64,000 nt of DNA from an uncultured Clostridia bacterium (GCA_947631965.1 CANRNL010000001.1:1-64000); one strand, 5' to 3'; shown: positions 1 through 64,000, counted from the first letter of the stretch. Translations and numbers: made by a program. The notes: generated by a model from the sequence alone, not told the origin.

Positions 1-1678
1 AATTTTTAAATAAGTTGTCCTTTTCCTCTTTTGAAAGCTTTGTTAAATCAAGCGTGCTGAATCCGTCGTATTCATACATATTTTTCATCATTGATGTGAC
101 GTCATTCTCAAAATTTCTTGTATCTTTGGTTATATCATTGTTAATACAGCTCATAACCTTAAAATTGACCGAGCTTTCAAACATACTCATAATGATTGCC
201 TCGTACATATCTTTTTCCTCAAAGACATAGTCCGCAATGCTTGAAGGATTATCCAATGTGTCCATAGTATCCATCAAAAGCTTCCACGCACCCGTTGTGC
301 CATCCATTCCGCATTCTTTTCCGGCTTTGTGCAGTTCCTGACTCGGAGATTTGGGAAGGTTGAAATATGTGTCCTCCATTGTATTCCCGAGAGTCGATGT
401 TGTAAGGAAATTTGCGCGGTAAATATCCACATCAAAAGCATAGCGGTCTATCACAATATCATATGTAAAGTCCGCTGTTTTTACATTATCGCCGGTAATC
501 CGCACTTTAATTGTAGCTGTTCCCGCAGACGGTTTTTGCAGATATATTGTATCGTCTGCTGCTATGCGATAATCAATATTCCCAATATCATAGCTGCGTT
601 CGCTCACCGTTGAATCCGGAGCAAAGCTGAAACCCTGCGGCAGAGTTATATTCATTGTCACGTTCTTAGCCAAAAAATCATTACGGTAAACGTCGCCGCT
701 GATATACAGATTTTCAAGTATTGCAGTAAGCGTAAAGCTGCTCATATTATAGCTGTCCGCATCTGCGTCATATACAATACCGTAGCCGCCGGAGAATGAC
801 GCGGATATTGTCCGCTCAACAGGCGGCTCATACTCACCGACCGTACCGTCGTCTTTCATATAGCTGTTGTAATGTATATTTGCATCGGTTAAACAGTCAT
901 TATAGTATCCAATGTCAATTTCATACCATTGAGTCTCGCTCCCGCCGTAATATACGTCTGTTAAACTCGTGCAGTTGTAAAACGCCTCATCGCCGATATT
1001 TGTTATACCGCCAGGCAGCGTAATACATGCTAGGCTGTCGCAATAGGAAAATGCCCCATTACCAATGAAAGTGACGCTGTCGGGTATCGTAATGCTCGTT
1101 AAGCTGCGACAGTAGCAAAATGCATCATCGCCAATGCTTGTTACGCTGTCGGGTATCGTGACGCTCGTTAAGCTGCGACAGTAGCAAAATGCATCATCGC
1201 CAATGCTTGTTACGCTGCCGGGGATGGTAATGCTCGTTAAGCTATAGCATTGGTAAAACGCATCATCGCCAATGTTTGTTACACTGTTGGGTATGGTAAC
1301 GCTTGTTAAGCCGTAGCAGCCGTCAAACGCTTTATCACCAATGGAAGTGACGCTGTCGGGTATTGTGACGCTCGTTAAGCTGTCGCATTCGAAAAACGCA
1401 CAGTCGCCAATGCTCGTTACACCTTGTTCTATTAAAACTTCTGTAATATTTGAATGGCTGCCGTGCCAAGGCGCAAAATAGTAATAAGGATAATCATGAA
1501 CATAATCCATCATATCTCCCTCGCCGCTTATTGTGAGCGTACCGTTATCGTCAAGCGTCCAAGTCACGTTATCGCCGTCCGCGCCACAGGTACCACTTGA
1601 AGCCGCTTGTGCGATACACGGCATAAACGCGCACAGCATTGCCATTACCAATACCAAACTCAAAATCCGTTTTTTCAT
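1..1678 (-). CDS. BspA-like leucine-rich-repeat surface protein (runs off the left edge of the window)
   Basis: Minus-strand reading frame from ATG at 1678: MKKRILSLVLVMAMLCAFMPCIAQAASSGTCGADGDNVTWTLDDNGTLTISGEGDM..., then repeated SLTSVTIPDSVTSIGDDAFCYCR units. Signal peptide plus BspA-type LRR. Absent from the ORF track, presumably because the stop lies outside the window. Confidence 0.9.
   Translation of the reverse strand, partial: MKKRILSLVLVMAMLCAFMPCIAQAASSGTCGADGDNVTWTLDDNGTLTISGEGDMMDYVHDYPYYYFAPWHGSHSNITEVLIEQGVTSIGDCAFFECDSLTSVTIPDSVTSIGDKAFDGCYGLTSVTIPNSVTNIGDDAFYQCYSLTSITIPGSVTSIGDDAFCYCRSLTSVTIPDSVTSIGDDAFCYCRSLTSITIPDSVTFIGNGAFSYCDSLACITLPGGITNIGDEAFYNCTSLTDVYYGGSETQWYEIDIGYYNDCLTDANIHYNSYMKDDGTVGEYEPPVERTISASFSGGYGIVYDADADSYNMSSFTLTAILENLYISGDVYRNDFLAKNVTMNITLPQGFSFAPDSTVSERSYDIGNIDYRIAADDTIYLQKPSAGTATIKVRITGDNVKTADFTYDIVIDRYAFDVDIYRANFLTTSTLGNTMEDTYFNLPKSPSQELHKAGKECGMDGTTGAWKLLMDTMDTLDNPSSIADYVFEEKDMYEAIIMSMFESSVNFKVMSCINNDITKDTRNFENDVTSMMKNMYEYDGFSTLDLTKLSKEEKDNLFKN
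1055..1420 (-). repeat. Tandem ~69-bp (23-aa) LRR-coding repeats
   Basis: Unit caatgcttgttacgctgtcgggtatcgtgacgctcgttaagctgcgacagtagcaaaatgcatcatcgc recurs with few changes, in frame with the LRR protein. Confidence 0.85.
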
Positions 1679-1769
1679 TTATATGTACCTCCCCAATTTA
1701 TCTATAATGCAAAAAGTGCGCCGCCTAAATCTACAGCGGCGCACTCCAAAAACGCCACCTTGATTTAAT

Positions 1770-1890
1770 GCTGCGACACACTTTCATACAATTACTTGTT
1801 CAGGTATGAAAAACCAAAGCGTGCGCTTTCAGCGAAGCGCAAGCCTGAACAAGTATAGTATGTCGCAAGTATAATTGTATCATACTCCAC
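1770..1890 (-). promoter_or_regulatory. Promoter and long 5'-UTR hairpin upstream of the BspA-like gene
   Basis: Minus strand TTTACA-17 nt-TACAAT, followed by a long inverted repeat: 11-bp perfect core CTTGTTCAGG(T)/(A)CCTGAACAAG with outer arms GCGACA.../...TGTCGC and an inner GCGCTT/AAGCGC hairpin. Confidence 0.55.
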
Positions 1891-1943
1891 GAAGATTGTA
1901 AATATTTTTTGTGGAAATTTATAATAATTCATTCCACAATACT

Positions 1944-2481
1944 TTATAAATCCGCCGAAACGATTTTTACTTTTATCGCATTATCGTCCATTTCGTCTGC
2001 CTGTTCACCTACCGCCAATCTCGAATAATACGCAAGCGTCTTATCCTTCCAATCATCATACTGCTCCGTTGAATAATTCTCTCTTGCGTCCGCCCAATCC
2101 TCAAGGAACAGGCACATATCGGCGTTCAGTTCCGTTTTAGCTTTTCCGTCAAATGTAATGGAACATTCCCACTTATCATCTCGCGGCGGGCGCTTCACGT
2201 CAATTTCAAATTTCAGTCCCGATATTTCTTCAAGTTCAAATAAAGTTGCCGCAACATCCGCAAACGTGGTTATCTGCGGTTTCACCGTTTCGGTTTTGTA
2301 GCCGAGCAAATAAGTCGTGGTAGTGTCAAGAGCCTTTGCAAGCTCATTCAGCATACTGATTGAAATTTCTATCTTGCCGTTTTCGTACTTTTGGATTGTA
2401 CGCAGCGACTTTCCGAGAATATTCGCAAGCCCCGTTCGGTTATACCCTTTTTCCTTCCGCGCCTGTCCGACGCGCTGTCAT
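1944..2481 (-). pseudogene. XRE-family HTH regulator with a disrupted N-terminus (intact ORF only from 2354)
   Basis: Frame upstream of the called ATG reads QRVGQARKEKGYNRTGLANILGKSLRTIQKYENGKIEISIS-MLNELAKALDTTTTYLLGYK, a typical HTH_3 domain. It is closed by an in-frame TGA, with no ATG/GTG/TTG in between; the nearest ATG (2481) is in another frame. Confidence 0.6.
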
Positions 2482-2541
2482 AAAATTATTGATTATATTA
2501 TTTTATCTCACACCACCCATATAGGGTGGATTTTCTTTTTG

Positions 2542-3543
2542 CTAAATCGGCAGAGACGGAACGGCGTTCAGCGTAAGGTCTGCGACGGAGCCCGCCTTAA
2601 ATTCGTAATATCCGCAACACGCAATCATCGCGGCGTTGTCGGTACAAAGCGCCATTTTAGGACAGTTAAACTCCATACCGTTCTCCCGCGCCAGCCGCCA
2701 GACACGCTCTCTCAGAGGCGCGTTCGCCGCAACTCCACCCGCGAGCGAGATTCTCTCAACGCCGTACAGCTTCGCACAGTCTATAAGGTGGCTGCTGAGC
2801 GTATCAACTACCGCCTCCTGAAAAGAAGCGGCAACATCGCTGATGTTTACCTTCTCCCCCTTTTGCTCGGCGGTATGAAGATAATTTATAACCGCGGTTT
2901 TAAGTCCGCTGAAGCTGAAATCAAATCCCCGCTCACCCATTTTAACGCGCGGAAAACGTATCGCTTCGGGGTTGCCGCCCTCGGCGCACTTTTGTATTTT
3001 GGGTCCGCCGGGGTACCCCAGCCCCATAACGCGCGCGACTTTATCAAACGCCTCTCCCGCCGCGTCGTCAAAGGTACGCGCAAGAGGAGCGTACTCGCTG
3101 TAGCTCTTCACCAGAACAATATGGCTGTGTCCGCCTGACGCAACGAGGCATATAAAAGGCGGCTTGAAATCGGGATTTTCAATATAGTTGGCGCAGATGT
3201 GCCCCTTTATATGGTTCACGGGGACAAGCGGCTTCTTTGCCGCAAACGCAAGCCCTTTTGCCGCCGAAACTCCCACCAAAAGCGCGCCGACCAGCCCCGG
3301 ACCGTAGGTCACCGCCACCGCGTCAATCTCGGAGATGGCTTTGCCGCTGTCCGACAGTGCCTTATCTATCACCGCGCTGATGTTCTTGATGTGGTTGCGC
3401 GACGCTATTTCGGGTACAACCCCGCCGTACTCCTTATGTATTTCAATCTGTGAATTTATCACGTTTGACAAAACCTCGGTGCCGTCGCGGACAACCGCCG
3501 CGGCCGTTTCGTCGCACGAGCTTTCAATTCCGAGAATAAGCAT
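2542..3543 (-). CDS. tsaD: tRNA N6-adenosine threonylcarbamoyltransferase TsaD
   Basis: [18 protein letters not shown]... [11 protein letters not shown] ... TsaD/Kae1/Qri7 signatures. Confidence 0.95.
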
Positions 3544-3562
3544 TTCCCCGTCCTCCGTAAAT

Positions 3563-4006
3563 TCATTTTAAAAGTCCGTAACGCGAGTATATCAACGCGT
3601 CGGTCACACCACCGTAATATTTGACCCGCCGTCCGCACATTTCAAATCCGTTTTTTTCGTAAAGCCGCTGTGCGCCCGTGTTGTCCTCCCTGACCTCAAG
3701 CGTTATATAGTCTATCCCGCTGTCTCGGCACTCACCGAATAAATGCTCCATAAGCGCATCCGCTATCCCGCGCCTTCGGAAGTCGGCGGTCACGGCGACA
3801 TTCGTTATATACGCCTCGTCAAGCACCTTGTGCATCCCCGCATAGCCGACCACCCTTTCGCCGCAGAGCGCGACAACGTAAAACGCGAGCGGGTTATCAA
3901 GCTCACCCGCAAGCATTTCTTCGCTCCACGGGTCGTCAAAGCACTCCCGCTCTATCTCGCTCATAGCCTTTATATATTTTTGCCTTAAAACATCATACCT
4001 TATCAT
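3563..4006 (-). CDS. rimI: Ribosomal-protein-alanine N-acetyltransferase
   Basis: GNAT fold, [28 protein letters not shown]; position next to tsaD. Confidence 0.9.
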
Positions 4007-4440
4007 TTGTTATCCCACAGCTTCTCAACAAGTCTTTCTATCTCGTCACGGCACTCACGGTAAGCGTCGAGGTCCCCGCCGAACGGGTCGGAAATCTCTC
4101 TGCCGCCGCCCGCCGCCTCGGACAGTGTCCTTATCTTGTACCCAAACTGTGGCAGTGCGTCCTTTAGAACGTCTGCGTGAGATTTTGTCATCGTTAAAAT
4201 CTCGTCATACTCCGCCAGCATTTCGGGCGTGACGCGCCTTGATTTGTGTCCGCTTATATCCGCGCCCGTCTCCGCGAGCGCGTCAACAGCGTTTTTGCTA
4301 GCCGAGCCGCCCTCAGCCGCGAAAATCCCCGCCGAGCTCGCCGTGTCGTCCGAGCCGCGCTCCTTGGCAAGCTTATTAAAAATACCCTCCGCCATAGGGC
4401 TTCTGCAAGTGTTTCCCGTGCATACAAAAAGATATTTCAT
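4003..4440 (-). CDS. Low-molecular-weight protein phosphatase (YwlE-like)
   Basis: VCTGNTCRSPMAEG P-loop; C-terminal SDPFGGD motif. Confidence 0.9.
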   Translation of the reverse strand: MKYLFVCTGNTCRSPMAEGIFNKLAKERGSDDTASSAGIFAAEGGSASKNAVDALAETGADISGHKSRRVTPEMLAEYDEILTMTKSHADVLKDALPQFGYKIRTLSEAAGGGREISDPFGGDLDAYRECRDEIERLVEKLWDNK

Positions 4441-4442
4441 AT

Positions 4443-5432
4443 CTATATTCCACCCGCTGATTTATATAATCTGTTTCTTACCGCCGCCCAGTCGTCGCCG
4501 TCGGGTATCTGCGGCGCAAATATCACGTCGACTCCGAGCTTGTCCAACTCACGAAGTCCTTTGAACAGCCGCCTCGCCGCGTCCTGCGGCGTACTTCCGA
4601 GACTTACGAGCGGCATACCCTCAAATTCAGCCGTGTGGCTCTCAAACGCCATAACTCCGACGTTCTCTCCGCGCACCTCCGACGGGTCGCCGTATATTAC
4701 CACCCTTGCGCGGGGCGCGTAATGTCGGTATTTCATACCCGGAGACTTTGGGGCTTCGCTCTCCGAAAGTCCGCGCCCGCTCCTGACCTCGCCTATTACG
4801 GCTTCTATACGGCTCGCGCTGATTCCGCCCGGACGAAGTATCGTCGGCACGTCCGCGCTCATATCTATAACGGTGGACTCCACGCCCACGCCGCAGTCGC
4901 CGCCGCAAAGGATAGCGTCGGCGCGGCCGTCCATATCATCAATGACGTGCGCCGCCGTGGTGGGGCTGGGTCTGCCCGAAATGTTCGCGCTCGGCGCGGC
5001 GACGGGTACGCCCGCAAGACGAATCAGCTCCCGCGCAAGCGGTTCGGACGGCATCCTTATACCCACCGTATCAAGTCCCGCGGTCACAACGTCGGGTACC
5101 ACGCTCTTGCGTTTTAAAATAATCGTCAGCGGTCCGCTCCAAAATTCATTCATCAAAAGACGCGCGGCGGGCGGTATTTCCTCCGCCAGACGCTCGACCT
5201 CTTCAATGTCGGCTATATGCACAATTAAAGGGTTGTCGGACGGACGACCCTTTGCCTTAAAAATTCTTTTTACCGCCGATTCGGAAAGCGCGTTTGCACC
5301 CAAGCCGTAGACTGTCTCGGTGGGAAACGCCACCGTGCCGCCGTTTTTTAAAATCTCCGCCGCCTCCGAAACCTCGGACGCGCTTAAAATTCTCGTGTTG
5401 ACCCTCTCAGGCTCAATTTTTCCGCACTCCAT
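4443..5432 (-). CDS. L-threonylcarbamoyladenylate synthase (Sua5/YwlC type)
   Basis: GGTVAFPTETVYGLGANA, KGRPSDNPLIVHI; C-terminal Sua5 domain. Confidence 0.93.
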   Translation of the reverse strand: MECGKIEPERVNTRILSASEVSEAAEILKNGGTVAFPTETVYGLGANALSESAVKRIFKAKGRPSDNPLIVHIADIEEVERLAEEIPPAARLLMNEFWSGPLTIILKRKSVVPDVVTAGLDTVGIRMPSEPLARELIRLAGVPVAAPSANISGRPSPTTAAHVIDDMDGRADAILCGGDCGVGVESTVIDMSADVPTILRPGGISASRIEAVIGEVRSGRGLSESEAPKSPGMKYRHYAPRARVVIYGDPSEVRGENVGVMAFESHTAEFEGMPLVSLGSTPQDAARRLFKGLRELDKLGVDVIFAPQIPDGDDWAAVRNRLYKSAGGI

Positions 5433-5436
5433 AAAA

Positions 5437-6507
5437 TCACGCCTCGTTTTTCAGCTTTTCACTCTGGTCGGAGGCTATGAGCGCGTCTATTATCTCGTCC
5501 AAATCTCCGTTCATTATCTGCTCTATTTTATACAGGGTCAGTCCTATTCTGTGGTCGGTAACTCTACCCTGCGGATAGTTGTACGTCCTTATTCTCTCGC
5601 TTCGGTCGCCCGTTCCGACCTGACTTTTTCTGTCCGCCGCAACAGCCGCCGCCTGCTCCTCCTCCTTCATCTGATAAAGCCTCGAACGGAGCATCTTCAT
5701 CGCCGACTCGCGGTTCTTGTGCTGAGAACGTTCGTCCTGACAGGTTATCACAAGTCCGGTCGGGATATGGGTTATTCGTATAGCCGACTCGGTTTTGTTA
5801 ACGTGCTGTCCGCCCGCGCCCGAACTGCGGTATGTGTCTATCTGCAAATCGTCGGGATTTATCTCCACGTCAACTTCCTCCGCTTCGGGCATAATCGCCA
5901 CGGTTACGGTCGAGGTGTGTATCCTTCCGCCCGACTCGGTTTCGGGGATTCTCTGAACGCGGTGAACTCCGCTCTCAAATTTAAGCCTGCTGTACGCGCC
6001 GGCTCCCGTTATCTGAAAGGATATTTCCTTGTATCCGCCTATACCCGTTTCGTTGGACGACAAGACCTCGGTTTTCCACCGTTTCGACTCCGCATACATA
6101 GAATACATACGGAATAAGTCCGCCGCGAAAAGAGCCGCCTCGTCGCCGCCCGCGCCGCCGCGTATCTCAACGATTACGTTCTTGTCATCGTTCGGGTCCT
6201 TGGGGAGCAACAAAATTTTAAGCTCCTCCGAAATTCGCTCGATGTTCTCCTTCGACGACTTTATCTCGTCGTCAAGCATTTCGCGAAACTCCTTTTCAAG
6301 ACCGCCCTCGCGGAGCATTTCCGTTGCCTCGTCAAGCGTGTCTTTATTTTGCTTGTATTCACGGTATTTTTCGACGATAGGCGTTATGTCGGAATGTTCC
6401 TTGCAGAGCTTCTGCCAAACGTCGTGGTCGGCAATTACCTCAGGGTCGCTTATACGGCGGCTCAGCTCCTCATAACGTTCCTCGACAAACGATAACTTTT
6501 CAAACAT
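5437..6507 (-). CDS. prfA: Peptide chain release factor 1
   Basis: [38 protein letters not shown]; 356 aa; paralogous to the adjacent prfB. Confidence 0.95.
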
Positions 6508-7620
6508 TACAACTCTCCTCTTGATTTAGCCTTCAGATACGCGTTGATAAAACCGTCCAAATCTCCGTCCATAACCGCTGTTATGTTTCCGGTTTCATAG
6601 TTTGTGCGGTGGTCCTTTACCATTGTATACGGATGGAAAACATATGAGCGTATCTGACTGCCCCAGCCTATCTCCATCTGTACTCCCTGAATATCCTCTA
6701 TCTTCTCTTTCTGCTCACGCTCCGCAATTTCGGCAAGCTTTGACAAAAGCACGCGCATAGCCATATCGCGGTTCTTGTGCTGCGAGCGCTCGTTCTGACA
6801 GGTGACGACTATGCCGGTCGGCAAGTGGGTTATTCGTATAGCCGACTCGGTTTTGTTGACGTGCTGTCCGCCCGCGCCCGAACTGCGGTAGGTGTCCACC
6901 CTTATATCTTCGGGGCGAATGTTTACTTCAACGTCCTCGCTCAGCACAGGCGTGACCTCAAGCGACGCAAACGAGGTATGCCGTCTGCCCGCCGCGTCAA
7001 ACGGAGAAATACGCACCAGGCGGTGAACTCCTTTTTCCGCCTTGGCGTAGCCGTATGCGTTAAGACCGTCTATTTCAAATGTGACGCTTTTAACGCCCGC
7101 TTCTTCACCCGCGAGATAGTCGATTGTTTCTATTTTAAAGCCGCGTCTTTCAGCCCACCTCGTATACATACGAAGCAGCATCTCGCACCAGTCCTGTGCC
7201 TCTGTACCGCCCGCGCCGGCATGGAGAGTCAAAATCGCGTTGTTTGCGTCGTACTGACCCGAAAGAAGCGTTTCGAGCTTCATATCTTCAAGCGTTTTCT
7301 CCACCGCGTCTACGCTCTCGGTTATCTCGCCGAGCAAATCGTCCTCGTCCTCCTCGATTGCGAGAGCGACAAGCGTTTTAGCGTCCTCCCACTCGGAGTA
7401 CAGAGCGTCAAACCGCTCAATCTTGTCTTTCAGTCCTTTTATACGCTGAAGCGTCGCGCCCGCGCTGTTCATATCATTGTAAAAATCGGGCTCGGCGGTC
7501 TTTTTTTCAAGCTCCTCAATTTCGGTTTTCGTCTTTTCTATGTTAAAGTGAATCCCTCAATTCGGTAATGCTGTCTTTCATACCGTCCAGCTTCAGACGA
7601 TACTCGTCAAACTCTAACAT
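6507..7620 (-). CDS. prfB: Peptide chain release factor 2, with a +1 programmed frameshift
   Basis: Zero frame from ATG 7620: [25 protein letters not shown] then TAA (7543-7545). +1 frame continues [38 protein letters not shown]... to 6507. Site TTG AGG GAT TCA CTT TAA C has SD-like AGGG at the canonical spacing. Confidence 0.93.
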
Positions 7621-7659
7621 CAAATCACTCCTCTTTCACTCTTATCGGTTTTCTCTTTT

Positions 7660-10434
7660 CTACGCTTCGTCCTTGCCCAGACAGCAGTTTTTATATTTCT
7701 TTCCGCTTCCGCAGGGACACGGGTCGTTTCTGCCGACCTTTGCCTTTTTGACAATCGGCTTTTTCTTTACCGTGCCGTCGCCGCCCGCGCTCTCGCTCGT
7801 CGGCTTAGCCACCTGAACGCGCTGTACCTGAGCCTGAGGAACAACGTGAAACAGATACATCACGGTTTCCTCTTTTATCGAGTCAATCATTTCCTCGAAC
7901 ATATCCATAGCTTCAAATTTATACTCAACCACCGGGTCGCGCTGTGCATAAGCACGCAGGCTTATTCCCTGGCGCAGCTGCTCCATATTGTCGATGTGGT
8001 CCATCCACTTGCGGTCAACAACCTGCAAAAGCACGACGCGCTCCACCTCGCGCATACGCTTGCCGCCGCTTTCGTCCTCGCCGAAGAGCGCCTCGCGCTC
8101 ATCATACTTCGCCGCCGCATAATCGGAGATTTCGTCCGCCAGACTCTCGATTGTCATATGGTCAATGTCGTACTCGTTAAACACGAGCGCGCCCTCGTCG
8201 ACCGCGCCGAACTCCGCCGCCACACTGTCGCGCAGGGCGTTCATATCCCACTCCTCGGCGTGCGGCTTGTCGCCCGCAATTCTTCTGACGATTTCAAGAG
8301 CCGTGCTTTTTATCATAGAAAGGATGGTTTCCTTCAAATCCTCGTTTTCAAGCACCTGATTTCTCTGCTTGTATATAATCTCTCTCTGCTGGTTGTTAAC
8401 GTCGTCATACTGCAAAACGTGGCGTCTGATGTCAAAGTTTCTGCCCTCAACGCGCGCCTGTGCGGTTTCGAGCGTGTTCGATACCATTTTGCTCTCGATT
8501 GCTTCTCCATCGTCAAAGCCTACCATATCCATTATGCGTGAAATTTTATCCGACGCGAAAAGACGCATCAAATCGTCCTCGAGCGACAGGAAAAATCTCG
8601 TCTTGCCTACGTCTCCCTGACGGCCGGCACGGCCTCGGAGCTGGTTGTCTATACGTCTGCTCTCGTGGCGCTCGGTGCCTATTATATAAAGGCCGCCCGC
8701 CTCAAGCACCTCCGCCTGTTCGGGAACAAGTTCCTTTTTAAATCCGTCCTCCAACTCCGAAAACTTTGCGCGCGCCTCCAAAATTTCGGGATCGTCTGTT
8801 TCCGCAAAGCCCATCGCCTGATTTATCATCGCGCCGTCGTATCCGAGGCGCTCCATTTCGCGTCTTGCAAGGAACTCGGAGTTTCCGCCCAGCACAATAT
8901 CGGTTCCGCGTCCCGCCATATTGGTGGCTATCGTAACCGCGCCCCGCTGACCCGCCTGCGCGACTATCTCCGCTTCTTTTTCGTGGAACTTCGCGTTTAA
9001 GACGTTGTGCTTAATTCCCTTTTTCCTAAGCAGTGAGCTTAAAAGCTCGGACTTTTCTATCGAAACGGTGCCGATAAGGACCGGCTGGCCTTTCTCGTGC
9101 GCCTTTATAATTTCATCTATTACCGCATTGAATTTCTCTTTTTCGGTCTTGTAAATCAAATCGGGCAAATCCTGACGCACAAGAGGCTTGTTCGTGGGAA
9201 TAACGATTACGTCAAGCGAGTAAATCTCCTGGAATTCTTCCTCCTCGGTCTGAGCGGTACCCGTCATACCCGACAGCTTGTTATAAAGACGGAAATAATT
9301 CTGAAACGTAATGGTCGCAAGCGTCTTGCTCTCGTTTTCGACCTTAACGCCTTCTTTGGCTTCGATAGCCTGATGCAGTCCGTCGCTGTAACGTCTGCCG
9401 AACATCAGACGACCCGTAAACTCGTCTACTATGATAACCTGTCCGTCGCGTACAACGTAGTCCTTGTCCCGTTTCATAACGCCGTTCGCCTTTATCGCCT
9501 GATTTATATGGTGCGAAAGCGTCATATTGTCGGGGTCGGTGAGGTTTTCAACGCCGAACGCCTGCTCCGCCTTTTTAACGCCCGACGGCGTAAGGGTGGC
9601 GGTGTGCGCCTTTTCGTCAACAACGTAGTCAACGTCGGTATAAACCTCCTCCGCCTCCTGCTTTGCGTCGGTTTCGACCACCTTCCTGAAACGCAGACCC
9701 TTTGCAAACTTGTCCGCCGTTTCGTAGAGGTTTGTGGACTTGTCGCCCATACCCGAAATTATAAGCGGTGTTCGCGCCTCATCTATCAGAATACTGTCCA
9801 CCTCGTCCACTATCGCGTAAGCGTGACCGCGCTGAACCTTGTTTTCCTTGTAAATTACCATATTGTCACGCAGATAGTCAAAGCCCATCTCGTTGTTCGT
9901 TCCGTAGGTGATGTCCGCGGCATATGCCTCGCGGCGCGCCTTGTTGTCCATATCGTGAACTATAAGTCCCACAGTAAGTCCGAGGAAGTTATACAGCTTG
10001 CCCATCCACTCGCTGTCGCGCTTCGCAAGGTAATCGTTGACGGTTACGATATGCACACCCTCGCCCGTGAGCGCGTTTAAGTACGCGGGAAGCGTTGCGA
10101 CAAGCGTCTTTCCTTCACCGGTTTTCATCTCCGAAATTCTGCCCTGATGCAAAACTATTCCGCCCAATACCTGAACCGGAAAGTGCTTCATTCCAAGCAC
10201 TCTCATTCCCGCCTCACGCACTACGGCAAACGCTTCAGGCAAAATATCGTCGAGCGTTTCTCCGTTTTTAAGCCGCTCCTTAAATTCGGGAGTTTTAGCA
10301 CGAAGCTCCGCGTCGCTCAGCGCGGCTGTTTTCTCATCGAGCGCCAAAACGCTCTCCATTATCGGCGTTATGCGTTTTAACTCTCTGTCGCTGTAGGTGC
10401 CGATAACCTTTTCAATCATTCCTTTTATTCCCAT
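7660..10434 (-). CDS. secA: Protein translocase subunit SecA (start [15 protein letters not shown])
   Basis: [37 protein letters not shown]-terminal [22 protein letters not shown]. The ORF track start at 10500 is probably too long. Confidence 0.96.
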
Positions 10435-10588
10435 AGCAATCATTCCTTTGCTTTTCTCTCGGCTCGAATCGGCAGAAATCTCCGCCGCCAAGCCATACAT
10501 TGTTTATTTTATCATTTTTTTATATATTATGCAATACCTAAATTGTCGATAAATACGCGCGCCGAAAAAATATCCTCGGTCTTAGGGC

Positions 10589-10631
10589 AAACAACAGCCC
10601 CGCGCGGGCGCGGGGCTGTTGTTTGTTTTTT
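10589..10631. terminator. Intrinsic terminator-like hairpin between spoIIID and secA
   Basis: aaacaacagccccgcgc gg gcgcggggctgttgttt plus T-run. Confidence 0.6.
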
Positions 10632-10640
10632 GTTATGTGC

Positions 10641-10892
10641 TTACGCGCGGCGCGCGTATTTTTCCTTGGTTGCCATACCTCCGCGTATGTGACGCTCCTG
10701 CTTGTTCTCCAAAAGTACCTCGGCGACCGCTCCGGCAAGGTTTTTGTTTATGGTTTCAAGTCTCTCGGTTATGTCTTTATGTACGGTAGACTTGCTTATA
10801 CCGAACTTCTTCGCGGCATCCCTCACAGTACATCTATTTTCGACTATGTAGTTTGCAAGCTCTATTGTTCTCTCTTCTATATAGCTTTTCAC
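10641..10892 (-). CDS. spoIIID: Sporulation transcriptional regulator SpoIIID
   Basis: MKSYIEERTIELANYIVENRCTVRDAAKKFGISKSTVHKDITERL... Confidence 0.95.
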   Translation of the reverse strand: MKSYIEERTIELANYIVENRCTVRDAAKKFGISKSTVHKDITERLETINKNLAGAVAEVLLENKQERHIRGGMATKEKYARRA

Positions 10893-11097
10893 ATACTATG
10901 CCCCCAATACTTTTTTATAAGTCATATATATGCGAAAAAGCTTTTGTATATTACCACTCCTCAATTTAAAACGGGCGGCAATTTCGGTATATATTTTCAC
11001 TCCGCAACACCGAGCGGAGTGCTGAATTTTCACTGTCCTTTTTTACGGACACATAGTCTGATAAAATAGAAGCATAACAAAGAACGGAGGTATTAAA

Positions 11098-11748
11098 ATG
11101 TGTTATTTATTAACAGACACCGAATTTTTTGTGGGTCAGGGGCTGCGCGGACGACCGGTCGCCGTAAAAGAAATGGAAAAGGCGCTTAGCTTTAAAACGT
11201 CAAGCGCCGCCAAGCATTTTTTAAGATGTATTCCGGGCGAAATTAAAAATTATAATTGGAAAATTTACGATTTGGACGAAAGGGGTGACAAACATATGAT
11301 ACCGGAAATAAGGGAATTCGGTAATCCGACCAAGACTACTGTCTTAGAGGAGGAAAGCTTCGATATTTGCGAGTTTTTCACTCAGGCAATTCAGGTAATG
11401 GCTCAGATAGACCGTTTTATTGCAAATATGGCGAGCAACGAGCAAGTCGTTGATATGAAAATTCTCGACGTTCGCCATTACATAAGAGACAGCAGCCATA
11501 AGCTAAACGCCATCCAAATGCAAAGACTCGGTTATTATCTTCAAAGCCTCGAAAAAGAACGTTACGATTACAAAGCCAAAAGACTTATCGCAACTATATT
11601 CGCGGACAATATCGACGCTCTTAAGGATAAAAACAATATAAACAAAATGAACCATATTATGACAAGCAAGTATATTCCTAAGGTTTTGGATGACGACGAT
11701 ATAGAAAGCATTATCAACAAGAAAAAAGACGTTGAATTTATCGCGTAA
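11098..11748 (+). CDS. Hypothetical protein
   Basis: 216 aa with SD acggaggtattaaaATG, followed by a terminator; no family recognised. Confidence 0.75.
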   Translation: MCYLLTDTEFFVGQGLRGRPVAVKEMEKALSFKTSSAAKHFLRCIPGEIKNYNWKIYDLDERGDKHMIPEIREFGNPTKTTVLEEESFDICEFFTQAIQVMAQIDRFIANMASNEQVVDMKILDVRHYIRDSSHKLNAIQMQRLGYYLQSLEKERYDYKAKRLIATIFADNIDALKDKNNINKMNHIMTSKYIPKVLDDDDIESIINKKKDVEFIA

Positions 11749-11763
11749 CAAACACAAAATAAC

Positions 11764-11801
11764 CCCGACATACTTTCGGTATGTCGGGATTATGCTTTTT
11801 T
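11764..11801 (+). terminator. Intrinsic terminator
   Basis: cccgacatac tttc ggtatgtcggg attatgctttttt. Confidence 0.8.
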
Positions 11802-11844
11802 GCGGGTTATCGAACCATATTTTCAGCGGCACAAAAGCGTCGCC

Positions 11845-12183
11845 TTATTTCAGCGCCGCCGTGTAACGCTCAAATTCGGCGCGAAGCGTCTCCGCGCGCT
11901 CGGCGCAAAGCCCTCCGTCCTTTTCCTTAGCCGCGGACAAAACCCCGTCGCACGCCGCGCAAAGCTCATTAAGTCCCAACTTGGCGCAAGCACCTTTAAA
12001 GTTATGCGCCTTGGTAAAAATCGAGTCGTATGCCTTGATTTTTATCAAATCAAAAAGCTCAATATAATTCTTATTTTTCAAAAGCGCACGCGCCGCCGAA
12101 ATATAACTCTCCTCGTCGTAATCAAAATTTTCGACGGCGGCTTCAACGTCCGCGCCGTAATTTTTTAAATTCTCGATAATCAT
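11845..12183 (-). CDS. Stand-alone Hpt (histidine phosphotransfer) domain protein
   Basis: 112 aa; AHNFKGACAKLGLNELC matches the Hpt phospho-histidine motif. Confidence 0.75.
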   Translation of the reverse strand: MIIENLKNYGADVEAAVENFDYDEESYISAARALLKNKNYIELFDLIKIKAYDSIFTKAHNFKGACAKLGLNELCAACDGVLSAAKEKDGGLCAERAETLRAEFERYTAALK

Positions 12184-12327
12184 AATTCCGCCTCCCGTTT
12201 TTTAATTATATTCCCCTCCGCCGCCGTTGTCAACACTTGACGCGGCGGCATATCTTGTTATATACTTATATCGGTTTTTAATTTTTGTTTTTTTAATAGG
12301 GTACAAAGCGGCGGAAAGGAGCTTATT

Positions 12328-13500
12328 ATGGATAAAAAAGAGTTTGCGCTGAAAAAGCACGAGGAATGGCAGGGAAAAATCGAGGTAATCTCCCGTGCCG
12401 AGGTCAAAAACCGCGAACAACTATCGGTTGCGTACACCCCCGGCGTCGCGGAGCCTTGTCTTGAAATTGCCAAGGACGTTGATTTGTCTTACAAATACAC
12501 CAGGCGCGGCAACCTTGTCGCGGTCATCACCGACGGCACCGCAGTTCTGGGGCTTGGCGACATAGGACCCGAAGCGGGTATGCCCGTTATGGAGGGAAAG
12601 TGCGCGCTTTTCAAGGAGTTCGGAGGCGTGGACGCGTTTCCGCTCTGCGTGCGTTCCAAGGACGTTGACGAAATAGTAAACACCGTAAAATTGATTGCGG
12701 GCAGCTTCGGCGGAATAAACTTAGAGGACATCTCCGCGCCGCGCTGCTTTGAAATAGAGCGCCGTCTGAAAGCGGAGTGTGACATACCCGTATTCCACGA
12801 CGACCAGCACGGCACGGCGGTAATCGTGCTTGCGGGTATGATAAACGCGCTCAAGGTCGCGGGCAAAAAAATGTCCGAGATAAAGCTTGTCGTAAACGGC
12901 GCCGGAAGTGCGGGAATAGCGGTTACAAAGCTGCTGATGAGCGCGGGCGTTAAAAACGTGATTATGTGCGACAAAATCGGCGCGCTCTATGAGGGCGCGG
13001 AGGGTATGACCGACGCTCAGGCGGAAATGGCAAAGGTCACCAATCCCGAAAACAAACGCGGAACGCTTGCGGATATGCTCGTCGGCGCGGACGCGTTCGT
13101 GGGAGTTTCGGCTCCGAATCTTGTAACTGCGGAAATGGTAAAAACAATGGCGAAAGATCCGGTTATGTTCGCAATGGCAAACCCTGTGCCCGAAATTTTG
13201 CCCGACATAGCTCTCGAAGCCGGAGTCAAGGTAATGGGAACGGGCAGGAGCGACTATCCGAACCAGATAAACAACGTTATGGCGTTCCCCGGTATATTCA
13301 AGGGCGCACTGTCGGTAAGGGCGAGCGATATAAACGACGAGATGAAAATGGCGGCGGCGTATGCAATAGCAAGCCTCATTCCCGACGAGGAACTTCGCCC
13401 CGACCGCATCGTGCCCGACGTTTTTGACAAGCGTCTTGCCGAAAACGTGGCTGCGGCGGTCGCAGACGCGGCGCGCAAGTCGGGCGTTGCGAGAATATAG
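12328..13500 (+). CDS. NAD(P)-dependent malic enzyme
   Basis: LSVAYTPGVAEPCLEI, FHDDQHGTAVIVLAGMINALKV, NGAGSAGIAVTKLL. Confidence 0.95.
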   Translation: MDKKEFALKKHEEWQGKIEVISRAEVKNREQLSVAYTPGVAEPCLEIAKDVDLSYKYTRRGNLVAVITDGTAVLGLGDIGPEAGMPVMEGKCALFKEFGGVDAFPLCVRSKDVDEIVNTVKLIAGSFGGINLEDISAPRCFEIERRLKAECDIPVFHDDQHGTAVIVLAGMINALKVAGKKMSEIKLVVNGAGSAGIAVTKLLMSAGVKNVIMCDKIGALYEGAEGMTDAQAEMAKVTNPENKRGTLADMLVGADAFVGVSAPNLVTAEMVKTMAKDPVMFAMANPVPEILPDIALEAGVKVMGTGRSDYPNQINNVMAFPGIFKGALSVRASDINDEMKMAAAYAIASLIPDEELRPDRIVPDVFDKRLAENVAAAVADAARKSGVARI

Positions 13501-13516
13501 CTAAACGGAGAAGAAT

Positions 13517-13969
13517 ATGAATAAAATACTATTCGTCTGCTACGGCAACATATGCCGTTCGCCGATGGCGGAATTTTTACTTAAAGATATTGTAAAACGG
13601 CGCGGTATAGATAACAAATTTTTTATCGCGTCCGCTTCCACAAGCACCGAGGAGATAGGCAATCCCGTCCACTACGGAACGCGTGAAAAGCTCGCGCAGT
13701 ACGGCATATCCGTTGCGGGGAAACGCGCCGTACAGCTAACGCGCAAGGACTACCCGAAATATGATTTTATCCTCGGTATGGAAAAAATGAACATATCTCA
13801 TATTATGCGAATATTGGGCGACGACCCCGAAAATAAGGTGATGCGCCTGCTCGACTTTTCGGAAAACCCGCGCGATATTGCCGACCCGTGGTATACCCAT
13901 AACTTCGATAAGACCTACGACGATATTCTTGAGGGCTGTAACGCCCTGCTAAAACATTTGGGATATTGA
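13517..13969 (+). CDS. Low-molecular-weight protein-tyrosine phosphatase
   Basis: VCYGNICRSPMAEFLLKD; C-terminal DIADPWY. Confidence 0.92.
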   Translation: MNKILFVCYGNICRSPMAEFLLKDIVKRRGIDNKFFIASASTSTEEIGNPVHYGTREKLAQYGISVAGKRAVQLTRKDYPKYDFILGMEKMNISHIMRILGDDPENKVMRLLDFSENPRDIADPWYTHNFDKTYDDILEGCNALLKHLGY

Positions 13970-14003
13970 AATAAAACCTGTTTTGTGTTTTTATAATAAA
14001 CCG

Positions 14004-14032
14004 TTGACAAATATAAAATTAAGTTGTATAAT
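14004..14032 (+). promoter_or_regulatory. Consensus sigma-A promoter of the putative antitoxin RNA
   Basis: TTGACA-17 nt-TATAAT. Confidence 0.85.
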
Positions 14033-14038
14033 AAACAT

Positions 14039-14124
14039 AAAGAGAGGCAAAGCCGTAAGGGTTATGCCATCAGTGGTTATTTAAATAACGCCCAATGGAC
14101 AGATAACGCGGGCGTTATTTTTTT
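14039..14124 (+). ncRNA. Putative antisense RNA antitoxin (~85 nt)
   Basis: Starts just after the consensus promoter and ends at terminator aataacgccc...gggcgttatttttttt (14084-14124). Antisense to the end of the minus-strand peptide ORF and its 3'UTR. Confidence 0.75.
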
Positions 14125-14183
14125 ATGGTCAAAATCAACACTATGAGTGTGATTAAATACATCATAATATATGTATATACCAT
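14115..14183 (-). CDS. Putative type I toxin-like small hydrophobic peptide, 22 aa (MVYTYIMMYLITLIVLILTIKK)
   Basis: Strong SD GGAGGTGATTGCT-ATG; hydrophobic helix with KK tail; minus-strand promoter TTGAAA-17 nt-TAAAAT (14264-14292). Too short for the ORF track. Confidence 0.75.
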   Translation of the reverse strand: MVYTYIMMYLITLIVLILTIKK

Positions 14184-14187
14184 AGCA

Positions 14188-14211
14188 ATCACCTCCTTTC
14201 ACGGAGATGAC
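14188..14211 (-). promoter_or_regulatory. Shine-Dalgarno-sequestering hairpin in the toxin leader
   Basis: GTCATCTCC-GTGAAA-GGAGGTGAT: up to 9 pairs including two G-U, covering the SD. Confidence 0.65.
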
Positions 14212-14325
14212 GGCATAACACCCGACGGCTTACTACACCGCCGCTTACAGCTTTGCCTTTTTAATTTTACCGCATTTCCCGATATTTTTCAACGATTTTT
14301 GTTATTTGTAATCAAAATGTAATGC

Positions 14326-14548
14326 AGTGCGTCGAGGGCGCCGCACCGTACATCGTCACGACACACCCTTTTTGCTTGCTTTGCCCTGTTCGGGCAAAGC
14401 CGCGCTTTCGGGTATTCGCTCCTCTTCGACAAAAATCTATGGATTTTTGTCGATAAGGAAGACCAGCGAAGCTACTTAGCTTCTAAAATTTATTTTTAAA
14501 AGCGTGTATGCGTAGCTTGTTCTGACGCGGACGGCGCCCTCGACGTCC
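14326..14548. repeat. MITE-like palindromic element, 14-bp terminal inverted repeats
   Basis: cgtcgagggcgccg (14330-14343) and cggcgccctcgacg (14532-14545) are exact reverse complements. Inside: gctttgccc tgttc gggcaaagc and cgacaaaaatc tatg gatttttgtcg. A related end recurs at ~49824-49850. Confidence 0.6.
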
Positions 14549-14578
14549 CGCCCCGCGCGGAGCGCGGAAAATTCATCA

Positions 14579-17080
14579 TCACTCTTCAAGTCCCATATGA
14601 GAGCGTATGGCGCTTCTTACTTCCACGAGGGTCGGCACGGTATACATCCAGTTAATTTGTTCATCGGCGTTTGAAGTGTTATACGACTTATCCGACAATA
14701 CGAACGCCGCAAAAACTTCGGGAAAATCCTCGGCAATTTTGTTCGCGGCATATTTGGAAACAAATCTGTCCGTGTACTTAAGCGGCGTTATGAAAATATC
14801 GTCTTTGTCCAACTTGCAGAATTTTTCATAAAACTGCTTCAGCATACTCAAATCCGTCGCGCTTTCCAGCTTCTGCTGTCCGTATTCGTCACCTTCAATT
14901 TGCGTTCCGTTCCAATTATTGTATTCCATTACATGACCGAACTCGTGTACTATCGTATGAATGAGAGAGTTATATTCGGTGTAATTTCCGTCCTTGTCGG
15001 TGTAATCATATAAATCAAAGCTCATAGCATATTTGCTTGCATCAAAATTTCCGTCAACGTCCGTCATCGAGGTCGTTGCAGTAACGCCTTTCAGCCCGTC
15101 GTTGATAAATCCGATGGAACTCATATGGTCGAGATACTCCGGAGGGATTACCGATTCTACCGCTTCCCATATTGCCTGCTCCCTGTTTGTAAACGTTCCG
15201 TCGGGTTTGCCGTTCGTAACAGGAACTATCTTGCTTGGAGCCTGCGTTCTGTCGCAGTCGATAAACACATCATACCCGCCGTCCTCAAGAGGCATAAGCG
15301 TTATGCACTTGAGAGCGTCACGGTATTCCCAGGTATACGCGCCGTAATCCTGCACGGGTTCGCCGTAAACCGCCGAAATCATCTTAATTGCCTCATCCTG
15401 CGAGTATCCGGCATCCTGCATTTTTATATTCACCTCTATAAGACTGTCGTATGTATCATACCTGAACAGCGTCTTAAACGGCACGCCGTTTTCAAACCAA
15501 ACAAGCGAATTGTAAACATATGTCGACTCGGGAAGCTCGCTTCCGTCGTCAAGCAAAACGGGCGGCTCTATGTCGTCGTAACTTATTCCCAAAAGCGACT
15601 CGACAAACGGGAGCTTCATACCGAAGAACACCGGCATATCGCGCGTTACGGAATGAACTTTGCCGTAATCCGCAGGCTCCTTTGCGAGCGCGCTGTACTG
15701 CGCCTCAGGCGCGGTCAGCACCTCCAAAACCGTATTGTATACGTTTTGGCATACCTCCTGCACAACCGAAACGTCCACGTTTTCCATACGGTCAAGGATT
15801 GTATGGTATCCCACGGGGCACATATCCTGACTTATACCCGTCGCGGGTATTCCGACGCGGCTGAACGCGGAGTGGTCGCTCATACCCTCTGTTTTCATTC
15901 GATAATTTTTATGATTTATTTCATTGATTGCCTTTGAAAGCGCGGTGTCCACTCCGTTTATTGTGTTGAAAACGGTTTCTCCGCAGTCTATACCGCCGAC
16001 CATATCAATGTTGATTGCGCCGACGCTCCTCGACAGCTCATCCTCCGAAAGGCTCTGGCTGTACGCAGTGGAGCCCTGCATAAGATTTTCTTCGCCGCCG
16101 AAGAACACAATGCGCAGTTCCCTCTCCGAGGACACGCCGCTGAGAAGCCTTGCAATCTCCAAAAGCGCGGACGCGCCCGTCGCGTTGTCGTTTGCGCCCA
16201 TTGTTGTAAAGACCGAATCATAATGCGCCGAAATATAGAGTATATCCGGATTGCTTACGTTAGCCTTTTTCACCGCGACAATATTTTCGGATGAAAGCTG
16301 TTTGTTAAAATCATCATCCGTAAATTCAAACGGAACAGCCGAAACCTCGTATCCGTAGCTTTCAAGCTTCGATTTCAGCATATCGGCAGCCGTTTTGTCG
16401 TAACCCGTACCCGCGCCGCGCTTGTATGACGTGAGATTTTTCATTGTGTCGCATATGTTCGCATAGCTTGCGCCATCCTCGCGCTCGGCGTTTTTAAGGC
16501 GCATAAGGGCGGTAATGAGTTCTTCCGCCGAGATTGGAGCGTCGGGGTCAAAGGTTCCGTCCTCCTTGCCCCTGATAATGCCCGCTTTGGTCACCGCTTC
16601 AAGCGGGGCGCTGTAATATGCGCCGGCGTCAACGTCGCTGTATGTAATCTGAGCGTCGGTTTCCTTTATATCCGCGAAACGCACCATCCTGCCGAGTATC
16701 GTCGCCGCTTCCGCTCTTGTTATATCGTCGTCGGGGCAAAACTCGACGTCGCTTTCGCCCTTGATTATGCCCTCCGAAAAGAGGGTGAAAACATACTGCG
16801 AATTTGTGTCTTGAAACGGATTTGAAAATACCTCCGTCGGCGTTTGCAGTGTTATGAGGCCCATTTTGTCCAAAAGCTCGCACGCGTATTCTGCAAAATC
16901 CCCTCTTAAAAGCGGGGCGGTAAAATCGGCGTCCGCGCACGAAATTCCCGTTTCAAGCGCCTCCGCCACGGCTTCCGCCGCCCATTCCGACGGCGCGCTT
17001 TCCGCAGACGCGGACACGGGGATAAGCGTAAGCAGCAAGCTCAAAACGACAAGAACAGCTATAAAACTTGATTTTTTCAC
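14579..17080 (-). CDS. SLH-anchored M28-family metallopeptidase with a second C-terminal HExxH region
   Basis: Signal peptide, SLH motifs, M28 signatures (ISAHYDSV, GANDNATGASALLE, FFGGEENL, NIDMVGG, SDHSAF), then IHTIVHEFGHVMEYNN. Confidence 0.88.
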   Translation of the reverse strand: MKKSSFIAVLVVLSLLLTLIPVSASAESAPSEWAAEAVAEALETGISCADADFTAPLLRGDFAEYACELLDKMGLITLQTPTEVFSNPFQDTNSQYVFTLFSEGIIKGESDVEFCPDDDITRAEAATILGRMVRFADIKETDAQITYSDVDAGAYYSAPLEAVTKAGIIRGKEDGTFDPDAPISAEELITALMRLKNAEREDGASYANICDTMKNLTSYKRGAGTGYDKTAADMLKSKLESYGYEVSAVPFEFTDDDFNKQLSSENIVAVKKANVSNPDILYISAHYDSVFTTMGANDNATGASALLEIARLLSGVSSERELRIVFFGGEENLMQGSTAYSQSLSEDELSRSVGAINIDMVGGIDCGETVFNTINGVDTALSKAINEINHKNYRMKTEGMSDHSAFSRVGIPATGISQDMCPVGYHTILDRMENVDVSVVQEVCQNVYNTVLEVLTAPEAQYSALAKEPADYGKVHSVTRDMPVFFGMKLPFVESLLGISYDDIEPPVLLDDGSELPESTYVYNSLVWFENGVPFKTLFRYDTYDSLIEVNIKMQDAGYSQDEAIKMISAVYGEPVQDYGAYTWEYRDALKCITLMPLEDGGYDVFIDCDRTQAPSKIVPVTNGKPDGTFTNREQAIWEAVESVIPPEYLDHMSSIGFINDGLKGVTATTSMTDVDGNFDASKYAMSFDLYDYTDKDGNYTEYNSLIHTIVHEFGHVMEYNNWNGTQIEGDEYGQQKLESATDLSMLKQFYEKFCKLDKDDIFITPLKYTDRFVSKYAANKIAEDFPEVFAAFVLSDKSYNTSNADEQINWMYTVPTLVEVRSAIRSHMGLEE

Positions 17081-17173
17081 TCTGTTATCCTCCTAAAGTA
17101 AAATTAAAGCAAAAAATACCGTAAAAGTAAAAGCGACTCCGTATATAAAACGGAGTCGTCTTTTTATACAAAA

Positions 17174-17575
17174 TTATTCCTGTACGCCTACATACTCTGA
17201 CTTGCCGAGTCCCAATATCAAGAGGAAAATGGGATTGAGTAAAAGCAGACCGACAGCAAATCCGCCGCCTTTTCCGTATGCCTTTGCCAGCTTAACATAG
17301 AACACTATGCCAAGGATTACTCCGGCTATCGACAAAACCAGCGAAATTATTACTGCAACCAGATTGTCGAAACCCGACAAAAATCCGGATGCAAACAGCA
17401 AAACAAACCAAACCCAAAACATACTTACCTTCCAGGAAAGCTTAAACATCACATATGTAGAATAGATAGGAATGATAGCTTTCCAGCCGGGCTCGCCCGC
17501 CTTGGTAAACAATCCCCAACAAGCAATTATGGAGATTATCCACATTATTACTCCAACAACAATCGTAGCTAACAT
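17174..17575 (-). CDS. DUF5684-like membrane protein
   Basis: Multi-pass; LFTKAGEPGWKAIIPIYSTYVMFKLSWK motif. Confidence 0.7.
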   Translation of the reverse strand: MLATIVVGVIMWIISIIACWGLFTKAGEPGWKAIIPIYSTYVMFKLSWKVSMFWVWFVLLFASGFLSGFDNLVAVIISLVLSIAGVILGIVFYVKLAKAYGKGGGFAVGLLLLNPIFLLILGLGKSEYVGVQE

Positions 17576-17723
17576 ACAACTGCCTCCTATATAAAATTTT
17601 ATGCCCTGATTATATCACCCGATAGGGTCAATGTCAAGTTTTTTAAACAATTAACGGATTATTTGGCAAAATATAACGAATATTGACCGTATTCCTATAT
17701 TTCGCAAATATTACAAGCTCCCG

Positions 17724-18122
17724 CTATTTCATTATATATATCGCCATAACATCCTTTGAAACGCTGACGCTGAGCAAAACGTCGCCCTTTTTGAACGCGC
17801 GCCCTATCACGTCTCCTACGTCGTCGGTTTCCTCAAAGCCGTCCGCCTTTAGCTGCTCGATATACTCCTCGCTCTGTTCGGGAGTCATATCCTTAAAAAA
17901 TATCGCATAGCTTTTGTTTTTCTTGTTTTCAAGCACATAGTCCGGTGTACCGAAAGGAGGCGGAGTTATCTCCTGCGTATATTTGTTCTCAGGCCACTCC
18001 TCCACCTTCTCCGCCTCGATTCCGCCCGGATTTAACTTATGGTAAATTATTGCCGAAACAGCTATTACGGCGGCCACGGCAACCGCGATTGCACAAATAA
18101 TTATGACCTTTCTTTTTTTCAT
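17724..18122 (-). CDS. Small membrane-anchored protein (DUF6591-like)
   Basis: N-terminal TM segment then FFKDMTPEQSEEYIEQLKADGFEE. Confidence 0.55.
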   Translation of the reverse strand: MKKRKVIIICAIAVAVAAVIAVSAIIYHKLNPGGIEAEKVEEWPENKYTQEITPPPFGTPDYVLENKKNKSYAIFFKDMTPEQSEEYIEQLKADGFEETDDVGDVIGRAFKKGDVLLSVSVSKDVMAIYIMK

Positions 18123-18146
18123 TTGTTCTTCTCCTTTTCTTCCAAA

Positions 18147-21100
18147 CTATTTAAGCTCAATTTCCAGCGGAGAGCCGAGCGGCTTTATATTCTTATCCCA
18201 CAAAAACGCTTTCGCGCTGTACGCTCCGAGCGGCACATTCAGCTCTATGCTCTTTGTTTCGCCCGCCGCGACCGCGGTATACTGCGCGTCTGTCAGCTTA
18301 CCGCTTTCATCATAGTACGCGATAATCACAGATGTATCGGTTTTGGCTCTGTCGACAGTCGGCTTGCCACCTTCCAAAAACCAAATCGGCCTTTTGTAAA
18401 CGCTTACGCCGACATTGTCGAGATACATCTCAGAACCGCCCCGGCGCTCAAAGTGCAACTGGCTGACCGCCACGCTCGTGTCAAAGTCGAATTCAAGATC
18501 AAATATCGAGTCGCCCGTTTTGTACGTCCCGGTGGAAGAGATGTACTCGGTATATGGCTTAAACGAGTACGTTCCCTTGCCCGTGTCATAGTTTAAGGTC
18601 ATCTCCACCTTGTACCACTTTTCTATATCATATTTGGCGTCCGATGTTGGAGTGATCGTCGGGTTTGAGGGCGTATCGTCGTAATCCTCGAAAAATCCCA
18701 GATCGTGCTGTGCGTAAACGCTCTTTATCTTGACAGTTTCGCCGGCATCGTTTATACCCTGAAGCATAAATCTCGCACCCGCATTAGAGTCAACTTTGGG
18801 ATTGGTCACGGTGAAGAAGTCAGCCGTCGCTTTGACAACACCGGCGCTTTGAGGTTTAAAATTTCTGTAGCAATCATTCCAGAACAACGCCGCATCTCCT
18901 ATGTTTCCGTCAAGAGGTTTCTCCGCCAGATTCTTTGGACCGCTGCCCGAGGGAAAGAACCACTCGACATTGTCGAATTCCTCATCATAAAACGGGACAG
19001 CGTTGCTCTCGGGAGTCTCCACGTCGTACTCTCCGTTGATCGACAGCCTGCTGAACTTTGCAGTTGAGAAATACTCTTTTACCGAAACACCGCTTGCCGA
19101 GTCGGTCGCAAGACCCACATACATCGTCTCGGGCAGACTGTCATACTCGATCGTCACGGGCTGTCGGTCGTTGTCGGTCCAGTCGATACCCATATTTGAA
19201 ACGCTGAAAGTCAAGCTGTTGCCGCTTTTCTGTATCCTCATATATTTCGGCATACTCTTGCTGTGCTTGTCGTCGGAATTGTCAACGGCCTCGCCGCTCT
19301 TATCTTTGAAATACATTTCCTGAGACGAGCTCTTTGCGCTCTTTCGGGTCAGTATCCTGGCATTCTCGCCGTACTTTACCCAGCCGTCTCCAATCATCGC
19401 CATTATGTCGTTCGGGGCAAGACCCGCGCGAACCATAAGTCCGCTCACCTGCTGATTTTCAAACTTGGGTATTTCCTCGACCCTGACGGTCACGTCAAAG
19501 TCGCCATTGACCTCTTTATACATAAATCCGCAACTATCGTTCGCCTTTGTGGTTATACGACCCGAACCGCAAATCGTGTAAACGCCGTCGTCGTTCATCG
19601 ACGCGCCGCCCTTGCCGACATAGCCCTTGTAGCTGCTGTCGCGTATCTCGGTAAACGAATAACTGCCCGACGGTGCGGAAGGCTTTACATACACTATCGC
19701 CGTGGTACTCTGAGCCTTTTCACCGAGCGTGTTTATTGCACGGCAAGTCAGATAATGCTCTCCGGCGGGCAGAGACACCTCGGTATCAATAACATTTCCA
19801 TCGAACTCACCAAGCTTTGTATTTCCATCATAAAGCTCCATCTTTACAACTTCGTTACCGCCGACGGCTATACCGGTCGCCTTGTATTCCACCTTTTCGC
19901 CCTCTGTTACTACCGTCCATTCGCCGCCGTTGACCGTCAGATTTTCTATCGTGTTCGACGAAGCCGAAACAGCGGGAGACTGTACAACTATATTCGGATT
20001 TGTCGGCGGGGTCTTGCTCATTTCCTCAGTCCATTCGTTGACATACGCCTCTATGACCGAATAGCCCGCAAACTCGCCCTCGCTTATTATGTCTCCCTCG
20101 GATTTTCCCGAAAGTCCTTTTTCCTCCAGCCACTCGCTCGGTACCTCAAAGACGCGCGTCTCCTCCTCGATGGGAATAAGTCCGCCCACCTCAGACGCAT
20201 TGTTTACTATGCGTCCGGTGCCGTTTTTAACGTCGTTTATCACGCGCGCGTCGGTCGCGTCTCGGCGCGGAAGCGTCGCGCCCGCGTTATTCAGAACGTA
20301 CTCGTAGGCCTCCTCCGCGGGAATTTCTTCAAACGCGTACTCGCCCATATCTATTTTCTCGTCGAGCAGGTCGGCGTTTTGATAATTTCTGACATAGTTC
20401 TCGTTTTTGTAGTTTGTCACAAGACTGCCGTTCATATAATTGTCTTTAAAATAAAACTGCGTTTTGGGGTCGCCCGCCTCAAGCGGAGACGTAACGTCAA
20501 ACACACGCGTTTTCAGTTTGTCGGCGGTGGCGGGTCCCGCCTTGTAGTAGTTGCCTATCCAGTTTATATAGGAGCCGCGCTTCGACGTTTCGGAGGTGTC
20601 GTAAGGGTCTGCGCCGTATGCCGAGTTGGTCTGGCCCCAATCGTATATCACGTTGTTTATAACATCGGTGCCGAGCAACTCGCGGTCAAGCCTCGGACTG
20701 CGGCTGTCGTGATGCGCCAAAAGATTGTAAAGATAGCTCGCGTTTGTGCCGCCCCATATCGCTCCGTAGCCGTGCGCACCCTTGACGTGGTTGCTCATTC
20801 TGAGGCTTTCGGAGCCAATGGTGTTTTGTATGGTGAGATTACTGCCCGGAGTGCCGAGGCTCACGGGTCCCGCATACAAGGTCAGAAGCTCGTCTACGCA
20901 CCACGAGGTACTGCAGTGGTCGAATATAACGTTTTTGTTAAAGCGTCCGCCCATACCGTCAGGCTCACCGCCGTTGTTGTCGGTCGGGCGCACCTTGAGA
21001 TAGCGTATTATAACATTTTCCACGCCGTCGCCCAGCATAACCGAACCGCTGGTTATCGTAACGCCGTCGCCGGGCGCGGTCTGACCGAGTATTGTAATGT

Positions 21101-21392
21101 TGCTTCTGTTTATCGAAATATCGCTGTTTAGCCTGATGTATCCGCTCACGTCAAAGACTATAACTCTGCCGCTCTTTGATACCGCCTCTCGAAACGACCC
21201 CGCGCCGGAGTCCGCAAGAGAACTGACGTGGTATACCTCCACGCTCTGCCCCGACTCGCCGCGTGCGCCGGTTGCGTACTTTCCGCCGCCCTCGGCTCCG
21301 GGGAACGCGAGGGTGGGGCTGTCCGCAAACACAACCGCGCCTACCGACAATGCCGCCAAAAGCATCAAAATCGTTACGATAATCTTTTTCAT
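18147..21392 (-). CDS. Secreted pectate lyase-like protein (PL1-type N-terminal domain, multi-domain)
   Basis: Start MKKIIVTILMLLAALSVGAVVFADS PTLAFPGAEGGGKYATGARGE; VIIRYLKVRPTDN, HCSTSWCVDE; Ig-like and GH43_C2-like regions follow. Confidence 0.85.
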   Translation of the reverse strand: MKKIIVTILMLLAALSVGAVVFADSPTLAFPGAEGGGKYATGARGESGQSVEVYHVSSLADSGAGSFREAVSKSGRVIVFDVSGYIRLNSDISINRSNITILGQTAPGDGVTITSGSVMLGDGVENVIIRYLKVRPTDNNGGEPDGMGGRFNKNVIFDHCSTSWCVDELLTLYAGPVSLGTPGSNLTIQNTIGSESLRMSNHVKGAHGYGAIWGGTNASYLYNLLAHHDSRSPRLDRELLGTDVINNVIYDWGQTNSAYGADPYDTSETSKRGSYINWIGNYYKAGPATADKLKTRVFDVTSPLEAGDPKTQFYFKDNYMNGSLVTNYKNENYVRNYQNADLLDEKIDMGEYAFEEIPAEEAYEYVLNNAGATLPRRDATDARVINDVKNGTGRIVNNASEVGGLIPIEEETRVFEVPSEWLEEKGLSGKSEGDIISEGEFAGYSVIEAYVNEWTEEMSKTPPTNPNIVVQSPAVSASSNTIENLTVNGGEWTVVTEGEKVEYKATGIAVGGNEVVKMELYDGNTKLGEFDGNVIDTEVSLPAGEHYLTCRAINTLGEKAQSTTAIVYVKPSAPSGSYSFTEIRDSSYKGYVGKGGASMNDDGVYTICGSGRITTKANDSCGFMYKEVNGDFDVTVRVEEIPKFENQQVSGLMVRAGLAPNDIMAMIGDGWVKYGENARILTRKSAKSSSQEMYFKDKSGEAVDNSDDKHSKSMPKYMRIQKSGNSLTFSVSNMGIDWTDNDRQPVTIEYDSLPETMYVGLATDSASGVSVKEYFSTAKFSRLSINGEYDVETPESNAVPFYDEEFDNVEWFFPSGSGPKNLAEKPLDGNIGDAALFWNDCYRNFKPQSAGVVKATADFFTVTNPKVDSNAGARFMLQGINDAGETVKIKSVYAQHDLGFFEDYDDTPSNPTITPTSDAKYDIEKWYKVEMTLNYDTGKGTYSFKPYTEYISSTGTYKTGDSIFDLEFDFDTSVAVSQLHFERRGGSEMYLDNVGVSVYKRPIWFLEGGKPTVDRAKTDTSVIIAYYDESGKLTDAQYTAVAAGETKSIELNVPLGAYSAKAFLWDKNIKPLGSPLEIELK

Positions 21393-21415
21393 AAAAATAT
21401 TCCTCCTAATATTTA

Positions 21416-21922
21416 TCAGGTTTTCGGCATCTTTGCCGCATACTCCGCCATAACATAGAGTAAGTCGGACAGCCGATTTATATACTTTCTCATTTCGGGC
21501 GTTACCTCTATCGCCGCCGCCGCGCGTTCGGCTCGGCGCACGCTTGTCCTCGCAAGGTTTATCGCCGCTTCTCCGCCCGTCGCTCCCGAAACCGAAAAGC
21601 CGCAAAAGCCGCCCGAAAGCGCACAGTAGCCGTCAATCGCTTCTTCAACGCGGCGCACATCGCACTCACAGACCGCACATTCGCCGCCCGCAAGCTCCCC
21701 GCACACCTCTATCAAACGCTTTTGTATCCTCAAAATATCGGCGCACAGCCTCTCGTCGTCAAGACTGCTCCGCGCAAGCCCCAAAAACGCCGAACACTCG
21801 TCAAGCGAACCGAGGACTTCAAAAATCGGACTTGCCTTTGAAATATTCTTTTGACTTAAGGTGTCCGACCTGCCGCCGTCTCCCGCGCCCGTATATATAC
21901 GCGGTGATTTTCCGTTATCCAT
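21416..21922 (-). CDS. Cob(I)yrinic acid a,c-diamide adenosyltransferase (PduO type)
   Basis: IYTGAGDGGRSDTLSQKNISK...LGSLDECSAFLGLAR; LARTSVRRAERA. Confidence 0.92.
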   Translation of the reverse strand: MDNGKSPRIYTGAGDGGRSDTLSQKNISKASPIFEVLGSLDECSAFLGLARSSLDDERLCADILRIQKRLIEVCGELAGGECAVCECDVRRVEEAIDGYCALSGGFCGFSVSGATGGEAAINLARTSVRRAERAAAAIEVTPEMRKYINRLSDLLYVMAEYAAKMPKT

Positions 21923-21954
21923 ATCCGAAATACCTCTTTTTGCAGCCGCGAATT

Positions 21955-24900
21955 TTACCGTTTAAAATCAACCTTTTTGTCTTTTATTCCGCAGACCGCC
22001 GAAAATTTACAATATTTACACGAGTCGTGTTCTCCTATGACTATCGGATTGGGTTCGACTTCGCCGGAGAGTATCTTCTCCGCCGTTTCCTCCGCCTTAT
22101 GTGCGGCGCAGTTTAGAACCTCGTCAAACTCATATCGGCTGAGAGAGCGCTGCTGCTTGATAAATGCCGCGCCGCGCTTTTCGAGCAGGTTTGCGTCAAG
22201 CGCGCCCCTTACCTCCTCGTCGCCGAGTACCCAGCCCTGCGCACGCATATTCTCGCGCACCGCAAGCTCCAGTTCCTCCTCTGTCGGCTCGGACTCAAAC
22301 CTCGTTATCGGGTCGCTTGTCGCCATATACAGCATAGCGGCGGGTGAAAAGCCCTGCTCCCTCAAAATATCGGTGTAAACAAGCGGCTGAAAACGCAGTC
22401 CGCGCGCCGCAAGCTCCAAATCTAGCGACTTGCCCGACAGCTTGTAGTCGGTGACCGCCATATACCGCTCTCCGTCTATCTCGGCGGCGTCGGCGCGGTC
22501 GATAAAGCCTTCCAATATTGCGCGCCCGTTCTCGGTTTCAATCACGCGAGGCGGCAAATCTCCGCCCTCGCCTATGCTCATCTCAAATCCGAGCGGACGA
22601 AACTCGCTTCGGCTGTAAAAACGCACTATTTCCCACGCCGTCGCGCCCGCTATCCGCTTCATACGCATAACGAGGTATCTGTAATATGACGATGTTTCGC
22701 AAAACTCGTCGCCGCTTGCCGCCTTCTCAACAAGCTCCGCGACCGCTCCGAAACATTCGTCTCGGCTTATCTCTCCGTAGTCCGCGCCGCTCTCTTTAAG
22801 TCCGCGCAGATAGCCCTCCAGAGCCGCGTGGATAACCGTACCCATATTGCTCGGCTCAAAGCCCGCGCGGTCGCGCTCCCTGACTATAAGTCCGTACTGC
22901 AAAAAGTACGCAAACGCGCAGGAATTGTATTTTTCGAGCTTTGAGACTGACAACCGAGCGGTTTCTCCGTACAAAAGCTCCACTTCGGCTTCGGACAAAA
23001 GCTCACGTCTGCCGACCCGCTCCAGCATATTTTCAATCTCTTCAAACTTATTTTTAAAGCGCTCGTTTTCGCTGAAATAGTCAAGCGCCGCGCGGGTGAT
23101 AGGCTCGTCATCCGACGCCCCCGCCGCCGCTCTCGCCGCAAGAAAATCGAGTACTGCCTCTCCGCCCTCAAATTCTTCCTCTTTGGAAAGCATACCCGTC
23201 TCCGCTTTAAACATATTTTTTACGTTCTCAAACACAGGCGAAGGGCGCAGATACTTACCCCTGCCGTCCGATATGGGAGCGAACAAAATCAGCTTTTCGC
23301 ACGACGAGGTAAGCACGCTGTATATGAGCGCCTGTTCCTCGGCGTGACGCATATTCGCGGTGGGCGCAAGCTCCACTCCGAGCGGAGACAGCGCTTCTCT
23401 CTCCGCGTCGGAGATAAGCCCCTCTCCGATATATTTTCTCGGAAAAACTCCGTCGGTCACTCCCAGAACGATTACCGCCTTTGCGTCGCTGCGCCTGAAT
23501 CGGTCAATCTCCCCGACCGTCACGCTGTCAAGCGACGACGGCACAAGTCCCACGCGGCACTCCTTAGCCGCCGCGCCGAGTAACTCGGCAAAGCCCTCAA
23601 ACGTTATAAAGTCGTCTCCCATAATATCGGAGATTTGTGATATAAGCGTAATCGTGCTGTTCCACACCTGTCGGTACTCAGCCGCAAGCTCGTGCCGTCC
23701 GCTGTCCGCAAAGCGCTGTATCTTGTCGGTCAAAATTTCATAGGCGCGGTCTTTCTCAAGCCGCTCAAGCAGCGCATCGCAAATTTGGGCGCACGTCTTT
23801 CTGCCCGAAAATGCGCCGCGAAGCTCCGCGATTGGCTTATAAACCGTGAACGCAACGCGGTTTATAAGCTCCATATCGTAAATTTTCTCATTGGGATTAT
23901 ACTCCCACTCTCCCGCTCTGCTCCACATCGCGTGAGACGGGTCGGCGGCTAAAATATAGTTTTCAAATATATCCGCCTCGTCGGGCGAAACCTCATAAAA
24001 ACCGCTTCGGAGCGCGGTCATAACCCGCTCGTAAGAAAAGCCGTAAATTAAAATTTCGAGCATTGCGTTTATATTTCTCATAAGCGGATTTTGGAGTATG
24101 CCGCGCTTCGCGTCCAAGAACACGTTTATACCGTGCCTTCCGAACACCGACGGTATAATTCTGTCGTAATTCTCGACCGAGCGCGTGAGAACCATTATAT
24201 CTCCAAAGCGATAGCCGTCCTCGCGGCACAGCTTTAAGATAAGCTTCGCTGCGGTATGCACCTCGTCATAGTAATCCCGCGGAGTATACAGTAAAACCGC
24301 TCCGCCCGTTTCGCCTCTGTACTCACGCATCGGCACTCTGAAAAATTCATCGCGCAGGAACCTTAGCGCGGGCGCGTTCTCAAACTTGCTTTCGGCGTTT
24401 AAAAATACCGGCTCTCCGACCTCAACGCCCTCTCCGCGCGCTATTTCGCAAAGGCGGCGGTAAGTACCCGACGCGGCCTGAAAGTGCGGCTCGGTCGACT
24501 GCAAATCGTCCGTGACCAAAGACACGCACACGCCGCACATATTCATAAGCGCTCCGACCGCCTGCAATTCAAGCGGCGTAAAACTCTTAAAGCCGCTGAT
24601 ATAAAGCTCGCCCGTCAAAAAATCGCACTTTTGTATACGCGCCAAAATAAGCGCCAGATTATCCTCGGTATCCGCGCTTTTCTCGTTTATCGCCGAATTG
24701 TATTCCTCAAAAATCAGAGACAGCTCCCGCAGTTTGTCCGCAAAGCCCATCTCCGCCGCGCTTTTGCTTTCGGCAGCCGCTTTGAGCGCGTCCGGAGTTA
24801 CTCCGTAGCGTTTAAACTCCGAAATTGTGTTTACCGCAATTTTCGCAAAACCCCGCTGATGCACGTTTGAAGCAAACACCGACAGCTTTTTTTCAAGACG

Positions 24901-25191
24901 CTGCATCGTGCGCTGTGCCACAATGTATTTGCCCGCGCCGTCTATGTACTTCATACGCATAGGTCCCGCAAAGCCCATAACCATATTGCACAGCCGCGAA
25001 AAGGTCAGCACTTCGACAAGCGTTTGCGCGCTCTCGCCGAGACGCGATATAACGCCGCGCTCGGTCTGCATCGAAAACTGCTCCGGCACGAGTATGAACG
25101 TGCGTATTTTATTTTTTATATTTTCCTCGCATTTTCGGAAAATATAATCGGTCTTTCCCGCTCCCGCCTTGCCGTAAACCGCATAAAACAT
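21955..25191 (-). CDS. addB: ATP-dependent helicase/nuclease subunit B
   Basis: GKAGAGKTDYIFRK, LVPEQFSMQTE, C-terminal VTDYKLSGKSLDLE and 4Fe-4S CKYCKFSAVC. Confidence 0.93.
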   Translation of the reverse strand: MFYAVYGKAGAGKTDYIFRKCEENIKNKIRTFILVPEQFSMQTERGVISRLGESAQTLVEVLTFSRLCNMVMGFAGPMRMKYIDGAGKYIVAQRTMQRLEKKLSVFASNVHQRGFAKIAVNTISEFKRYGVTPDALKAAAESKSAAEMGFADKLRELSLIFEEYNSAINEKSADTEDNLALILARIQKCDFLTGELYISGFKSFTPLELQAVGALMNMCGVCVSLVTDDLQSTEPHFQAASGTYRRLCEIARGEGVEVGEPVFLNAESKFENAPALRFLRDEFFRVPMREYRGETGGAVLLYTPRDYYDEVHTAAKLILKLCREDGYRFGDIMVLTRSVENYDRIIPSVFGRHGINVFLDAKRGILQNPLMRNINAMLEILIYGFSYERVMTALRSGFYEVSPDEADIFENYILAADPSHAMWSRAGEWEYNPNEKIYDMELINRVAFTVYKPIAELRGAFSGRKTCAQICDALLERLEKDRAYEILTDKIQRFADSGRHELAAEYRQVWNSTITLISQISDIMGDDFITFEGFAELLGAAAKECRVGLVPSSLDSVTVGEIDRFRRSDAKAVIVLGVTDGVFPRKYIGEGLISDAEREALSPLGVELAPTANMRHAEEQALIYSVLTSSCEKLILFAPISDGRGKYLRPSPVFENVKNMFKAETGMLSKEEEFEGGEAVLDFLAARAAAGASDDEPITRAALDYFSENERFKNKFEEIENMLERVGRRELLSEAEVELLYGETARLSVSKLEKYNSCAFAYFLQYGLIVRERDRAGFEPSNMGTVIHAALEGYLRGLKESGADYGEISRDECFGAVAELVEKAASGDEFCETSSYYRYLVMRMKRIAGATAWEIVRFYSRSEFRPLGFEMSIGEGGDLPPRVIETENGRAILEGFIDRADAAEIDGERYMAVTDYKLSGKSLDLELAARGLRFQPLVYTDILREQGFSPAAMLYMATSDPITRFESEPTEEELELAVRENMRAQGWVLGDEEVRGALDANLLEKRGAAFIKQQRSLSRYEFDEVLNCAAHKAEETAEKILSGEVEPNPIVIGEHDSCKYCKFSAVCGIKDKKVDFKR

Positions 25192-25209
25192 AGCGTACCT
25201 CCACGCAAC

Positions 25210-25875
25210 TCAAAGCCTTGCCGCGCAATCTGTTATTTCTCCTATATCGTCAACCGCAAAGTCCGCTCCCGCCTTTTGAAGCTCCTCTCTTGAAAAAGAG
25301 GTCGTCACCGCGATACATTTCATTCCGGCGCTCTTTGCGGAGCGCACTCCGTTCAGCGCATCCTCTATGACAACGCACTCGCTCGGCTCCGCCGAGAGAG
25401 CCTCCGCAGTCTTTATGTATATTTCGGGCGACGGCTTTTTAGCCGAAACATCATCGCCCGACAAAATAACCTTAAACTTATTTTCGTCGATTCCCGCCGC
25501 CTTGAGCGAAACCGTGAGCTTGCGCCTTGTCGCACTGCTCGCTATCGCAAGCGTAATATGCCGCTCATACAGCTTGTCGACAGTTTCGAGAACCGAGGGA
25601 AACGTTTTAAGCTCGGTATAGACGGTCTGCTCGTAAAGCTCAAACATACGTTCGAGCATTTCGTCGATAAATTCCTCTTTTTTATGCTTTTTCGCAAGCT
25701 CTGTTATAAACTTTTCCTCGCCCGCGCCGATATAAGGCATAAAATCCTCGATTCCGGCGTTTATTCCGCGCTCGGCGAGGGCGCGGCTCGCCGCCGTGGT
25801 TATAACCTTCTCGGAGTCTATAAGCACTCCGTCAACGTCAAAAATAACATATTTCAAATTTTTGCCCTTCTTCAC
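25210..25875 (-). CDS. HAD-superfamily phosphatase (beta-phosphoglucomutase-like)
   Basis: VIFDVDGVLIDSE, AIASSATRRKL, KKPSPEIYIKTAEAL, VIEDALNGVRSAKSAGM. Confidence 0.9.
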   Translation of the reverse strand: MKKGKNLKYVIFDVDGVLIDSEKVITTAASRALAERGINAGIEDFMPYIGAGEEKFITELAKKHKKEEFIDEMLERMFELYEQTVYTELKTFPSVLETVDKLYERHITLAIASSATRRKLTVSLKAAGIDENKFKVILSGDDVSAKKPSPEIYIKTAEALSAEPSECVVIEDALNGVRSAKSAGMKCIAVTTSFSREELQKAGADFAVDDIGEITDCAARL

Positions 25876-25979
25876 TTGACAATTTGTATCATATTTATAT
25901 ATTATATATTAGTATTGCAATTTCTGCAAGATTTTTTCGATAGTTTTCAAATCTTTATTGACACAGACAGGAGTTCATT

Positions 25980-27869
25980 ATGAATTTATATCACGATTCA
26001 CGCGATATTCGATACCGCTCGCCTCTCGGCGCGGTTGAAACGAATACGCACATAACAATCAAAATAAGGGTACAGGCAAGCTGTGTTTCGTCGGTTATGC
26101 TTCGCCTTTGGATAAATGAAACCGAGCGTTTTCTCGATATGCGCAGCGAGGGCGGGGATATTTACTCGGTCGGGTTCGATGCGCCCGAATCCCCCATGCT
26201 CCTATGGTACGGCTTTAAGGTTGAGGCGGACGGAGAGACCGCGTTCTACTCTACCGCTCCCGACGGGCTCGGCGGCGTCGGTCAAAAGGTGGACAAGATT
26301 TTATCCTCTTATCAGATAACCGTCTACGAGCATGGCTTTAAAACGCCCGACTGGTTCAAAAACAGTATTATGTACCAGATTTTTCCCGACAGATTCTTCG
26401 GCGTACAGAGCGGTGCGCCCGTCAAAAAGCGCGAGGAATATGTCATTCACGGAGATTGGTACGACCCTCTCGCGTTTGACGACCACCCCTACGAGTACGG
26501 TCCCGCCTGCAACGACTTCTACGGCGGAAACCTCGCCGGAATAACAGCGAAGCTGCCGTATCTGCACGATTTGGGAATAAGCGTTATATACCTTAACCCC
26601 ATTTTTGACGCATACTCAAACCACAAGTACGACACGGCGGATTATATGCGTATAGACCCGATGTTCGGAGACGAAAAAGACTTCTCGACGCTGTGCGCCG
26701 AAGCCGAAAAGCTCGGTATAAAAATAATTCTGGACGGCGTTTTCAGCCACACCGGAAGCGACAGCGTGTATTTTAACAAATACGGCAAATACGGCGAGCA
26801 TAGCGGCGCGTACCGCGACCCTCACTCTCGGTACCGAAGCTGGTACAATCTGCACGGCGACGGCGGTTACGACAGCTGGTGGGGCTGCAGTAATCTGCCC
26901 AATGTAAACGAGATGAACGACGGCTATCTCGACTTTATTTTGCGCGGCGAAAATTCGGTCGTTAAAAAGTGGCTCAGACTGGGCGCTTCGGGCTGGAGGC
27001 TGGACGTCGCGGACGAGCTGCCGGACGAATTTATCGAAATTCTGCGCCGAGAGGTTAAATCGGTAAAGCCGGATGCGGTAATAATAGGCGAAGTGTGGGA
27101 GGATGCGTCAAACAAAATTGCCTACGGCAAGCAGAGAAAATATTTCTTCGGAAAAGAGCTGGACGGAGTTATGAACTACGTTTTAAAAGACAGCTTCATC
27201 GGCTTTTTACTTAAAAGCTTTGACGCGGAAACACTGGACAGACGCGTTATGAGCCTTGTCGAAAACTATCCCGCCGAAGCGCTCTACTCCCTTATGAATA
27301 TAGTCGGCACGCACGACACAAAGAGAATAAAAACCGTTTTGGGCGAATTTAGCGGAGACGAAAATATGAACCGCGACGAAAAGGCCGCCGCGCGTCTTTC
27401 CGCTCCGCAGGAAACGCTGGCAATCAAAAGAGTCAAGCTTATCTCGTTTATGCAGATGACGTTTTTCGGCGTACCCTGCGTTTACTACGGCGATGAAATA
27501 GGTATGCAGGGTCTTTCAGACCCGCATAACCGTATGCCGTACACCTGGAGAGTGGTAGACCCCGATTTGCGCGAGCATTACCGCTCGCTTGCGAAGCTGC
27601 GTAACGCCTCTCCCGCTCTGCGAACCGGCGGCTTTAAAACGCTCTGCTCAAGCGGCGACGTGTTTGTCTATGAGCGCGGCATATCGGGCGGCAAGGATGC
27701 GCTCGGCAACCCCGCAAAAGACGAGGTTATCGTCTGCGCGGTCAACCGCGGAGAAAACGAGGCACGCCTCATGGTCGACTGTGAACAGGTTAAGCTCGGC
27801 GTTCATCTCCCGCCATACGGATTTAAACTTTACAAACTTGAAAATGGGGATTTTAAATCTAATTTTTAA
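25980..27869 (+). CDS. GH13 alpha-amylase family / neopullulanase-like glycosidase
   Basis: MYQIFPDRFF, VIYLNPIFDAYSNHKYDTADY, GWRLDVADEL, GEVWEDAS, NIVGTHDTKR. Confidence 0.92.
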   Translation: MNLYHDSRDIRYRSPLGAVETNTHITIKIRVQASCVSSVMLRLWINETERFLDMRSEGGDIYSVGFDAPESPMLLWYGFKVEADGETAFYSTAPDGLGGVGQKVDKILSSYQITVYEHGFKTPDWFKNSIMYQIFPDRFFGVQSGAPVKKREEYVIHGDWYDPLAFDDHPYEYGPACNDFYGGNLAGITAKLPYLHDLGISVIYLNPIFDAYSNHKYDTADYMRIDPMFGDEKDFSTLCAEAEKLGIKIILDGVFSHTGSDSVYFNKYGKYGEHSGAYRDPHSRYRSWYNLHGDGGYDSWWGCSNLPNVNEMNDGYLDFILRGENSVVKKWLRLGASGWRLDVADELPDEFIEILRREVKSVKPDAVIIGEVWEDASNKIAYGKQRKYFFGKELDGVMNYVLKDSFIGFLLKSFDAETLDRRVMSLVENYPAEALYSLMNIVGTHDTKRIKTVLGEFSGDENMNRDEKAAARLSAPQETLAIKRVKLISFMQMTFFGVPCVYYGDEIGMQGLSDPHNRMPYTWRVVDPDLREHYRSLAKLRNASPALRTGGFKTLCSSGDVFVYERGISGGKDALGNPAKDEVIVCAVNRGENEARLMVDCEQVKLGVHLPPYGFKLYKLENGDFKSNF

Positions 27870-27916
27870 AATATCGCGATTTTTTACGCTTCACTAAGCG
27901 ATTGCATTTTCCCAAT

Positions 27917-28168
27917 GTAGGGGCGCACCGTGTGCGCCCGCTATGCCCGCGCTCTGCGCGGGCAGGTTATATACTTTTCCCCGCGCGGGGAAAAGTACCA
28001 AAAGGCGCGTTTAGGGGCTATACCCCTAAAAACCCCGCCGCGCATAAGACTGTTGTCTAAAATGCGCGGCAAAACCCACAGACGGTAAAGCTGAAACCTT
28101 ATTTTACTGTTTCTGTTTAAGTTTTTGTATGAGTGCATCCACAACGGGCGAACACGGTTCGCCCCTAC
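27917..28168 (+). repeat. MITE-like interspersed element, copy 1 (~252 bp)
   Basis: Begins GTAGGGGCGCACCGTGTGCGCCCG, ends CGGGCGAACACGGTTCGCCCCTAC (imperfect TIRs). Highly similar to the reverse complement of 49984-50237. Confidence 0.8.
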
Positions 28169-28208
28169 GAATCGAAAAATTTTTCTATAACATATCCGCA
28201 AAAATTAA

Positions 28209-28241
28209 CCGACAAAAATCCGTGGATTTTTGTCGGTTTTT
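28209..28241. terminator. Intrinsic terminator-like palindrome
   Basis: ccgacaaaaatccgtggatttttgtcggtttttg. Confidence 0.6.
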
Positions 28242-28281
28242 GTATTTAAATTTAGTTCGGGTTACAGCAAATTAATTTTCT

Positions 28282-29871
28282 TTATTCCACCGTAAACTCT
28301 CCGAAGTCCGCGAACGAATCGCCGGCGCAGAAAAGCGCGAGCTTCGCTCCGACCCACTTACCCTCGCGGGCATAGAATATATCGCCGAGCTGCGTAAAGC
28401 TTCTGCCGTCGGTGCTGTATAACATTCTGCACGGAGCGGTTTTGCCGTTGGGCTGTCCCATTACCTCGGCTCTGAGATATATCGTCGTTGTTCCCGCATC
28501 CGCGAAAGCAATCTCATACTCAAAGGTATCTCCGTCCTCCGCCTCGGTTATTCCCAAATCACTGGGTTCGGCGGGCGAATACTGTTTTACGGCTCCGCGC
28601 ATATGCGATACTCTGCCGTTTCCGTTGATTGCTATATAATTATAGGTAAGTCCCTCTATGGCTATTCCCGCATAGGTATTCTCGTCTCCGTCGGGAAGCT
28701 CCACCTTGACGGTCGCGGTAAGCTGGGGTGCGTGCCAAAGCTGAGTAAGCACGTTGGGCATATTCCAAAGGTGACCCTCCATACCCTCTTTAACTCCCTG
28801 ACCGTAAAGTCTGAGACTGCCGGGGTTCGCGGTGAGCGAGTACCAGCTCTCCTGCGGGTTCGCCTGCCACTGCCACTGGAGGTCAAGCTCCTCTTTATCG
28901 AAGTTGTCGCCCGCAGGTACCGTGGTTATCGGATATGTGCCGCCCACATCGGGCTTTTTATACTCCATAACCGGCTGTCCGCAGTATCCGTCGTCAACAC
29001 GCTCGCCCATCACAGGCCAGCCGTCCATCCATTGTACCGGCTGAAGATGAATAATTCGTCCGTAAGCCTCAAGGTCCTGGAAGTGGAGGAACCAGCTCTC
29101 GCCGCTTTCAAGCTCTACAAGCGCGCCCTGGTGAGGACCGTTTATCTCTGTAAGTCCCATACGAAGAACTATTCTGTCCTCATAAGGTCCGTATATATTT
29201 TTGGAGCGCAGAGCCACCTGCCAGCCGATAGGAACGCCGCCCGCGGGAGCGAGTATGTAGTAATATTCGCCTCGCTTATACATCTTCGGTCCTTCCATTG
29301 TGGTATGGCTTACCTCGCCGTTAAACACAATGGTGTCCTCCGAAATAATCTCTTTGCCGTCGGGGGTCATCTCGCATATTGCAAGTCTGCTCTTAAATCC
29401 GCCCGTGCGGCTCCCCGCATAGGCGTGTACTATATACGCCTTACCGTCGTCATCCCAGAACGGGCAGGTGTCTATCGTACCCTTTGCCGATTTAATAAGC
29501 GTCAACTCATCCCACTCGCCGTACGGGTCGTCGGTTGAGGTCATATAATATCCGTAGTCGGGGTCGCCGTAGTAGATATAATATCTGCCGTCGTGAAAAC
29601 GCATTGAAGGCGCCCAAACGCCGCAGCCGTGCTGAGGTGTGTTATACACGTCGGGCAGTCGGCGCGCCGCGTAATTTATAAGCTCCCAGTTTACCAAATC
29701 CTTGGAATGAAGAATAGGCAGTCCGGGAACGAACGTGAAGCTCGACGCCGTCATAAAGAAGTCGTCGCCCACACGAATAACGTCGGGGTCAGAGTAGTCG
29801 GTGTAAAGAATAGGATTTCTGTAGTTTCCGTTTCCCAGGTCGGCAATCCAGTTGCCGTGTGATAATGGCAT
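28282..29871 (-). CDS. GH43 family glycosidase (beta-xylosidase/arabinofuranosidase-like)
   Basis: NPILYTDYSDPDVIRVGDDFFMTASSF, WAPSMRFHDGRYYIYYGDPD, MEGPKMYKRGEYYYIL; C-terminal lectin-like domain. Confidence 0.93.
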   Translation of the reverse strand: MPLSHGNWIADLGNGNYRNPILYTDYSDPDVIRVGDDFFMTASSFTFVPGLPILHSKDLVNWELINYAARRLPDVYNTPQHGCGVWAPSMRFHDGRYYIYYGDPDYGYYMTSTDDPYGEWDELTLIKSAKGTIDTCPFWDDDGKAYIVHAYAGSRTGGFKSRLAICEMTPDGKEIISEDTIVFNGEVSHTTMEGPKMYKRGEYYYILAPAGGVPIGWQVALRSKNIYGPYEDRIVLRMGLTEINGPHQGALVELESGESWFLHFQDLEAYGRIIHLQPVQWMDGWPVMGERVDDGYCGQPVMEYKKPDVGGTYPITTVPAGDNFDKEELDLQWQWQANPQESWYSLTANPGSLRLYGQGVKEGMEGHLWNMPNVLTQLWHAPQLTATVKVELPDGDENTYAGIAIEGLTYNYIAINGNGRVSHMRGAVKQYSPAEPSDLGITEAEDGDTFEYEIAFADAGTTTIYLRAEVMGQPNGKTAPCRMLYSTDGRSFTQLGDIFYAREGKWVGAKLALFCAGDSFADFGEFTVE

Positions 29872-30017
29872 AATAAAAAACCTCCAATTCCAAATACGAG
29901 GACATTATACAAAAATTTTTCTCAAACGTCAATAAGTAATTGAATTTTTATCAATATTATGGTAATATAGACTTGGTTTTGATTATAAAATTGTTTAAAT
30001 TTAAGGAGAGAACGATT

Positions 30018-31319
30018 ATGGATGTTTTCAACATAACTGATTTTGGCGCAAAAAGCGGCGGAGTTTATAAAAATACGGCGGAGATTGCTGCGGCGATAGA
30101 CGCGGCTTCGGAGTGCGGAGGCACGGTAGTAATACCGCGCGGAATCTGGTTCACCGGACCCATAACGATGAAAAGCGGCGTAACCCTCCACGCCGAGGAC
30201 GGCGCGATAGTCCGTTTCAGCAGCGACGCGGACGACTATCCGCTTGTCAAGACGGACTGGGAAGGCTCGCGCGCGTTCCGCTGCACCTCGCCGATAAACG
30301 GACGCGGTCTGAGCGATATAGCGATAACCGGCGGCGGCATATTCGACGGCGAGGGCGGCGCGTGGCGGCCTTTAAAGCAGATGAAAGTTTCCGAAAAGCA
30401 GTGGGAAAAAACCGTAGCGAGCGGCGGCTGTGTAAAGGACAGCCGCGAGGGCGGCGTATGGTGGCCTGACGAGTACGCGGCGGACGGCACGAAAGTTATG
30501 AAGGGAATCGATATAGATTCCGCCGACCCGAACGACTACATAAAATACAAGCGATTTTTCAGACCCACCCTGCTCCAGCTTCGCGAGTGCAAGGGCGTTA
30601 CTTTAAGCGGCGCGACTTTCCAAAACTCCCCCGCGTGGTGCCTGCACCTGTTTATGTGCGAGGACGTAAAGGTGTCCGACATTTGCGTGCGTAACCCGTG
30701 GTTCTCGCAAAACGGCGACGGAATTGACATAGAGTGCTGCAAAAACGTACTGATTGAAAATTCGAGCTTCGACGTGGGCGACGACGCAATCTGTATGAAG
30801 TCGGGCAAGGACGAGTACGGCAGACGGCTCGCCGCCCCGACCGAGAACGTGGAAATTAAAAACTGTATCGTATATCACGGACACGGCGGTTTTGTCGTCG
30901 GAAGCGAAATGTCGGGAGGCGTGCGCGACGTGCGTCTGTACGGCTGCTCGTTTATCGGCACCGACGTGGGTCTGCGCTTTAAAAGCTGCCGCGGCAGAGG
31001 CGGAGTTGTGGAAAACATCAGCATATCAGGAGTAAATATGACCGACATCAAAAACGAGGCGATAATATTCACCACCGCATACGACGCGAACGGCACCCCC
31101 GACGACAGCACCGAGCGAAGCGAAAAAACGCCCGAATTTAAAAATATAAAAATCGAGGACGTGGTATGCGACGGCTGTAAGACCCCGATTTCGATTGCTG
31201 GACTTCCCGAACTGCCCATCCACGACGTTGAGCTTCGCAACATCACCATAAGGAGCGCAGGTCAAATCGAAACCTCAAACTGCGAAAACCTCACTCTCGA
31301 AAACGTCGAGATAATATAG
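30018..31319 (+). CDS. GH28 family polygalacturonase-like glycosidase
   Basis: NITDFGAKSGGVYKNTAEIAAAIDAASECGGTVVIPRG; GDGIDIECCKNVLIENSSFDVGDDAICMKSG; GHGGFVVGSE. Confidence 0.93.
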   Translation: MDVFNITDFGAKSGGVYKNTAEIAAAIDAASECGGTVVIPRGIWFTGPITMKSGVTLHAEDGAIVRFSSDADDYPLVKTDWEGSRAFRCTSPINGRGLSDIAITGGGIFDGEGGAWRPLKQMKVSEKQWEKTVASGGCVKDSREGGVWWPDEYAADGTKVMKGIDIDSADPNDYIKYKRFFRPTLLQLRECKGVTLSGATFQNSPAWCLHLFMCEDVKVSDICVRNPWFSQNGDGIDIECCKNVLIENSSFDVGDDAICMKSGKDEYGRRLAAPTENVEIKNCIVYHGHGGFVVGSEMSGGVRDVRLYGCSFIGTDVGLRFKSCRGRGGVVENISISGVNMTDIKNEAIIFTTAYDANGTPDDSTERSEKTPEFKNIKIEDVVCDGCKTPISIAGLPELPIHDVELRNITIRSAGQIETSNCENLTLENVEII

Positions 31320-31321
31320 TC

Positions 31322-31551
31322 AGTGTAAAATTATAGTTGGCAAAATAAAGAGAATAGTCCAAAGCTGCACGAAGATTACTATGTGTATGAAGCACCGACA
31401 AATGGGGTGGTCGGGCGCAGATGCAAATAATCTTGCAAAAGTGCTGTGTCGGAGGGAAAACAAGAAACTACAGACGACATACCGCAAGACATTTAAGATG
31501 GCATTTATTGAACAAGAACTGCTTGCCGTCAGATACAGCATCGGCAGATAG
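31322..31551 (+). pseudogene. Remnant of a transposase C-terminus (UPF0236/ISLre2-like, tentative)
   Basis: Open frame without a proper start, up to TAG at 31549: CKIIVGKIKRIVQSCTKITMCMKHRQMGWSGADANNLAKVLCRRENKKLQTTYRKTFKMAFIEQELLAVRYSIGR. Resembles the MGWS..GA..(L/M)AK(V/I)L C-terminal region. Confidence 0.4.
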
Positions 31552-31613
31552 GGATTTCGGACTACATAGCAAGCGCACGAAACCATGCGTAAGCTCAGCA
31601 AGGAGATGAGAAG

Positions 31614-33056
31614 GTGAGCGATTCAAGCATAAAAAAAGATGTTTTCCTTGATCTCAGCATTGAGAATGACGGTTTTGATTTCTCTACATCAATTACTGAT
31701 GCGATGGCAAAATCGGAAGCGGAACTTGTAGTCTTGAATGAAACGGTGGATTCAATTAAAGGACTGAAACCGGAATGTGATAAGCTGGACTATATTCTAG
31801 CTACAAGTTCCGGCGCCTTGTGCGGCATTATAGACGTCTTTTTAGTGGGTAAACCCGGCGAGTCTCCTCTTGGTAATATTACGGATAACTGGTTTGTAGC
31901 CAGAACGATGGACTTTGCAAGCCTGTGCCATCCGGATAAGAAGAAGTTTAACAGTCTCGATTCCGCACTGAGATTTTTGGAACAAAAGTTTAAAATTCCT
32001 TACGACCAGACCGGACTGGGTGATGCCGGAAGAGCTATTTTTGATTTGACCGCTAAAAACCATCATTTTAAATCCCTTGCACATAATCCGACTTTGCCGG
32101 GACTATTCTTCTCGATACTTGATCAGTTCAGCAACACATCACACTTTGTTACAGATGGTCAGCTTATTTCCTTACAGCAGGCAGATGAAAAGTGGGAGCT
32201 GCAAGGCGGCAATATTCCGAGTAAATTATTTTGCGGATTTGTAAACTGGATAGGTCATCTGATTTCAGACGTATCCGGTTCATCGTCCGGTGCGGCTAAA
32301 GGAAATCGCGGCACAGGACTTCCATCTCCGTTGTGGACGTGGATCAATGATATTATTGCAATTAAATCCAAATTGGGACTTAGCACAACTGAGACGAATA
32401 AGGCTATTAACGAGCTGGCTATGAACATTTTTGAAAAGGGCTATGACATCCGTTTCCAGACAACTCAAGCCATACCTGTATTTTTGAACGAGCTTCTCGT
32501 TAGACTTATTTACTCAATCAGGCGTCTGTTCAGGTATTTTTCTGAAACCCCCAAGGCGGAGCGCTCCCCTGCACTTATGTGGAAGAAGTGTGAGCCGTTT
32601 TCAAATGCCACGGTTAAGCGAATGTTGACTGTTGCGCATGGTACATTCTGTCTGATTGATGTTGGCGATGCGGTGGGTAGATCGTTTGTAGCCGGTGGAG
32701 GAACTTTTAATGTTTTAGAGTTTGTTTTACGAATTAATATTGTTGGTGTTGGTCGGTTTGCCATATCACTCTACGGTGAAGCCAGAAGAGCGATTTCTTA
32801 TAGCCATGCCAAGAGAGAATCTGATTTTGCTTCAAGAGAAATCATTATTATTAAAAATTATATGGAGGGTTTGAAAATTTTGGCCCGACAGTACGACGAC
32901 AGCCAATTGCTGATGTTTGTCAGTGATTTTGAAAAAAGCGATGCTTATGTAGAGGCTTTTAAAAAGTCGGCGGTTTTAGCAAAACAACGTAACGTTCCGA
33001 CACATAAAATTTTGAAAAATAAGTCGGACATCGACAAATACTTTAGGAGGAAATGA
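31614..33056 (+). CDS. Cassette gene A: uncharacterised 480-aa protein
   Basis: GTG start with SD aaggagatgagaag; cassette-type codon usage. Motifs HHFKSLAHNPTLPGLFFSILDQFSNTSHFV and LISDVSGSSSGAAKGNRGTGLPSPLW; hydrophobic central region. Confidence 0.85.
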   Translation: MSDSSIKKDVFLDLSIENDGFDFSTSITDAMAKSEAELVVLNETVDSIKGLKPECDKLDYILATSSGALCGIIDVFLVGKPGESPLGNITDNWFVARTMDFASLCHPDKKKFNSLDSALRFLEQKFKIPYDQTGLGDAGRAIFDLTAKNHHFKSLAHNPTLPGLFFSILDQFSNTSHFVTDGQLISLQQADEKWELQGGNIPSKLFCGFVNWIGHLISDVSGSSSGAAKGNRGTGLPSPLWTWINDIIAIKSKLGLSTTETNKAINELAMNIFEKGYDIRFQTTQAIPVFLNELLVRLIYSIRRLFRYFSETPKAERSPALMWKKCEPFSNATVKRMLTVAHGTFCLIDVGDAVGRSFVAGGGTFNVLEFVLRINIVGVGRFAISLYGEARRAISYSHAKRESDFASREIIIIKNYMEGLKILARQYDDSQLLMFVSDFEKSDAYVEAFKKSAVLAKQRNVPTHKILKNKSDIDKYFRRK

Positions 33057-33057
33057 C

Positions 33058-34170
33058 ATGTCAAAGAAATTATCAAAACTTCAAACGGCGCAACAAAAAG
33101 CGGAAGCTGCTGCAAAAAAAACAAATCAAAAAATTAATGAACTCGGTAATCATACCAATGCATTGTACACTTCTTTAACAACAATACAGTCTTTGTTTGA
33201 TCGCATTCGTAATATGCCCGAAGAAAATAGGCTGAAGTATGAAAAGCTGAAGAACATCAGAATAAACTGGAAACAGCAGGTTGAGAAAATTGAAATAGAA
33301 TACAAAAAGACTGAGGTAAAAACTGCCGGCAAAAGTGCCGTCGGGGTTGGCATGGGTGTTACTGTTGTCACATTGGGACCCACAGCTGCTATGGGTATTG
33401 CAACCACGTTTGGTGTAGCTTCTACCGGAACAGCAATATCTGCTTTAAGCGGTGCAGCAGCTACAAATGCAGCTCTGGCTTGGTTAGGCGGAGGCGCTTT
33501 GGCCGCCGGCGGCGGCGGAATGGCGGCAGGCAACGCACTTTTGGCACTTGCGGGTCCTATTGGCTGGACGATTGCCGGTGTTTCTCTTTTGACAAGTTGT
33601 CTGATGTTTTTCAAGACCAAAAGCGCCAAGCAACGTCTTGAAAATATATATACGCTTATTAGTGACCGTGATATCAAATCATATGAGCTGGCTATTGTTG
33701 AATTAAGCGAGCGAATTACAAGAATTATTGATGAATCCGGAAAATTAAATGAAGCCATTGCTAAGATTGAAACATTCGGAACAGACTACACTAAAATGAC
33801 TGAAGCTCAACAGTATGAATTGGGTGCATATGTCAACTTGATGGAAGCCTCCACCATGTTGCTTGTTAATCCTATCTTGGGTCTACAGCCTAAATATTCA
33901 GAGCAAGATTTTGAAAATCTGTGTGCAACTGAAGAGTCCTCGTACTACAAGCTCTATTTCGAAGCTCATAAAACGATGGTCATTTCTATGGCTAATCTAC
34001 TGTATAAAATCAATCTCGACGATAAGGACAAAAAGTTGCTGGCTAAGTCTTTGAAGAAAAACAAAGAGTTTCTATCTTCTGTTCAGATGACAAAAACGGA
34101 GTTTGATGCATATGATATCTCTATGATAGAGAGAGCGTTAAATCACAAATATAACTACAGTACCTACTAA
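33058..34170 (+). CDS. Cassette gene B: coiled-coil protein with a glycine-rich membrane segment
   Basis: SD AGGAGGAAATGACATG adjoining the stop of gene A; long Gly/Ala hydrophobic stretch AVGVGMGVTVVTLGPTAAMGIATTFGV...AAGGGGMAAGNALLALAGPIGWTIAG flanked by charged helices. Confidence 0.85.
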   Translation: MSKKLSKLQTAQQKAEAAAKKTNQKINELGNHTNALYTSLTTIQSLFDRIRNMPEENRLKYEKLKNIRINWKQQVEKIEIEYKKTEVKTAGKSAVGVGMGVTVVTLGPTAAMGIATTFGVASTGTAISALSGAAATNAALAWLGGGALAAGGGGMAAGNALLALAGPIGWTIAGVSLLTSCLMFFKTKSAKQRLENIYTLISDRDIKSYELAIVELSERITRIIDESGKLNEAIAKIETFGTDYTKMTEAQQYELGAYVNLMEASTMLLVNPILGLQPKYSEQDFENLCATEESSYYKLYFEAHKTMVISMANLLYKINLDDKDKKLLAKSLKKNKEFLSSVQMTKTEFDAYDISMIERALNHKYNYSTY

Positions 34171-34176
34171 GAAGCG

Positions 34177-34215
34177 CCTTACTGCCGGTGTTGAACCGGC
34201 AGTAAGGAATTTTTT
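34177..34215 (+). terminator. Intrinsic terminator after cassette genes A-B
   Basis: ccttactgccggt gttga accggcagtaagg aatttttt. Confidence 0.85.
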
Positions 34216-34491
34216 CGTCTATGGTATTCGTAGCAATTATGAGCGTGGCTGCTTTTTGCTATACCCCTGTTTGGCAACTCACTGTCAGTATTGTTTCAAT
34301 ACTGTTTTATTGAAAGCTGCCCAGCGGTGGATTTTAATATGTTTCCCATTTCGTATTTAATCAAAGCAGTACGTTACCCGCTTTGCTTTCACCAAGAAAA
34401 AACGAAACTAAAAAGAACGCTAATTATTAGTTGAGAACATTAAACGTGTCTCCAACCTTACATATGTCAATTTTTTGAAAAAATTGTTGAA

Positions 34492-34520
34492 AAGTTAATA
34501 TCTTGGTGCTATAATTATCA
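34492..34520 (+). promoter_or_regulatory. Promoter of the second cassette unit (genes C-D-E)
   Basis: TTGAAA-17 nt (agttaatatcttggtgc)-TATAAT. Confidence 0.6.
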
Positions 34521-34613
34521 TAGTAAGTTGTATTCGCGCAGGAAATGAGCGTTTACCAATGAAAATAGAATAATTTGCTGAAATTCAGCGCTATGGTGAG
34601 GAGGATAATATAT

Positions 34614-35531
34614 ATGGCGAAAACCATCAAATTCAACCTCATTTGTGACGAAAAACCCATTCGCACTATTGAGGACTTACAGAATAATTTCTCCATTGAG
34701 GATATTCTGGCTTATTTCAACAATAAGCTGCTCCACCGATGGCTTAGTGTACGAGGATATGAATCGGAACTGGAAAAAGTATCTGCCATTACCAGCAGTA
34801 ATCCGATAGAGGTCATTAAGGAACTGATCCGCATTTTTAATGTTGTTGCTGATAAGGAAAAGGTAGAAGAAAGTATTTATATGCTCAAGTATCTGGATGA
34901 GCGCAAGAATCTTTTTGCTATCTATGAGCATGAGAACTATAAGACGAAAAGCATCATTGATGACTATATATCCGGGTATAGTCAACTTGTAGACGGAATC
35001 CTTAAAAATCCGAGAAATGCAGCTGTAATTAAGGCAAATATCGCTGAAATTGTGTCTAATTATGCTTGGGTATTGAAATTAGACCATCGACATCTGTTTT
35101 ATATTTTGTATGAAAAATCCGCCTTAGCTATTATGTGTCTTCTTATGAATGAGCATTCTCGAAAATATTATCTTCCTGTGGAGATTACCGACAAAGACGG
35201 TACTGTTATCTTAGATATTACAAAGAACCCTGACAAAAAAAGTATGTTTAATCATATATGTCATATGATAGAAAGCAGGGATTTTAAAACTGCTTTAAAT
35301 GGAAATCTCCTTTCGTTTTCCGGCATGACAGATGGCTATTGGAAAGATCTTGAGCCAAAAGGTAAGCGCTATATGATTATAAGAATAGAGAACGGCGATT
35401 ATGTTCGTTCTGCGGGACATTCCGGTGGTGATTTGTCCGTCATCGATATTCTTAATAAATTTGTCATTGTTGATGGCATTGACTACAAGAGTAATTCCGA
35501 TACTCATGAATTGCTTTACATGGAGGTATAA
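34614..35531 (+). CDS. Cassette gene C: uncharacterised protein
   Basis: Start MAKTIKFNLICDEKPIRTIEDLQNNFSIEDILAYFNNKLLHRWLSVRGYESEL after SD GAGGAGG. The ORF-track start at 34575 is upstream of the SD. Confidence 0.85.
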   Translation: MAKTIKFNLICDEKPIRTIEDLQNNFSIEDILAYFNNKLLHRWLSVRGYESELEKVSAITSSNPIEVIKELIRIFNVVADKEKVEESIYMLKYLDERKNLFAIYEHENYKTKSIIDDYISGYSQLVDGILKNPRNAAVIKANIAEIVSNYAWVLKLDHRHLFYILYEKSALAIMCLLMNEHSRKYYLPVEITDKDGTVILDITKNPDKKSMFNHICHMIESRDFKTALNGNLLSFSGMTDGYWKDLEPKGKRYMIIRIENGDYVRSAGHSGGDLSVIDILNKFVIVDGIDYKSNSDTHELLYMEV

Positions 35532-35533
35532 CG

Positions 35534-37063
35534 GTGAAACGAAGCACAGTAAATATATTGGCTTCCTACATTGATGCGTTGCATCCGATTATTTACATAA
35601 ATCATTTCGATTTCAAGGTGATTGATGATGCAATTGCACAAGTCGGGGAAGCTGTCAAATACATTGAATTTAATAACGCATTAGGTCTGGTAGATTTCAA
35701 AACCAAAAGTCCTATGCAGGAATGCGATTTGGAGCAGTTCCTAAGGCTTACGATGGATGACGGTTTTGAAAATGAAACATTTTTGATTCTCAAGGATATT
35801 CACGGGGAACTGAATAATCCCAAGATCATTGCTCTTTTGAAAAAGATTGCGGAAAACACTCTCTATAACGACGATTACAGCGCAACTATTTTTATCATTT
35901 CCGAAATTACAGTAATTCCGCGTGAGCTGGAAAACTACATCACCGTGTTTGATATTCCTCTGCCGACTATCAACGAGATTCACACCCTTATTCGTGAGTT
36001 TATCGATGACTTGGAGATCGCGGTTGAAGAAGATACCATCAATGACATTGCCCTGTCCTTTAAGGGGTTGAATGAATTCCAGATTAAGCAGATTCTTAAT
36101 CTTGCTTATCAGGACGGCGGCTGTATAGACAAAGAAGACAAACTCCTTATTCTCAAGGAAAAAGAGCAGTTTATCAAGAAATCCGGCATGCTGGAGATTG
36201 TTGCCTTTTCGGAAACGATTGATGACATTGGCGGTCTTGAGAACTTGAAAGAATGGCTTGGCAGAAAGGCAAAAGTCTTTGCAAATTTGGACAAAGCCAT
36301 TAAGTTTGGAGTAGATATTCCCAAGGGCATTATGATTATAGGTATGCCGGGATGTGGTAAAAGTTTGACCGCAAAAGCTACTGCCAGTCTGTTTGAAATT
36401 CCCCTTGTTCGACTTGATGTCGGTCGTTTGTTGGGCAAATATGTTGGCGAATCTGAGGAAAATATGCGTAAGGCATTGAAACTGTCCGAAGCAATCAGCC
36501 CTTGTGTTCTGTGGATTGATGAAATCGAAAAAGCGTTCGCCGGAGTCGGCGGAAACGGTGGAGGAAACGAGGTTACAACCCGCCTCTTTGGTCAATTCCT
36601 TACTTGGATGCAGGAAAAGGAGAACACCGTCTTTATCGTGGCAACCGCTAATGATATTTCCAAAATACCGCCTGAATTTCTGCGAAAGGGCAGATTCGAC
36701 GAACTGTTTTTTGTTGATCTTCCGAATGGAGAGGAACGCAGGAAAATTTTGGAAATCCACTTGAAAAAACGCGGAAAATGGAATAAATCCATTGACTCTA
36801 TTGCATTGATTAGGGGAACCGAAGGTTTTAATGGTGCTGATTTGGAGGCGGTTGTCAAAGATACTATTGAGATGGCATTCATTGACGGCAAGACCAACAT
36901 CTCAACTGAAGATTTGATTCGTTCCGTTAGGGATACCAAGTCCATTTCCAGTACGATGAAAGATAAAATCACGCAGATAAAGGAGACCATCAGCAAAATC
37001 GATATTAAACCTGCAAGTATTACATTGAATAATTACGATGTAATAGGTGTTTTTGACGTTTAA
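35534..37063 (+). CDS. Cassette gene D: Ycf46-like AAA+ ATPase
   Basis: GGLENLKEWLGRKAKVF, Walker A GMPGCGKSLTAKA, RLDVGRLLGKYVGESEENMRKAL, Walker B VLWIDEIEKAF, IVATANDISKIPPEFLRKGRFDELFFVDLP. GTG start after ggaggtataac. Confidence 0.93.
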   Translation: MKRSTVNILASYIDALHPIIYINHFDFKVIDDAIAQVGEAVKYIEFNNALGLVDFKTKSPMQECDLEQFLRLTMDDGFENETFLILKDIHGELNNPKIIALLKKIAENTLYNDDYSATIFIISEITVIPRELENYITVFDIPLPTINEIHTLIREFIDDLEIAVEEDTINDIALSFKGLNEFQIKQILNLAYQDGGCIDKEDKLLILKEKEQFIKKSGMLEIVAFSETIDDIGGLENLKEWLGRKAKVFANLDKAIKFGVDIPKGIMIIGMPGCGKSLTAKATASLFEIPLVRLDVGRLLGKYVGESEENMRKALKLSEAISPCVLWIDEIEKAFAGVGGNGGGNEVTTRLFGQFLTWMQEKENTVFIVATANDISKIPPEFLRKGRFDELFFVDLPNGEERRKILEIHLKKRGKWNKSIDSIALIRGTEGFNGADLEAVVKDTIEMAFIDGKTNISTEDLIRSVRDTKSISSTMKDKITQIKETISKIDIKPASITLNNYDVIGVFDV

Positions 37064-37073
37064 ATAAAATGGG

Positions 37074-38585
37074 GTGAACATAATGACAGATAAAGAGAAT
37101 TATACAATTCTTGCCATTGATGAGGAGTTGGCTCCACATATCTCCGTGGATGAAGCACAGAAGCTGAAACCAATCCAGAAAAAGTTTATGGAAAGCTATC
37201 TGGGACGCAAAGACAGTATACCTGTTGAGGATTGGCTACGTGCTGAAATGGCAGAGAATCTTCCGAACTGCAGTTCGGAAGAAATCGCTCAAATGAGCGA
37301 TGAAATCATTACTACGCTCAAGGTGCAGGAAGAAAAGAAAGCCTCCCTGGAAAAGGCTATTGCTAACGGTAGGAGTAAAGAATCCTGGTTTGCCGATGAA
37401 ACAAAAACGGCAACATCTTACCTGAGCGCACAGGAAGCGTCCAAACATTTACAAAGACTGGATGATGCGCTGAATAAAGCGAATGAGTCTTTATACCGCA
37501 CTATTCACACGCAAGCTGGTACAATCAGCCAAAATTCTCATCTGGATGGATTTATCGCAGAGCAATATCATGCTCAGACGTTTAACTTGAATGCAGAAGC
37601 AACCGGGAGTCCTTATCGTGCTAAGGTACTCGAACCTACGGGCAATGGATATGCCAAGAATTCCGTAGATATTGTAATTGTTGATGAAAGCGGAAAGGTT
37701 GTTAGCCGCTATCAATCCAAATACTGCAAGGATGCGGAAGCTACTGTAAAGGCGTTTGAACACGGCGATTATCGTGGTCAGCAGAAACTTGTTCCGAAAG
37801 GTCAGGAGCAGGATATTCCCCAAAAGGCAACGACCGTCCTTGAAGCGCCTGATGGTACAACCAGCACACCGCTTTCCAAAGGACAAGCAAAGGAATTGCA
37901 GGAAGAAGCACAAAGCGATAAATGGAACGACTTGAATTGGAACGAATACAAGGTCAAAGATCTTGCTATTGGTATTGGTAAAAAAGCGGGGCAATCTGCC
38001 CTCATGGGTGCCGCTATTGGTGTTGGTTTTGATATTGCACAAAAAGTCTGGAATGGCGAAGAAATCAAAGGAGAAGAGCTGGTTGAAACTGCCATTGTAT
38101 CCGGTGCCGACTTTGGTATAAAAGCGGCGGCATCAGGTGCATTAAAGGTTGGTGTAGAAAAAGGTATTGTTAAAGCCATCCCGAAAGGCACTCCCGCCGG
38201 AACGATTGCAAATATCGCCCATGTTGCCATTGAAAATGTCAAAACCGTTTGTAAAATGGCAACCGGCAAATCAACTATAAAAGAAGGATTTGAGAAGATG
38301 GAGCAGACCACGGTGGCTACTGTCGCAGGAATTGCCGCAAGCACCAAAGGTGCCGCTATTGGTCGCGTCATCGGTACGGTGTTTGGTCCTGCCGGTACAT
38401 TTGTTGGTGAACTTGTCGGAGGCGCGATTGGTTATATGTGTGGCTCTAAGGTGGGTGAAACCGTGGTCAAAGGCGTACAGAAAATCTGTAAAAAAGCCAA
38501 AGAAGTGATTAAGAGTGTTGGCAGAACCGTGTCCAATAAAGTACATAATTTCTGTAGCAGAATAAAAAGTTTGTTTAGTTGGTAA
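37074..38585 (+). CDS. Cassette gene E: putative PD-(D/E)XK-like nuclease domain with glycine-zipper C-terminal domain
   Basis: HLDGFIAEQYHAQTFNLNAEATGSPYRAKVLEPTGNGYAKNSVDIVIVDESGKVVSRYQSKY (E...D...QxK pattern), then GAAIGVGFDIA, GAAIGRVIGTVFGPAGTFVGELVGGAIGYMCGSKVGE. Confidence 0.8.
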   Translation: MNIMTDKENYTILAIDEELAPHISVDEAQKLKPIQKKFMESYLGRKDSIPVEDWLRAEMAENLPNCSSEEIAQMSDEIITTLKVQEEKKASLEKAIANGRSKESWFADETKTATSYLSAQEASKHLQRLDDALNKANESLYRTIHTQAGTISQNSHLDGFIAEQYHAQTFNLNAEATGSPYRAKVLEPTGNGYAKNSVDIVIVDESGKVVSRYQSKYCKDAEATVKAFEHGDYRGQQKLVPKGQEQDIPQKATTVLEAPDGTTSTPLSKGQAKELQEEAQSDKWNDLNWNEYKVKDLAIGIGKKAGQSALMGAAIGVGFDIAQKVWNGEEIKGEELVETAIVSGADFGIKAAASGALKVGVEKGIVKAIPKGTPAGTIANIAHVAIENVKTVCKMATGKSTIKEGFEKMEQTTVATVAGIAASTKGAAIGRVIGTVFGPAGTFVGELVGGAIGYMCGSKVGETVVKGVQKICKKAKEVIKSVGRTVSNKVHNFCSRIKSLFSW

Positions 38586-38599
38586 TGTAGGTAACAATG

Positions 38600-38638
38600 G
38601 TCCCTCAGAAGGCTTATCCTGATGAGGGACAAATTTTT
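38600..38638 (+). terminator. Intrinsic terminator after the cassette
   Basis: gtccctca...tgagggac aaattttt. Confidence 0.75.
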
Positions 38639-38675
38639 GGATTATATATCGAATCCTAATTTTAAAACAATTGTT

Positions 38676-38855
38676 ATGAGAAAATTTAAAATTCCGGTCG
38701 CACCTCATTCCACAAACAAATGTATTCGGTTTCCTGATGATGTGATAGAGGCGGTTGAAAACGCGATAAAGGGCGTGGATTGCACCTTTTCCGCCTTTGT
38801 GGTGGAGGCGGTGCGCGTGGCTCTTGAAAATTTAGAGGATGATTCCGAAGAATAG
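38676..38855 (+). CDS. Small RHH-like protein (YlcI/YnfO-like, tentative)
   Basis: MRKFKIPVAPHSTNKCIRFPDDVIEAVENAIKGVDCTFSAFVVEAVRVALENLEDD. The ORF-track start lies inside the upstream terminator. Confidence 0.65.
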   Translation: MRKFKIPVAPHSTNKCIRFPDDVIEAVENAIKGVDCTFSAFVVEAVRVALENLEDDSEE

Positions 38856-38917
38856 AGAATAAATAATATGAGAACATTCCCAAAACACGCAAAATAAAAT
38901 TATCGGAGGGGTATATT

Positions 38918-39640
38918 ATGTCGGAAAACGAAAACATTAAAAAATTCTTAGACGCCGTGCGCGGAGGGAAGAGGATGGTGTTCTTCGGCGGCGCGGGCGT
39001 TTCCACCGAGAGCGGAATACCCGACTTCCGAAGCGTTGACGGGCTTTACAATCAAAAATACGACTATCCGCCCGAAGTGATTTTGTCGCACTCGTTTTTC
39101 AAGTACAAGACCGAGGAGTTTTACAAATTTTACCGCGACAAAATGCTGTGTACCGACGCAAAACCGAACATTACCCACACCACTCTTGCGCGTCTTGAGC
39201 GCGAGGGGGTCCTCGCCGCCGTGGTCACTCAAAACATCGACGGTCTGCACCAGGCGGCGGGGAGCAAAAACGTGTTTGAGCTTCACGGGAGCGTACACCG
39301 AAATTACTGCGAAAAATGCGGTGCGTTCTTCGGCGTTGACGCGATAACGGACAGCACCGGAATACCCAGATGCAGCTGCGGCGGGGTTATAAAGCCCGAC
39401 GTGGTTCTCTACGAGGAGGGGCTGGACGACAAGACCGTAAACGGCGCGGTGCGCGCAATCTCAAACGCGGACGTGCTTATAGTAGGCGGAACGTCGCTCT
39501 CGGTATATCCGGCGGCGGGACTTATAAAATACTATCGCGGCAAGTCTCTGATTTTAATAAACAAATCAGCCACGCCTTACGACAATCTCGCGAACATTGT
39601 CATAAACGACAGCTTAGGCTCGGTAATGAGCCTGATATAA
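38918..39640 (+). CDS. NAD-dependent protein deacylase, SIR2 family
   Basis: VFFGGAGVSTESGIPDFRS, TQNIDGLHQAAGS, Cys4 zinc site, GGTSLSVYPAA. Confidence 0.95.
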   Translation: MSENENIKKFLDAVRGGKRMVFFGGAGVSTESGIPDFRSVDGLYNQKYDYPPEVILSHSFFKYKTEEFYKFYRDKMLCTDAKPNITHTTLARLEREGVLAAVVTQNIDGLHQAAGSKNVFELHGSVHRNYCEKCGAFFGVDAITDSTGIPRCSCGGVIKPDVVLYEEGLDDKTVNGAVRAISNADVLIVGGTSLSVYPAAGLIKYYRGKSLILINKSATPYDNLANIVINDSLGSVMSLI

Positions 39641-39672
39641 ATTTTTAATTTTTGCAAAGGGAGGAATTTACA

Positions 39673-41388
39673 ATGAATTTAAAACAGAAACTGACAGCGG
39701 CGGCTCTTTGCGTAGCAATCTCGATTTTCACGGTCGGAAGCGCGGCGGCGTTCGAGTTTCCCGTGCCCGACTGGGGACAGTTACTTAAAGAAAAAGAAGC
39801 TATGGTATTAAACAGCGAGCTTGACTTGTACGTTGAGGGTGCTGTCGAGTCCGCGCCCTACTTCGGCGCAAGACTTGAACCGCGCGGAGGCGCGTATATC
39901 GGAATGGTTGCCGAAAACTCGGCCGACTTTCAGCCGCTCGGCAGTTATCTTACATACATAGACGATATGAACCAAAGCGACATATATTACCCCGCCAACG
40001 AGATGATTAAAAACGGCAATTCCGCCGTTATGGTGGGCTGGACAATAAGTGATATGGGAAACGTTGATTTTGACAAGATGAGGAGTGTGCTGGATACCTT
40101 AAATTCGTACAACAGACCTATGTTTATACGCTTTGCAAACGAAATGAACGTGTCGGCTCTCGGCAACGCCCCCGAACAGTACAAAGCCGTTTTCCGCACT
40201 GCGGCAAATCTCATACACGAATACCCAAACTTCGCGGTGGTATGGTCGCCCAACGACTTAGGCGGACTTGACCGTCCTTTTGATTATTTTTATCCGGGTG
40301 ACGAATATGTTGACTGGGTGGGCGTAAGCTGTTACTCAATAAAATACTTTATGGGTAATCAAAACACCACCAGAGAGGACAGCATATACTTTATGAGCGG
40401 CGACTACGCGTGGGCGACAAACCGCGTAAAGCCGATAATTGATTTTATGACGAAAAACAACATAAACAAGCCCCTGATGATAAGCGAGGGAGGCGTGCCC
40501 ACAAACAACAGGTTCGGAGAAAACCTTGAGAGCTGGTCGTCGCCGAGGCTCAGAAATATGCTGTGGTACACCGTTATGAGATACCCGCAGATAAAAATGG
40601 TCAACTATTTCAACGCGCATATGGAGAACGAGCCTGAGAGATACGACATTTCGGACTATCCGTATGCAGCGAACATATTCCGCGAGGCGGCAAACAGCGG
40701 AGCGTATATAACCGGAACCGACAAAGGCGCGCGCTTCTCGTTCCAAAGAGCGGACAGCGCTCCGGTTTTATACGAGCAGGGTCAGACGCTCAGGCTCTAC
40801 TCATTCGCATATATTCCAAACAAGCAGGACGTAACAGTAAATTATAATCTGGACGGAAACTGGTATCACTCGTCCTCCCAAATTCCGTACACCTGCAATC
40901 TGGATTTATCGGGCATATCCGACGGCGGTCACACAATCGCGATTTCGACGGAGGGCGTTTCAAAGGAATACACCTTTTACAAGCACGGCTCGACCATAAG
41001 CTTTATGAACGACAGCGCGCCCCAAGCCGAACAATCGGTAAAGGTCACGCTCGACGGCTCTCTCATTGAATTTGAGGGTCAGCAGCCCGTTCTGCGAACC
41101 GACACCACGCTTGTGCCTATGCGCAAAATTTTTGAGTCGCTCGGCGCGGAGGTTGACTGGGACAACGACACGCAGACCGCAACGGCTTACAAAGGCTCGG
41201 TAACGATAGATATACCGATAGGCTCATCCGAAATATATGTGAACGGAAAAGCGCGTCCGGTCGGCGCTCCCGCAGAGCTGCTCGGCGACAAGACTATGAT
41301 TCCGGTAAGAGCGGTTTCGGAGGCTCTCGGCTGCACCGTGGACTGGAACAACGACACTATGACCGTAATAATCAGGTCGGGAAACTAA
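39673..41388 (+). CDS. Secreted GH26-like glycosidase with C-terminal copper-amine-oxidase-N-like domain
   Basis: Signal peptide; RPMFIRFANEMN, VVWSPNDLGG, KPLMISEGGVP; C-terminal LVPMRKIFESLGAEVDWDNDTQTATA. Confidence 0.78.
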   Translation: MNLKQKLTAAALCVAISIFTVGSAAAFEFPVPDWGQLLKEKEAMVLNSELDLYVEGAVESAPYFGARLEPRGGAYIGMVAENSADFQPLGSYLTYIDDMNQSDIYYPANEMIKNGNSAVMVGWTISDMGNVDFDKMRSVLDTLNSYNRPMFIRFANEMNVSALGNAPEQYKAVFRTAANLIHEYPNFAVVWSPNDLGGLDRPFDYFYPGDEYVDWVGVSCYSIKYFMGNQNTTREDSIYFMSGDYAWATNRVKPIIDFMTKNNINKPLMISEGGVPTNNRFGENLESWSSPRLRNMLWYTVMRYPQIKMVNYFNAHMENEPERYDISDYPYAANIFREAANSGAYITGTDKGARFSFQRADSAPVLYEQGQTLRLYSFAYIPNKQDVTVNYNLDGNWYHSSSQIPYTCNLDLSGISDGGHTIAISTEGVSKEYTFYKHGSTISFMNDSAPQAEQSVKVTLDGSLIEFEGQQPVLRTDTTLVPMRKIFESLGAEVDWDNDTQTATAYKGSVTIDIPIGSSEIYVNGKARPVGAPAELLGDKTMIPVRAVSEALGCTVDWNNDTMTVIIRSGN

Positions 41389-41401
41389 AAATTAAGCGAA
41401 T

Positions 41402-41436
41402 AAAAAAACCGCATCAATCTTGATGCGGTTTTTTTA
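41402..41436. terminator. Bidirectional terminator between convergent genes
   Basis: aaaaaaaccgcatcaatcttgatgcggttttttta. Confidence 0.9.
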
Positions 41437-42264
41437 TTCGCCTACCGTGTTTCTTATCATTCGCAGCAACTGTGTACCGTTCGTGCCACCTATGACGGTA
41501 AGCCGCTTTATAGAGTGAAGTCCGTCCCACTTTACATTGGCGTAGCTTGGGTCGGAACTGAGCCTGTCGTCCACAAGCACCTCTACCCTGTACCCCGCAA
41601 GCTCCGCAAGCGGAACCAGCTTTTCGTCATAGCCGCCGTACGGGAACGCTATTACCTCGCAGGTCTTGCCGAGGTACTTTTCAATCATAAACTTCGACAT
41701 ACGAAGCTCCTTTTGAATGTCCGACTTGCTCATCTTGGAAAGGTCAACGTGCGACAGCGTGTGCGACTCAATGTCTATAAGTCCGCTCTGCTGCATTTCC
41801 ATCGCCTGTACCCAGCTAAAGTGAGAGTTGTTCACTTTGCCGTCCTCAGCACGCTCTCCGACCGTGCCGGTAACCACAAAAATCGTTGCGGGGAGCCCGT
41901 AGCGTTTTAAAATCGGATACGCAATCTCGTAGTTGCTCAGATACCCGTCGTCAAACGTTATCACCAGAGGCTTTTCGGGCAGTTCCTTTTCTCCCCTTAC
42001 ATAATCTATATAGTCGCTCAGCTTTATCACGTTATATCCCGCATTGACAATTGCTTTAATATTGTTTTCAAAATCATTTGCCGAGATGTTGGCAATGTCG
42101 CCCGTGCTGTCGTACGACGTTATATTGTGATACAGCAAAATCGGCACTTTGACCTCGTCGCTTTCATCGCTTTTATCCGCAAGCGCGCTGAGCATACCGC
42201 ACTGAAAAATAAGTATTGACAGTAGCGCGCAAACCGCGGCTTTAAACCATTTTGGAATATTCAT
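41434..42264 (-). CDS. Polysaccharide deacetylase family protein
   Basis: VPILLYHNI, LVITFDDGYLSNYEIAYPILKRYGLPATIFVV, IESHTLSHVDLS, AFPYGGY. Confidence 0.93.
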   Translation of the reverse strand: MNIPKWFKAAVCALLSILIFQCGMLSALADKSDESDEVKVPILLYHNITSYDSTGDIANISANDFENNIKAIVNAGYNVIKLSDYIDYVRGEKELPEKPLVITFDDGYLSNYEIAYPILKRYGLPATIFVVTGTVGERAEDGKVNNSHFSWVQAMEMQQSGLIDIESHTLSHVDLSKMSKSDIQKELRMSKFMIEKYLGKTCEVIAFPYGGYDEKLVPLAELAGYRVEVLVDDRLSSDPSYANVKWDGLHSIKRLTVIGGTNGTQLLRMIRNTVGE

Positions 42265-42269
42265 CTTAT

Positions 42270-43658
42270 TTACAGTCCCTTTCCGGCAATTTTTATTACT
42301 TCTTCGTTATTCTTTGTCTTTGAAATCAAATTTAACAATTTTTCGGTCACCTCGGCGGTGTTTTGGTTGGACAGCGCGCGCCGTATGCTCCAAACCGCCA
42401 TAAGCTCCTCTCCGCGCATCAAAAGCTCCTCGCGTCTCGTACCCGACTTGGAAATATCTATCGCGGGGAAGATACGCATTTCCTGAAGCTTTCTGTCGAG
42501 ATGTATCTCCATATTTCCGGTACCTTTGAATTCCTCGAAAATCACGTCGTCCATACGGCTGCCCGTTTCAATCAAAGCCGTCGCGAGAATGGTCAGACTG
42601 CCGCCCTCCTCTATGTTGCGCGCCGCGCCGAAAAAGCGTTTCGGGCGGTAGAGTGCGGACGGGTCAAGTCCTCCCGACAGTGTTCTGCCCGATGGAGCAA
42701 TCGTAAGATTATACGCCCTCGCCAAACGCGTCAGGCTGTCAAGCAAAATCACAACGTCTTTTTTATGCTCTACCAGACGCTTTGCCCGCTCCAGAACTAT
42801 CTCGGCAACCTTTGTGTGGTTCTGCGGCTCTTCGTCAAACGTGGAGTAAATAACGTCGCCTTTTATGGAGCGCTGTATCTCGGTAACCTCCTCCGGACGT
42901 TCGTCTATGAGCAAAACAATCAGCTTTATGTCGGGATTTGCGTTGGTTATGCTGTTGGCAATATGCTTGAGAAGGGTGGTCTTGCCCGCCTTGGGCGGCG
43001 CGACAATAATTCCTCTCTGCCCTTTGCCGATGGGCGAAACAAGGTCTATCATACGCATAGCGTAATCATCCTGACCGAGCGCGAGCTTCAGCCTTTCGTT
43101 AGGGAAAATCGGGGTCAGTTCGTCAAACGCGGTACGGTGTATCGAAACGTCTATCTTGTCGCCGTTCACCGTCTGAACGTACAGCAGCGCCTCAAAACGC
43201 TCTCCCTCGTGCTGCATTCTCGTGTTGCCCACGATATAGTCGCCGGTCTTGAGATTAAAGCGTCTTATATGATTTGACGAAACGTAAACATCATTTTCGC
43301 CCGACTGATAATTGTCGGAGCGCAAAAAGCCGTAACCCTCCGGAAGCACCTCCAAAACGCCGCTTTTCAGGTTGGTCTGACGCACGGGGTCGCTGTACTC
43401 GATATTGGACGACGCGCCTCTCTCCCGCCTTTCAACCCTGAACGGTCTTTCGCGAACGGGCGCGGCAGTCTCCGTAGGTTCGGATGGCAAATCGGTCTTT
43501 TCAGTCGTTTCGCCCGACGCTTCCGCATCGCCGCAAAAAGGCTTCAAAAGCTCCAGCAGTTCCTTTTTTCGATATTTTGTGACCGACTTTATTCCGTTGT
43601 CGTGAGCAATCTTATAAAGCTCCGTTATCTTCTTCTTTGTAAGCTCTTCATACAGCAT
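42270..43658 (-). CDS. rho: Transcription termination factor Rho
   Basis: [82 protein letters not shown]. Confidence 0.96.
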
Positions 43659-43679
43659 ACCATATAACTCCTTCCGTTT

Positions 43680-44306
43680 TTACTTAACACTTGTATGGTC
43701 TAAAAAATTGACAATAAAATTATTGTTGTAAATTTGCGATGCCGCAACCGACTGTGAAATTTGCTCCTCAAAAAATTCGGAGCTGTGAACTGGCTCGATT
43801 GCGAAAACCAACGCGGCGGCTATATACAAAATCAACACTCCCTCCGCCGCGCCGAGTATACCGCCGAGCAGCTTGTTGCACTGCTTCACAACGGGCAGCC
43901 GCGAAGCCACCTTGCACGCCGCTCCGAGCAGTAAAATCAACACTCGGCACAAAATCAACGTCAAAACAAACGCCAAAAGCGCGGTTATTATATTTGAAAT
44001 TCCGAGCGCGGCGGCGTCCGCTCCGCTGTCTATGCCCGCATCGACAAAGCCTCTGAAAAGCTCCGGCACGGCGCTCTTGGTTTCGAGAGCGCCCGGCTCG
44101 GTAATTCCCGTTTTTACGGCGTTTAATATATATTCAAATACGGGGGTGGTTTTGAGAAACTCGGCTACCGGAGAGTAAAAAATCCATGCCAAAATCGTTG
44201 ACAAAAACCAGGAACACACCGACACAATCGTCCTTAGTATTCCTCTCTTAACTCCCAAAATACACATTATAACAATAACCGCCGCCGCTATTATATCCAA
44301 GACCAT
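43680..44306 (-). CDS. CvpA family membrane protein
   Basis: MVLDIIAAAVIVIMCILGVKRGILRTI; CvpA-like topology. Confidence 0.8.
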   Translation of the reverse strand: MVLDIIAAAVIVIMCILGVKRGILRTIVSVCSWFLSTILAWIFYSPVAEFLKTTPVFEYILNAVKTGITEPGALETKSAVPELFRGFVDAGIDSGADAAALGISNIITALLAFVLTLILCRVLILLLGAACKVASRLPVVKQCNKLLGGILGAAEGVLILYIAAALVFAIEPVHSSEFFEEQISQSVAASQIYNNNFIVNFLDHTSVK

Positions 44307-44333
44307 ATATATTCCTCCGACGCAAAAACCTTG

Positions 44334-45413
44334 CTACCTGATTTTGACAATGCTGTACTTGCCGCTTCCGCCCGCCGCAAAAACGCGCCGTCCGCCGCCG
44401 AACAGACACAAATCCTTTATTTCGTGTTCACACTTTTCGGTGTTTTTCAGCTTTCCGTTTGAGCTTATGTAATATATATCGCGCATAAGGCTTGCCGCAA
44501 TCACGCCGCCGTCCGACGACAAGTGCTTGAGTTCGCCGCTCGCCTCATAACTGCCCTTGAGCTTACCGCTCCTTGAGTATATTTCGAGCGTCGTGTTGTT
44601 TTTGTTATTCATCACGGCAAACGCCATATTATTTTCGTCGTCAATATTAAACTCGGACACGCTTCGTCCGCCGAAACTGACCTCAAATCTTACCTTGCCG
44701 TCTTTATTGTAACCGACCGTCTCGCTGTCCGAAACCGTGACGATTTTTCCGCTGTCGGTAAATCTTACCGTACCCATTACGGTATCGGGGCGGGTGGTCT
44801 GTCCGAAAAGCTTATCCGCCTTGGTATCCAAAACGACCAGCTTTGACCCTGCGGTGCGCTCGTCCGTTGTTATGAGCGACGCCGCAACATACCTGCCGTC
44901 CGACGACAAATCGACGTCGGTCAAATACCCCTCGTTGCAGTGCCAGCGGTATTTTTCTCTGCCCTTTTTGTCGAGCAGCACCACCATTCCTTTATATCCC
45001 TCATCATCGCAGGCGACCGCCATATCCCCGCGCTTATTCACGTTCGCGGAAATAATATTGGTTGCCGAGGCATACTCGCAAAGCTGTTTGTCGTCATAAG
45101 CGAGATTTATTTTATTGGTGGAAAGGTCTGCTATAACAATATACTTCCCGCGAGTACGCACAAGCGCGTCGGAGCTTGGCACGTTCAGCGACCACTCGGA
45201 GTTTCCGCCGCTGTCCACAAGCTGAATTCCCTCCGCCGAAACAAGCAATACATTATCATTATACGGCTTCAGTTCCTTCGGTATAACCTCTCCGAGCTGT
45301 GTTTTTCCTCTGCCGGAAGAGGATGATATAAGCACGAGAATTATCACCGCCGCAAGAATCACCGCGCCGAGCAAAATCGCCGTTTTTTTGTTTTTTATAT
45401 CTTCTGTTCTCAT
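44334..45413 (-). CDS. DUF5711 family membrane-anchored beta-propeller-like protein
   Basis: N-terminal TM then NLAYDDKQLCEYASATNIISANVNKRGDMAVACDDEGYKGMVVL; neighbour of cvpA. Confidence 0.7.
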   Translation of the reverse strand: MRTEDIKNKKTAILLGAVILAAVIILVLISSSSGRGKTQLGEVIPKELKPYNDNVLLVSAEGIQLVDSGGNSEWSLNVPSSDALVRTRGKYIVIADLSTNKINLAYDDKQLCEYASATNIISANVNKRGDMAVACDDEGYKGMVVLLDKKGREKYRWHCNEGYLTDVDLSSDGRYVAASLITTDERTAGSKLVVLDTKADKLFGQTTRPDTVMGTVRFTDSGKIVTVSDSETVGYNKDGKVRFEVSFGGRSVSEFNIDDENNMAFAVMNNKNNTTLEIYSRSGKLKGSYEASGELKHLSSDGGVIAASLMRDIYYISSNGKLKNTEKCEHEIKDLCLFGGGRRVFAAGGSGKYSIVKIR

Positions 45414-45414
45414 C

Positions 45415-46188
45415 TTAGTCCTCCGACAGCAATTTGAAATTTTCATAATACACTTTTTTAAGAAACAGTCCGTTCGGCGGCGCGGTGATACCCGCCCGCG
45501 AGCGGTCGCATGCTGCTATTATCGACGGTATATCCGACGCGTTGGTCCTTCCCGCTCCGACATACGCAACCGTTCCGGTTATAATGCGCACCATATTGTA
45601 TAAAAACGCGTCCGCCGTTATTTCAAGCGCCAATATATCGGGATTTTCGGGAAGTCGGTACACCTCGCACTTTGAAACCGTGCGCTCGGTGGTCTTTTGA
45701 GAGCCTCCCACCGAAACAAACCCCGCAAAATCGTGCCGCCCCTCAAACGACTTCGCCGCCTTTTGCATATCCGAAAGGCTCAGCGTGCGCGGAATATGCC
45801 AGCAGTACCTCTCAAGAAACGGGCTTCGCTTCGCGCCGCTGAAAATATAATAGACATATGTCTTTCCCTTTGCGCAAAAACGCGCGTCAAACCCATCCGA
45901 GACTTCCGCCGAGCCGAGCGCGGCAACGCTCGAACACGGTAGCTTGGTGTTAAGCGCAATCCACATTCTGTCGGGCGGAACGGCGCTCTCGGTTTTAAAA
46001 TTAAAGACGTATTCAAGAGCGTGTACGCCCGCGTCGGTGCGGCTGCATCCGGTAACGGCAATTTTTTCTCCCGTTATCTCGCCGAGAGCCTCCTCCACCG
46101 TCTGCTGAACGCTTATTCCGTTTTTCTGCCTTTGCCAGCCGTGAAACGACGAGCCGTCATAAGTTATTTTAACCGCTATATTTTTCAT
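45415..46188 (-). CDS. truA: tRNA pseudouridine(38-40) synthase TruA
   Basis: VKITYDGSSFHGWQRQK, VTGCSRTDAGVHAL, FLYNMVRIITGTVAYVG. Confidence 0.95.
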   Translation of the reverse strand: MKNIAVKITYDGSSFHGWQRQKNGISVQQTVEEALGEITGEKIAVTGCSRTDAGVHALEYVFNFKTESAVPPDRMWIALNTKLPCSSVAALGSAEVSDGFDARFCAKGKTYVYYIFSGAKRSPFLERYCWHIPRTLSLSDMQKAAKSFEGRHDFAGFVSVGGSQKTTERTVSKCEVYRLPENPDILALEITADAFLYNMVRIITGTVAYVGAGRTNASDIPSIIAACDRSRAGITAPPNGLFLKKVYYENFKLLSED

Positions 46189-46198
46189 GGTAAATTCC

Positions 46199-47008
46199 TC
46201 AAAACGCAAACAGGAAATTTGTCGCAAAAACCGCCGCGGTAAACACCGCGAAAATCAGCCACGCAAACGCGTCTCTTCTGCCGTACTCCAGCTTATTGAG
46301 GCGCGTTCTGTTTTTGCCGCCCCGATAGCATCTGCACTCCATAGCCGTAGCCAATTCGTCGGCGCGGCGGAAAGAGCTTATAAACAGCGGAATTAAAATC
46401 GGCACCATAGCCTTTGCGCGCCGTACCAGATTTCCGCTGTCAAAATCCGCTCCGCGCGCACTCTGCGCCTTGATTATTTTGTCGGTTTCTTCCAAAAGGG
46501 TCGGAATAAATCTCAGCGCAATGGTCATCATCATAGAAATCTCGTGCGCCGGAACCCCTATTTTCCCGAACGGGCTGAGCAGGCGCTCCATACCGTCGGT
46601 GAGCAAAATCGGCGACGTGGTAAGCGTCAGGAGAGATGTACCCATAATCAGAAACAGCAGTCTCAAAACCATAAACACCGCAAAGCGAAGTCCTTCGTCG
46701 GTAATCGTAAAAATCCACCAGTGAAAGATAATTACGCCGCCCGACGTCAGGAACAGATTAAACAGCGCGGTTATTAAAATAAAAAACATAATCGGTTTAA
46801 GCCCTCTGAGTATAAAGCGCACGGGTACTCTCGCCATAGCGCAGCAGCTTATCACAAAGAGCGCGAGGACCATATATCCGACAAAGCTCTTTACAAAAAA
46901 CACAACCACGACATAGACAAGTACCAAAAGAATTTTTGTTCGCGGGTCAAGGCGGTGTATGACCGATTCGGCAGGAAAAAACTGACCTATGGTAATATCC
47001 GTAATCAT
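46199..47008 (-). CDS. ecfT: Energy-coupling factor transporter transmembrane protein EcfT
   Basis: HRLDPRTKILLVL; SARGADFDSGNLVRRAKAMVPILIPLFISSFRRADELATAMECRCYRGG. Confidence 0.93.
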   Translation of the reverse strand: MITDITIGQFFPAESVIHRLDPRTKILLVLVYVVVVFFVKSFVGYMVLALFVISCCAMARVPVRFILRGLKPIMFFILITALFNLFLTSGGVIIFHWWIFTITDEGLRFAVFMVLRLLFLIMGTSLLTLTTSPILLTDGMERLLSPFGKIGVPAHEISMMMTIALRFIPTLLEETDKIIKAQSARGADFDSGNLVRRAKAMVPILIPLFISSFRRADELATAMECRCYRGGKNRTRLNKLEYGRRDAFAWLIFAVFTAAVFATNFLFAF

Positions 47009-47862
47009 CAGCTCACCCCGCCTTCTTTTAAAGCCGAAACAATTTCTCTTTCGGCCTCTCTGATTGTAAAAATTCCCTGCTTCAAAGACGGGATTTTTTC
47101 ACGAAGATTATCTGTTATCTTAGTGACCTGAGGCACCGCAAGACCCATTTTTTCAAGCTCCGCGCCTCGGCTGAACACCTCTCTGACCGAGCCGTCCATC
47201 GCCAGAGCGCCCTTGTTCATAACGACAATTCGCTCCGCCAGCCGCGCCACGTCCTCCATACTGTGCGTGACCAAAACTACGGTCGCGCCCGTTCTCGCAT
47301 GCATATCCTTAATTTTAAACAAAATTTCATCTCTGCCCGACGGGTCCAGTCCTGCGGTCGGCTCGTCAAGCACGAGTATTTTCGGTTCCATAGCCAGAAT
47401 ACCCGCGATTGCGGCGCGGCGTTTTTGTCCGCCCGACATCTCAAACGGCGACTTCTCCAACGCCTCGTCGGACAGCCCGACCATACTCGCCGCAAACCTT
47501 ACGCGGCGGTCTACTTCATCCGCCGAAAGACCCATATTGCGAGGTCCGAACGAAATATCTTTATATACCGTTTCTTCAAAAAGCTGATATTCGGGGTACT
47601 GCATAACCAGACCTACCTTAAAGCGAATGTCGCGCAGAGATTTAAGCGTGCCTATATCAACTCCGTCTATTAAAACTCTGCCCGACGTGGGCTTTAAAAG
47701 ACCGTTAAAAAGCCGGATAAGCGTGGACTTTCCCGAACCGGTATGCCCGATAAGTCCAATAAATTCGCCGTCCTCTATTGTTATATTAACATTTTTAAGC
47801 GCCTCTTTTTCAAACGGGCTGCCCTTTTGATAAACGTAAGAAACATCTTCGAGCTTTAACAT
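47008..47862 (-). CDS. ecfA2: Energy-coupling factor transporter ATPase 2
   Basis: ABC ATPase: GHTGSGKSTLIRLFNGLL, MSGGQKRRAAIAGILAMEP; start MLKLEDVSYVYQ. Confidence 0.92.
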   Translation of the reverse strand: MLKLEDVSYVYQKGSPFEKEALKNVNITIEDGEFIGLIGHTGSGKSTLIRLFNGLLKPTSGRVLIDGVDIGTLKSLRDIRFKVGLVMQYPEYQLFEETVYKDISFGPRNMGLSADEVDRRVRFAASMVGLSDEALEKSPFEMSGGQKRRAAIAGILAMEPKILVLDEPTAGLDPSGRDEILFKIKDMHARTGATVVLVTHSMEDVARLAERIVVMNKGALAMDGSVREVFSRGAELEKMGLAVPQVTKITDNLREKIPSLKQGIFTIREAEREIVSALKEGGVS

Positions 47863-47885
47863 ATGCGTATTACGCCCTTTCTCAC

Positions 47886-48749
47886 TTATTTCCGTGCCTG
47901 CGTCATCAAACGCTCGATTTCGGAAGTACACTCTTCCGCGTTCAAAACATCTGTTTTTATATCAAATCCGTCCTTTGACAAAAGGTACGCAAGCTCGGTT
48001 GCCTGCGGAACGTCAAGACCGATTTTTTTCAGCTCATCCACCTGCGAAAATACCTCACGCGGCGAAGCGTCGCGCACGATTTGTCCGTCGCTTATAACCA
48101 CTACGCGGTCGGCGCGCACCGCCTCATCCATATAATGCGTTATCAGTATTACCGTCATACCCTCCTCGCGGTTAAGGCGGGAAACCGTGTTTATAATCTC
48201 CCGTCTGCCCGACGGGTCGAGCATAGCGGTCGGCTCGTCAAGCACTATTACGTCGGGCATCATAGCCAAAACTCCCGCAATGGCAACGCGCTGCTTCTGT
48301 CCGCCCGAAAGGTGGTGCGGCTCGCTTCGCCGAAACTCGTACATTCCGACGGTTTTAAGCGCGTAATCCACTCTTTTCCGTATTTCTGCGGGCGGAACTC
48401 CCATATTTTCGGGAGCAAACGCCACGTCCTCCTCAACTATTGTGGTGACAATCTGATTGTCGGGGTTTTGAAACACCATTCCGACGCGGCTCCTTATATC
48501 AAAAAGCCTGTCCTCGTCCGCCGTGTCTATCCCGTCCGCCAGCACCCTGCCCGACGTGGGCGTAAGTATCGCGTTCATCAGCTTCGCAAGCGTCGATTTG
48601 CCCGAACCGTTATGACCGAGAACAGCCACAAACTCCCCTCGGCGCACATTCAGGTTTATATTCCTCAAAACCTCGGTCGTCTTGCCCGTCTCCGAATTTG
48701 AGTATGAGAAGTTAAGATTTTCAATTTTAATTATATCGTCAGTACCCAT
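47886..48749 (-). CDS. ecfA1: Energy-coupling factor transporter ATPase 1
   Basis: GHNGSGKSTLAKLMNAIL, LSGGQKQRVAIAGVLAMMPDVIVLDEPTAMLDPSGR. Confidence 0.92.
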   Translation of the reverse strand: MGTDDIIKIENLNFSYSNSETGKTTEVLRNINLNVRRGEFVAVLGHNGSGKSTLAKLMNAILTPTSGRVLADGIDTADEDRLFDIRSRVGMVFQNPDNQIVTTIVEEDVAFAPENMGVPPAEIRKRVDYALKTVGMYEFRRSEPHHLSGGQKQRVAIAGVLAMMPDVIVLDEPTAMLDPSGRREIINTVSRLNREEGMTVILITHYMDEAVRADRVVVISDGQIVRDASPREVFSQVDELKKIGLDVPQATELAYLLSKDGFDIKTDVLNAEECTSEIERLMTQARK

Positions 48750-48797
48750 ATAATCACCGCAGTCCCGATTTAATGTCGGCTTGATTTCATCATAATT

Positions 48798-49682
48798 TTA
48801 ATTTTTTGTCCATCTCGCGGAATAGCCGCAGGGCAGAACCATATTTCCGTTTGTTATCGGAAGCCCCACCTCGTCCGCCGTGGTTTTTCCTCCGAACCGC
48901 TTTTCCACCGTCAGACGCATAACATTTTTGAGCGCGCTGCACGCAAGTCCGGTGGTGTAAGAATTTATAAGGAAAAACAGCGGATTTTCGCTGAGAATGT
49001 CACAGCACATTTCGACCAAGCCGAAAAGCTCGTCCTCAATTTTCCACACCTCGCCCGACGGTCCGCGTCCGTACGAGGGAGGGTCCATAATTACCGCGTC
49101 GTAACGCCGTCCACGTCTGCCCTCGCGGGCGACAAATTTTTTCACATCATCCACAATATATCTTATCGGACAGTTTTCCAGACCCGAACGCGCGGCGTTC
49201 TCCTTTGCCCAGGCGACCATACCCTTCGCCGCGTCAACGTGGCAAACGCTCGCGCCCGCCTTCGCCGCCGCGACGGTTGCGCCGCCCGTGTATGCAAAGA
49301 GGTTTAGCACGCTGACGCTGCTCCTGCCGCTGTTTTTAATAAGCTCCGAAAACCAGTCCCAGTTCACAGCCTGTTCGGGGAACAACCCCGTATGCTTAAA
49401 GCCCATCGGCTTTACGCCGTAGCTCAAATCGCGGTACCTTATCTCCCAGTCGGGCAGACGTTTTCCGTAGTACTCCCAGTGTCCGCCGCCGCTTGAGCTG
49501 CGTATATAACGCGCGTCAGCCCTGCGCCAGAGCTTCGACTTTTCTCCCTCGGCAACGCTCCAGACTATCTGAGGGTCGGGGCGAACGAGTATAACGTCGC
49601 CCCATCTCTCCAGCTTTTCGCCGTCCGACGCGTCTATTAACTCGTAATCCTGCCACTTGTCCGAAAGAAACACCGCCCGCAC
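48798..49682 (-). CDS. Class I SAM-dependent methyltransferase (RlmI-like COG1092)
   Basis: VLNLFAYTGGATVAAAKAGASVCHVDAAKGMVAWAKENA, DAVIMDPPSYGRGPSGEVWKIE. Confidence 0.88.
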   Translation of the reverse strand: MRAVFLSDKWQDYELIDASDGEKLERWGDVILVRPDPQIVWSVAEGEKSKLWRRADARYIRSSSGGGHWEYYGKRLPDWEIRYRDLSYGVKPMGFKHTGLFPEQAVNWDWFSELIKNSGRSSVSVLNLFAYTGGATVAAAKAGASVCHVDAAKGMVAWAKENAARSGLENCPIRYIVDDVKKFVAREGRRGRRYDAVIMDPPSYGRGPSGEVWKIEDELFGLVEMCCDILSENPLFFLINSYTTGLACSALKNVMRLTVEKRFGGKTTADEVGLPITNGNMVLPCGYSARWTKN

Positions 49683-49983
49683 TCCTTGTTTTTAAACATA
49701 TTTATTTTATTGTACCACTAAATGCCATACCGTGTCAATTTTTTATTTTGGTGCGCGTCGTCGTCGCTACCCGCCCTTTACACTTCGATTTTTGTCGGTT
49801 ATTTTTTTGTTCCGATTTAGCTCGGTGCGTCGAGGGCGCCGCACCCTACAATAAAACACGCGCCGCAGACGCGTAATCTCCCAAAAAGCGGCTTGCGCTT
49901 TTTGGGAAAGAGGAGCAAGTTTCCCATAAAAGCGCAGACGCACGCTTGCGGGCGACGGAGCATAAAGGGAAACTTGTGACGAT

Positions 49984-50237
49984 GTAGGGGCGAACCGTGT
50001 TCGCCCGCTTGCGGATGTACTTATACGAAAACTCAATCAGAAACAGTAAAATTGGGTTTCAACTTTACCGTCATTGGGTTTTGCCGCGCATTTTAGACAT
50101 CAGTCTTATGCGCGGTAGGGTTTTTAGGGGCAAAGCCCCTAAACGCGCCTTTTGGTACTTTTCCCCGCGTAGGGAAAAGTACATCACCCCGCCCGCACGG
50201 AGTGCGGGCAAAACGGGCGCACGCGGTGCGCCCCTAC
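49984..50237 (-). repeat. MITE-like interspersed element, copy 2 (inverted relative to copy 1)
   Basis: GTAGGGGCGAACCGTGTTCGCCCG...CGGGCGCACGCGGTGCGCCCCTAC; reverse complement matches 27917-28168 nearly throughout. Confidence 0.8.
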
Positions 50238-50388
50238 ATTAGAAAAATATAATCGCTAAGTGTAGCACGGAAAGCCCTCTGTCAACTTATTTTTAAAATA
50301 GGTTGACAAATATTGTAAATCGGTGTATAATTCAATTATTATTTTTGGGAAAGCGGGGCGGCAAGCCCTGCGGAAACGGAGAACTTTT

Positions 50389-50925
50389 ATGAACAGACAA
50401 AAAATTCATCAGCTTGTATTTATCGCACTTATGACCGCCGTAATATGCGCGGTCGGACCGTTTACCGTTCCGATTGGCGCGGTACCCGTCTCAATGACAA
50501 TTCTCGCGATATTCTTTGCGCTGTACGTCCTCGGCACGAAGAACGGTCTTATAAGCTGTCTTTTGTATATACTGATAGGCTTTATCGGCGTGCCCGTTTT
50601 TTCGGGCTTCGGAAGCGGTGCGTCAAAGGTGCTGGGTCCTACGGGCGGATATATCTTGGGCTATATCTTCCTCGCGTTGATTGCGGGATTTTTCATAGAC
50701 CGTTTCCCCGAAAAACGCCTTATTCCGTTTTTCGGTATGCTTGCCGGAGTGGTCGTATGCTACGCCTTCGGCACGGCGTGGCTTATGTATCAGGCGCATA
50801 TGACGCTCCCTCAGGCGCTTTTGGCGGGAGTTATACCGTTTATTCCGTTTGACTTGCTCAAGGCGGCGATTGCCGCCCTGGCAGGACCTAAAATCCGCAA
50901 GGCGGTCTCAAAAGCCGGACAATAA
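50389..50925 (+). CDS. BioY-family ECF S-component (biotin transporter)
   Basis: GPFTVPIGAVPVSMTILAIFFALYVLGTKNGLISCLLYILIGFIGVPVFSGFGSG; promoter TTGACA-17-TATAAT upstream. Confidence 0.93.
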   Translation: MNRQKIHQLVFIALMTAVICAVGPFTVPIGAVPVSMTILAIFFALYVLGTKNGLISCLLYILIGFIGVPVFSGFGSGASKVLGPTGGYILGYIFLALIAGFFIDRFPEKRLIPFFGMLAGVVVCYAFGTAWLMYQAHMTLPQALLAGVIPFIPFDLLKAAIAALAGPKIRKAVSKAGQ

Positions 50926-50958
50926 AACAAGCGCGGCAATAGCCGCGCTTGTTTTATT
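50922..50958. terminator. Bidirectional intrinsic terminator
   Basis: ataaaacaagcgcggc aat agccgcgcttgttttat. Confidence 0.85.
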
Positions 50959-50966
50959 GTTTTCTC

Positions 50967-52307
50967 CTACTCCGTCGTAATAACGGCGGTTCTTGCGTCG
51001 TTGTCCCACTCGATGTTGTAGCCTAAGTTTTCCGAAAGGAAGCGGAGCGGAACAAAGGTTTGGTCGTTTATCAGACGCGCGGGCACGTCTGTTGTCTCGG
51101 GTTTTCCGTTTACCAGAGCGGTCGTGTTGTCGATTGAAAATTCAACTTTTCTCTCTTGTCCCGCTTCGCCTATCGTCGCGATCGCGCTCTGAGTGTCGTT
51201 GTTCCAATCAACCTCCGCGCCAAGCTGCTCGAACAAAAAGCGCATAGGCACCAAAATTCTGTCGCTCTCCATAACGGGCGGCTGTGAGAAGCCGAGGATT
51301 TTGTCGTTGAGCAAGACATACGGCGCGTCCTCTATTTGAGTGATTTCGCTGTATATGTCTTCTGTCGGCACTTTTAAATACCAGTCCGAAGCAAATGTCA
51401 TAATAATATTGTTTTCAAGCTCATAAACACAGTCGAAATAGTTACAATATCTTTCTTTAATAATATTTTTTACTTCGTCCGACAATTCTATCGGTTTAAA
51501 ATATATATTATCGTTTGACAGATACAGCTTATCGATATATAAATCTCTGTCGTCCAATTCACATACGACAAACCAATCTCCGAGTTTCTCAATATTACTC
51601 GAGAAGTTATGCTCGCTTTCATATACTACGGGCAGCGGTTCTCTTTCATAAATCGATACGCTGTTGTTAAAAATGCTTGCGCGGCTGTTTGATATCGGAA
51701 TCTCATCGCTGTCACACACTTCCCAGTTTATCATATCCGCGGATTTTACCGTGACAAAGTTTATCTTTTCGCGCATACTGTTTCTGTCAATATACGGGTC
51801 ATAGCTTCTTTTGTAATAATATTTTCCGTTCTCGGAAACTCCTACCAATTTTTCGGCATATTCACAATAAATCACACCGCCGCAATATCCGACTTTTTCT
51901 ATACTTACACCGCCGCCGAAATCCTCCTCGCGCACAAGATTCATTTGTTTGTCATGAATCAGCAATGTTGTATAAGGTACATATGCGCCGGCACTTATCG
52001 CGCCCGTTTTCTCTACATCAAACGCCAAATAATAATCATCTGTAATAATATATTCTTTTCCGATGATTGCTTTTAAATTTTCATCATACGGCACAGGATT
52101 GGTAGCCACATCAAACTTATTGTAAACATACGGAACTCCGTTTATATTATATATCCTCGCGTGCAGCTTAAATTCTTCGCTATCTATTTTGACTTTCTCT
52201 GTTGCAGGCGCTTCGCCATACATAAACTCCGCCTGAGCAAAAGCGGCGGTCTGCAATACCATCACCAATAACATTACAAGTGCTATTACTTTTTTCATAT
52301 TGTTCAC
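50967..52307 (-). CDS. Secreted protein with copper-amine-oxidase-N-like (stalk) domain
   Basis: Signal peptide; LVPMRFLFEQLGAEVDWNNDTQSAIATIG...TFVPLRFLSENLGYNIEWDNDARTAVI. Confidence 0.85.
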   Translation of the reverse strand: MNNMKKVIALVMLLVMVLQTAAFAQAEFMYGEAPATEKVKIDSEEFKLHARIYNINGVPYVYNKFDVATNPVPYDENLKAIIGKEYIITDDYYLAFDVEKTGAISAGAYVPYTTLLIHDKQMNLVREEDFGGGVSIEKVGYCGGVIYCEYAEKLVGVSENGKYYYKRSYDPYIDRNSMREKINFVTVKSADMINWEVCDSDEIPISNSRASIFNNSVSIYEREPLPVVYESEHNFSSNIEKLGDWFVVCELDDRDLYIDKLYLSNDNIYFKPIELSDEVKNIIKERYCNYFDCVYELENNIIMTFASDWYLKVPTEDIYSEITQIEDAPYVLLNDKILGFSQPPVMESDRILVPMRFLFEQLGAEVDWNNDTQSAIATIGEAGQERKVEFSIDNTTALVNGKPETTDVPARLINDQTFVPLRFLSENLGYNIEWDNDARTAVITTE

Positions 52308-52309
52308 TC

Positions 52310-52966
52310 CTATTTAATAAGCTCCGCAAAATCGAGGATATATTTATCCGAGAGCTGTTTAAGCTGTGCCTGCTTTTCCGCGCTGTAACTGTCAAAAACT
52401 CCGACCGCGTACATACCCGCCGCACGCGCGCCGAGTATGCCGTCGGGTATGTCCTCAAAAACGGCGCAGTCGGCGGGCTTAACGCCGATCTTGTCCGCGA
52501 CATACAAATATATATCGGGAAAGCCCTTGCCGCGCTTTACCGCGTCGGTCGAGGAAATGCAGTCGAACAAGCCGTATATACCCGTATTTTTGAGCGCGGG
52601 TACCGCGAGATGCTCCATAGTCGCGGTGGCAAGTCCGAGCAAAATTCCGTGCGCCTTTAAATATTCCAAAAACTCCTTCGCGTGAGGCTTGAGCGGCACC
52701 GAATTGGAATACCTCTCGTGAGCCATCTCCGTCCACTCGTCAATCAGACTTTGCGGCTTTTCGTCAAGTCCGAACCGCCCGATTGTATATTCGGCGGTGC
52801 GCCAAAAGCCCATAGGCGCGACCGTTTGCATATAATCGCTCGGCACGGGCGAAATTCCGCGCTTACTTAAAAATTCAATATCTATGCTCTCCCAGACTCC
52901 CATAGAGTCAATCAGCGTGCCGTCCAAATCAAAAATCGCGCATTTGCAGTTGTGTTTAACGTCCAT
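52310..52966 (-). CDS. HAD-superfamily phosphatase
   Basis: CAIFDLDGTLIDSMGVWESIDIEFLSKRG; LGLATATMEHLAVPAL; VFEDIPDGILGARAAGM. Confidence 0.9.
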   Translation of the reverse strand: MDVKHNCKCAIFDLDGTLIDSMGVWESIDIEFLSKRGISPVPSDYMQTVAPMGFWRTAEYTIGRFGLDEKPQSLIDEWTEMAHERYSNSVPLKPHAKEFLEYLKAHGILLGLATATMEHLAVPALKNTGIYGLFDCISSTDAVKRGKGFPDIYLYVADKIGVKPADCAVFEDIPDGILGARAAGMYAVGVFDSYSAEKQAQLKQLSDKYILDFAELIK

Positions 52967-52968
52967 AT

Positions 52969-53592
52969 TTAAGAAAAGTCCTCCCACATAATCAGCAGAG
53001 TGCCGTTTTTCACCGAAATTTCCGCGTCGCCGCCGACAAAGCTGTTGCTTACTCCCATCGGGAAATCGCGCCTTAATTCGCCGTCGCTCAGCGAGTACAA
53101 AAGCCCCGTCTCAGTCACCCCGCGCGACACCTCGTCGAGCGAAAACACCGACACAGTTCCCGCGTCGCGCCGCGGCAGACGAAGCGAGCCGTTTTTTATC
53201 ACGGCGTACACCTCTCTCATACCGACAAGACAGCCGAACGCGCCGAGCGACGCCAGGCGGCACAGCGCCTGAATATTCGCAACGGTATGGTCGGGACGTT
53301 TTCCGCCCGTACCTCCGAAAATATAAAACCTTTTAAAACCCCGCGCAAGACCCTCGTTTATCGCAAGCATCGTATCGGTATCGTCCTTTTTTATCGGGTC
53401 TACGCTTATTACGTCGGGCAGATTGGGAACAAAGCCGAGCGAATCAAAATCGCCCACGCACAAGTCGGGAACAACTCCCGCCTGTTCCAGCGCGCCGCAA
53501 CCGCCGTCCGCCGCTATGACAAAATCGCCGTCCTTGGGGCAAAACGCCTCGCGGTTAAAATCTCCCGCTCCGACTATATAGCAATCGGGCAT
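52969..53592 (-). CDS. Thiamine diphosphokinase
   Basis: FVIAADGGCGALEQAGVVPDLCVGDFDSLG; KKDDTDTMLAINEGL; FGGTGGKRPDHTVANI. Confidence 0.92.
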   Translation of the reverse strand: MPDCYIVGAGDFNREAFCPKDGDFVIAADGGCGALEQAGVVPDLCVGDFDSLGFVPNLPDVISVDPIKKDDTDTMLAINEGLARGFKRFYIFGGTGGKRPDHTVANIQALCRLASLGAFGCLVGMREVYAVIKNGSLRLPRRDAGTVSVFSLDEVSRGVTETGLLYSLSDGELRRDFPMGVSNSFVGGDAEISVKNGTLLIMWEDFS

Positions 53593-53749
53593 AACCTATA
53601 CCCCCAAAATTAAGAATTTATTAAATTTACATTAATTATAAATTAAATTTTAAATAAATTCAATAAAAATGTTGTCGAAAGCCCAAAAACGTGATATAAA
53701 TAATAGAAACGAAAAAATAAACCAAAAAACTTAAGAATGTGAATTTCGT

Positions 53750-54469
53750 ATGGAAAAATTAAAGAAATTTGTAACATCAAAAGCGTTTGTAAATACCGTT
53801 ATGTGGCTGATTGCCATTGCGCTCGTCGTTATGACGGTCTGGTTCGTCGCACACTTTTGGAGATACTTCTCATCCTTCGGGGACGAACGCTCGCGCGACG
53901 CGCTCAAGGACGCGATTTTGGAGTACCGTCCTTTTGATATGCTGATTCTTTTGGCTATCCAAATCGTGCAGGTCGTGATTGCGATAATCCCGGGCGGTCC
54001 CATCGAGGTCGTGGCGGGGCTTATATACGGCACGTTCGGCGGCGCGGCGCTCGTGCTTGCGGGAACAATTCTCGGAAGTATGTCTGTTTTCAGCCTTGTG
54101 AGATTTTTCGGTCATAAGCTCGTCGAAAGGGTTTTTGCAAGCGAAAAGCTCTCAAAGTTTAAGTTTCTGAACGATACCAAACGGCTGGAAATAATAATAT
54201 TCATCCTGTTCTTCATACCCGGACTGCCAAAGGATATGCTGACATATATCGCGCCCCTTACCAAGATAAAGCAGCGCGATTTCCTCATAATAACCACGAT
54301 TGCGCGAATACCCGCCGTGGTTTCTTCGACCTACATAGGCTCCGCGCTGGACAACGGAAAATTCCTAAATTCGGTAATTATGCTCACGGTCATAGGAGTG
54401 CTGGGCATACTCGGAATATTGCTCCATAACAAGTGGCTCGATAAGAAAGGCAAGACGTCGGGCAAATAG
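53750..54469 (+). CDS. TVP38/TMEM64 (VTT-domain) family membrane protein
   Basis: AIIPGGPIEVVAGLIYGTFGGAALVLAGTILGSMSVFSLVRFFG; FFIPGLPKDMLTYIAPLT. Confidence 0.9.
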   Translation: MEKLKKFVTSKAFVNTVMWLIAIALVVMTVWFVAHFWRYFSSFGDERSRDALKDAILEYRPFDMLILLAIQIVQVVIAIIPGGPIEVVAGLIYGTFGGAALVLAGTILGSMSVFSLVRFFGHKLVERVFASEKLSKFKFLNDTKRLEIIIFILFFIPGLPKDMLTYIAPLTKIKQRDFLIITTIARIPAVVSSTYIGSALDNGKFLNSVIMLTVIGVLGILGILLHNKWLDKKGKTSGK

Positions 54470-54532
54470 AAATAGACGAAAGCAATAAAATATTGACAAC
54501 CCAAAGATTAAGTGTTAAAATATAGCTTGCGT

Positions 54533-54621
54533 GCCCGAGTGGCGGAACTGGCAGACGCCCGGGACTTAAAATCCCGTGGAGAGAAATCTCCGTACCGGTT
54601 CGATCCCGGTTTCGGGCACCA
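54533..54621 (+). tRNA. tRNA-Leu (anticodon UAA), CCA encoded
   Basis: GCCCGAG/TTCGGGC acceptor stem, CGGGA-CTTAAAA-TCCCG anticodon arm, long variable arm, GGTTCGATCC T arm; upstream promoter TTGACA-17-TAAAAT. Confidence 0.96.
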
Positions 54622-54677
54622 CGCCGCACAGTATACTGCGCTAATCAAAAAGCCCTGATATTTCAGGGCTTTTTGAT

Positions 54678-54920
54678 TTATGCTCTTGATTTCTCCGCCA
54701 ATTTATCTAAGCTCACGCCGAGGGCGACGGATATTTTATAAAATGTTTCTACCGAAAAATTATAACGGGTTTTCTCGCTCTCTATCTGACGTATAAAATC
54801 GTGGGAAAGTCCAACCGCTTCCGCAAGCTGTGCGGAGGTCATACCTTTTTCTTTGCGATATTTTTTAATGTTCCGCCGTATTATATCGTATATTGATTCG
54901 CTGTATTCCAAATTTCCCAT
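54678..54920 (-). CDS. XRE-family HTH transcriptional regulator
   Basis: IKKYRKEKGMTSAQLAEAVGLSHDFIRQIESEKTRYNFSVETFYKISVALGVSLDKL. Confidence 0.9.
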   Translation of the reverse strand: MGNLEYSESIYDIIRRNIKKYRKEKGMTSAQLAEAVGLSHDFIRQIESEKTRYNFSVETFYKISVALGVSLDKLAEKSRA

Positions 54921-55109
54921 AATAATTTATACCTCAAAAAAATTATATCAAATCATTATTATTTTGTATGTTAGGTATTAGCTCACAAGTTTTTCTTGCA
55001 TTTTATTAAAATTTGTGATAATATGGTTTTTGTTAGGTAATGGCTAATAAAATATATAATACCTCCGAGCGGGTTTTTTGAAACACAAATATTTTAAGGG
55101 GTGAAAAAA

Positions 55110-55604
55110 ATGAAAAATGAAAGTAATAAAAACGACTGCAAAAATCAAGCAACCATATTTGAACAAATACGCGATGAATATGAAAAAGCGCGAGAAGAAG
55201 AACGGTTAGCTCTTGTGGAATATTTAGAAGAACATTTAAAGAAATGCAAAGACTGTGAGTTTTTATATGTTATAAGCAAGAGTAGAGCAGGAAAAGGAAT
55301 AAAAAACTATACAAACAACGGAACAATAGCCGAATTCAATCTTAACAATTGGAAATGGGTCGAAGTTAAATCGAAATATAATACTTTTGATTGTATAATA
55401 TCGTTAAATATGATAGATGCAGACCATAAAACAGGGGCTTTTCACGCATTGTATGACAGAATCGGCCTTATTATTATTTCATCAGATAAATTCCCGTATA
55501 AAAAACATATTTGTACGAATATGGATTTACCGTTAAACGACGAAAAGCGAGAGTGCATTTTTGAATTACTTGTTAAAGAGTATTCTTTATATGCGAAAGG
55601 ATAA
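55110..55604 (+). CDS. Hypothetical protein
   Basis: SD aagggg 8 nt before ATG; 164 aa; no family recognised. Confidence 0.7.
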   Translation: MKNESNKNDCKNQATIFEQIRDEYEKAREEERLALVEYLEEHLKKCKDCEFLYVISKSRAGKGIKNYTNNGTIAEFNLNNWKWVEVKSKYNTFDCIISLNMIDADHKTGAFHALYDRIGLIIISSDKFPYKKHICTNMDLPLNDEKRECIFELLVKEYSLYAKG

Positions 55605-55637
55605 TGTTAATAAAATTTTAAGGAGGTCATTTAAATT

Positions 55638-56411
55638 ATGACAAAAAGAAATTATTTCAAATTGTTTAAGGTGATGGCAATCGTAGCTTGCTTGGCTTTG
55701 ATTTTCTCACAGTCTGCCTTTGCCGCAAATAAAAACTTCGACTATAAGGTAGATAGTAAATTTACCGATGTAAATGAAAAAGATTGGTTTTATGAAGCAG
55801 TTTCAAAGTGTGAAGACATGGGGTTGATTCAGGGTTATGGAGATGGCACTTTTGGCCCTAATGATCCCATTACCATGCAGCAGGTATGTGTAATCTGTGA
55901 ACGTTGTATAATTCTGCATAGTTCGGAAGATGGTACTATAGATCAAAGTATATTAGCTGCTAATGATTTTAATTCAGATTTTACGCAACCCATTGTTAAT
56001 GCTGAATATTGGGAATTGGTACCTGAATCTCATTTTTCAGGCGAAATAGGAAGTAGGTTTTTTTATTTTGATGATTATGCACAGAATGCTTATCGCGAAG
56101 AAGCACTTTCTTGTTTCTATAGATCCTATAATTCGAGTAATTTCGATAATTATCTTGATTATTATTATTATGTTGCGGACAAGACAAGACCTACCTATAA
56201 TCAGAATCCTACGATACCCGACTATAACGATATAAGAGATGTGTTTAAATCGGACATCTATGAAGCTTATAAGCTCGGCTTCGCCTCCGGCTATGATTCA
56301 TCCGGTAACTTTAAACCCCAGAATGAAATCACTCGTGCCGAGTTTTGTCAGATGATATTTAATTCGGGTATTGTTGAGATGGAACATGCCAGGTTTTACA
56401 TGGATTGGTAA
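55638..56411 (+). CDS. SLH-domain surface protein
   Basis: Signal peptide; FTDVNEKDWFYEAVSKCEDMGLIQGYGDGTFGPNDPIT and second motif YEAYKLGFASGYDSSGNFKPQNEITRAEF. Confidence 0.88.
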   Translation: MTKRNYFKLFKVMAIVACLALIFSQSAFAANKNFDYKVDSKFTDVNEKDWFYEAVSKCEDMGLIQGYGDGTFGPNDPITMQQVCVICERCIILHSSEDGTIDQSILAANDFNSDFTQPIVNAEYWELVPESHFSGEIGSRFFYFDDYAQNAYREEALSCFYRSYNSSNFDNYLDYYYYVADKTRPTYNQNPTIPDYNDIRDVFKSDIYEAYKLGFASGYDSSGNFKPQNEITRAEFCQMIFNSGIVEMEHARFYMDW

Positions 56412-56490
56412 AATTCGTGTAAAATAAATTGGTTTTTCACGGAGAATTAGTTGAAGCGTTAAAAAACTTATCTGAAATTTTACATACGCA

Positions 56491-56527
56491 ACCCGCCCGA
56501 GGCAAAAGCTTCGGGCGGGGTTTGTTT
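56491..56527 (+). terminator. Intrinsic terminator
   Basis: acccgcccgaggc aaaa gcttcgggcgggg tttgttt. Confidence 0.8.
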
Positions 56528-56769
56528 AAATAAGCTTTATATAATTTTGTCTGCCGTAGAAAAAACGAACGCGTATATAACAACGTCATATTTCATACTT
56601 TTCTCTGAGCGCATCAACCGACTGCTTCGCTGTTATGGTTCGATTTTTGTCAATCGCGCTTTCTCCCTGCTTGATTTTTTCGTAAATATCATTCATATAA
56701 GCTATTTTTTCATACGCCTCTATGCTCATAATGACCATCTCCGTAACCGTTCTTCGTTATAAAATCGGC

Positions 56770-57939
56770 TTAAAACGCTTCCGCGAAGCGGTGGAGTATT
56801 GCCGCCACCTCCGCGCGGGTCGCGGTTGCCTGCGGGTCAAACGCGCCGCTGTCGCGTCCGTTTATTATTCCCGCCTGCTGCGCCGCGTGTACCGCGTCCT
56901 TAGCCCAGCCGTTTATTGCCGCCTCGTCGGTGAAGTCCGCCGCGTCCTTGGTCTTGGGCAGTTCGGTGCCCGCGAGCGCGGCAAAGTTTACTATCATTAC
57001 TGCCATCTGTTCTCTCGTAACCTCGGCGTTGGGAGCAAACATATTTTCGCCCATTCCGTTTACCACGCCTGTGCCGCCCGCCCACGCAACCGCGTCGGAG
57101 TACCACATACCGTCGGGAACGTCGTCAAACTTCATAGGATTGTCGCACGGGATATTCCACTTTTGGTCGACCTTATCGCCGAGCCTGCTCAAAACCGTGA
57201 CGAACATCGCACGGGTCATATTTGAGTACGGCTCGAACGTCGTCGCGCTCATACCGTTGAACAGACCCTTTTCGGTCACATAGCGGATGTCAGCCTCCGC
57301 CCAGTGTCCGCTCACGTCGGTAAAGCCGCCGACCGTCGGGGTGCTTCCCGTATTGTCTCCGCCGCTGTTACTATTGGTATTGGTGTTGCCTGTATTTCCG
57401 GTGTTTCCCGTATGGAACACGTTACTGCCGCCAAGGCCGCCAAGGCCGCCCGTGCCGCCGCCTGAGCCGCTGCCCGTGCTGCTTGTCGAACTGCTCTTTG
57501 TGGTGCTTACCTTTACGTCGTCATACGAAACCGGATACATTGAGCGGTTGACAAGCGTTACTTCCGCTTTCTTTCCGAACGATACCTCGCGGGTTGCCTT
57601 CAGCGTCGCAAGACTTACCGTTTTTGTTCCGTCAAGCAGGTCGGTGGAGTCAATGTACAGCGTTACGCTCCCGCTGTCCTCCTTTACCACGCCGTACGAC
57701 GAGGAGCTTTTCGGCGTTATCGTGAAGGATGCGTTTTGGGGAGCCGCATCCAGCGTAATCTGCGCCGAATAAAACGCGAAGCCGACATTTTTAAGTCCTA
57801 TCGTGGCGGTCTTACCCGACTTATCCAGCGTAATCGATACTTCGGGCACGCTGTCCTCCGCAAACGCGGCAGGGCATACCGCAAGCGCCATACAAAGCGC
57901 GCATATAATCGAAATTATTTTTGATGCAATTTTATTCAT
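56770..57939 (-). CDS. SLH-domain surface protein with N-terminal possible cohesin-like domain
   Basis: Signal peptide MNKIASKIISIICALCMALAVCPAAFA; beta-rich N-domain; G/S/T/N linker; C-terminal SLH triplet (FTDVSGHWAEADIRYVTEKGLFNGMS...). Start 57939 follows SD GAGGTGG. Confidence 0.85.
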   Translation of the reverse strand: MNKIASKIISIICALCMALAVCPAAFAEDSVPEVSITLDKSGKTATIGLKNVGFAFYSAQITLDAAPQNASFTITPKSSSSYGVVKEDSGSVTLYIDSTDLLDGTKTVSLATLKATREVSFGKKAEVTLVNRSMYPVSYDDVKVSTTKSSSTSSTGSGSGGGTGGLGGLGGSNVFHTGNTGNTGNTNTNSNSGGDNTGSTPTVGGFTDVSGHWAEADIRYVTEKGLFNGMSATTFEPYSNMTRAMFVTVLSRLGDKVDQKWNIPCDNPMKFDDVPDGMWYSDAVAWAGGTGVVNGMGENMFAPNAEVTREQMAVMIVNFAALAGTELPKTKDAADFTDEAAINGWAKDAVHAAQQAGIINGRDSGAFDPQATATRAEVAAILHRFAEAF

Positions 57940-57950
57940 ACGTTTCCACC

Positions 57951-60900
57951 TCATTTCAATATAATTTCGGGCATAGAGTCCTCGGAGGGCGAGCTTATCC
58001 AAACGGTGTCGCTCGTCAAACGTCTGCTGTCCGCACTCTCTATCGTATCGGTGCGATAAATCTCCGCCTTTATCCACGCGGGGAGCAGACTCTCCGCAGA
58101 GCAGTCGGGCACCTCGCCCTGAAGCTCCGCCTCCGCCTGAACGTCGGGTACGAATATGAAGAAGCCGTCGCTTATATCGCTCACTTCGCCGTCATCGGGT
58201 ATCTCCGCGAACAGCAGGCTGTAACCGTCTATAGCGCGCTCGATAACGCTTTCCTCGTTCGTTTCGGGATTTACCGACGTAAACCTTCCGTTTACCTGAA
58301 TTGTGTTGTAGAGCGGGTCGCCTCGGTAAGTACCCGTAACTACCAGCGTTCCTGCCTTTATTACTTCGTCCTCACCTTCGCCGTACATATAGTCGTCTTT
58401 GAGGTATCCGACCGCCGCATCCTCGTAAAATCCTATATCGTCGCCCGCGTAGCTGATAAACTCAACCTCGGCCGTTTCGGGTACGCCCTCCACGGTGATT
58501 TCCTCCGCGTCATAGGTCCAGATGCGGGTATCGTCGCTCGCCGCGCCCGGCTTATTAAAGTACGCTACATAGTAGCCCGCGTCGGGCGTTTCGTTTTTCG
58601 TGAAGTCGCCTCTCTTTGCAACCGCCGAAACGTTTTCGCCGTCCTCGGTGCGGGTTATCGTCACCGTAAACTCTCCGCTTTCGGGCGCGTTTGTGATTTT
58701 AACGCCCGAAACAGCGGTGCGCTCGTTCATTACCGCGGTCAGACCGTCAGCCGTCTTTGTAACGGTGTACTCCGAGGGGTCGACGGTGTCAACATACGAA
58801 ACACGCACCTGTCCCGCGTCTGCCTCGTCTATCATATTGCCGAGCATATCGTATGCGCTTACGGTGTACTCAAACGCTCTGTTGTTTGCCGAGCCTATCA
58901 AATCCGTGTATTCGCCGCCCGCCTGAGCCGAAGCGTTCTCGCCGTCGTTATAGCGGACAAACGCTATCGTCCTGCCGTTTCGCTTTATCTCAAAGCCCAG
59001 GACAGCCGCCTTATCCGCAGTGGTTGAAAACGTGAGATTTACCTGCTTTTCGTTGTCCGCGTCAAGCGTCGCCTCGGCGGTCGTTGTGCCGCTGCCCGTT
59101 GCGCCGCCCGACAAGCGGTAACGTCTCGACTCGTCGTTGAGATACTGTATGCTTCGCTCCTCTGCGGGATATGCTCCAAGCTCGGATTTTACCTCATCGC
59201 TCAGAACCATTCCCCAGCTTGTGAAGAAGTCGGTCAGATTCCTGTTTGCTACCTTGCTCGCGGTCAGCGCAACTTTCTCGTCATATGAGCCTTCCGCGCC
59301 GCCGCTCTTCCATTCCTTGAAGAAGCGGTTGTAGAAGCCGAGAGGCGCGTCGCCGTCGTCATACGCGAGGTGGAGCTGCCAGTACATTCCGAGCTGAACA
59401 AACACATCGTTCGCCATTCCCGGGCGTCCTTCGGCAACCTTTTGATAAATGTCTTCATACTTGTCTTCAAGCTCCAGACGTGACGGGAGTATGTTTTTGT
59501 CGCCGTCATAGGTCTGCATAAGAATTGCGTAAATATTGTTGGTTATCTCGGCTTTTCCGAGCTTATCCATATTGTGTCCGACCTCGTGGGCAAGTCCCCA
59601 GCCGAACAAGCCGTTTGTCTCCGCGCCGTCACCCAACATAGATGTGGGTCTGCCGACCACCGTGCCGCCGACCGAGCCGAAGCCTATACCGATATGCGCT
59701 CCCGCCGCGTACATAAACGCCTTAGCGAACATACGCATATATCTGATATTCTGTCGGGACTGCATATCGCTGTTTTCAAGAGTATTGTCGATGCCCTGCG
59801 TGGTGTTTGCAACGTGCATAAACTCCTCCCACGCAAGCACATTGTTATAGAGGGTTTCGGCGGCTGCCGCGTTGTCCGCGCCCGTCGGCTTTATCGCCGA
59901 CAGCACCGGCGAAGCCGCAACCGACAAAAGTACGTTCGGCATAGAAATTTCGGTCGAGTTGTAAATTCCCGTCTCGGTCATTCTGTACGCCTTGGTGTGC
60001 GCCTCAAGCTCCTCAACGTAAGCGGATATTCTCGCGCGCCTTTCGGTATCGTCTATGCTGTACCAGTCCGAAAGCTCAAGAAGCGGAACCTTCGTCACAC
60101 CGAGGCGTATATGAAGCGAAATCTCATCCGCCTTTGAGCCGGAATACCTGAGATACAAAGCTCCGCCGCGCTCGGACGTCTGCGTGCCGAGCTTAGGAAT
60201 ATCTATAATGTTTCTGCCGTTTTGCAAAGGTATTCCGCCGCCCTGCCAAGCGTTTGCCTCGGCAAAGTACTGGGTCGGAACAAGATATACTTCTTCGCCG
60301 TCGGGTATATGGGCATATATCGTAACCTTGGTCTGCGGCTTGTTGGTTCTGACCGCATAATCGGTGGCATAAGCGACCGCGCCGAGCGGCTGAAGGTCGC
60401 TTGCCGACTGCATATACTTCTCACTGTCGGGGCTTGTGCTGCGAGACTCTGCTCCGAACTTAACTATTCCGAGCGCCGACGTGTCTCCGCCTAGCAGCGC
60501 CTCTGCGAGCGAAAGCTCGTCAAGCAGTGCGTTTTTATCGACGTAGTAGCCCGCGGCGTCGTTTGCACGGGCGCGGAGCGCCTCTATCTTTTGAAGCGCC
60601 GCGTCTTTATCCGCCTTTGCCGACTCCGAAAGCTCAGTGTATATGTCGTTCGCAAACAGCTCTCTTACTTCGCCCTCCAAATCATCCGCCTCATAGAATG
60701 CGACCTCCGAAAGGCTCACGCCCGTCGGCGAGCCGTCCCACTGGGCTATGCTTACCGCGAGCTTCTTTACCTTGGTTCTCTCAAAGGGCAGTATCATATA
60801 TCCCGTTTCGTTGGAATTTATCGGTATCGCCTGTCCGGACACCACCTGCTTTTGGTTGCCCGCCTCATCCCATACGGTTATGCTGTACCTGTCGAGACTC

Positions 60901-62858
60901 CTGCGGTAGTTGCCGTCAAGCCTCGGTACATATACCATATAGTCCATTTCCTTTGCCTCTTTAAAGGTAAAGGTAAATTCACTGCTCTCCCAGAAAACGC
61001 GCGCCGTCCAGTGGGTCGCGTAGTCGCCGTCGGCGACGTTGTGAACGTCAAAGCCGTTCGGATATTCGCTCAGCCATACGTTGTTGGGGTCTGTCATAAC
61101 AATATCCTCTATGTTGCTGAGGTCTATCATATTCATAGTGGGTATTTCGGGAGCTTCAAGCTCGGTTTTCTTGGGCACGCCGGTTGTCAAATCCGACTTC
61201 GGGCCCTCGCCTATATCGTTGCCCGCTATGACATACAGCTCGTACTCCACGTCGTTGGTAAGTCCGCCTATCGAGGTCTTGGGCTCGTAAATTTTGTCGC
61301 CCCACTGCGTAAAATCTTTATCCGAAGCCTTTTTATAGAAAACCTTATAATATGTCGCGTCCTCGGTTGCCTTCCACGACAGTCCGAGCGCGCAGTCCAT
61401 CGGAGTTACTACTATCATATCGGGCTTCAGCGGCGGCGAGGTCGGCTGAGGTATCGCGCTGACCGTTTCGGAGCGTCCGCCGCTCCAGTCGCCGCTTATC
61501 GGAACCACGTTAAAGTGGTACGTTTTAAGATTTTTAAGTCCTGTAATGAGCGCGGAGTTTGTGCTGACCGTAAGCTGCAGTTCCTCGCTCTCGCCTTCCA
61601 TTCTGTAGTATACGGTGTAGCCCGTGATGTTCGGGAATTTATCCCATGTGAGCATAACGCTCTCGTTTCTCGGCTCAGCCTTTACGTTCTTAACGCTGAG
61701 CGACTGAAGCACGGGATTTTCGGGTACTATATCCTTGAGGAATTTTACTTCCTGAATTACCGCAAAGGTAGGCGTTCCGTCCTCGCCCTCCGCCTTGGTA
61801 ACGTTTATTACTACCTTCTTTACCGCAACCCGCTTGCCGAGCGGAATTACGACGCTTCTCGCCGACGAATCAAAGACGCTCAGGAGCGATACGCCCTCAG
61901 GTATGGTTTCGTCAAACGCAATACTCTCGGTAATCTCTTTTCCGTGTCCGTCCTCATAGGTAACGTCCGCAACGCCCGCCGTTATCGCGCCCGCAGCATC
62001 GGGCGCCACAATTTCTATCTGCTCCATTTCGGTCGCGCTGTTGAACTCTATCGGTATGGCAAGCTCTCCGCCCTCGCTCTTTGAGGTGACGGAAACCGGA
62101 TTTTGGTTGTTCTCCGCAAATATATCGCTTATACTTCCCTCTACATTGACATAATCGTTTATAACATCTGTCTTAACCGCCTTCTGAGCGATAAGCGCGG
62201 TGTCGAAAATCTGCGCGTCGCCCGTGCCGTCTATCTGGTGGTTAACGTACGCGAGGTCTACGATATTGACCTCGCCGTCGCCGTTTAGGTCATAAACGCC
62301 GAGATTGTCCGTCTTTCCAAGCTCATCCGACATCAAATCGCGGTCTTTTTTATTCACCTTGCCGTCGCCGTTTAGGTCGCCTATCGAGAATGTGTCGCCG
62401 CCCGTGCCGACTATCACCTGACGCGAGTAGTCGTCTATGCTTATGACGGGGGTCTTGTACGGAACGTATCCGTCTCCCTTAAACTCAAAGCTGTAATCGC
62501 CGAGCGGAAGTCCGGGAACGGTTATGTCGAGATAGCCTATCTCCTTTTCGCCGTTCATAACTCCGCCTTCGGTATTTTTCTTTGTAACAACCGCCCTGTC
62601 GCTTATCTCTCCGCTAACGCCGCCGTCAAACGGAATTTCGCCTATCGCGCTTCCGTTTTTGTCATACAGTGTAACATTGATATTCTTCTCCCGCACAGTC
62701 GCAAGAAGCTGCGGATAGTCGAAACGCAGCGTCGCGTGCAGTGAACCGGTTATATCCGTGTTCTGCTCATCCGCCGCGAAAACCGTCGCGGGAACGGTTG
62801 TAAGCGTAAGAGCTGCACTCAGTATCGTTGCCAATAACCTTTTCTTGTTCACAATCAT
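57951..62858 (-). CDS. Very large secreted M60-like metallopeptidase with dockerin pair and FN3 domains
   Basis: Signal peptide; dockerin pair GDLNGDGKVNKKDRDLM/YDLNGDGEVNIVDLAYVNHQIDG; FN3 repeats; discoidin-like regions; gluzincin motif GLAHEVGHNMDKLGKAEITNN. Confidence 0.88.
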   Translation of the reverse strand: MIVNKKRLLATILSAALTLTTVPATVFAADEQNTDITGSLHATLRFDYPQLLATVREKNINVTLYDKNGSAIGEIPFDGGVSGEISDRAVVTKKNTEGGVMNGEKEIGYLDITVPGLPLGDYSFEFKGDGYVPYKTPVISIDDYSRQVIVGTGGDTFSIGDLNGDGKVNKKDRDLMSDELGKTDNLGVYDLNGDGEVNIVDLAYVNHQIDGTGDAQIFDTALIAQKAVKTDVINDYVNVEGSISDIFAENNQNPVSVTSKSEGGELAIPIEFNSATEMEQIEIVAPDAAGAITAGVADVTYEDGHGKEITESIAFDETIPEGVSLLSVFDSSARSVVIPLGKRVAVKKVVINVTKAEGEDGTPTFAVIQEVKFLKDIVPENPVLQSLSVKNVKAEPRNESVMLTWDKFPNITGYTVYYRMEGESEELQLTVSTNSALITGLKNLKTYHFNVVPISGDWSGGRSETVSAIPQPTSPPLKPDMIVVTPMDCALGLSWKATEDATYYKVFYKKASDKDFTQWGDKIYEPKTSIGGLTNDVEYELYVIAGNDIGEGPKSDLTTGVPKKTELEAPEIPTMNMIDLSNIEDIVMTDPNNVWLSEYPNGFDVHNVADGDYATHWTARVFWESSEFTFTFKEAKEMDYMVYVPRLDGNYRRSLDRYSITVWDEAGNQKQVVSGQAIPINSNETGYMILPFERTKVKKLAVSIAQWDGSPTGVSLSEVAFYEADDLEGEVRELFANDIYTELSESAKADKDAALQKIEALRARANDAAGYYVDKNALLDELSLAEALLGGDTSALGIVKFGAESRSTSPDSEKYMQSASDLQPLGAVAYATDYAVRTNKPQTKVTIYAHIPDGEEVYLVPTQYFAEANAWQGGGIPLQNGRNIIDIPKLGTQTSERGGALYLRYSGSKADEISLHIRLGVTKVPLLELSDWYSIDDTERRARISAYVEELEAHTKAYRMTETGIYNSTEISMPNVLLSVAASPVLSAIKPTGADNAAAAETLYNNVLAWEEFMHVANTTQGIDNTLENSDMQSRQNIRYMRMFAKAFMYAAGAHIGIGFGSVGGTVVGRPTSMLGDGAETNGLFGWGLAHEVGHNMDKLGKAEITNNIYAILMQTYDGDKNILPSRLELEDKYEDIYQKVAEGRPGMANDVFVQLGMYWQLHLAYDDGDAPLGFYNRFFKEWKSGGAEGSYDEKVALTASKVANRNLTDFFTSWGMVLSDEVKSELGAYPAEERSIQYLNDESRRYRLSGGATGSGTTTAEATLDADNEKQVNLTFSTTADKAAVLGFEIKRNGRTIAFVRYNDGENASAQAGGEYTDLIGSANNRAFEYTVSAYDMLGNMIDEADAGQVRVSYVDTVDPSEYTVTKTADGLTAVMNERTAVSGVKITNAPESGEFTVTITRTEDGENVSAVAKRGDFTKNETPDAGYYVAYFNKPGAASDDTRIWTYDAEEITVEGVPETAEVEFISYAGDDIGFYEDAAVGYLKDDYMYGEGEDEVIKAGTLVVTGTYRGDPLYNTIQVNGRFTSVNPETNEESVIERAIDGYSLLFAEIPDDGEVSDISDGFFIFVPDVQAEAELQGEVPDCSAESLLPAWIKAEIYRTDTIESADSRRLTSDTVWISSPSEDSMPEIILK

Positions 62859-62996
62859 TCCTCCTTATTTTTAATAGCCGTTAAATTCGGCAATAATATG
62901 CTTACTATTATTTTACTTATTTTTGGGGTATATTGTCAACGTACGCAACAAAGATGTTACACGTTCGCAACGAAAATTTAATATTTCAAAAAATGT

Positions 62997-64000
62997 TTAT
63001 TCGCCGTATTCGGCGGTGAGCATTTCGCGGAGGGCGGGAGAGTCAATCAGTGAATGATAGGTAAACATTATTTCGCCGTCTATACGAGGCTCGGCGCGGT
63101 TCCTCTCTATCTGCGCCTTTATCTCCTCCACTCCGCGCTCGCCGTACCACGCGCTGCTCTCGTCGCTCTCCTGCGCCGCCTTATACGCCGCCATTCCTAT
63201 GTAAAGCTCCGCCGCCGTGCCGTCCGTCACATCGCTCCACCAGTCGCACAGCGTCGCGTAGTCCGCAAGCTCAAAGCCTATGTTCCAATATATCTGAGGC
63301 GCGATATAATCCACTATTCCCTTCTTCACCCAGCCGCGCGAGTCGGCGGACGCGGCGTAATAACTTTCGTTGCCGCCCTTTGTGTCGCTTCCGAGCGGAT
63401 TGGAAGAGCGGTTTGCCCACACTCCCGCCGGACTTATGCCGAATTTGGCGCTCGGCTTCTTCGCCTTTACTGTATCATAGATTGCGCTCACGAGCGCGTC
63501 CACGTTTTCTCTGCGCCAGTCCTCGATGTTTTTGCCGTCGCCGTATTTTGCAAACGCCTCGCTGTCGTCAAACTCGCCGCTCGGATAGAAGTAATCGTCC
63601 ATATGTATGCCGTCCGCGTCGTACCGCTCCAAAATCTCCGAAACGCCGCTTACCACAAGGTCGCGGACCTCGGGAAGCCCCGGATTTAAGTACAGCTTGC
63701 CGCCGCACTCGACCGAAAAGCCGTCCGAGAGCGCGGGATTATTTTCCGCGAGTGCGGCGCTCTCCGCCTCGTCCGACGATACGCGGAAAGGATTTATCCA
63801 CGCATGAAGCGCAATTTTTTTCTCGTGCGCCCGCTCGATAATATATTCGAGCGGGTCAAAGCCGTCGGGCGGCTCCGCGCCCTGCCTGCCCGTCAGATAT
63901 TTTGACCACGGAAAAATGTCCGACTTATACATTGCGTCGCAGGCGGGACGAACCTGAAAGAAAATCGCGTTAAAGCCCATATCCGCGGCGTTTTGCACGA
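62997..64000 (-). CDS. GHL10/DUF187 (YngK-like) glycoside hydrolase-like protein, N-terminus outside window
   Basis: MGFNAIFFQVRPACDAMYKSDIFPWSKYLTG...HAWINPFRVS...DGIHMDDYFYPSGEFDD. Confidence 0.9.
   Translation of the reverse strand, partial: VQNAADMGFNAIFFQVRPACDAMYKSDIFPWSKYLTGRQGAEPPDGFDPLEYIIERAHEKKIALHAWINPFRVSSDEAESAALAENNPALSDGFSVECGGKLYLNPGLPEVRDLVVSGVSEILERYDADGIHMDDYFYPSGEFDDSEAFAKYGDGKNIEDWRRENVDALVSAIYDTVKAKKPSAKFGISPAGVWANRSSNPLGSDTKGGNESYYAASADSRGWVKKGIVDYIAPQIYWNIGFELADYATLCDWWSDVTDGTAAELYIGMAAYKAAQESDESSAWYGERGVEEIKAQIERNRAEPRIDGEIMFTYHSLIDSPALREMLTAEYGE

Follow-up and report, generated by a model that had tools for sequence, protein, structure and literature searches.

An inserted segment at a variable site

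The window considered here is the whole stretch of 64,000 nucleotides that we analysed from an uncultured Clostridia bacterium (GCA_947631965.1 CANRNL010000001.1:1-64000). Between its GH28 gene and its RHH/Sir2 genes lies an inserted segment (31319..38671), in which we confirmed all five co-oriented ORFs of a preliminary description of this DNA, each in its place; they are called A to E here and are listed with their surrounding signals in Table 1.

Table 1. Genes and signals of the inserted segment, in window positions.
Feature	Position	Strand	Description	Basis
Left edge, non-coding	31320..31613	+		Stops in all three forward frames
Gene A	31614..33056	+	480 aa, GTG start, BnzB-family	PADLOC BnzB, E 1.7e-98
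Gene B	33058..34170	+	370 aa, PDC-M09A-family, coiled coil and Gly/Ala-rich hydrophobic segment	PADLOC, composition
A+B terminator	34177..34207	+	13-pair stem followed by a T-run	dG -26.4 kcal/mol with flanks
C-D-E promoter-like site	34487..34515	+	TTGAAA-17-TATAAT, TG extended	Consensus scan, 11/12
Gene C	34614..35531	+	305 aa, conserved N-domain of ~126 aa, helical middle, beta-rich tail	Kept beside D-E
Gene D	35534..37063	+	509 aa, Cdc48-like AAA+ ATPase, one intact ATPase domain	Pfam AAA, 2e-30
Gene E	37083..38585	+	500 aa, helical N-terminus, PD-QxK core at ~140-262, glycine-zipper tail	
C-D-E terminator-like hairpin and T-run	38600..38638	+	Hairpin 38600-38630, then TTTTT	RNAfold dG -18.9

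The borders of the segment emerge from an alignment with G001, a genome of the same genus, which matches the left flank at 93% as far as the GH28 stop (31318), matches again at 89.5% from 38672 onwards, and has 4.2 kb of unrelated DNA at the position of the insert. Matching flanks around a differing middle mean that the segment is a replacement at a variable site; the backbone includes the small RHH gene (ATG at 38676). The accessory, horizontally moved nature and the defence-like content proposed earlier are supported. At the same site, contig 4 of G001 (L190, ~5636-9838) holds other cargo, encoding a 435-aa protein, a 148-aa protein and a membrane-like protein of 568 aa, and this difference marks the GH28-Sir2 interval as a variable spot. 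No target-site duplication of at least 8 bases was found at the insert ends.

The region is rich in AT. Its five genes have GC contents of 0.36-0.45, below the 0.508 of the 35 other long ORFs of the window, and their GC3 (0.38-0.45) likewise lies below that of those ORFs (0.596+/-0.071; z -2.1 to -3.1), which bears out the AT-richer DNA and deviant codon habits described before. The two terminators and the promoter-like site before C likewise uphold the division into two terminator-bounded units. As a class, promoter-like sites are not enriched (18 against 18.9+/-4.0 in shuffles), and the one at 34487-34515 is notable for its strength and position alone. A transposase-like remnant had also been placed at the left edge. 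We rejected this candidate: stops interrupt every forward frame of 31320-31613, no second copy exists in the genome, a search of 40 relatives gave only a 24-base match, and the longest peptide of the stretch matched nothing on plasmids.

A and B, a relative of Bunzi and PDC-M09

Gene A matches the BnzB model PDLC03834 over residues 34-399, and its C-terminal end (residues 415-477) gives a weak match to PDC-M09B (2.7e-4), the remainder being BnzB. Gene B matches the PADLOC model of PDC-M09A (PDLC04406, E 1e-70); its Gly/Ala-rich hydrophobic segment, already noted in the preliminary description, is seen in the composition at ~residues 88-192. Profile searches with PADLOC and Pfam gave no match of B to BnzA or to a TerB Pfam model.

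Bunzi, as reported by Millman et al. 2022, is said to consist of BnzA and BnzB. A TerB domain forms part of this system (PMC10952713). The pair in the window is like Bunzi in that A is a full BnzB-family protein, and differs from it in the partner, which is a PDC-M09A-type protein of 370 aa with no TerB domain found, the BnzA model having a length of 544. On a Vibrio plasmid, a BnzB relative adjoins a 562-aa protein with a Gly/Ala-rich segment of its own, likely BnzA by its position and length, so that B and this likely BnzA both carry a long hydrophobic segment of the kind. The likeness to PDC-M09 lies in B and in the weakly matching C-terminus of A, whereas the main part of A is BnzB rather than PDC-M09B. 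With A mainly BnzB and B PDC-M09A, two catalogued systems are mixed in the pair, and this hybrid falls outside strict membership of either, since one defining partner is absent from each. A+B is a variant of catalogued defence families, and it looks like a TerB-less relative of Bunzi in which a shorter M09A protein replaces the TerB-bearing BnzA.

Relatives of A are present in 17 of the 388 genomes of the class, the genome of the window included, and we inspected 12 A loci from other Clostridia genomes among these. Separate A and B genes are close neighbours in six of the 12 (L055-L060), a single ORF matches both in four (L063-L066), and B was undetectable in the other two (L061, L062). None of the 12 has C, D or E. 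Lactiplantibacillus plasmids encode a protein 83.8% identical to A, and those of L. plantarum carry A+B without C-D-E, one base separating the two genes as it does in the window. At the DNA level, the similarity to the L. plantarum plasmid (80.7%, window 31621-34188) runs from just after the A start codon into the stem of the A+B terminator.

On the minus strand of another locus (L033, G237 contig 58, 9881-13558), a 727-aa match to PDC-M09A (2.5e-21) adjoins a distant E relative of 494 aa; PDC-M09A-type and E-type proteins thus also meet in another arrangement.

Genes C and D

Gene C matched no family in Pfam or PADLOC. Its AF2 model is confident (pLDDT 88.9), and Foldseek returned weak, partial matches to cyclic-nucleotide-binding (CNBD) and cupin folds (best E 0.009), which we take as a lead and not as a claim. 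The N-domain of ~126 residues is common to the C-type genes and the tails differ. The C-type protein preceding D in L105 has a beta-propeller-like tail, and in L124 (5894-8299) a C-type protein directly after D-E ends in an NAD-dependent DNA ligase (1dgs, 4e-23). Two or three C-type genes are present in 12 loci. C is a candidate sensor or adaptor with an exchangeable tail.

Gene D is an AAA+ ATPase, as the preliminary description had it, and its nearest solved structures are p97/Cdc48. The Walker A and B, sensor and arginine-finger residues are invariant in 71/71 sequences, and the N-terminal half of D contains no Walker A. We also considered the IetAS system. D matches IetA across the AAA+ domain (PADLOC 9.3e-29), but the match covers this domain only and scores 88 bits against an NCBIfam cut-off of 510, and no IetS protease is encoded in the operon. 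An identity resting on the AAA+ domain, with no protease in the unit, was rejected.

Gene E, a nuclease-like core with a glycine-zipper tail

We moved the start of E from GTG 37074 to ATG 37083, because the latter has the better-spaced GGGGTG. All 52 of 52 E proteins share L154-D-G, A159-E160, D196 and Q211-x-K213 without variation, and glycine-zipper Pfam matches are found in 29/52, in line with the PD-(D/E)XK-type site and glycine-zipper tail read earlier from the sequence. Along the tail, Kyte-Doolittle averages stay at or below 1.6, the value above which a transmembrane helix is usually called. In the AF2 model (pLDDT mostly 80-93), the core shows the expected order, helix, strand, strand, strand, helix, strand. 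Foldseek with the full E model gave no significant match, a restriction-endonuclease-like structure ranking 27th (E 3.6). Since the full-length fold search was not significant, motif and topology are the basis on which E is assigned as a nuclease.

EcoKMrr, MspJI and the Type ISP enzymes have active sites of the PD-QxK form (PMC12707154, PMC3874165). E resembles these Mrr-type enzymes in its E160 ... D196-X14-QxK arrangement, comparable to the D-X12-QxK of Pam7902I, in which D and K are essential and Q is not (PMC8281217). It departs from them in being fused to a glycine-zipper tail, in showing no DNA-recognition domain, and in lacking a sequence-profile match to any nuclease family.

An alternative, which we regard as unlikely, is that E is a catalytically dead nucleic-acid binder and membrane pore former, D loading the pore and no DNA being cut. 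The homologous E has been described as carrying an inactivated PD-(D/E)XK fold and a glycine zipper like that of bacteriocins (PMC11090510), and the acidic residue of the canonical (D/E)xK is indeed a Q in E. However, the four residues E160, D196, Q211 and K213 are kept across phyla, which argues for activity of E, and QxK sites are catalytic in Mrr-type enzymes, one of which does not even depend on its Q. The DNA ligase tail on a C-type protein beside E also hints at DNA work. We thus prefer to read E as a putative active nuclease.

The C-D-E operon across phyla

We searched one genome per species in 85,462 species for relatives of E, which gave 112 relatives, of which 79 distinct loci were kept. 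After removal of duplicates and addition of loci from earlier searches, 55 E loci had enough flank for inspection. D lies beside E in 54 of these 55, a gene with the C domain is also present in 49, and a WYL regulator in 28. According to record titles, the loci span Bacillota, Bacteroidota, Spirochaetota, Synergistota, Campylobacterota and Pseudomonadota, many of them being MAGs for which single assignments may err. Within the 388 genomes of the class, the distribution is patchy and horizontal (a strong E match in five), and the C-D-E DNA of the window is 80.7% identical to contigs of Candidatus Scybalocola, an Oscillospiraceae and Candidatus Mediterraneibacter (L067, L068, L075).

The WYL family is co-localised with phage defence (PMC9122601), and the neighbours of C-D-E include McrBC (L008), WYL with a reverse transcriptase (L012), dynamins with HerA (L027), and BREX/CoCoNuT. 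Among 140 sampled neighbours, 213 PADLOC families were matched at 1e-10, compared with 38 in 140 control genes taken at evenly spaced places in four genomes; families and not genes were counted, and the figures are only indicative. By association with WYL regulators, defence neighbours and PADLOC families, C-D-E probably acts in defence against viruses.

Alternatively, C-D-E could be an inter-bacterial or stress-response module in which E and C are toxins or clients that D delivers or refolds, a reading we hold to be improbable. A Cdc48-like ATPase would suit such a role, and the variable tails and tandem copies of C recall polymorphic cassettes; yet the defence-type neighbours, the WYL regulators in about half of the loci and the patchy, horizontal distribution speak against it, and no immunity gene is evident.

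Several further loci were observed. In L012 (G110, 4889-10717), an uncharacterised gene run and a defence-type reverse transcriptase (PADLOC RT_II-A, 6.3e-51) adjoin C-D-E. Several Helicobacter species have C-D-E-type loci (L111, L114, L116, L118-L120), with D of 398-618 aa and some C genes split or duplicated. In L018, L020, L024 and similar loci, an upstream gene of ~200-270 aa precedes proteins of ~470-500 aa that weakly resemble the E core, and L018 and L024 have no D gene near. These distant E relatives may belong to a wider E superfamily that has other partners. With C as the query, viral contigs yielded nothing. Phage relatives of D are AAA+ proteins of ~33-36% identity from Streptococcus satellite, Agrobacterium, Rhizobium and Mycobacterium phages, and the one phage neighbourhood inspected, that of Streptococcus satellite Javan368, contains no match to C or E.

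Relation to Type III-A CoCoNuT operons

In an extended Type III-A CoCoNuT operon, a SpoVK/Cdc48-like AAA+ adjoins a glycine-zipper protein whose PD-(D/E)XK fold was called 'inactivated' and whose zipper was described as bacteriocin-like; the authors suggested that extensions of this kind might exist as stand-alone cassettes (Bell et al., 2024, PMC11090510). D and E are homologous to this pair, the Phytobacter protein sharing 38% identity over 97% of E. Our Phytobacter and E. coli matches correspond to that CoCoNuT arrangement and have the gene order VWA-E-D-CARF-VWA-PP2C-kinase. The window differs from it in that D-E stands with C, in the order C-D-E rather than E-D, and in the length of D (509 against 715 aa). 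CoCoNuT core, TerY-P triad and CARF genes are absent among the ORFs of the insert and its flanks.

The preliminary description had treated the gene set as a candidate undescribed system. This does not hold for A+B, as both families are in PADLOC, and holds in part for D-E, which was noted in the CoCoNuT study (PMC11090510); we found no publication naming C-D-E in the open-access literature, and the operon is under-described. Our comparisons support the stand-alone idea for D-E, extend it by the C gene and the WYL regulator, and call the inactivation into question.

Two modules rather than one system

The insert consists of two independent modules, A+B and C-D-E, rather than one five-gene system. 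Among the 388 genomes, A and a strong E match meet in that of the window only, and across the 55 full-flank E loci and the 12 A loci, A+B accompanies C-D-E in the window and L080 only. The nearest DNA relatives also differ, being a Lactiplantibacillus plasmid for A+B and gut Clostridia contigs for C-D-E, each at ~81%, which suggests that the two are of different origin. Of the co-occurrence expected for homologues of A-E, that of C, D and E was found, and that of A+B with C-D-E proved rare.

The earlier proposal of joint action of A-E, in which D would be the remodeller or sensor and B and E the effectors, draws on their adjacency, co-orientation and similar GC3, on an A-x-B run that follows C-D-E in L080 and on B-family genes near C-D-E in L072, L096 and L105, but we consider it very improbable and reject it in view of the strong terminator between the units, the promoter before C, the unrelated nearest relatives, the separation of the units in nearly all genomes and the lack of C, D and E from the 12 A loci. 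Co-location in L080, L072, L096 and L105 is what defence-gene clustering would give, and the two modules may occasionally cooperate.

Proposed functions and significance

Our best explanation of the whole, and one that we find somewhat probable, is a small defence island of two modules: a TerB-less relative of Bunzi, and C-D-E as an ATPase-controlled, membrane-directed nuclease. In the first, A would most likely sense infection, and B would permeabilise or gate the membrane through its Gly/Ala-rich, probably membrane-active segment. In the second, the conserved N-domain of C would dock on the apparatus while its exchangeable tail senses a cue, and D, as a Cdc48-like AAA+, would hold or remodel E. 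The glycine-zipper tail would bring the Mrr-type PD-QxK nuclease to the membrane, where E may cleave DNA, either invading DNA at entry or that of the host as abortive infection.

For C-D-E taken by itself, we tentatively propose, with slightly less than even confidence, a stand-alone, cross-phylum anti-phage system absent from PADLOC. Here the Cdc48-like AAA+ would control a Mrr-type nuclease that is active and inserts its tail into the membrane, and the trigger would be set by interchangeable C proteins, which sometimes occur in tandem and each join a conserved docking domain to a sensor or enzyme tail. Type III-A CoCoNuT operons would have taken up the D-E core.

A supposed five-gene system thus gives way to two testable modules. 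Since BnzB-family proteins are found with two different types of partner, Bunzi may be able to do without its TerB half. What had been described as an extension of CoCoNuT operons becomes, with C-D-E, a three-gene unit of wide distribution, and the invariant QxK site reduces the choice between a dead and a live nuclease to a question that a single mutation could answer. To learn what such systems sense, the variable C tails, among them a DNA ligase, would offer natural probes.
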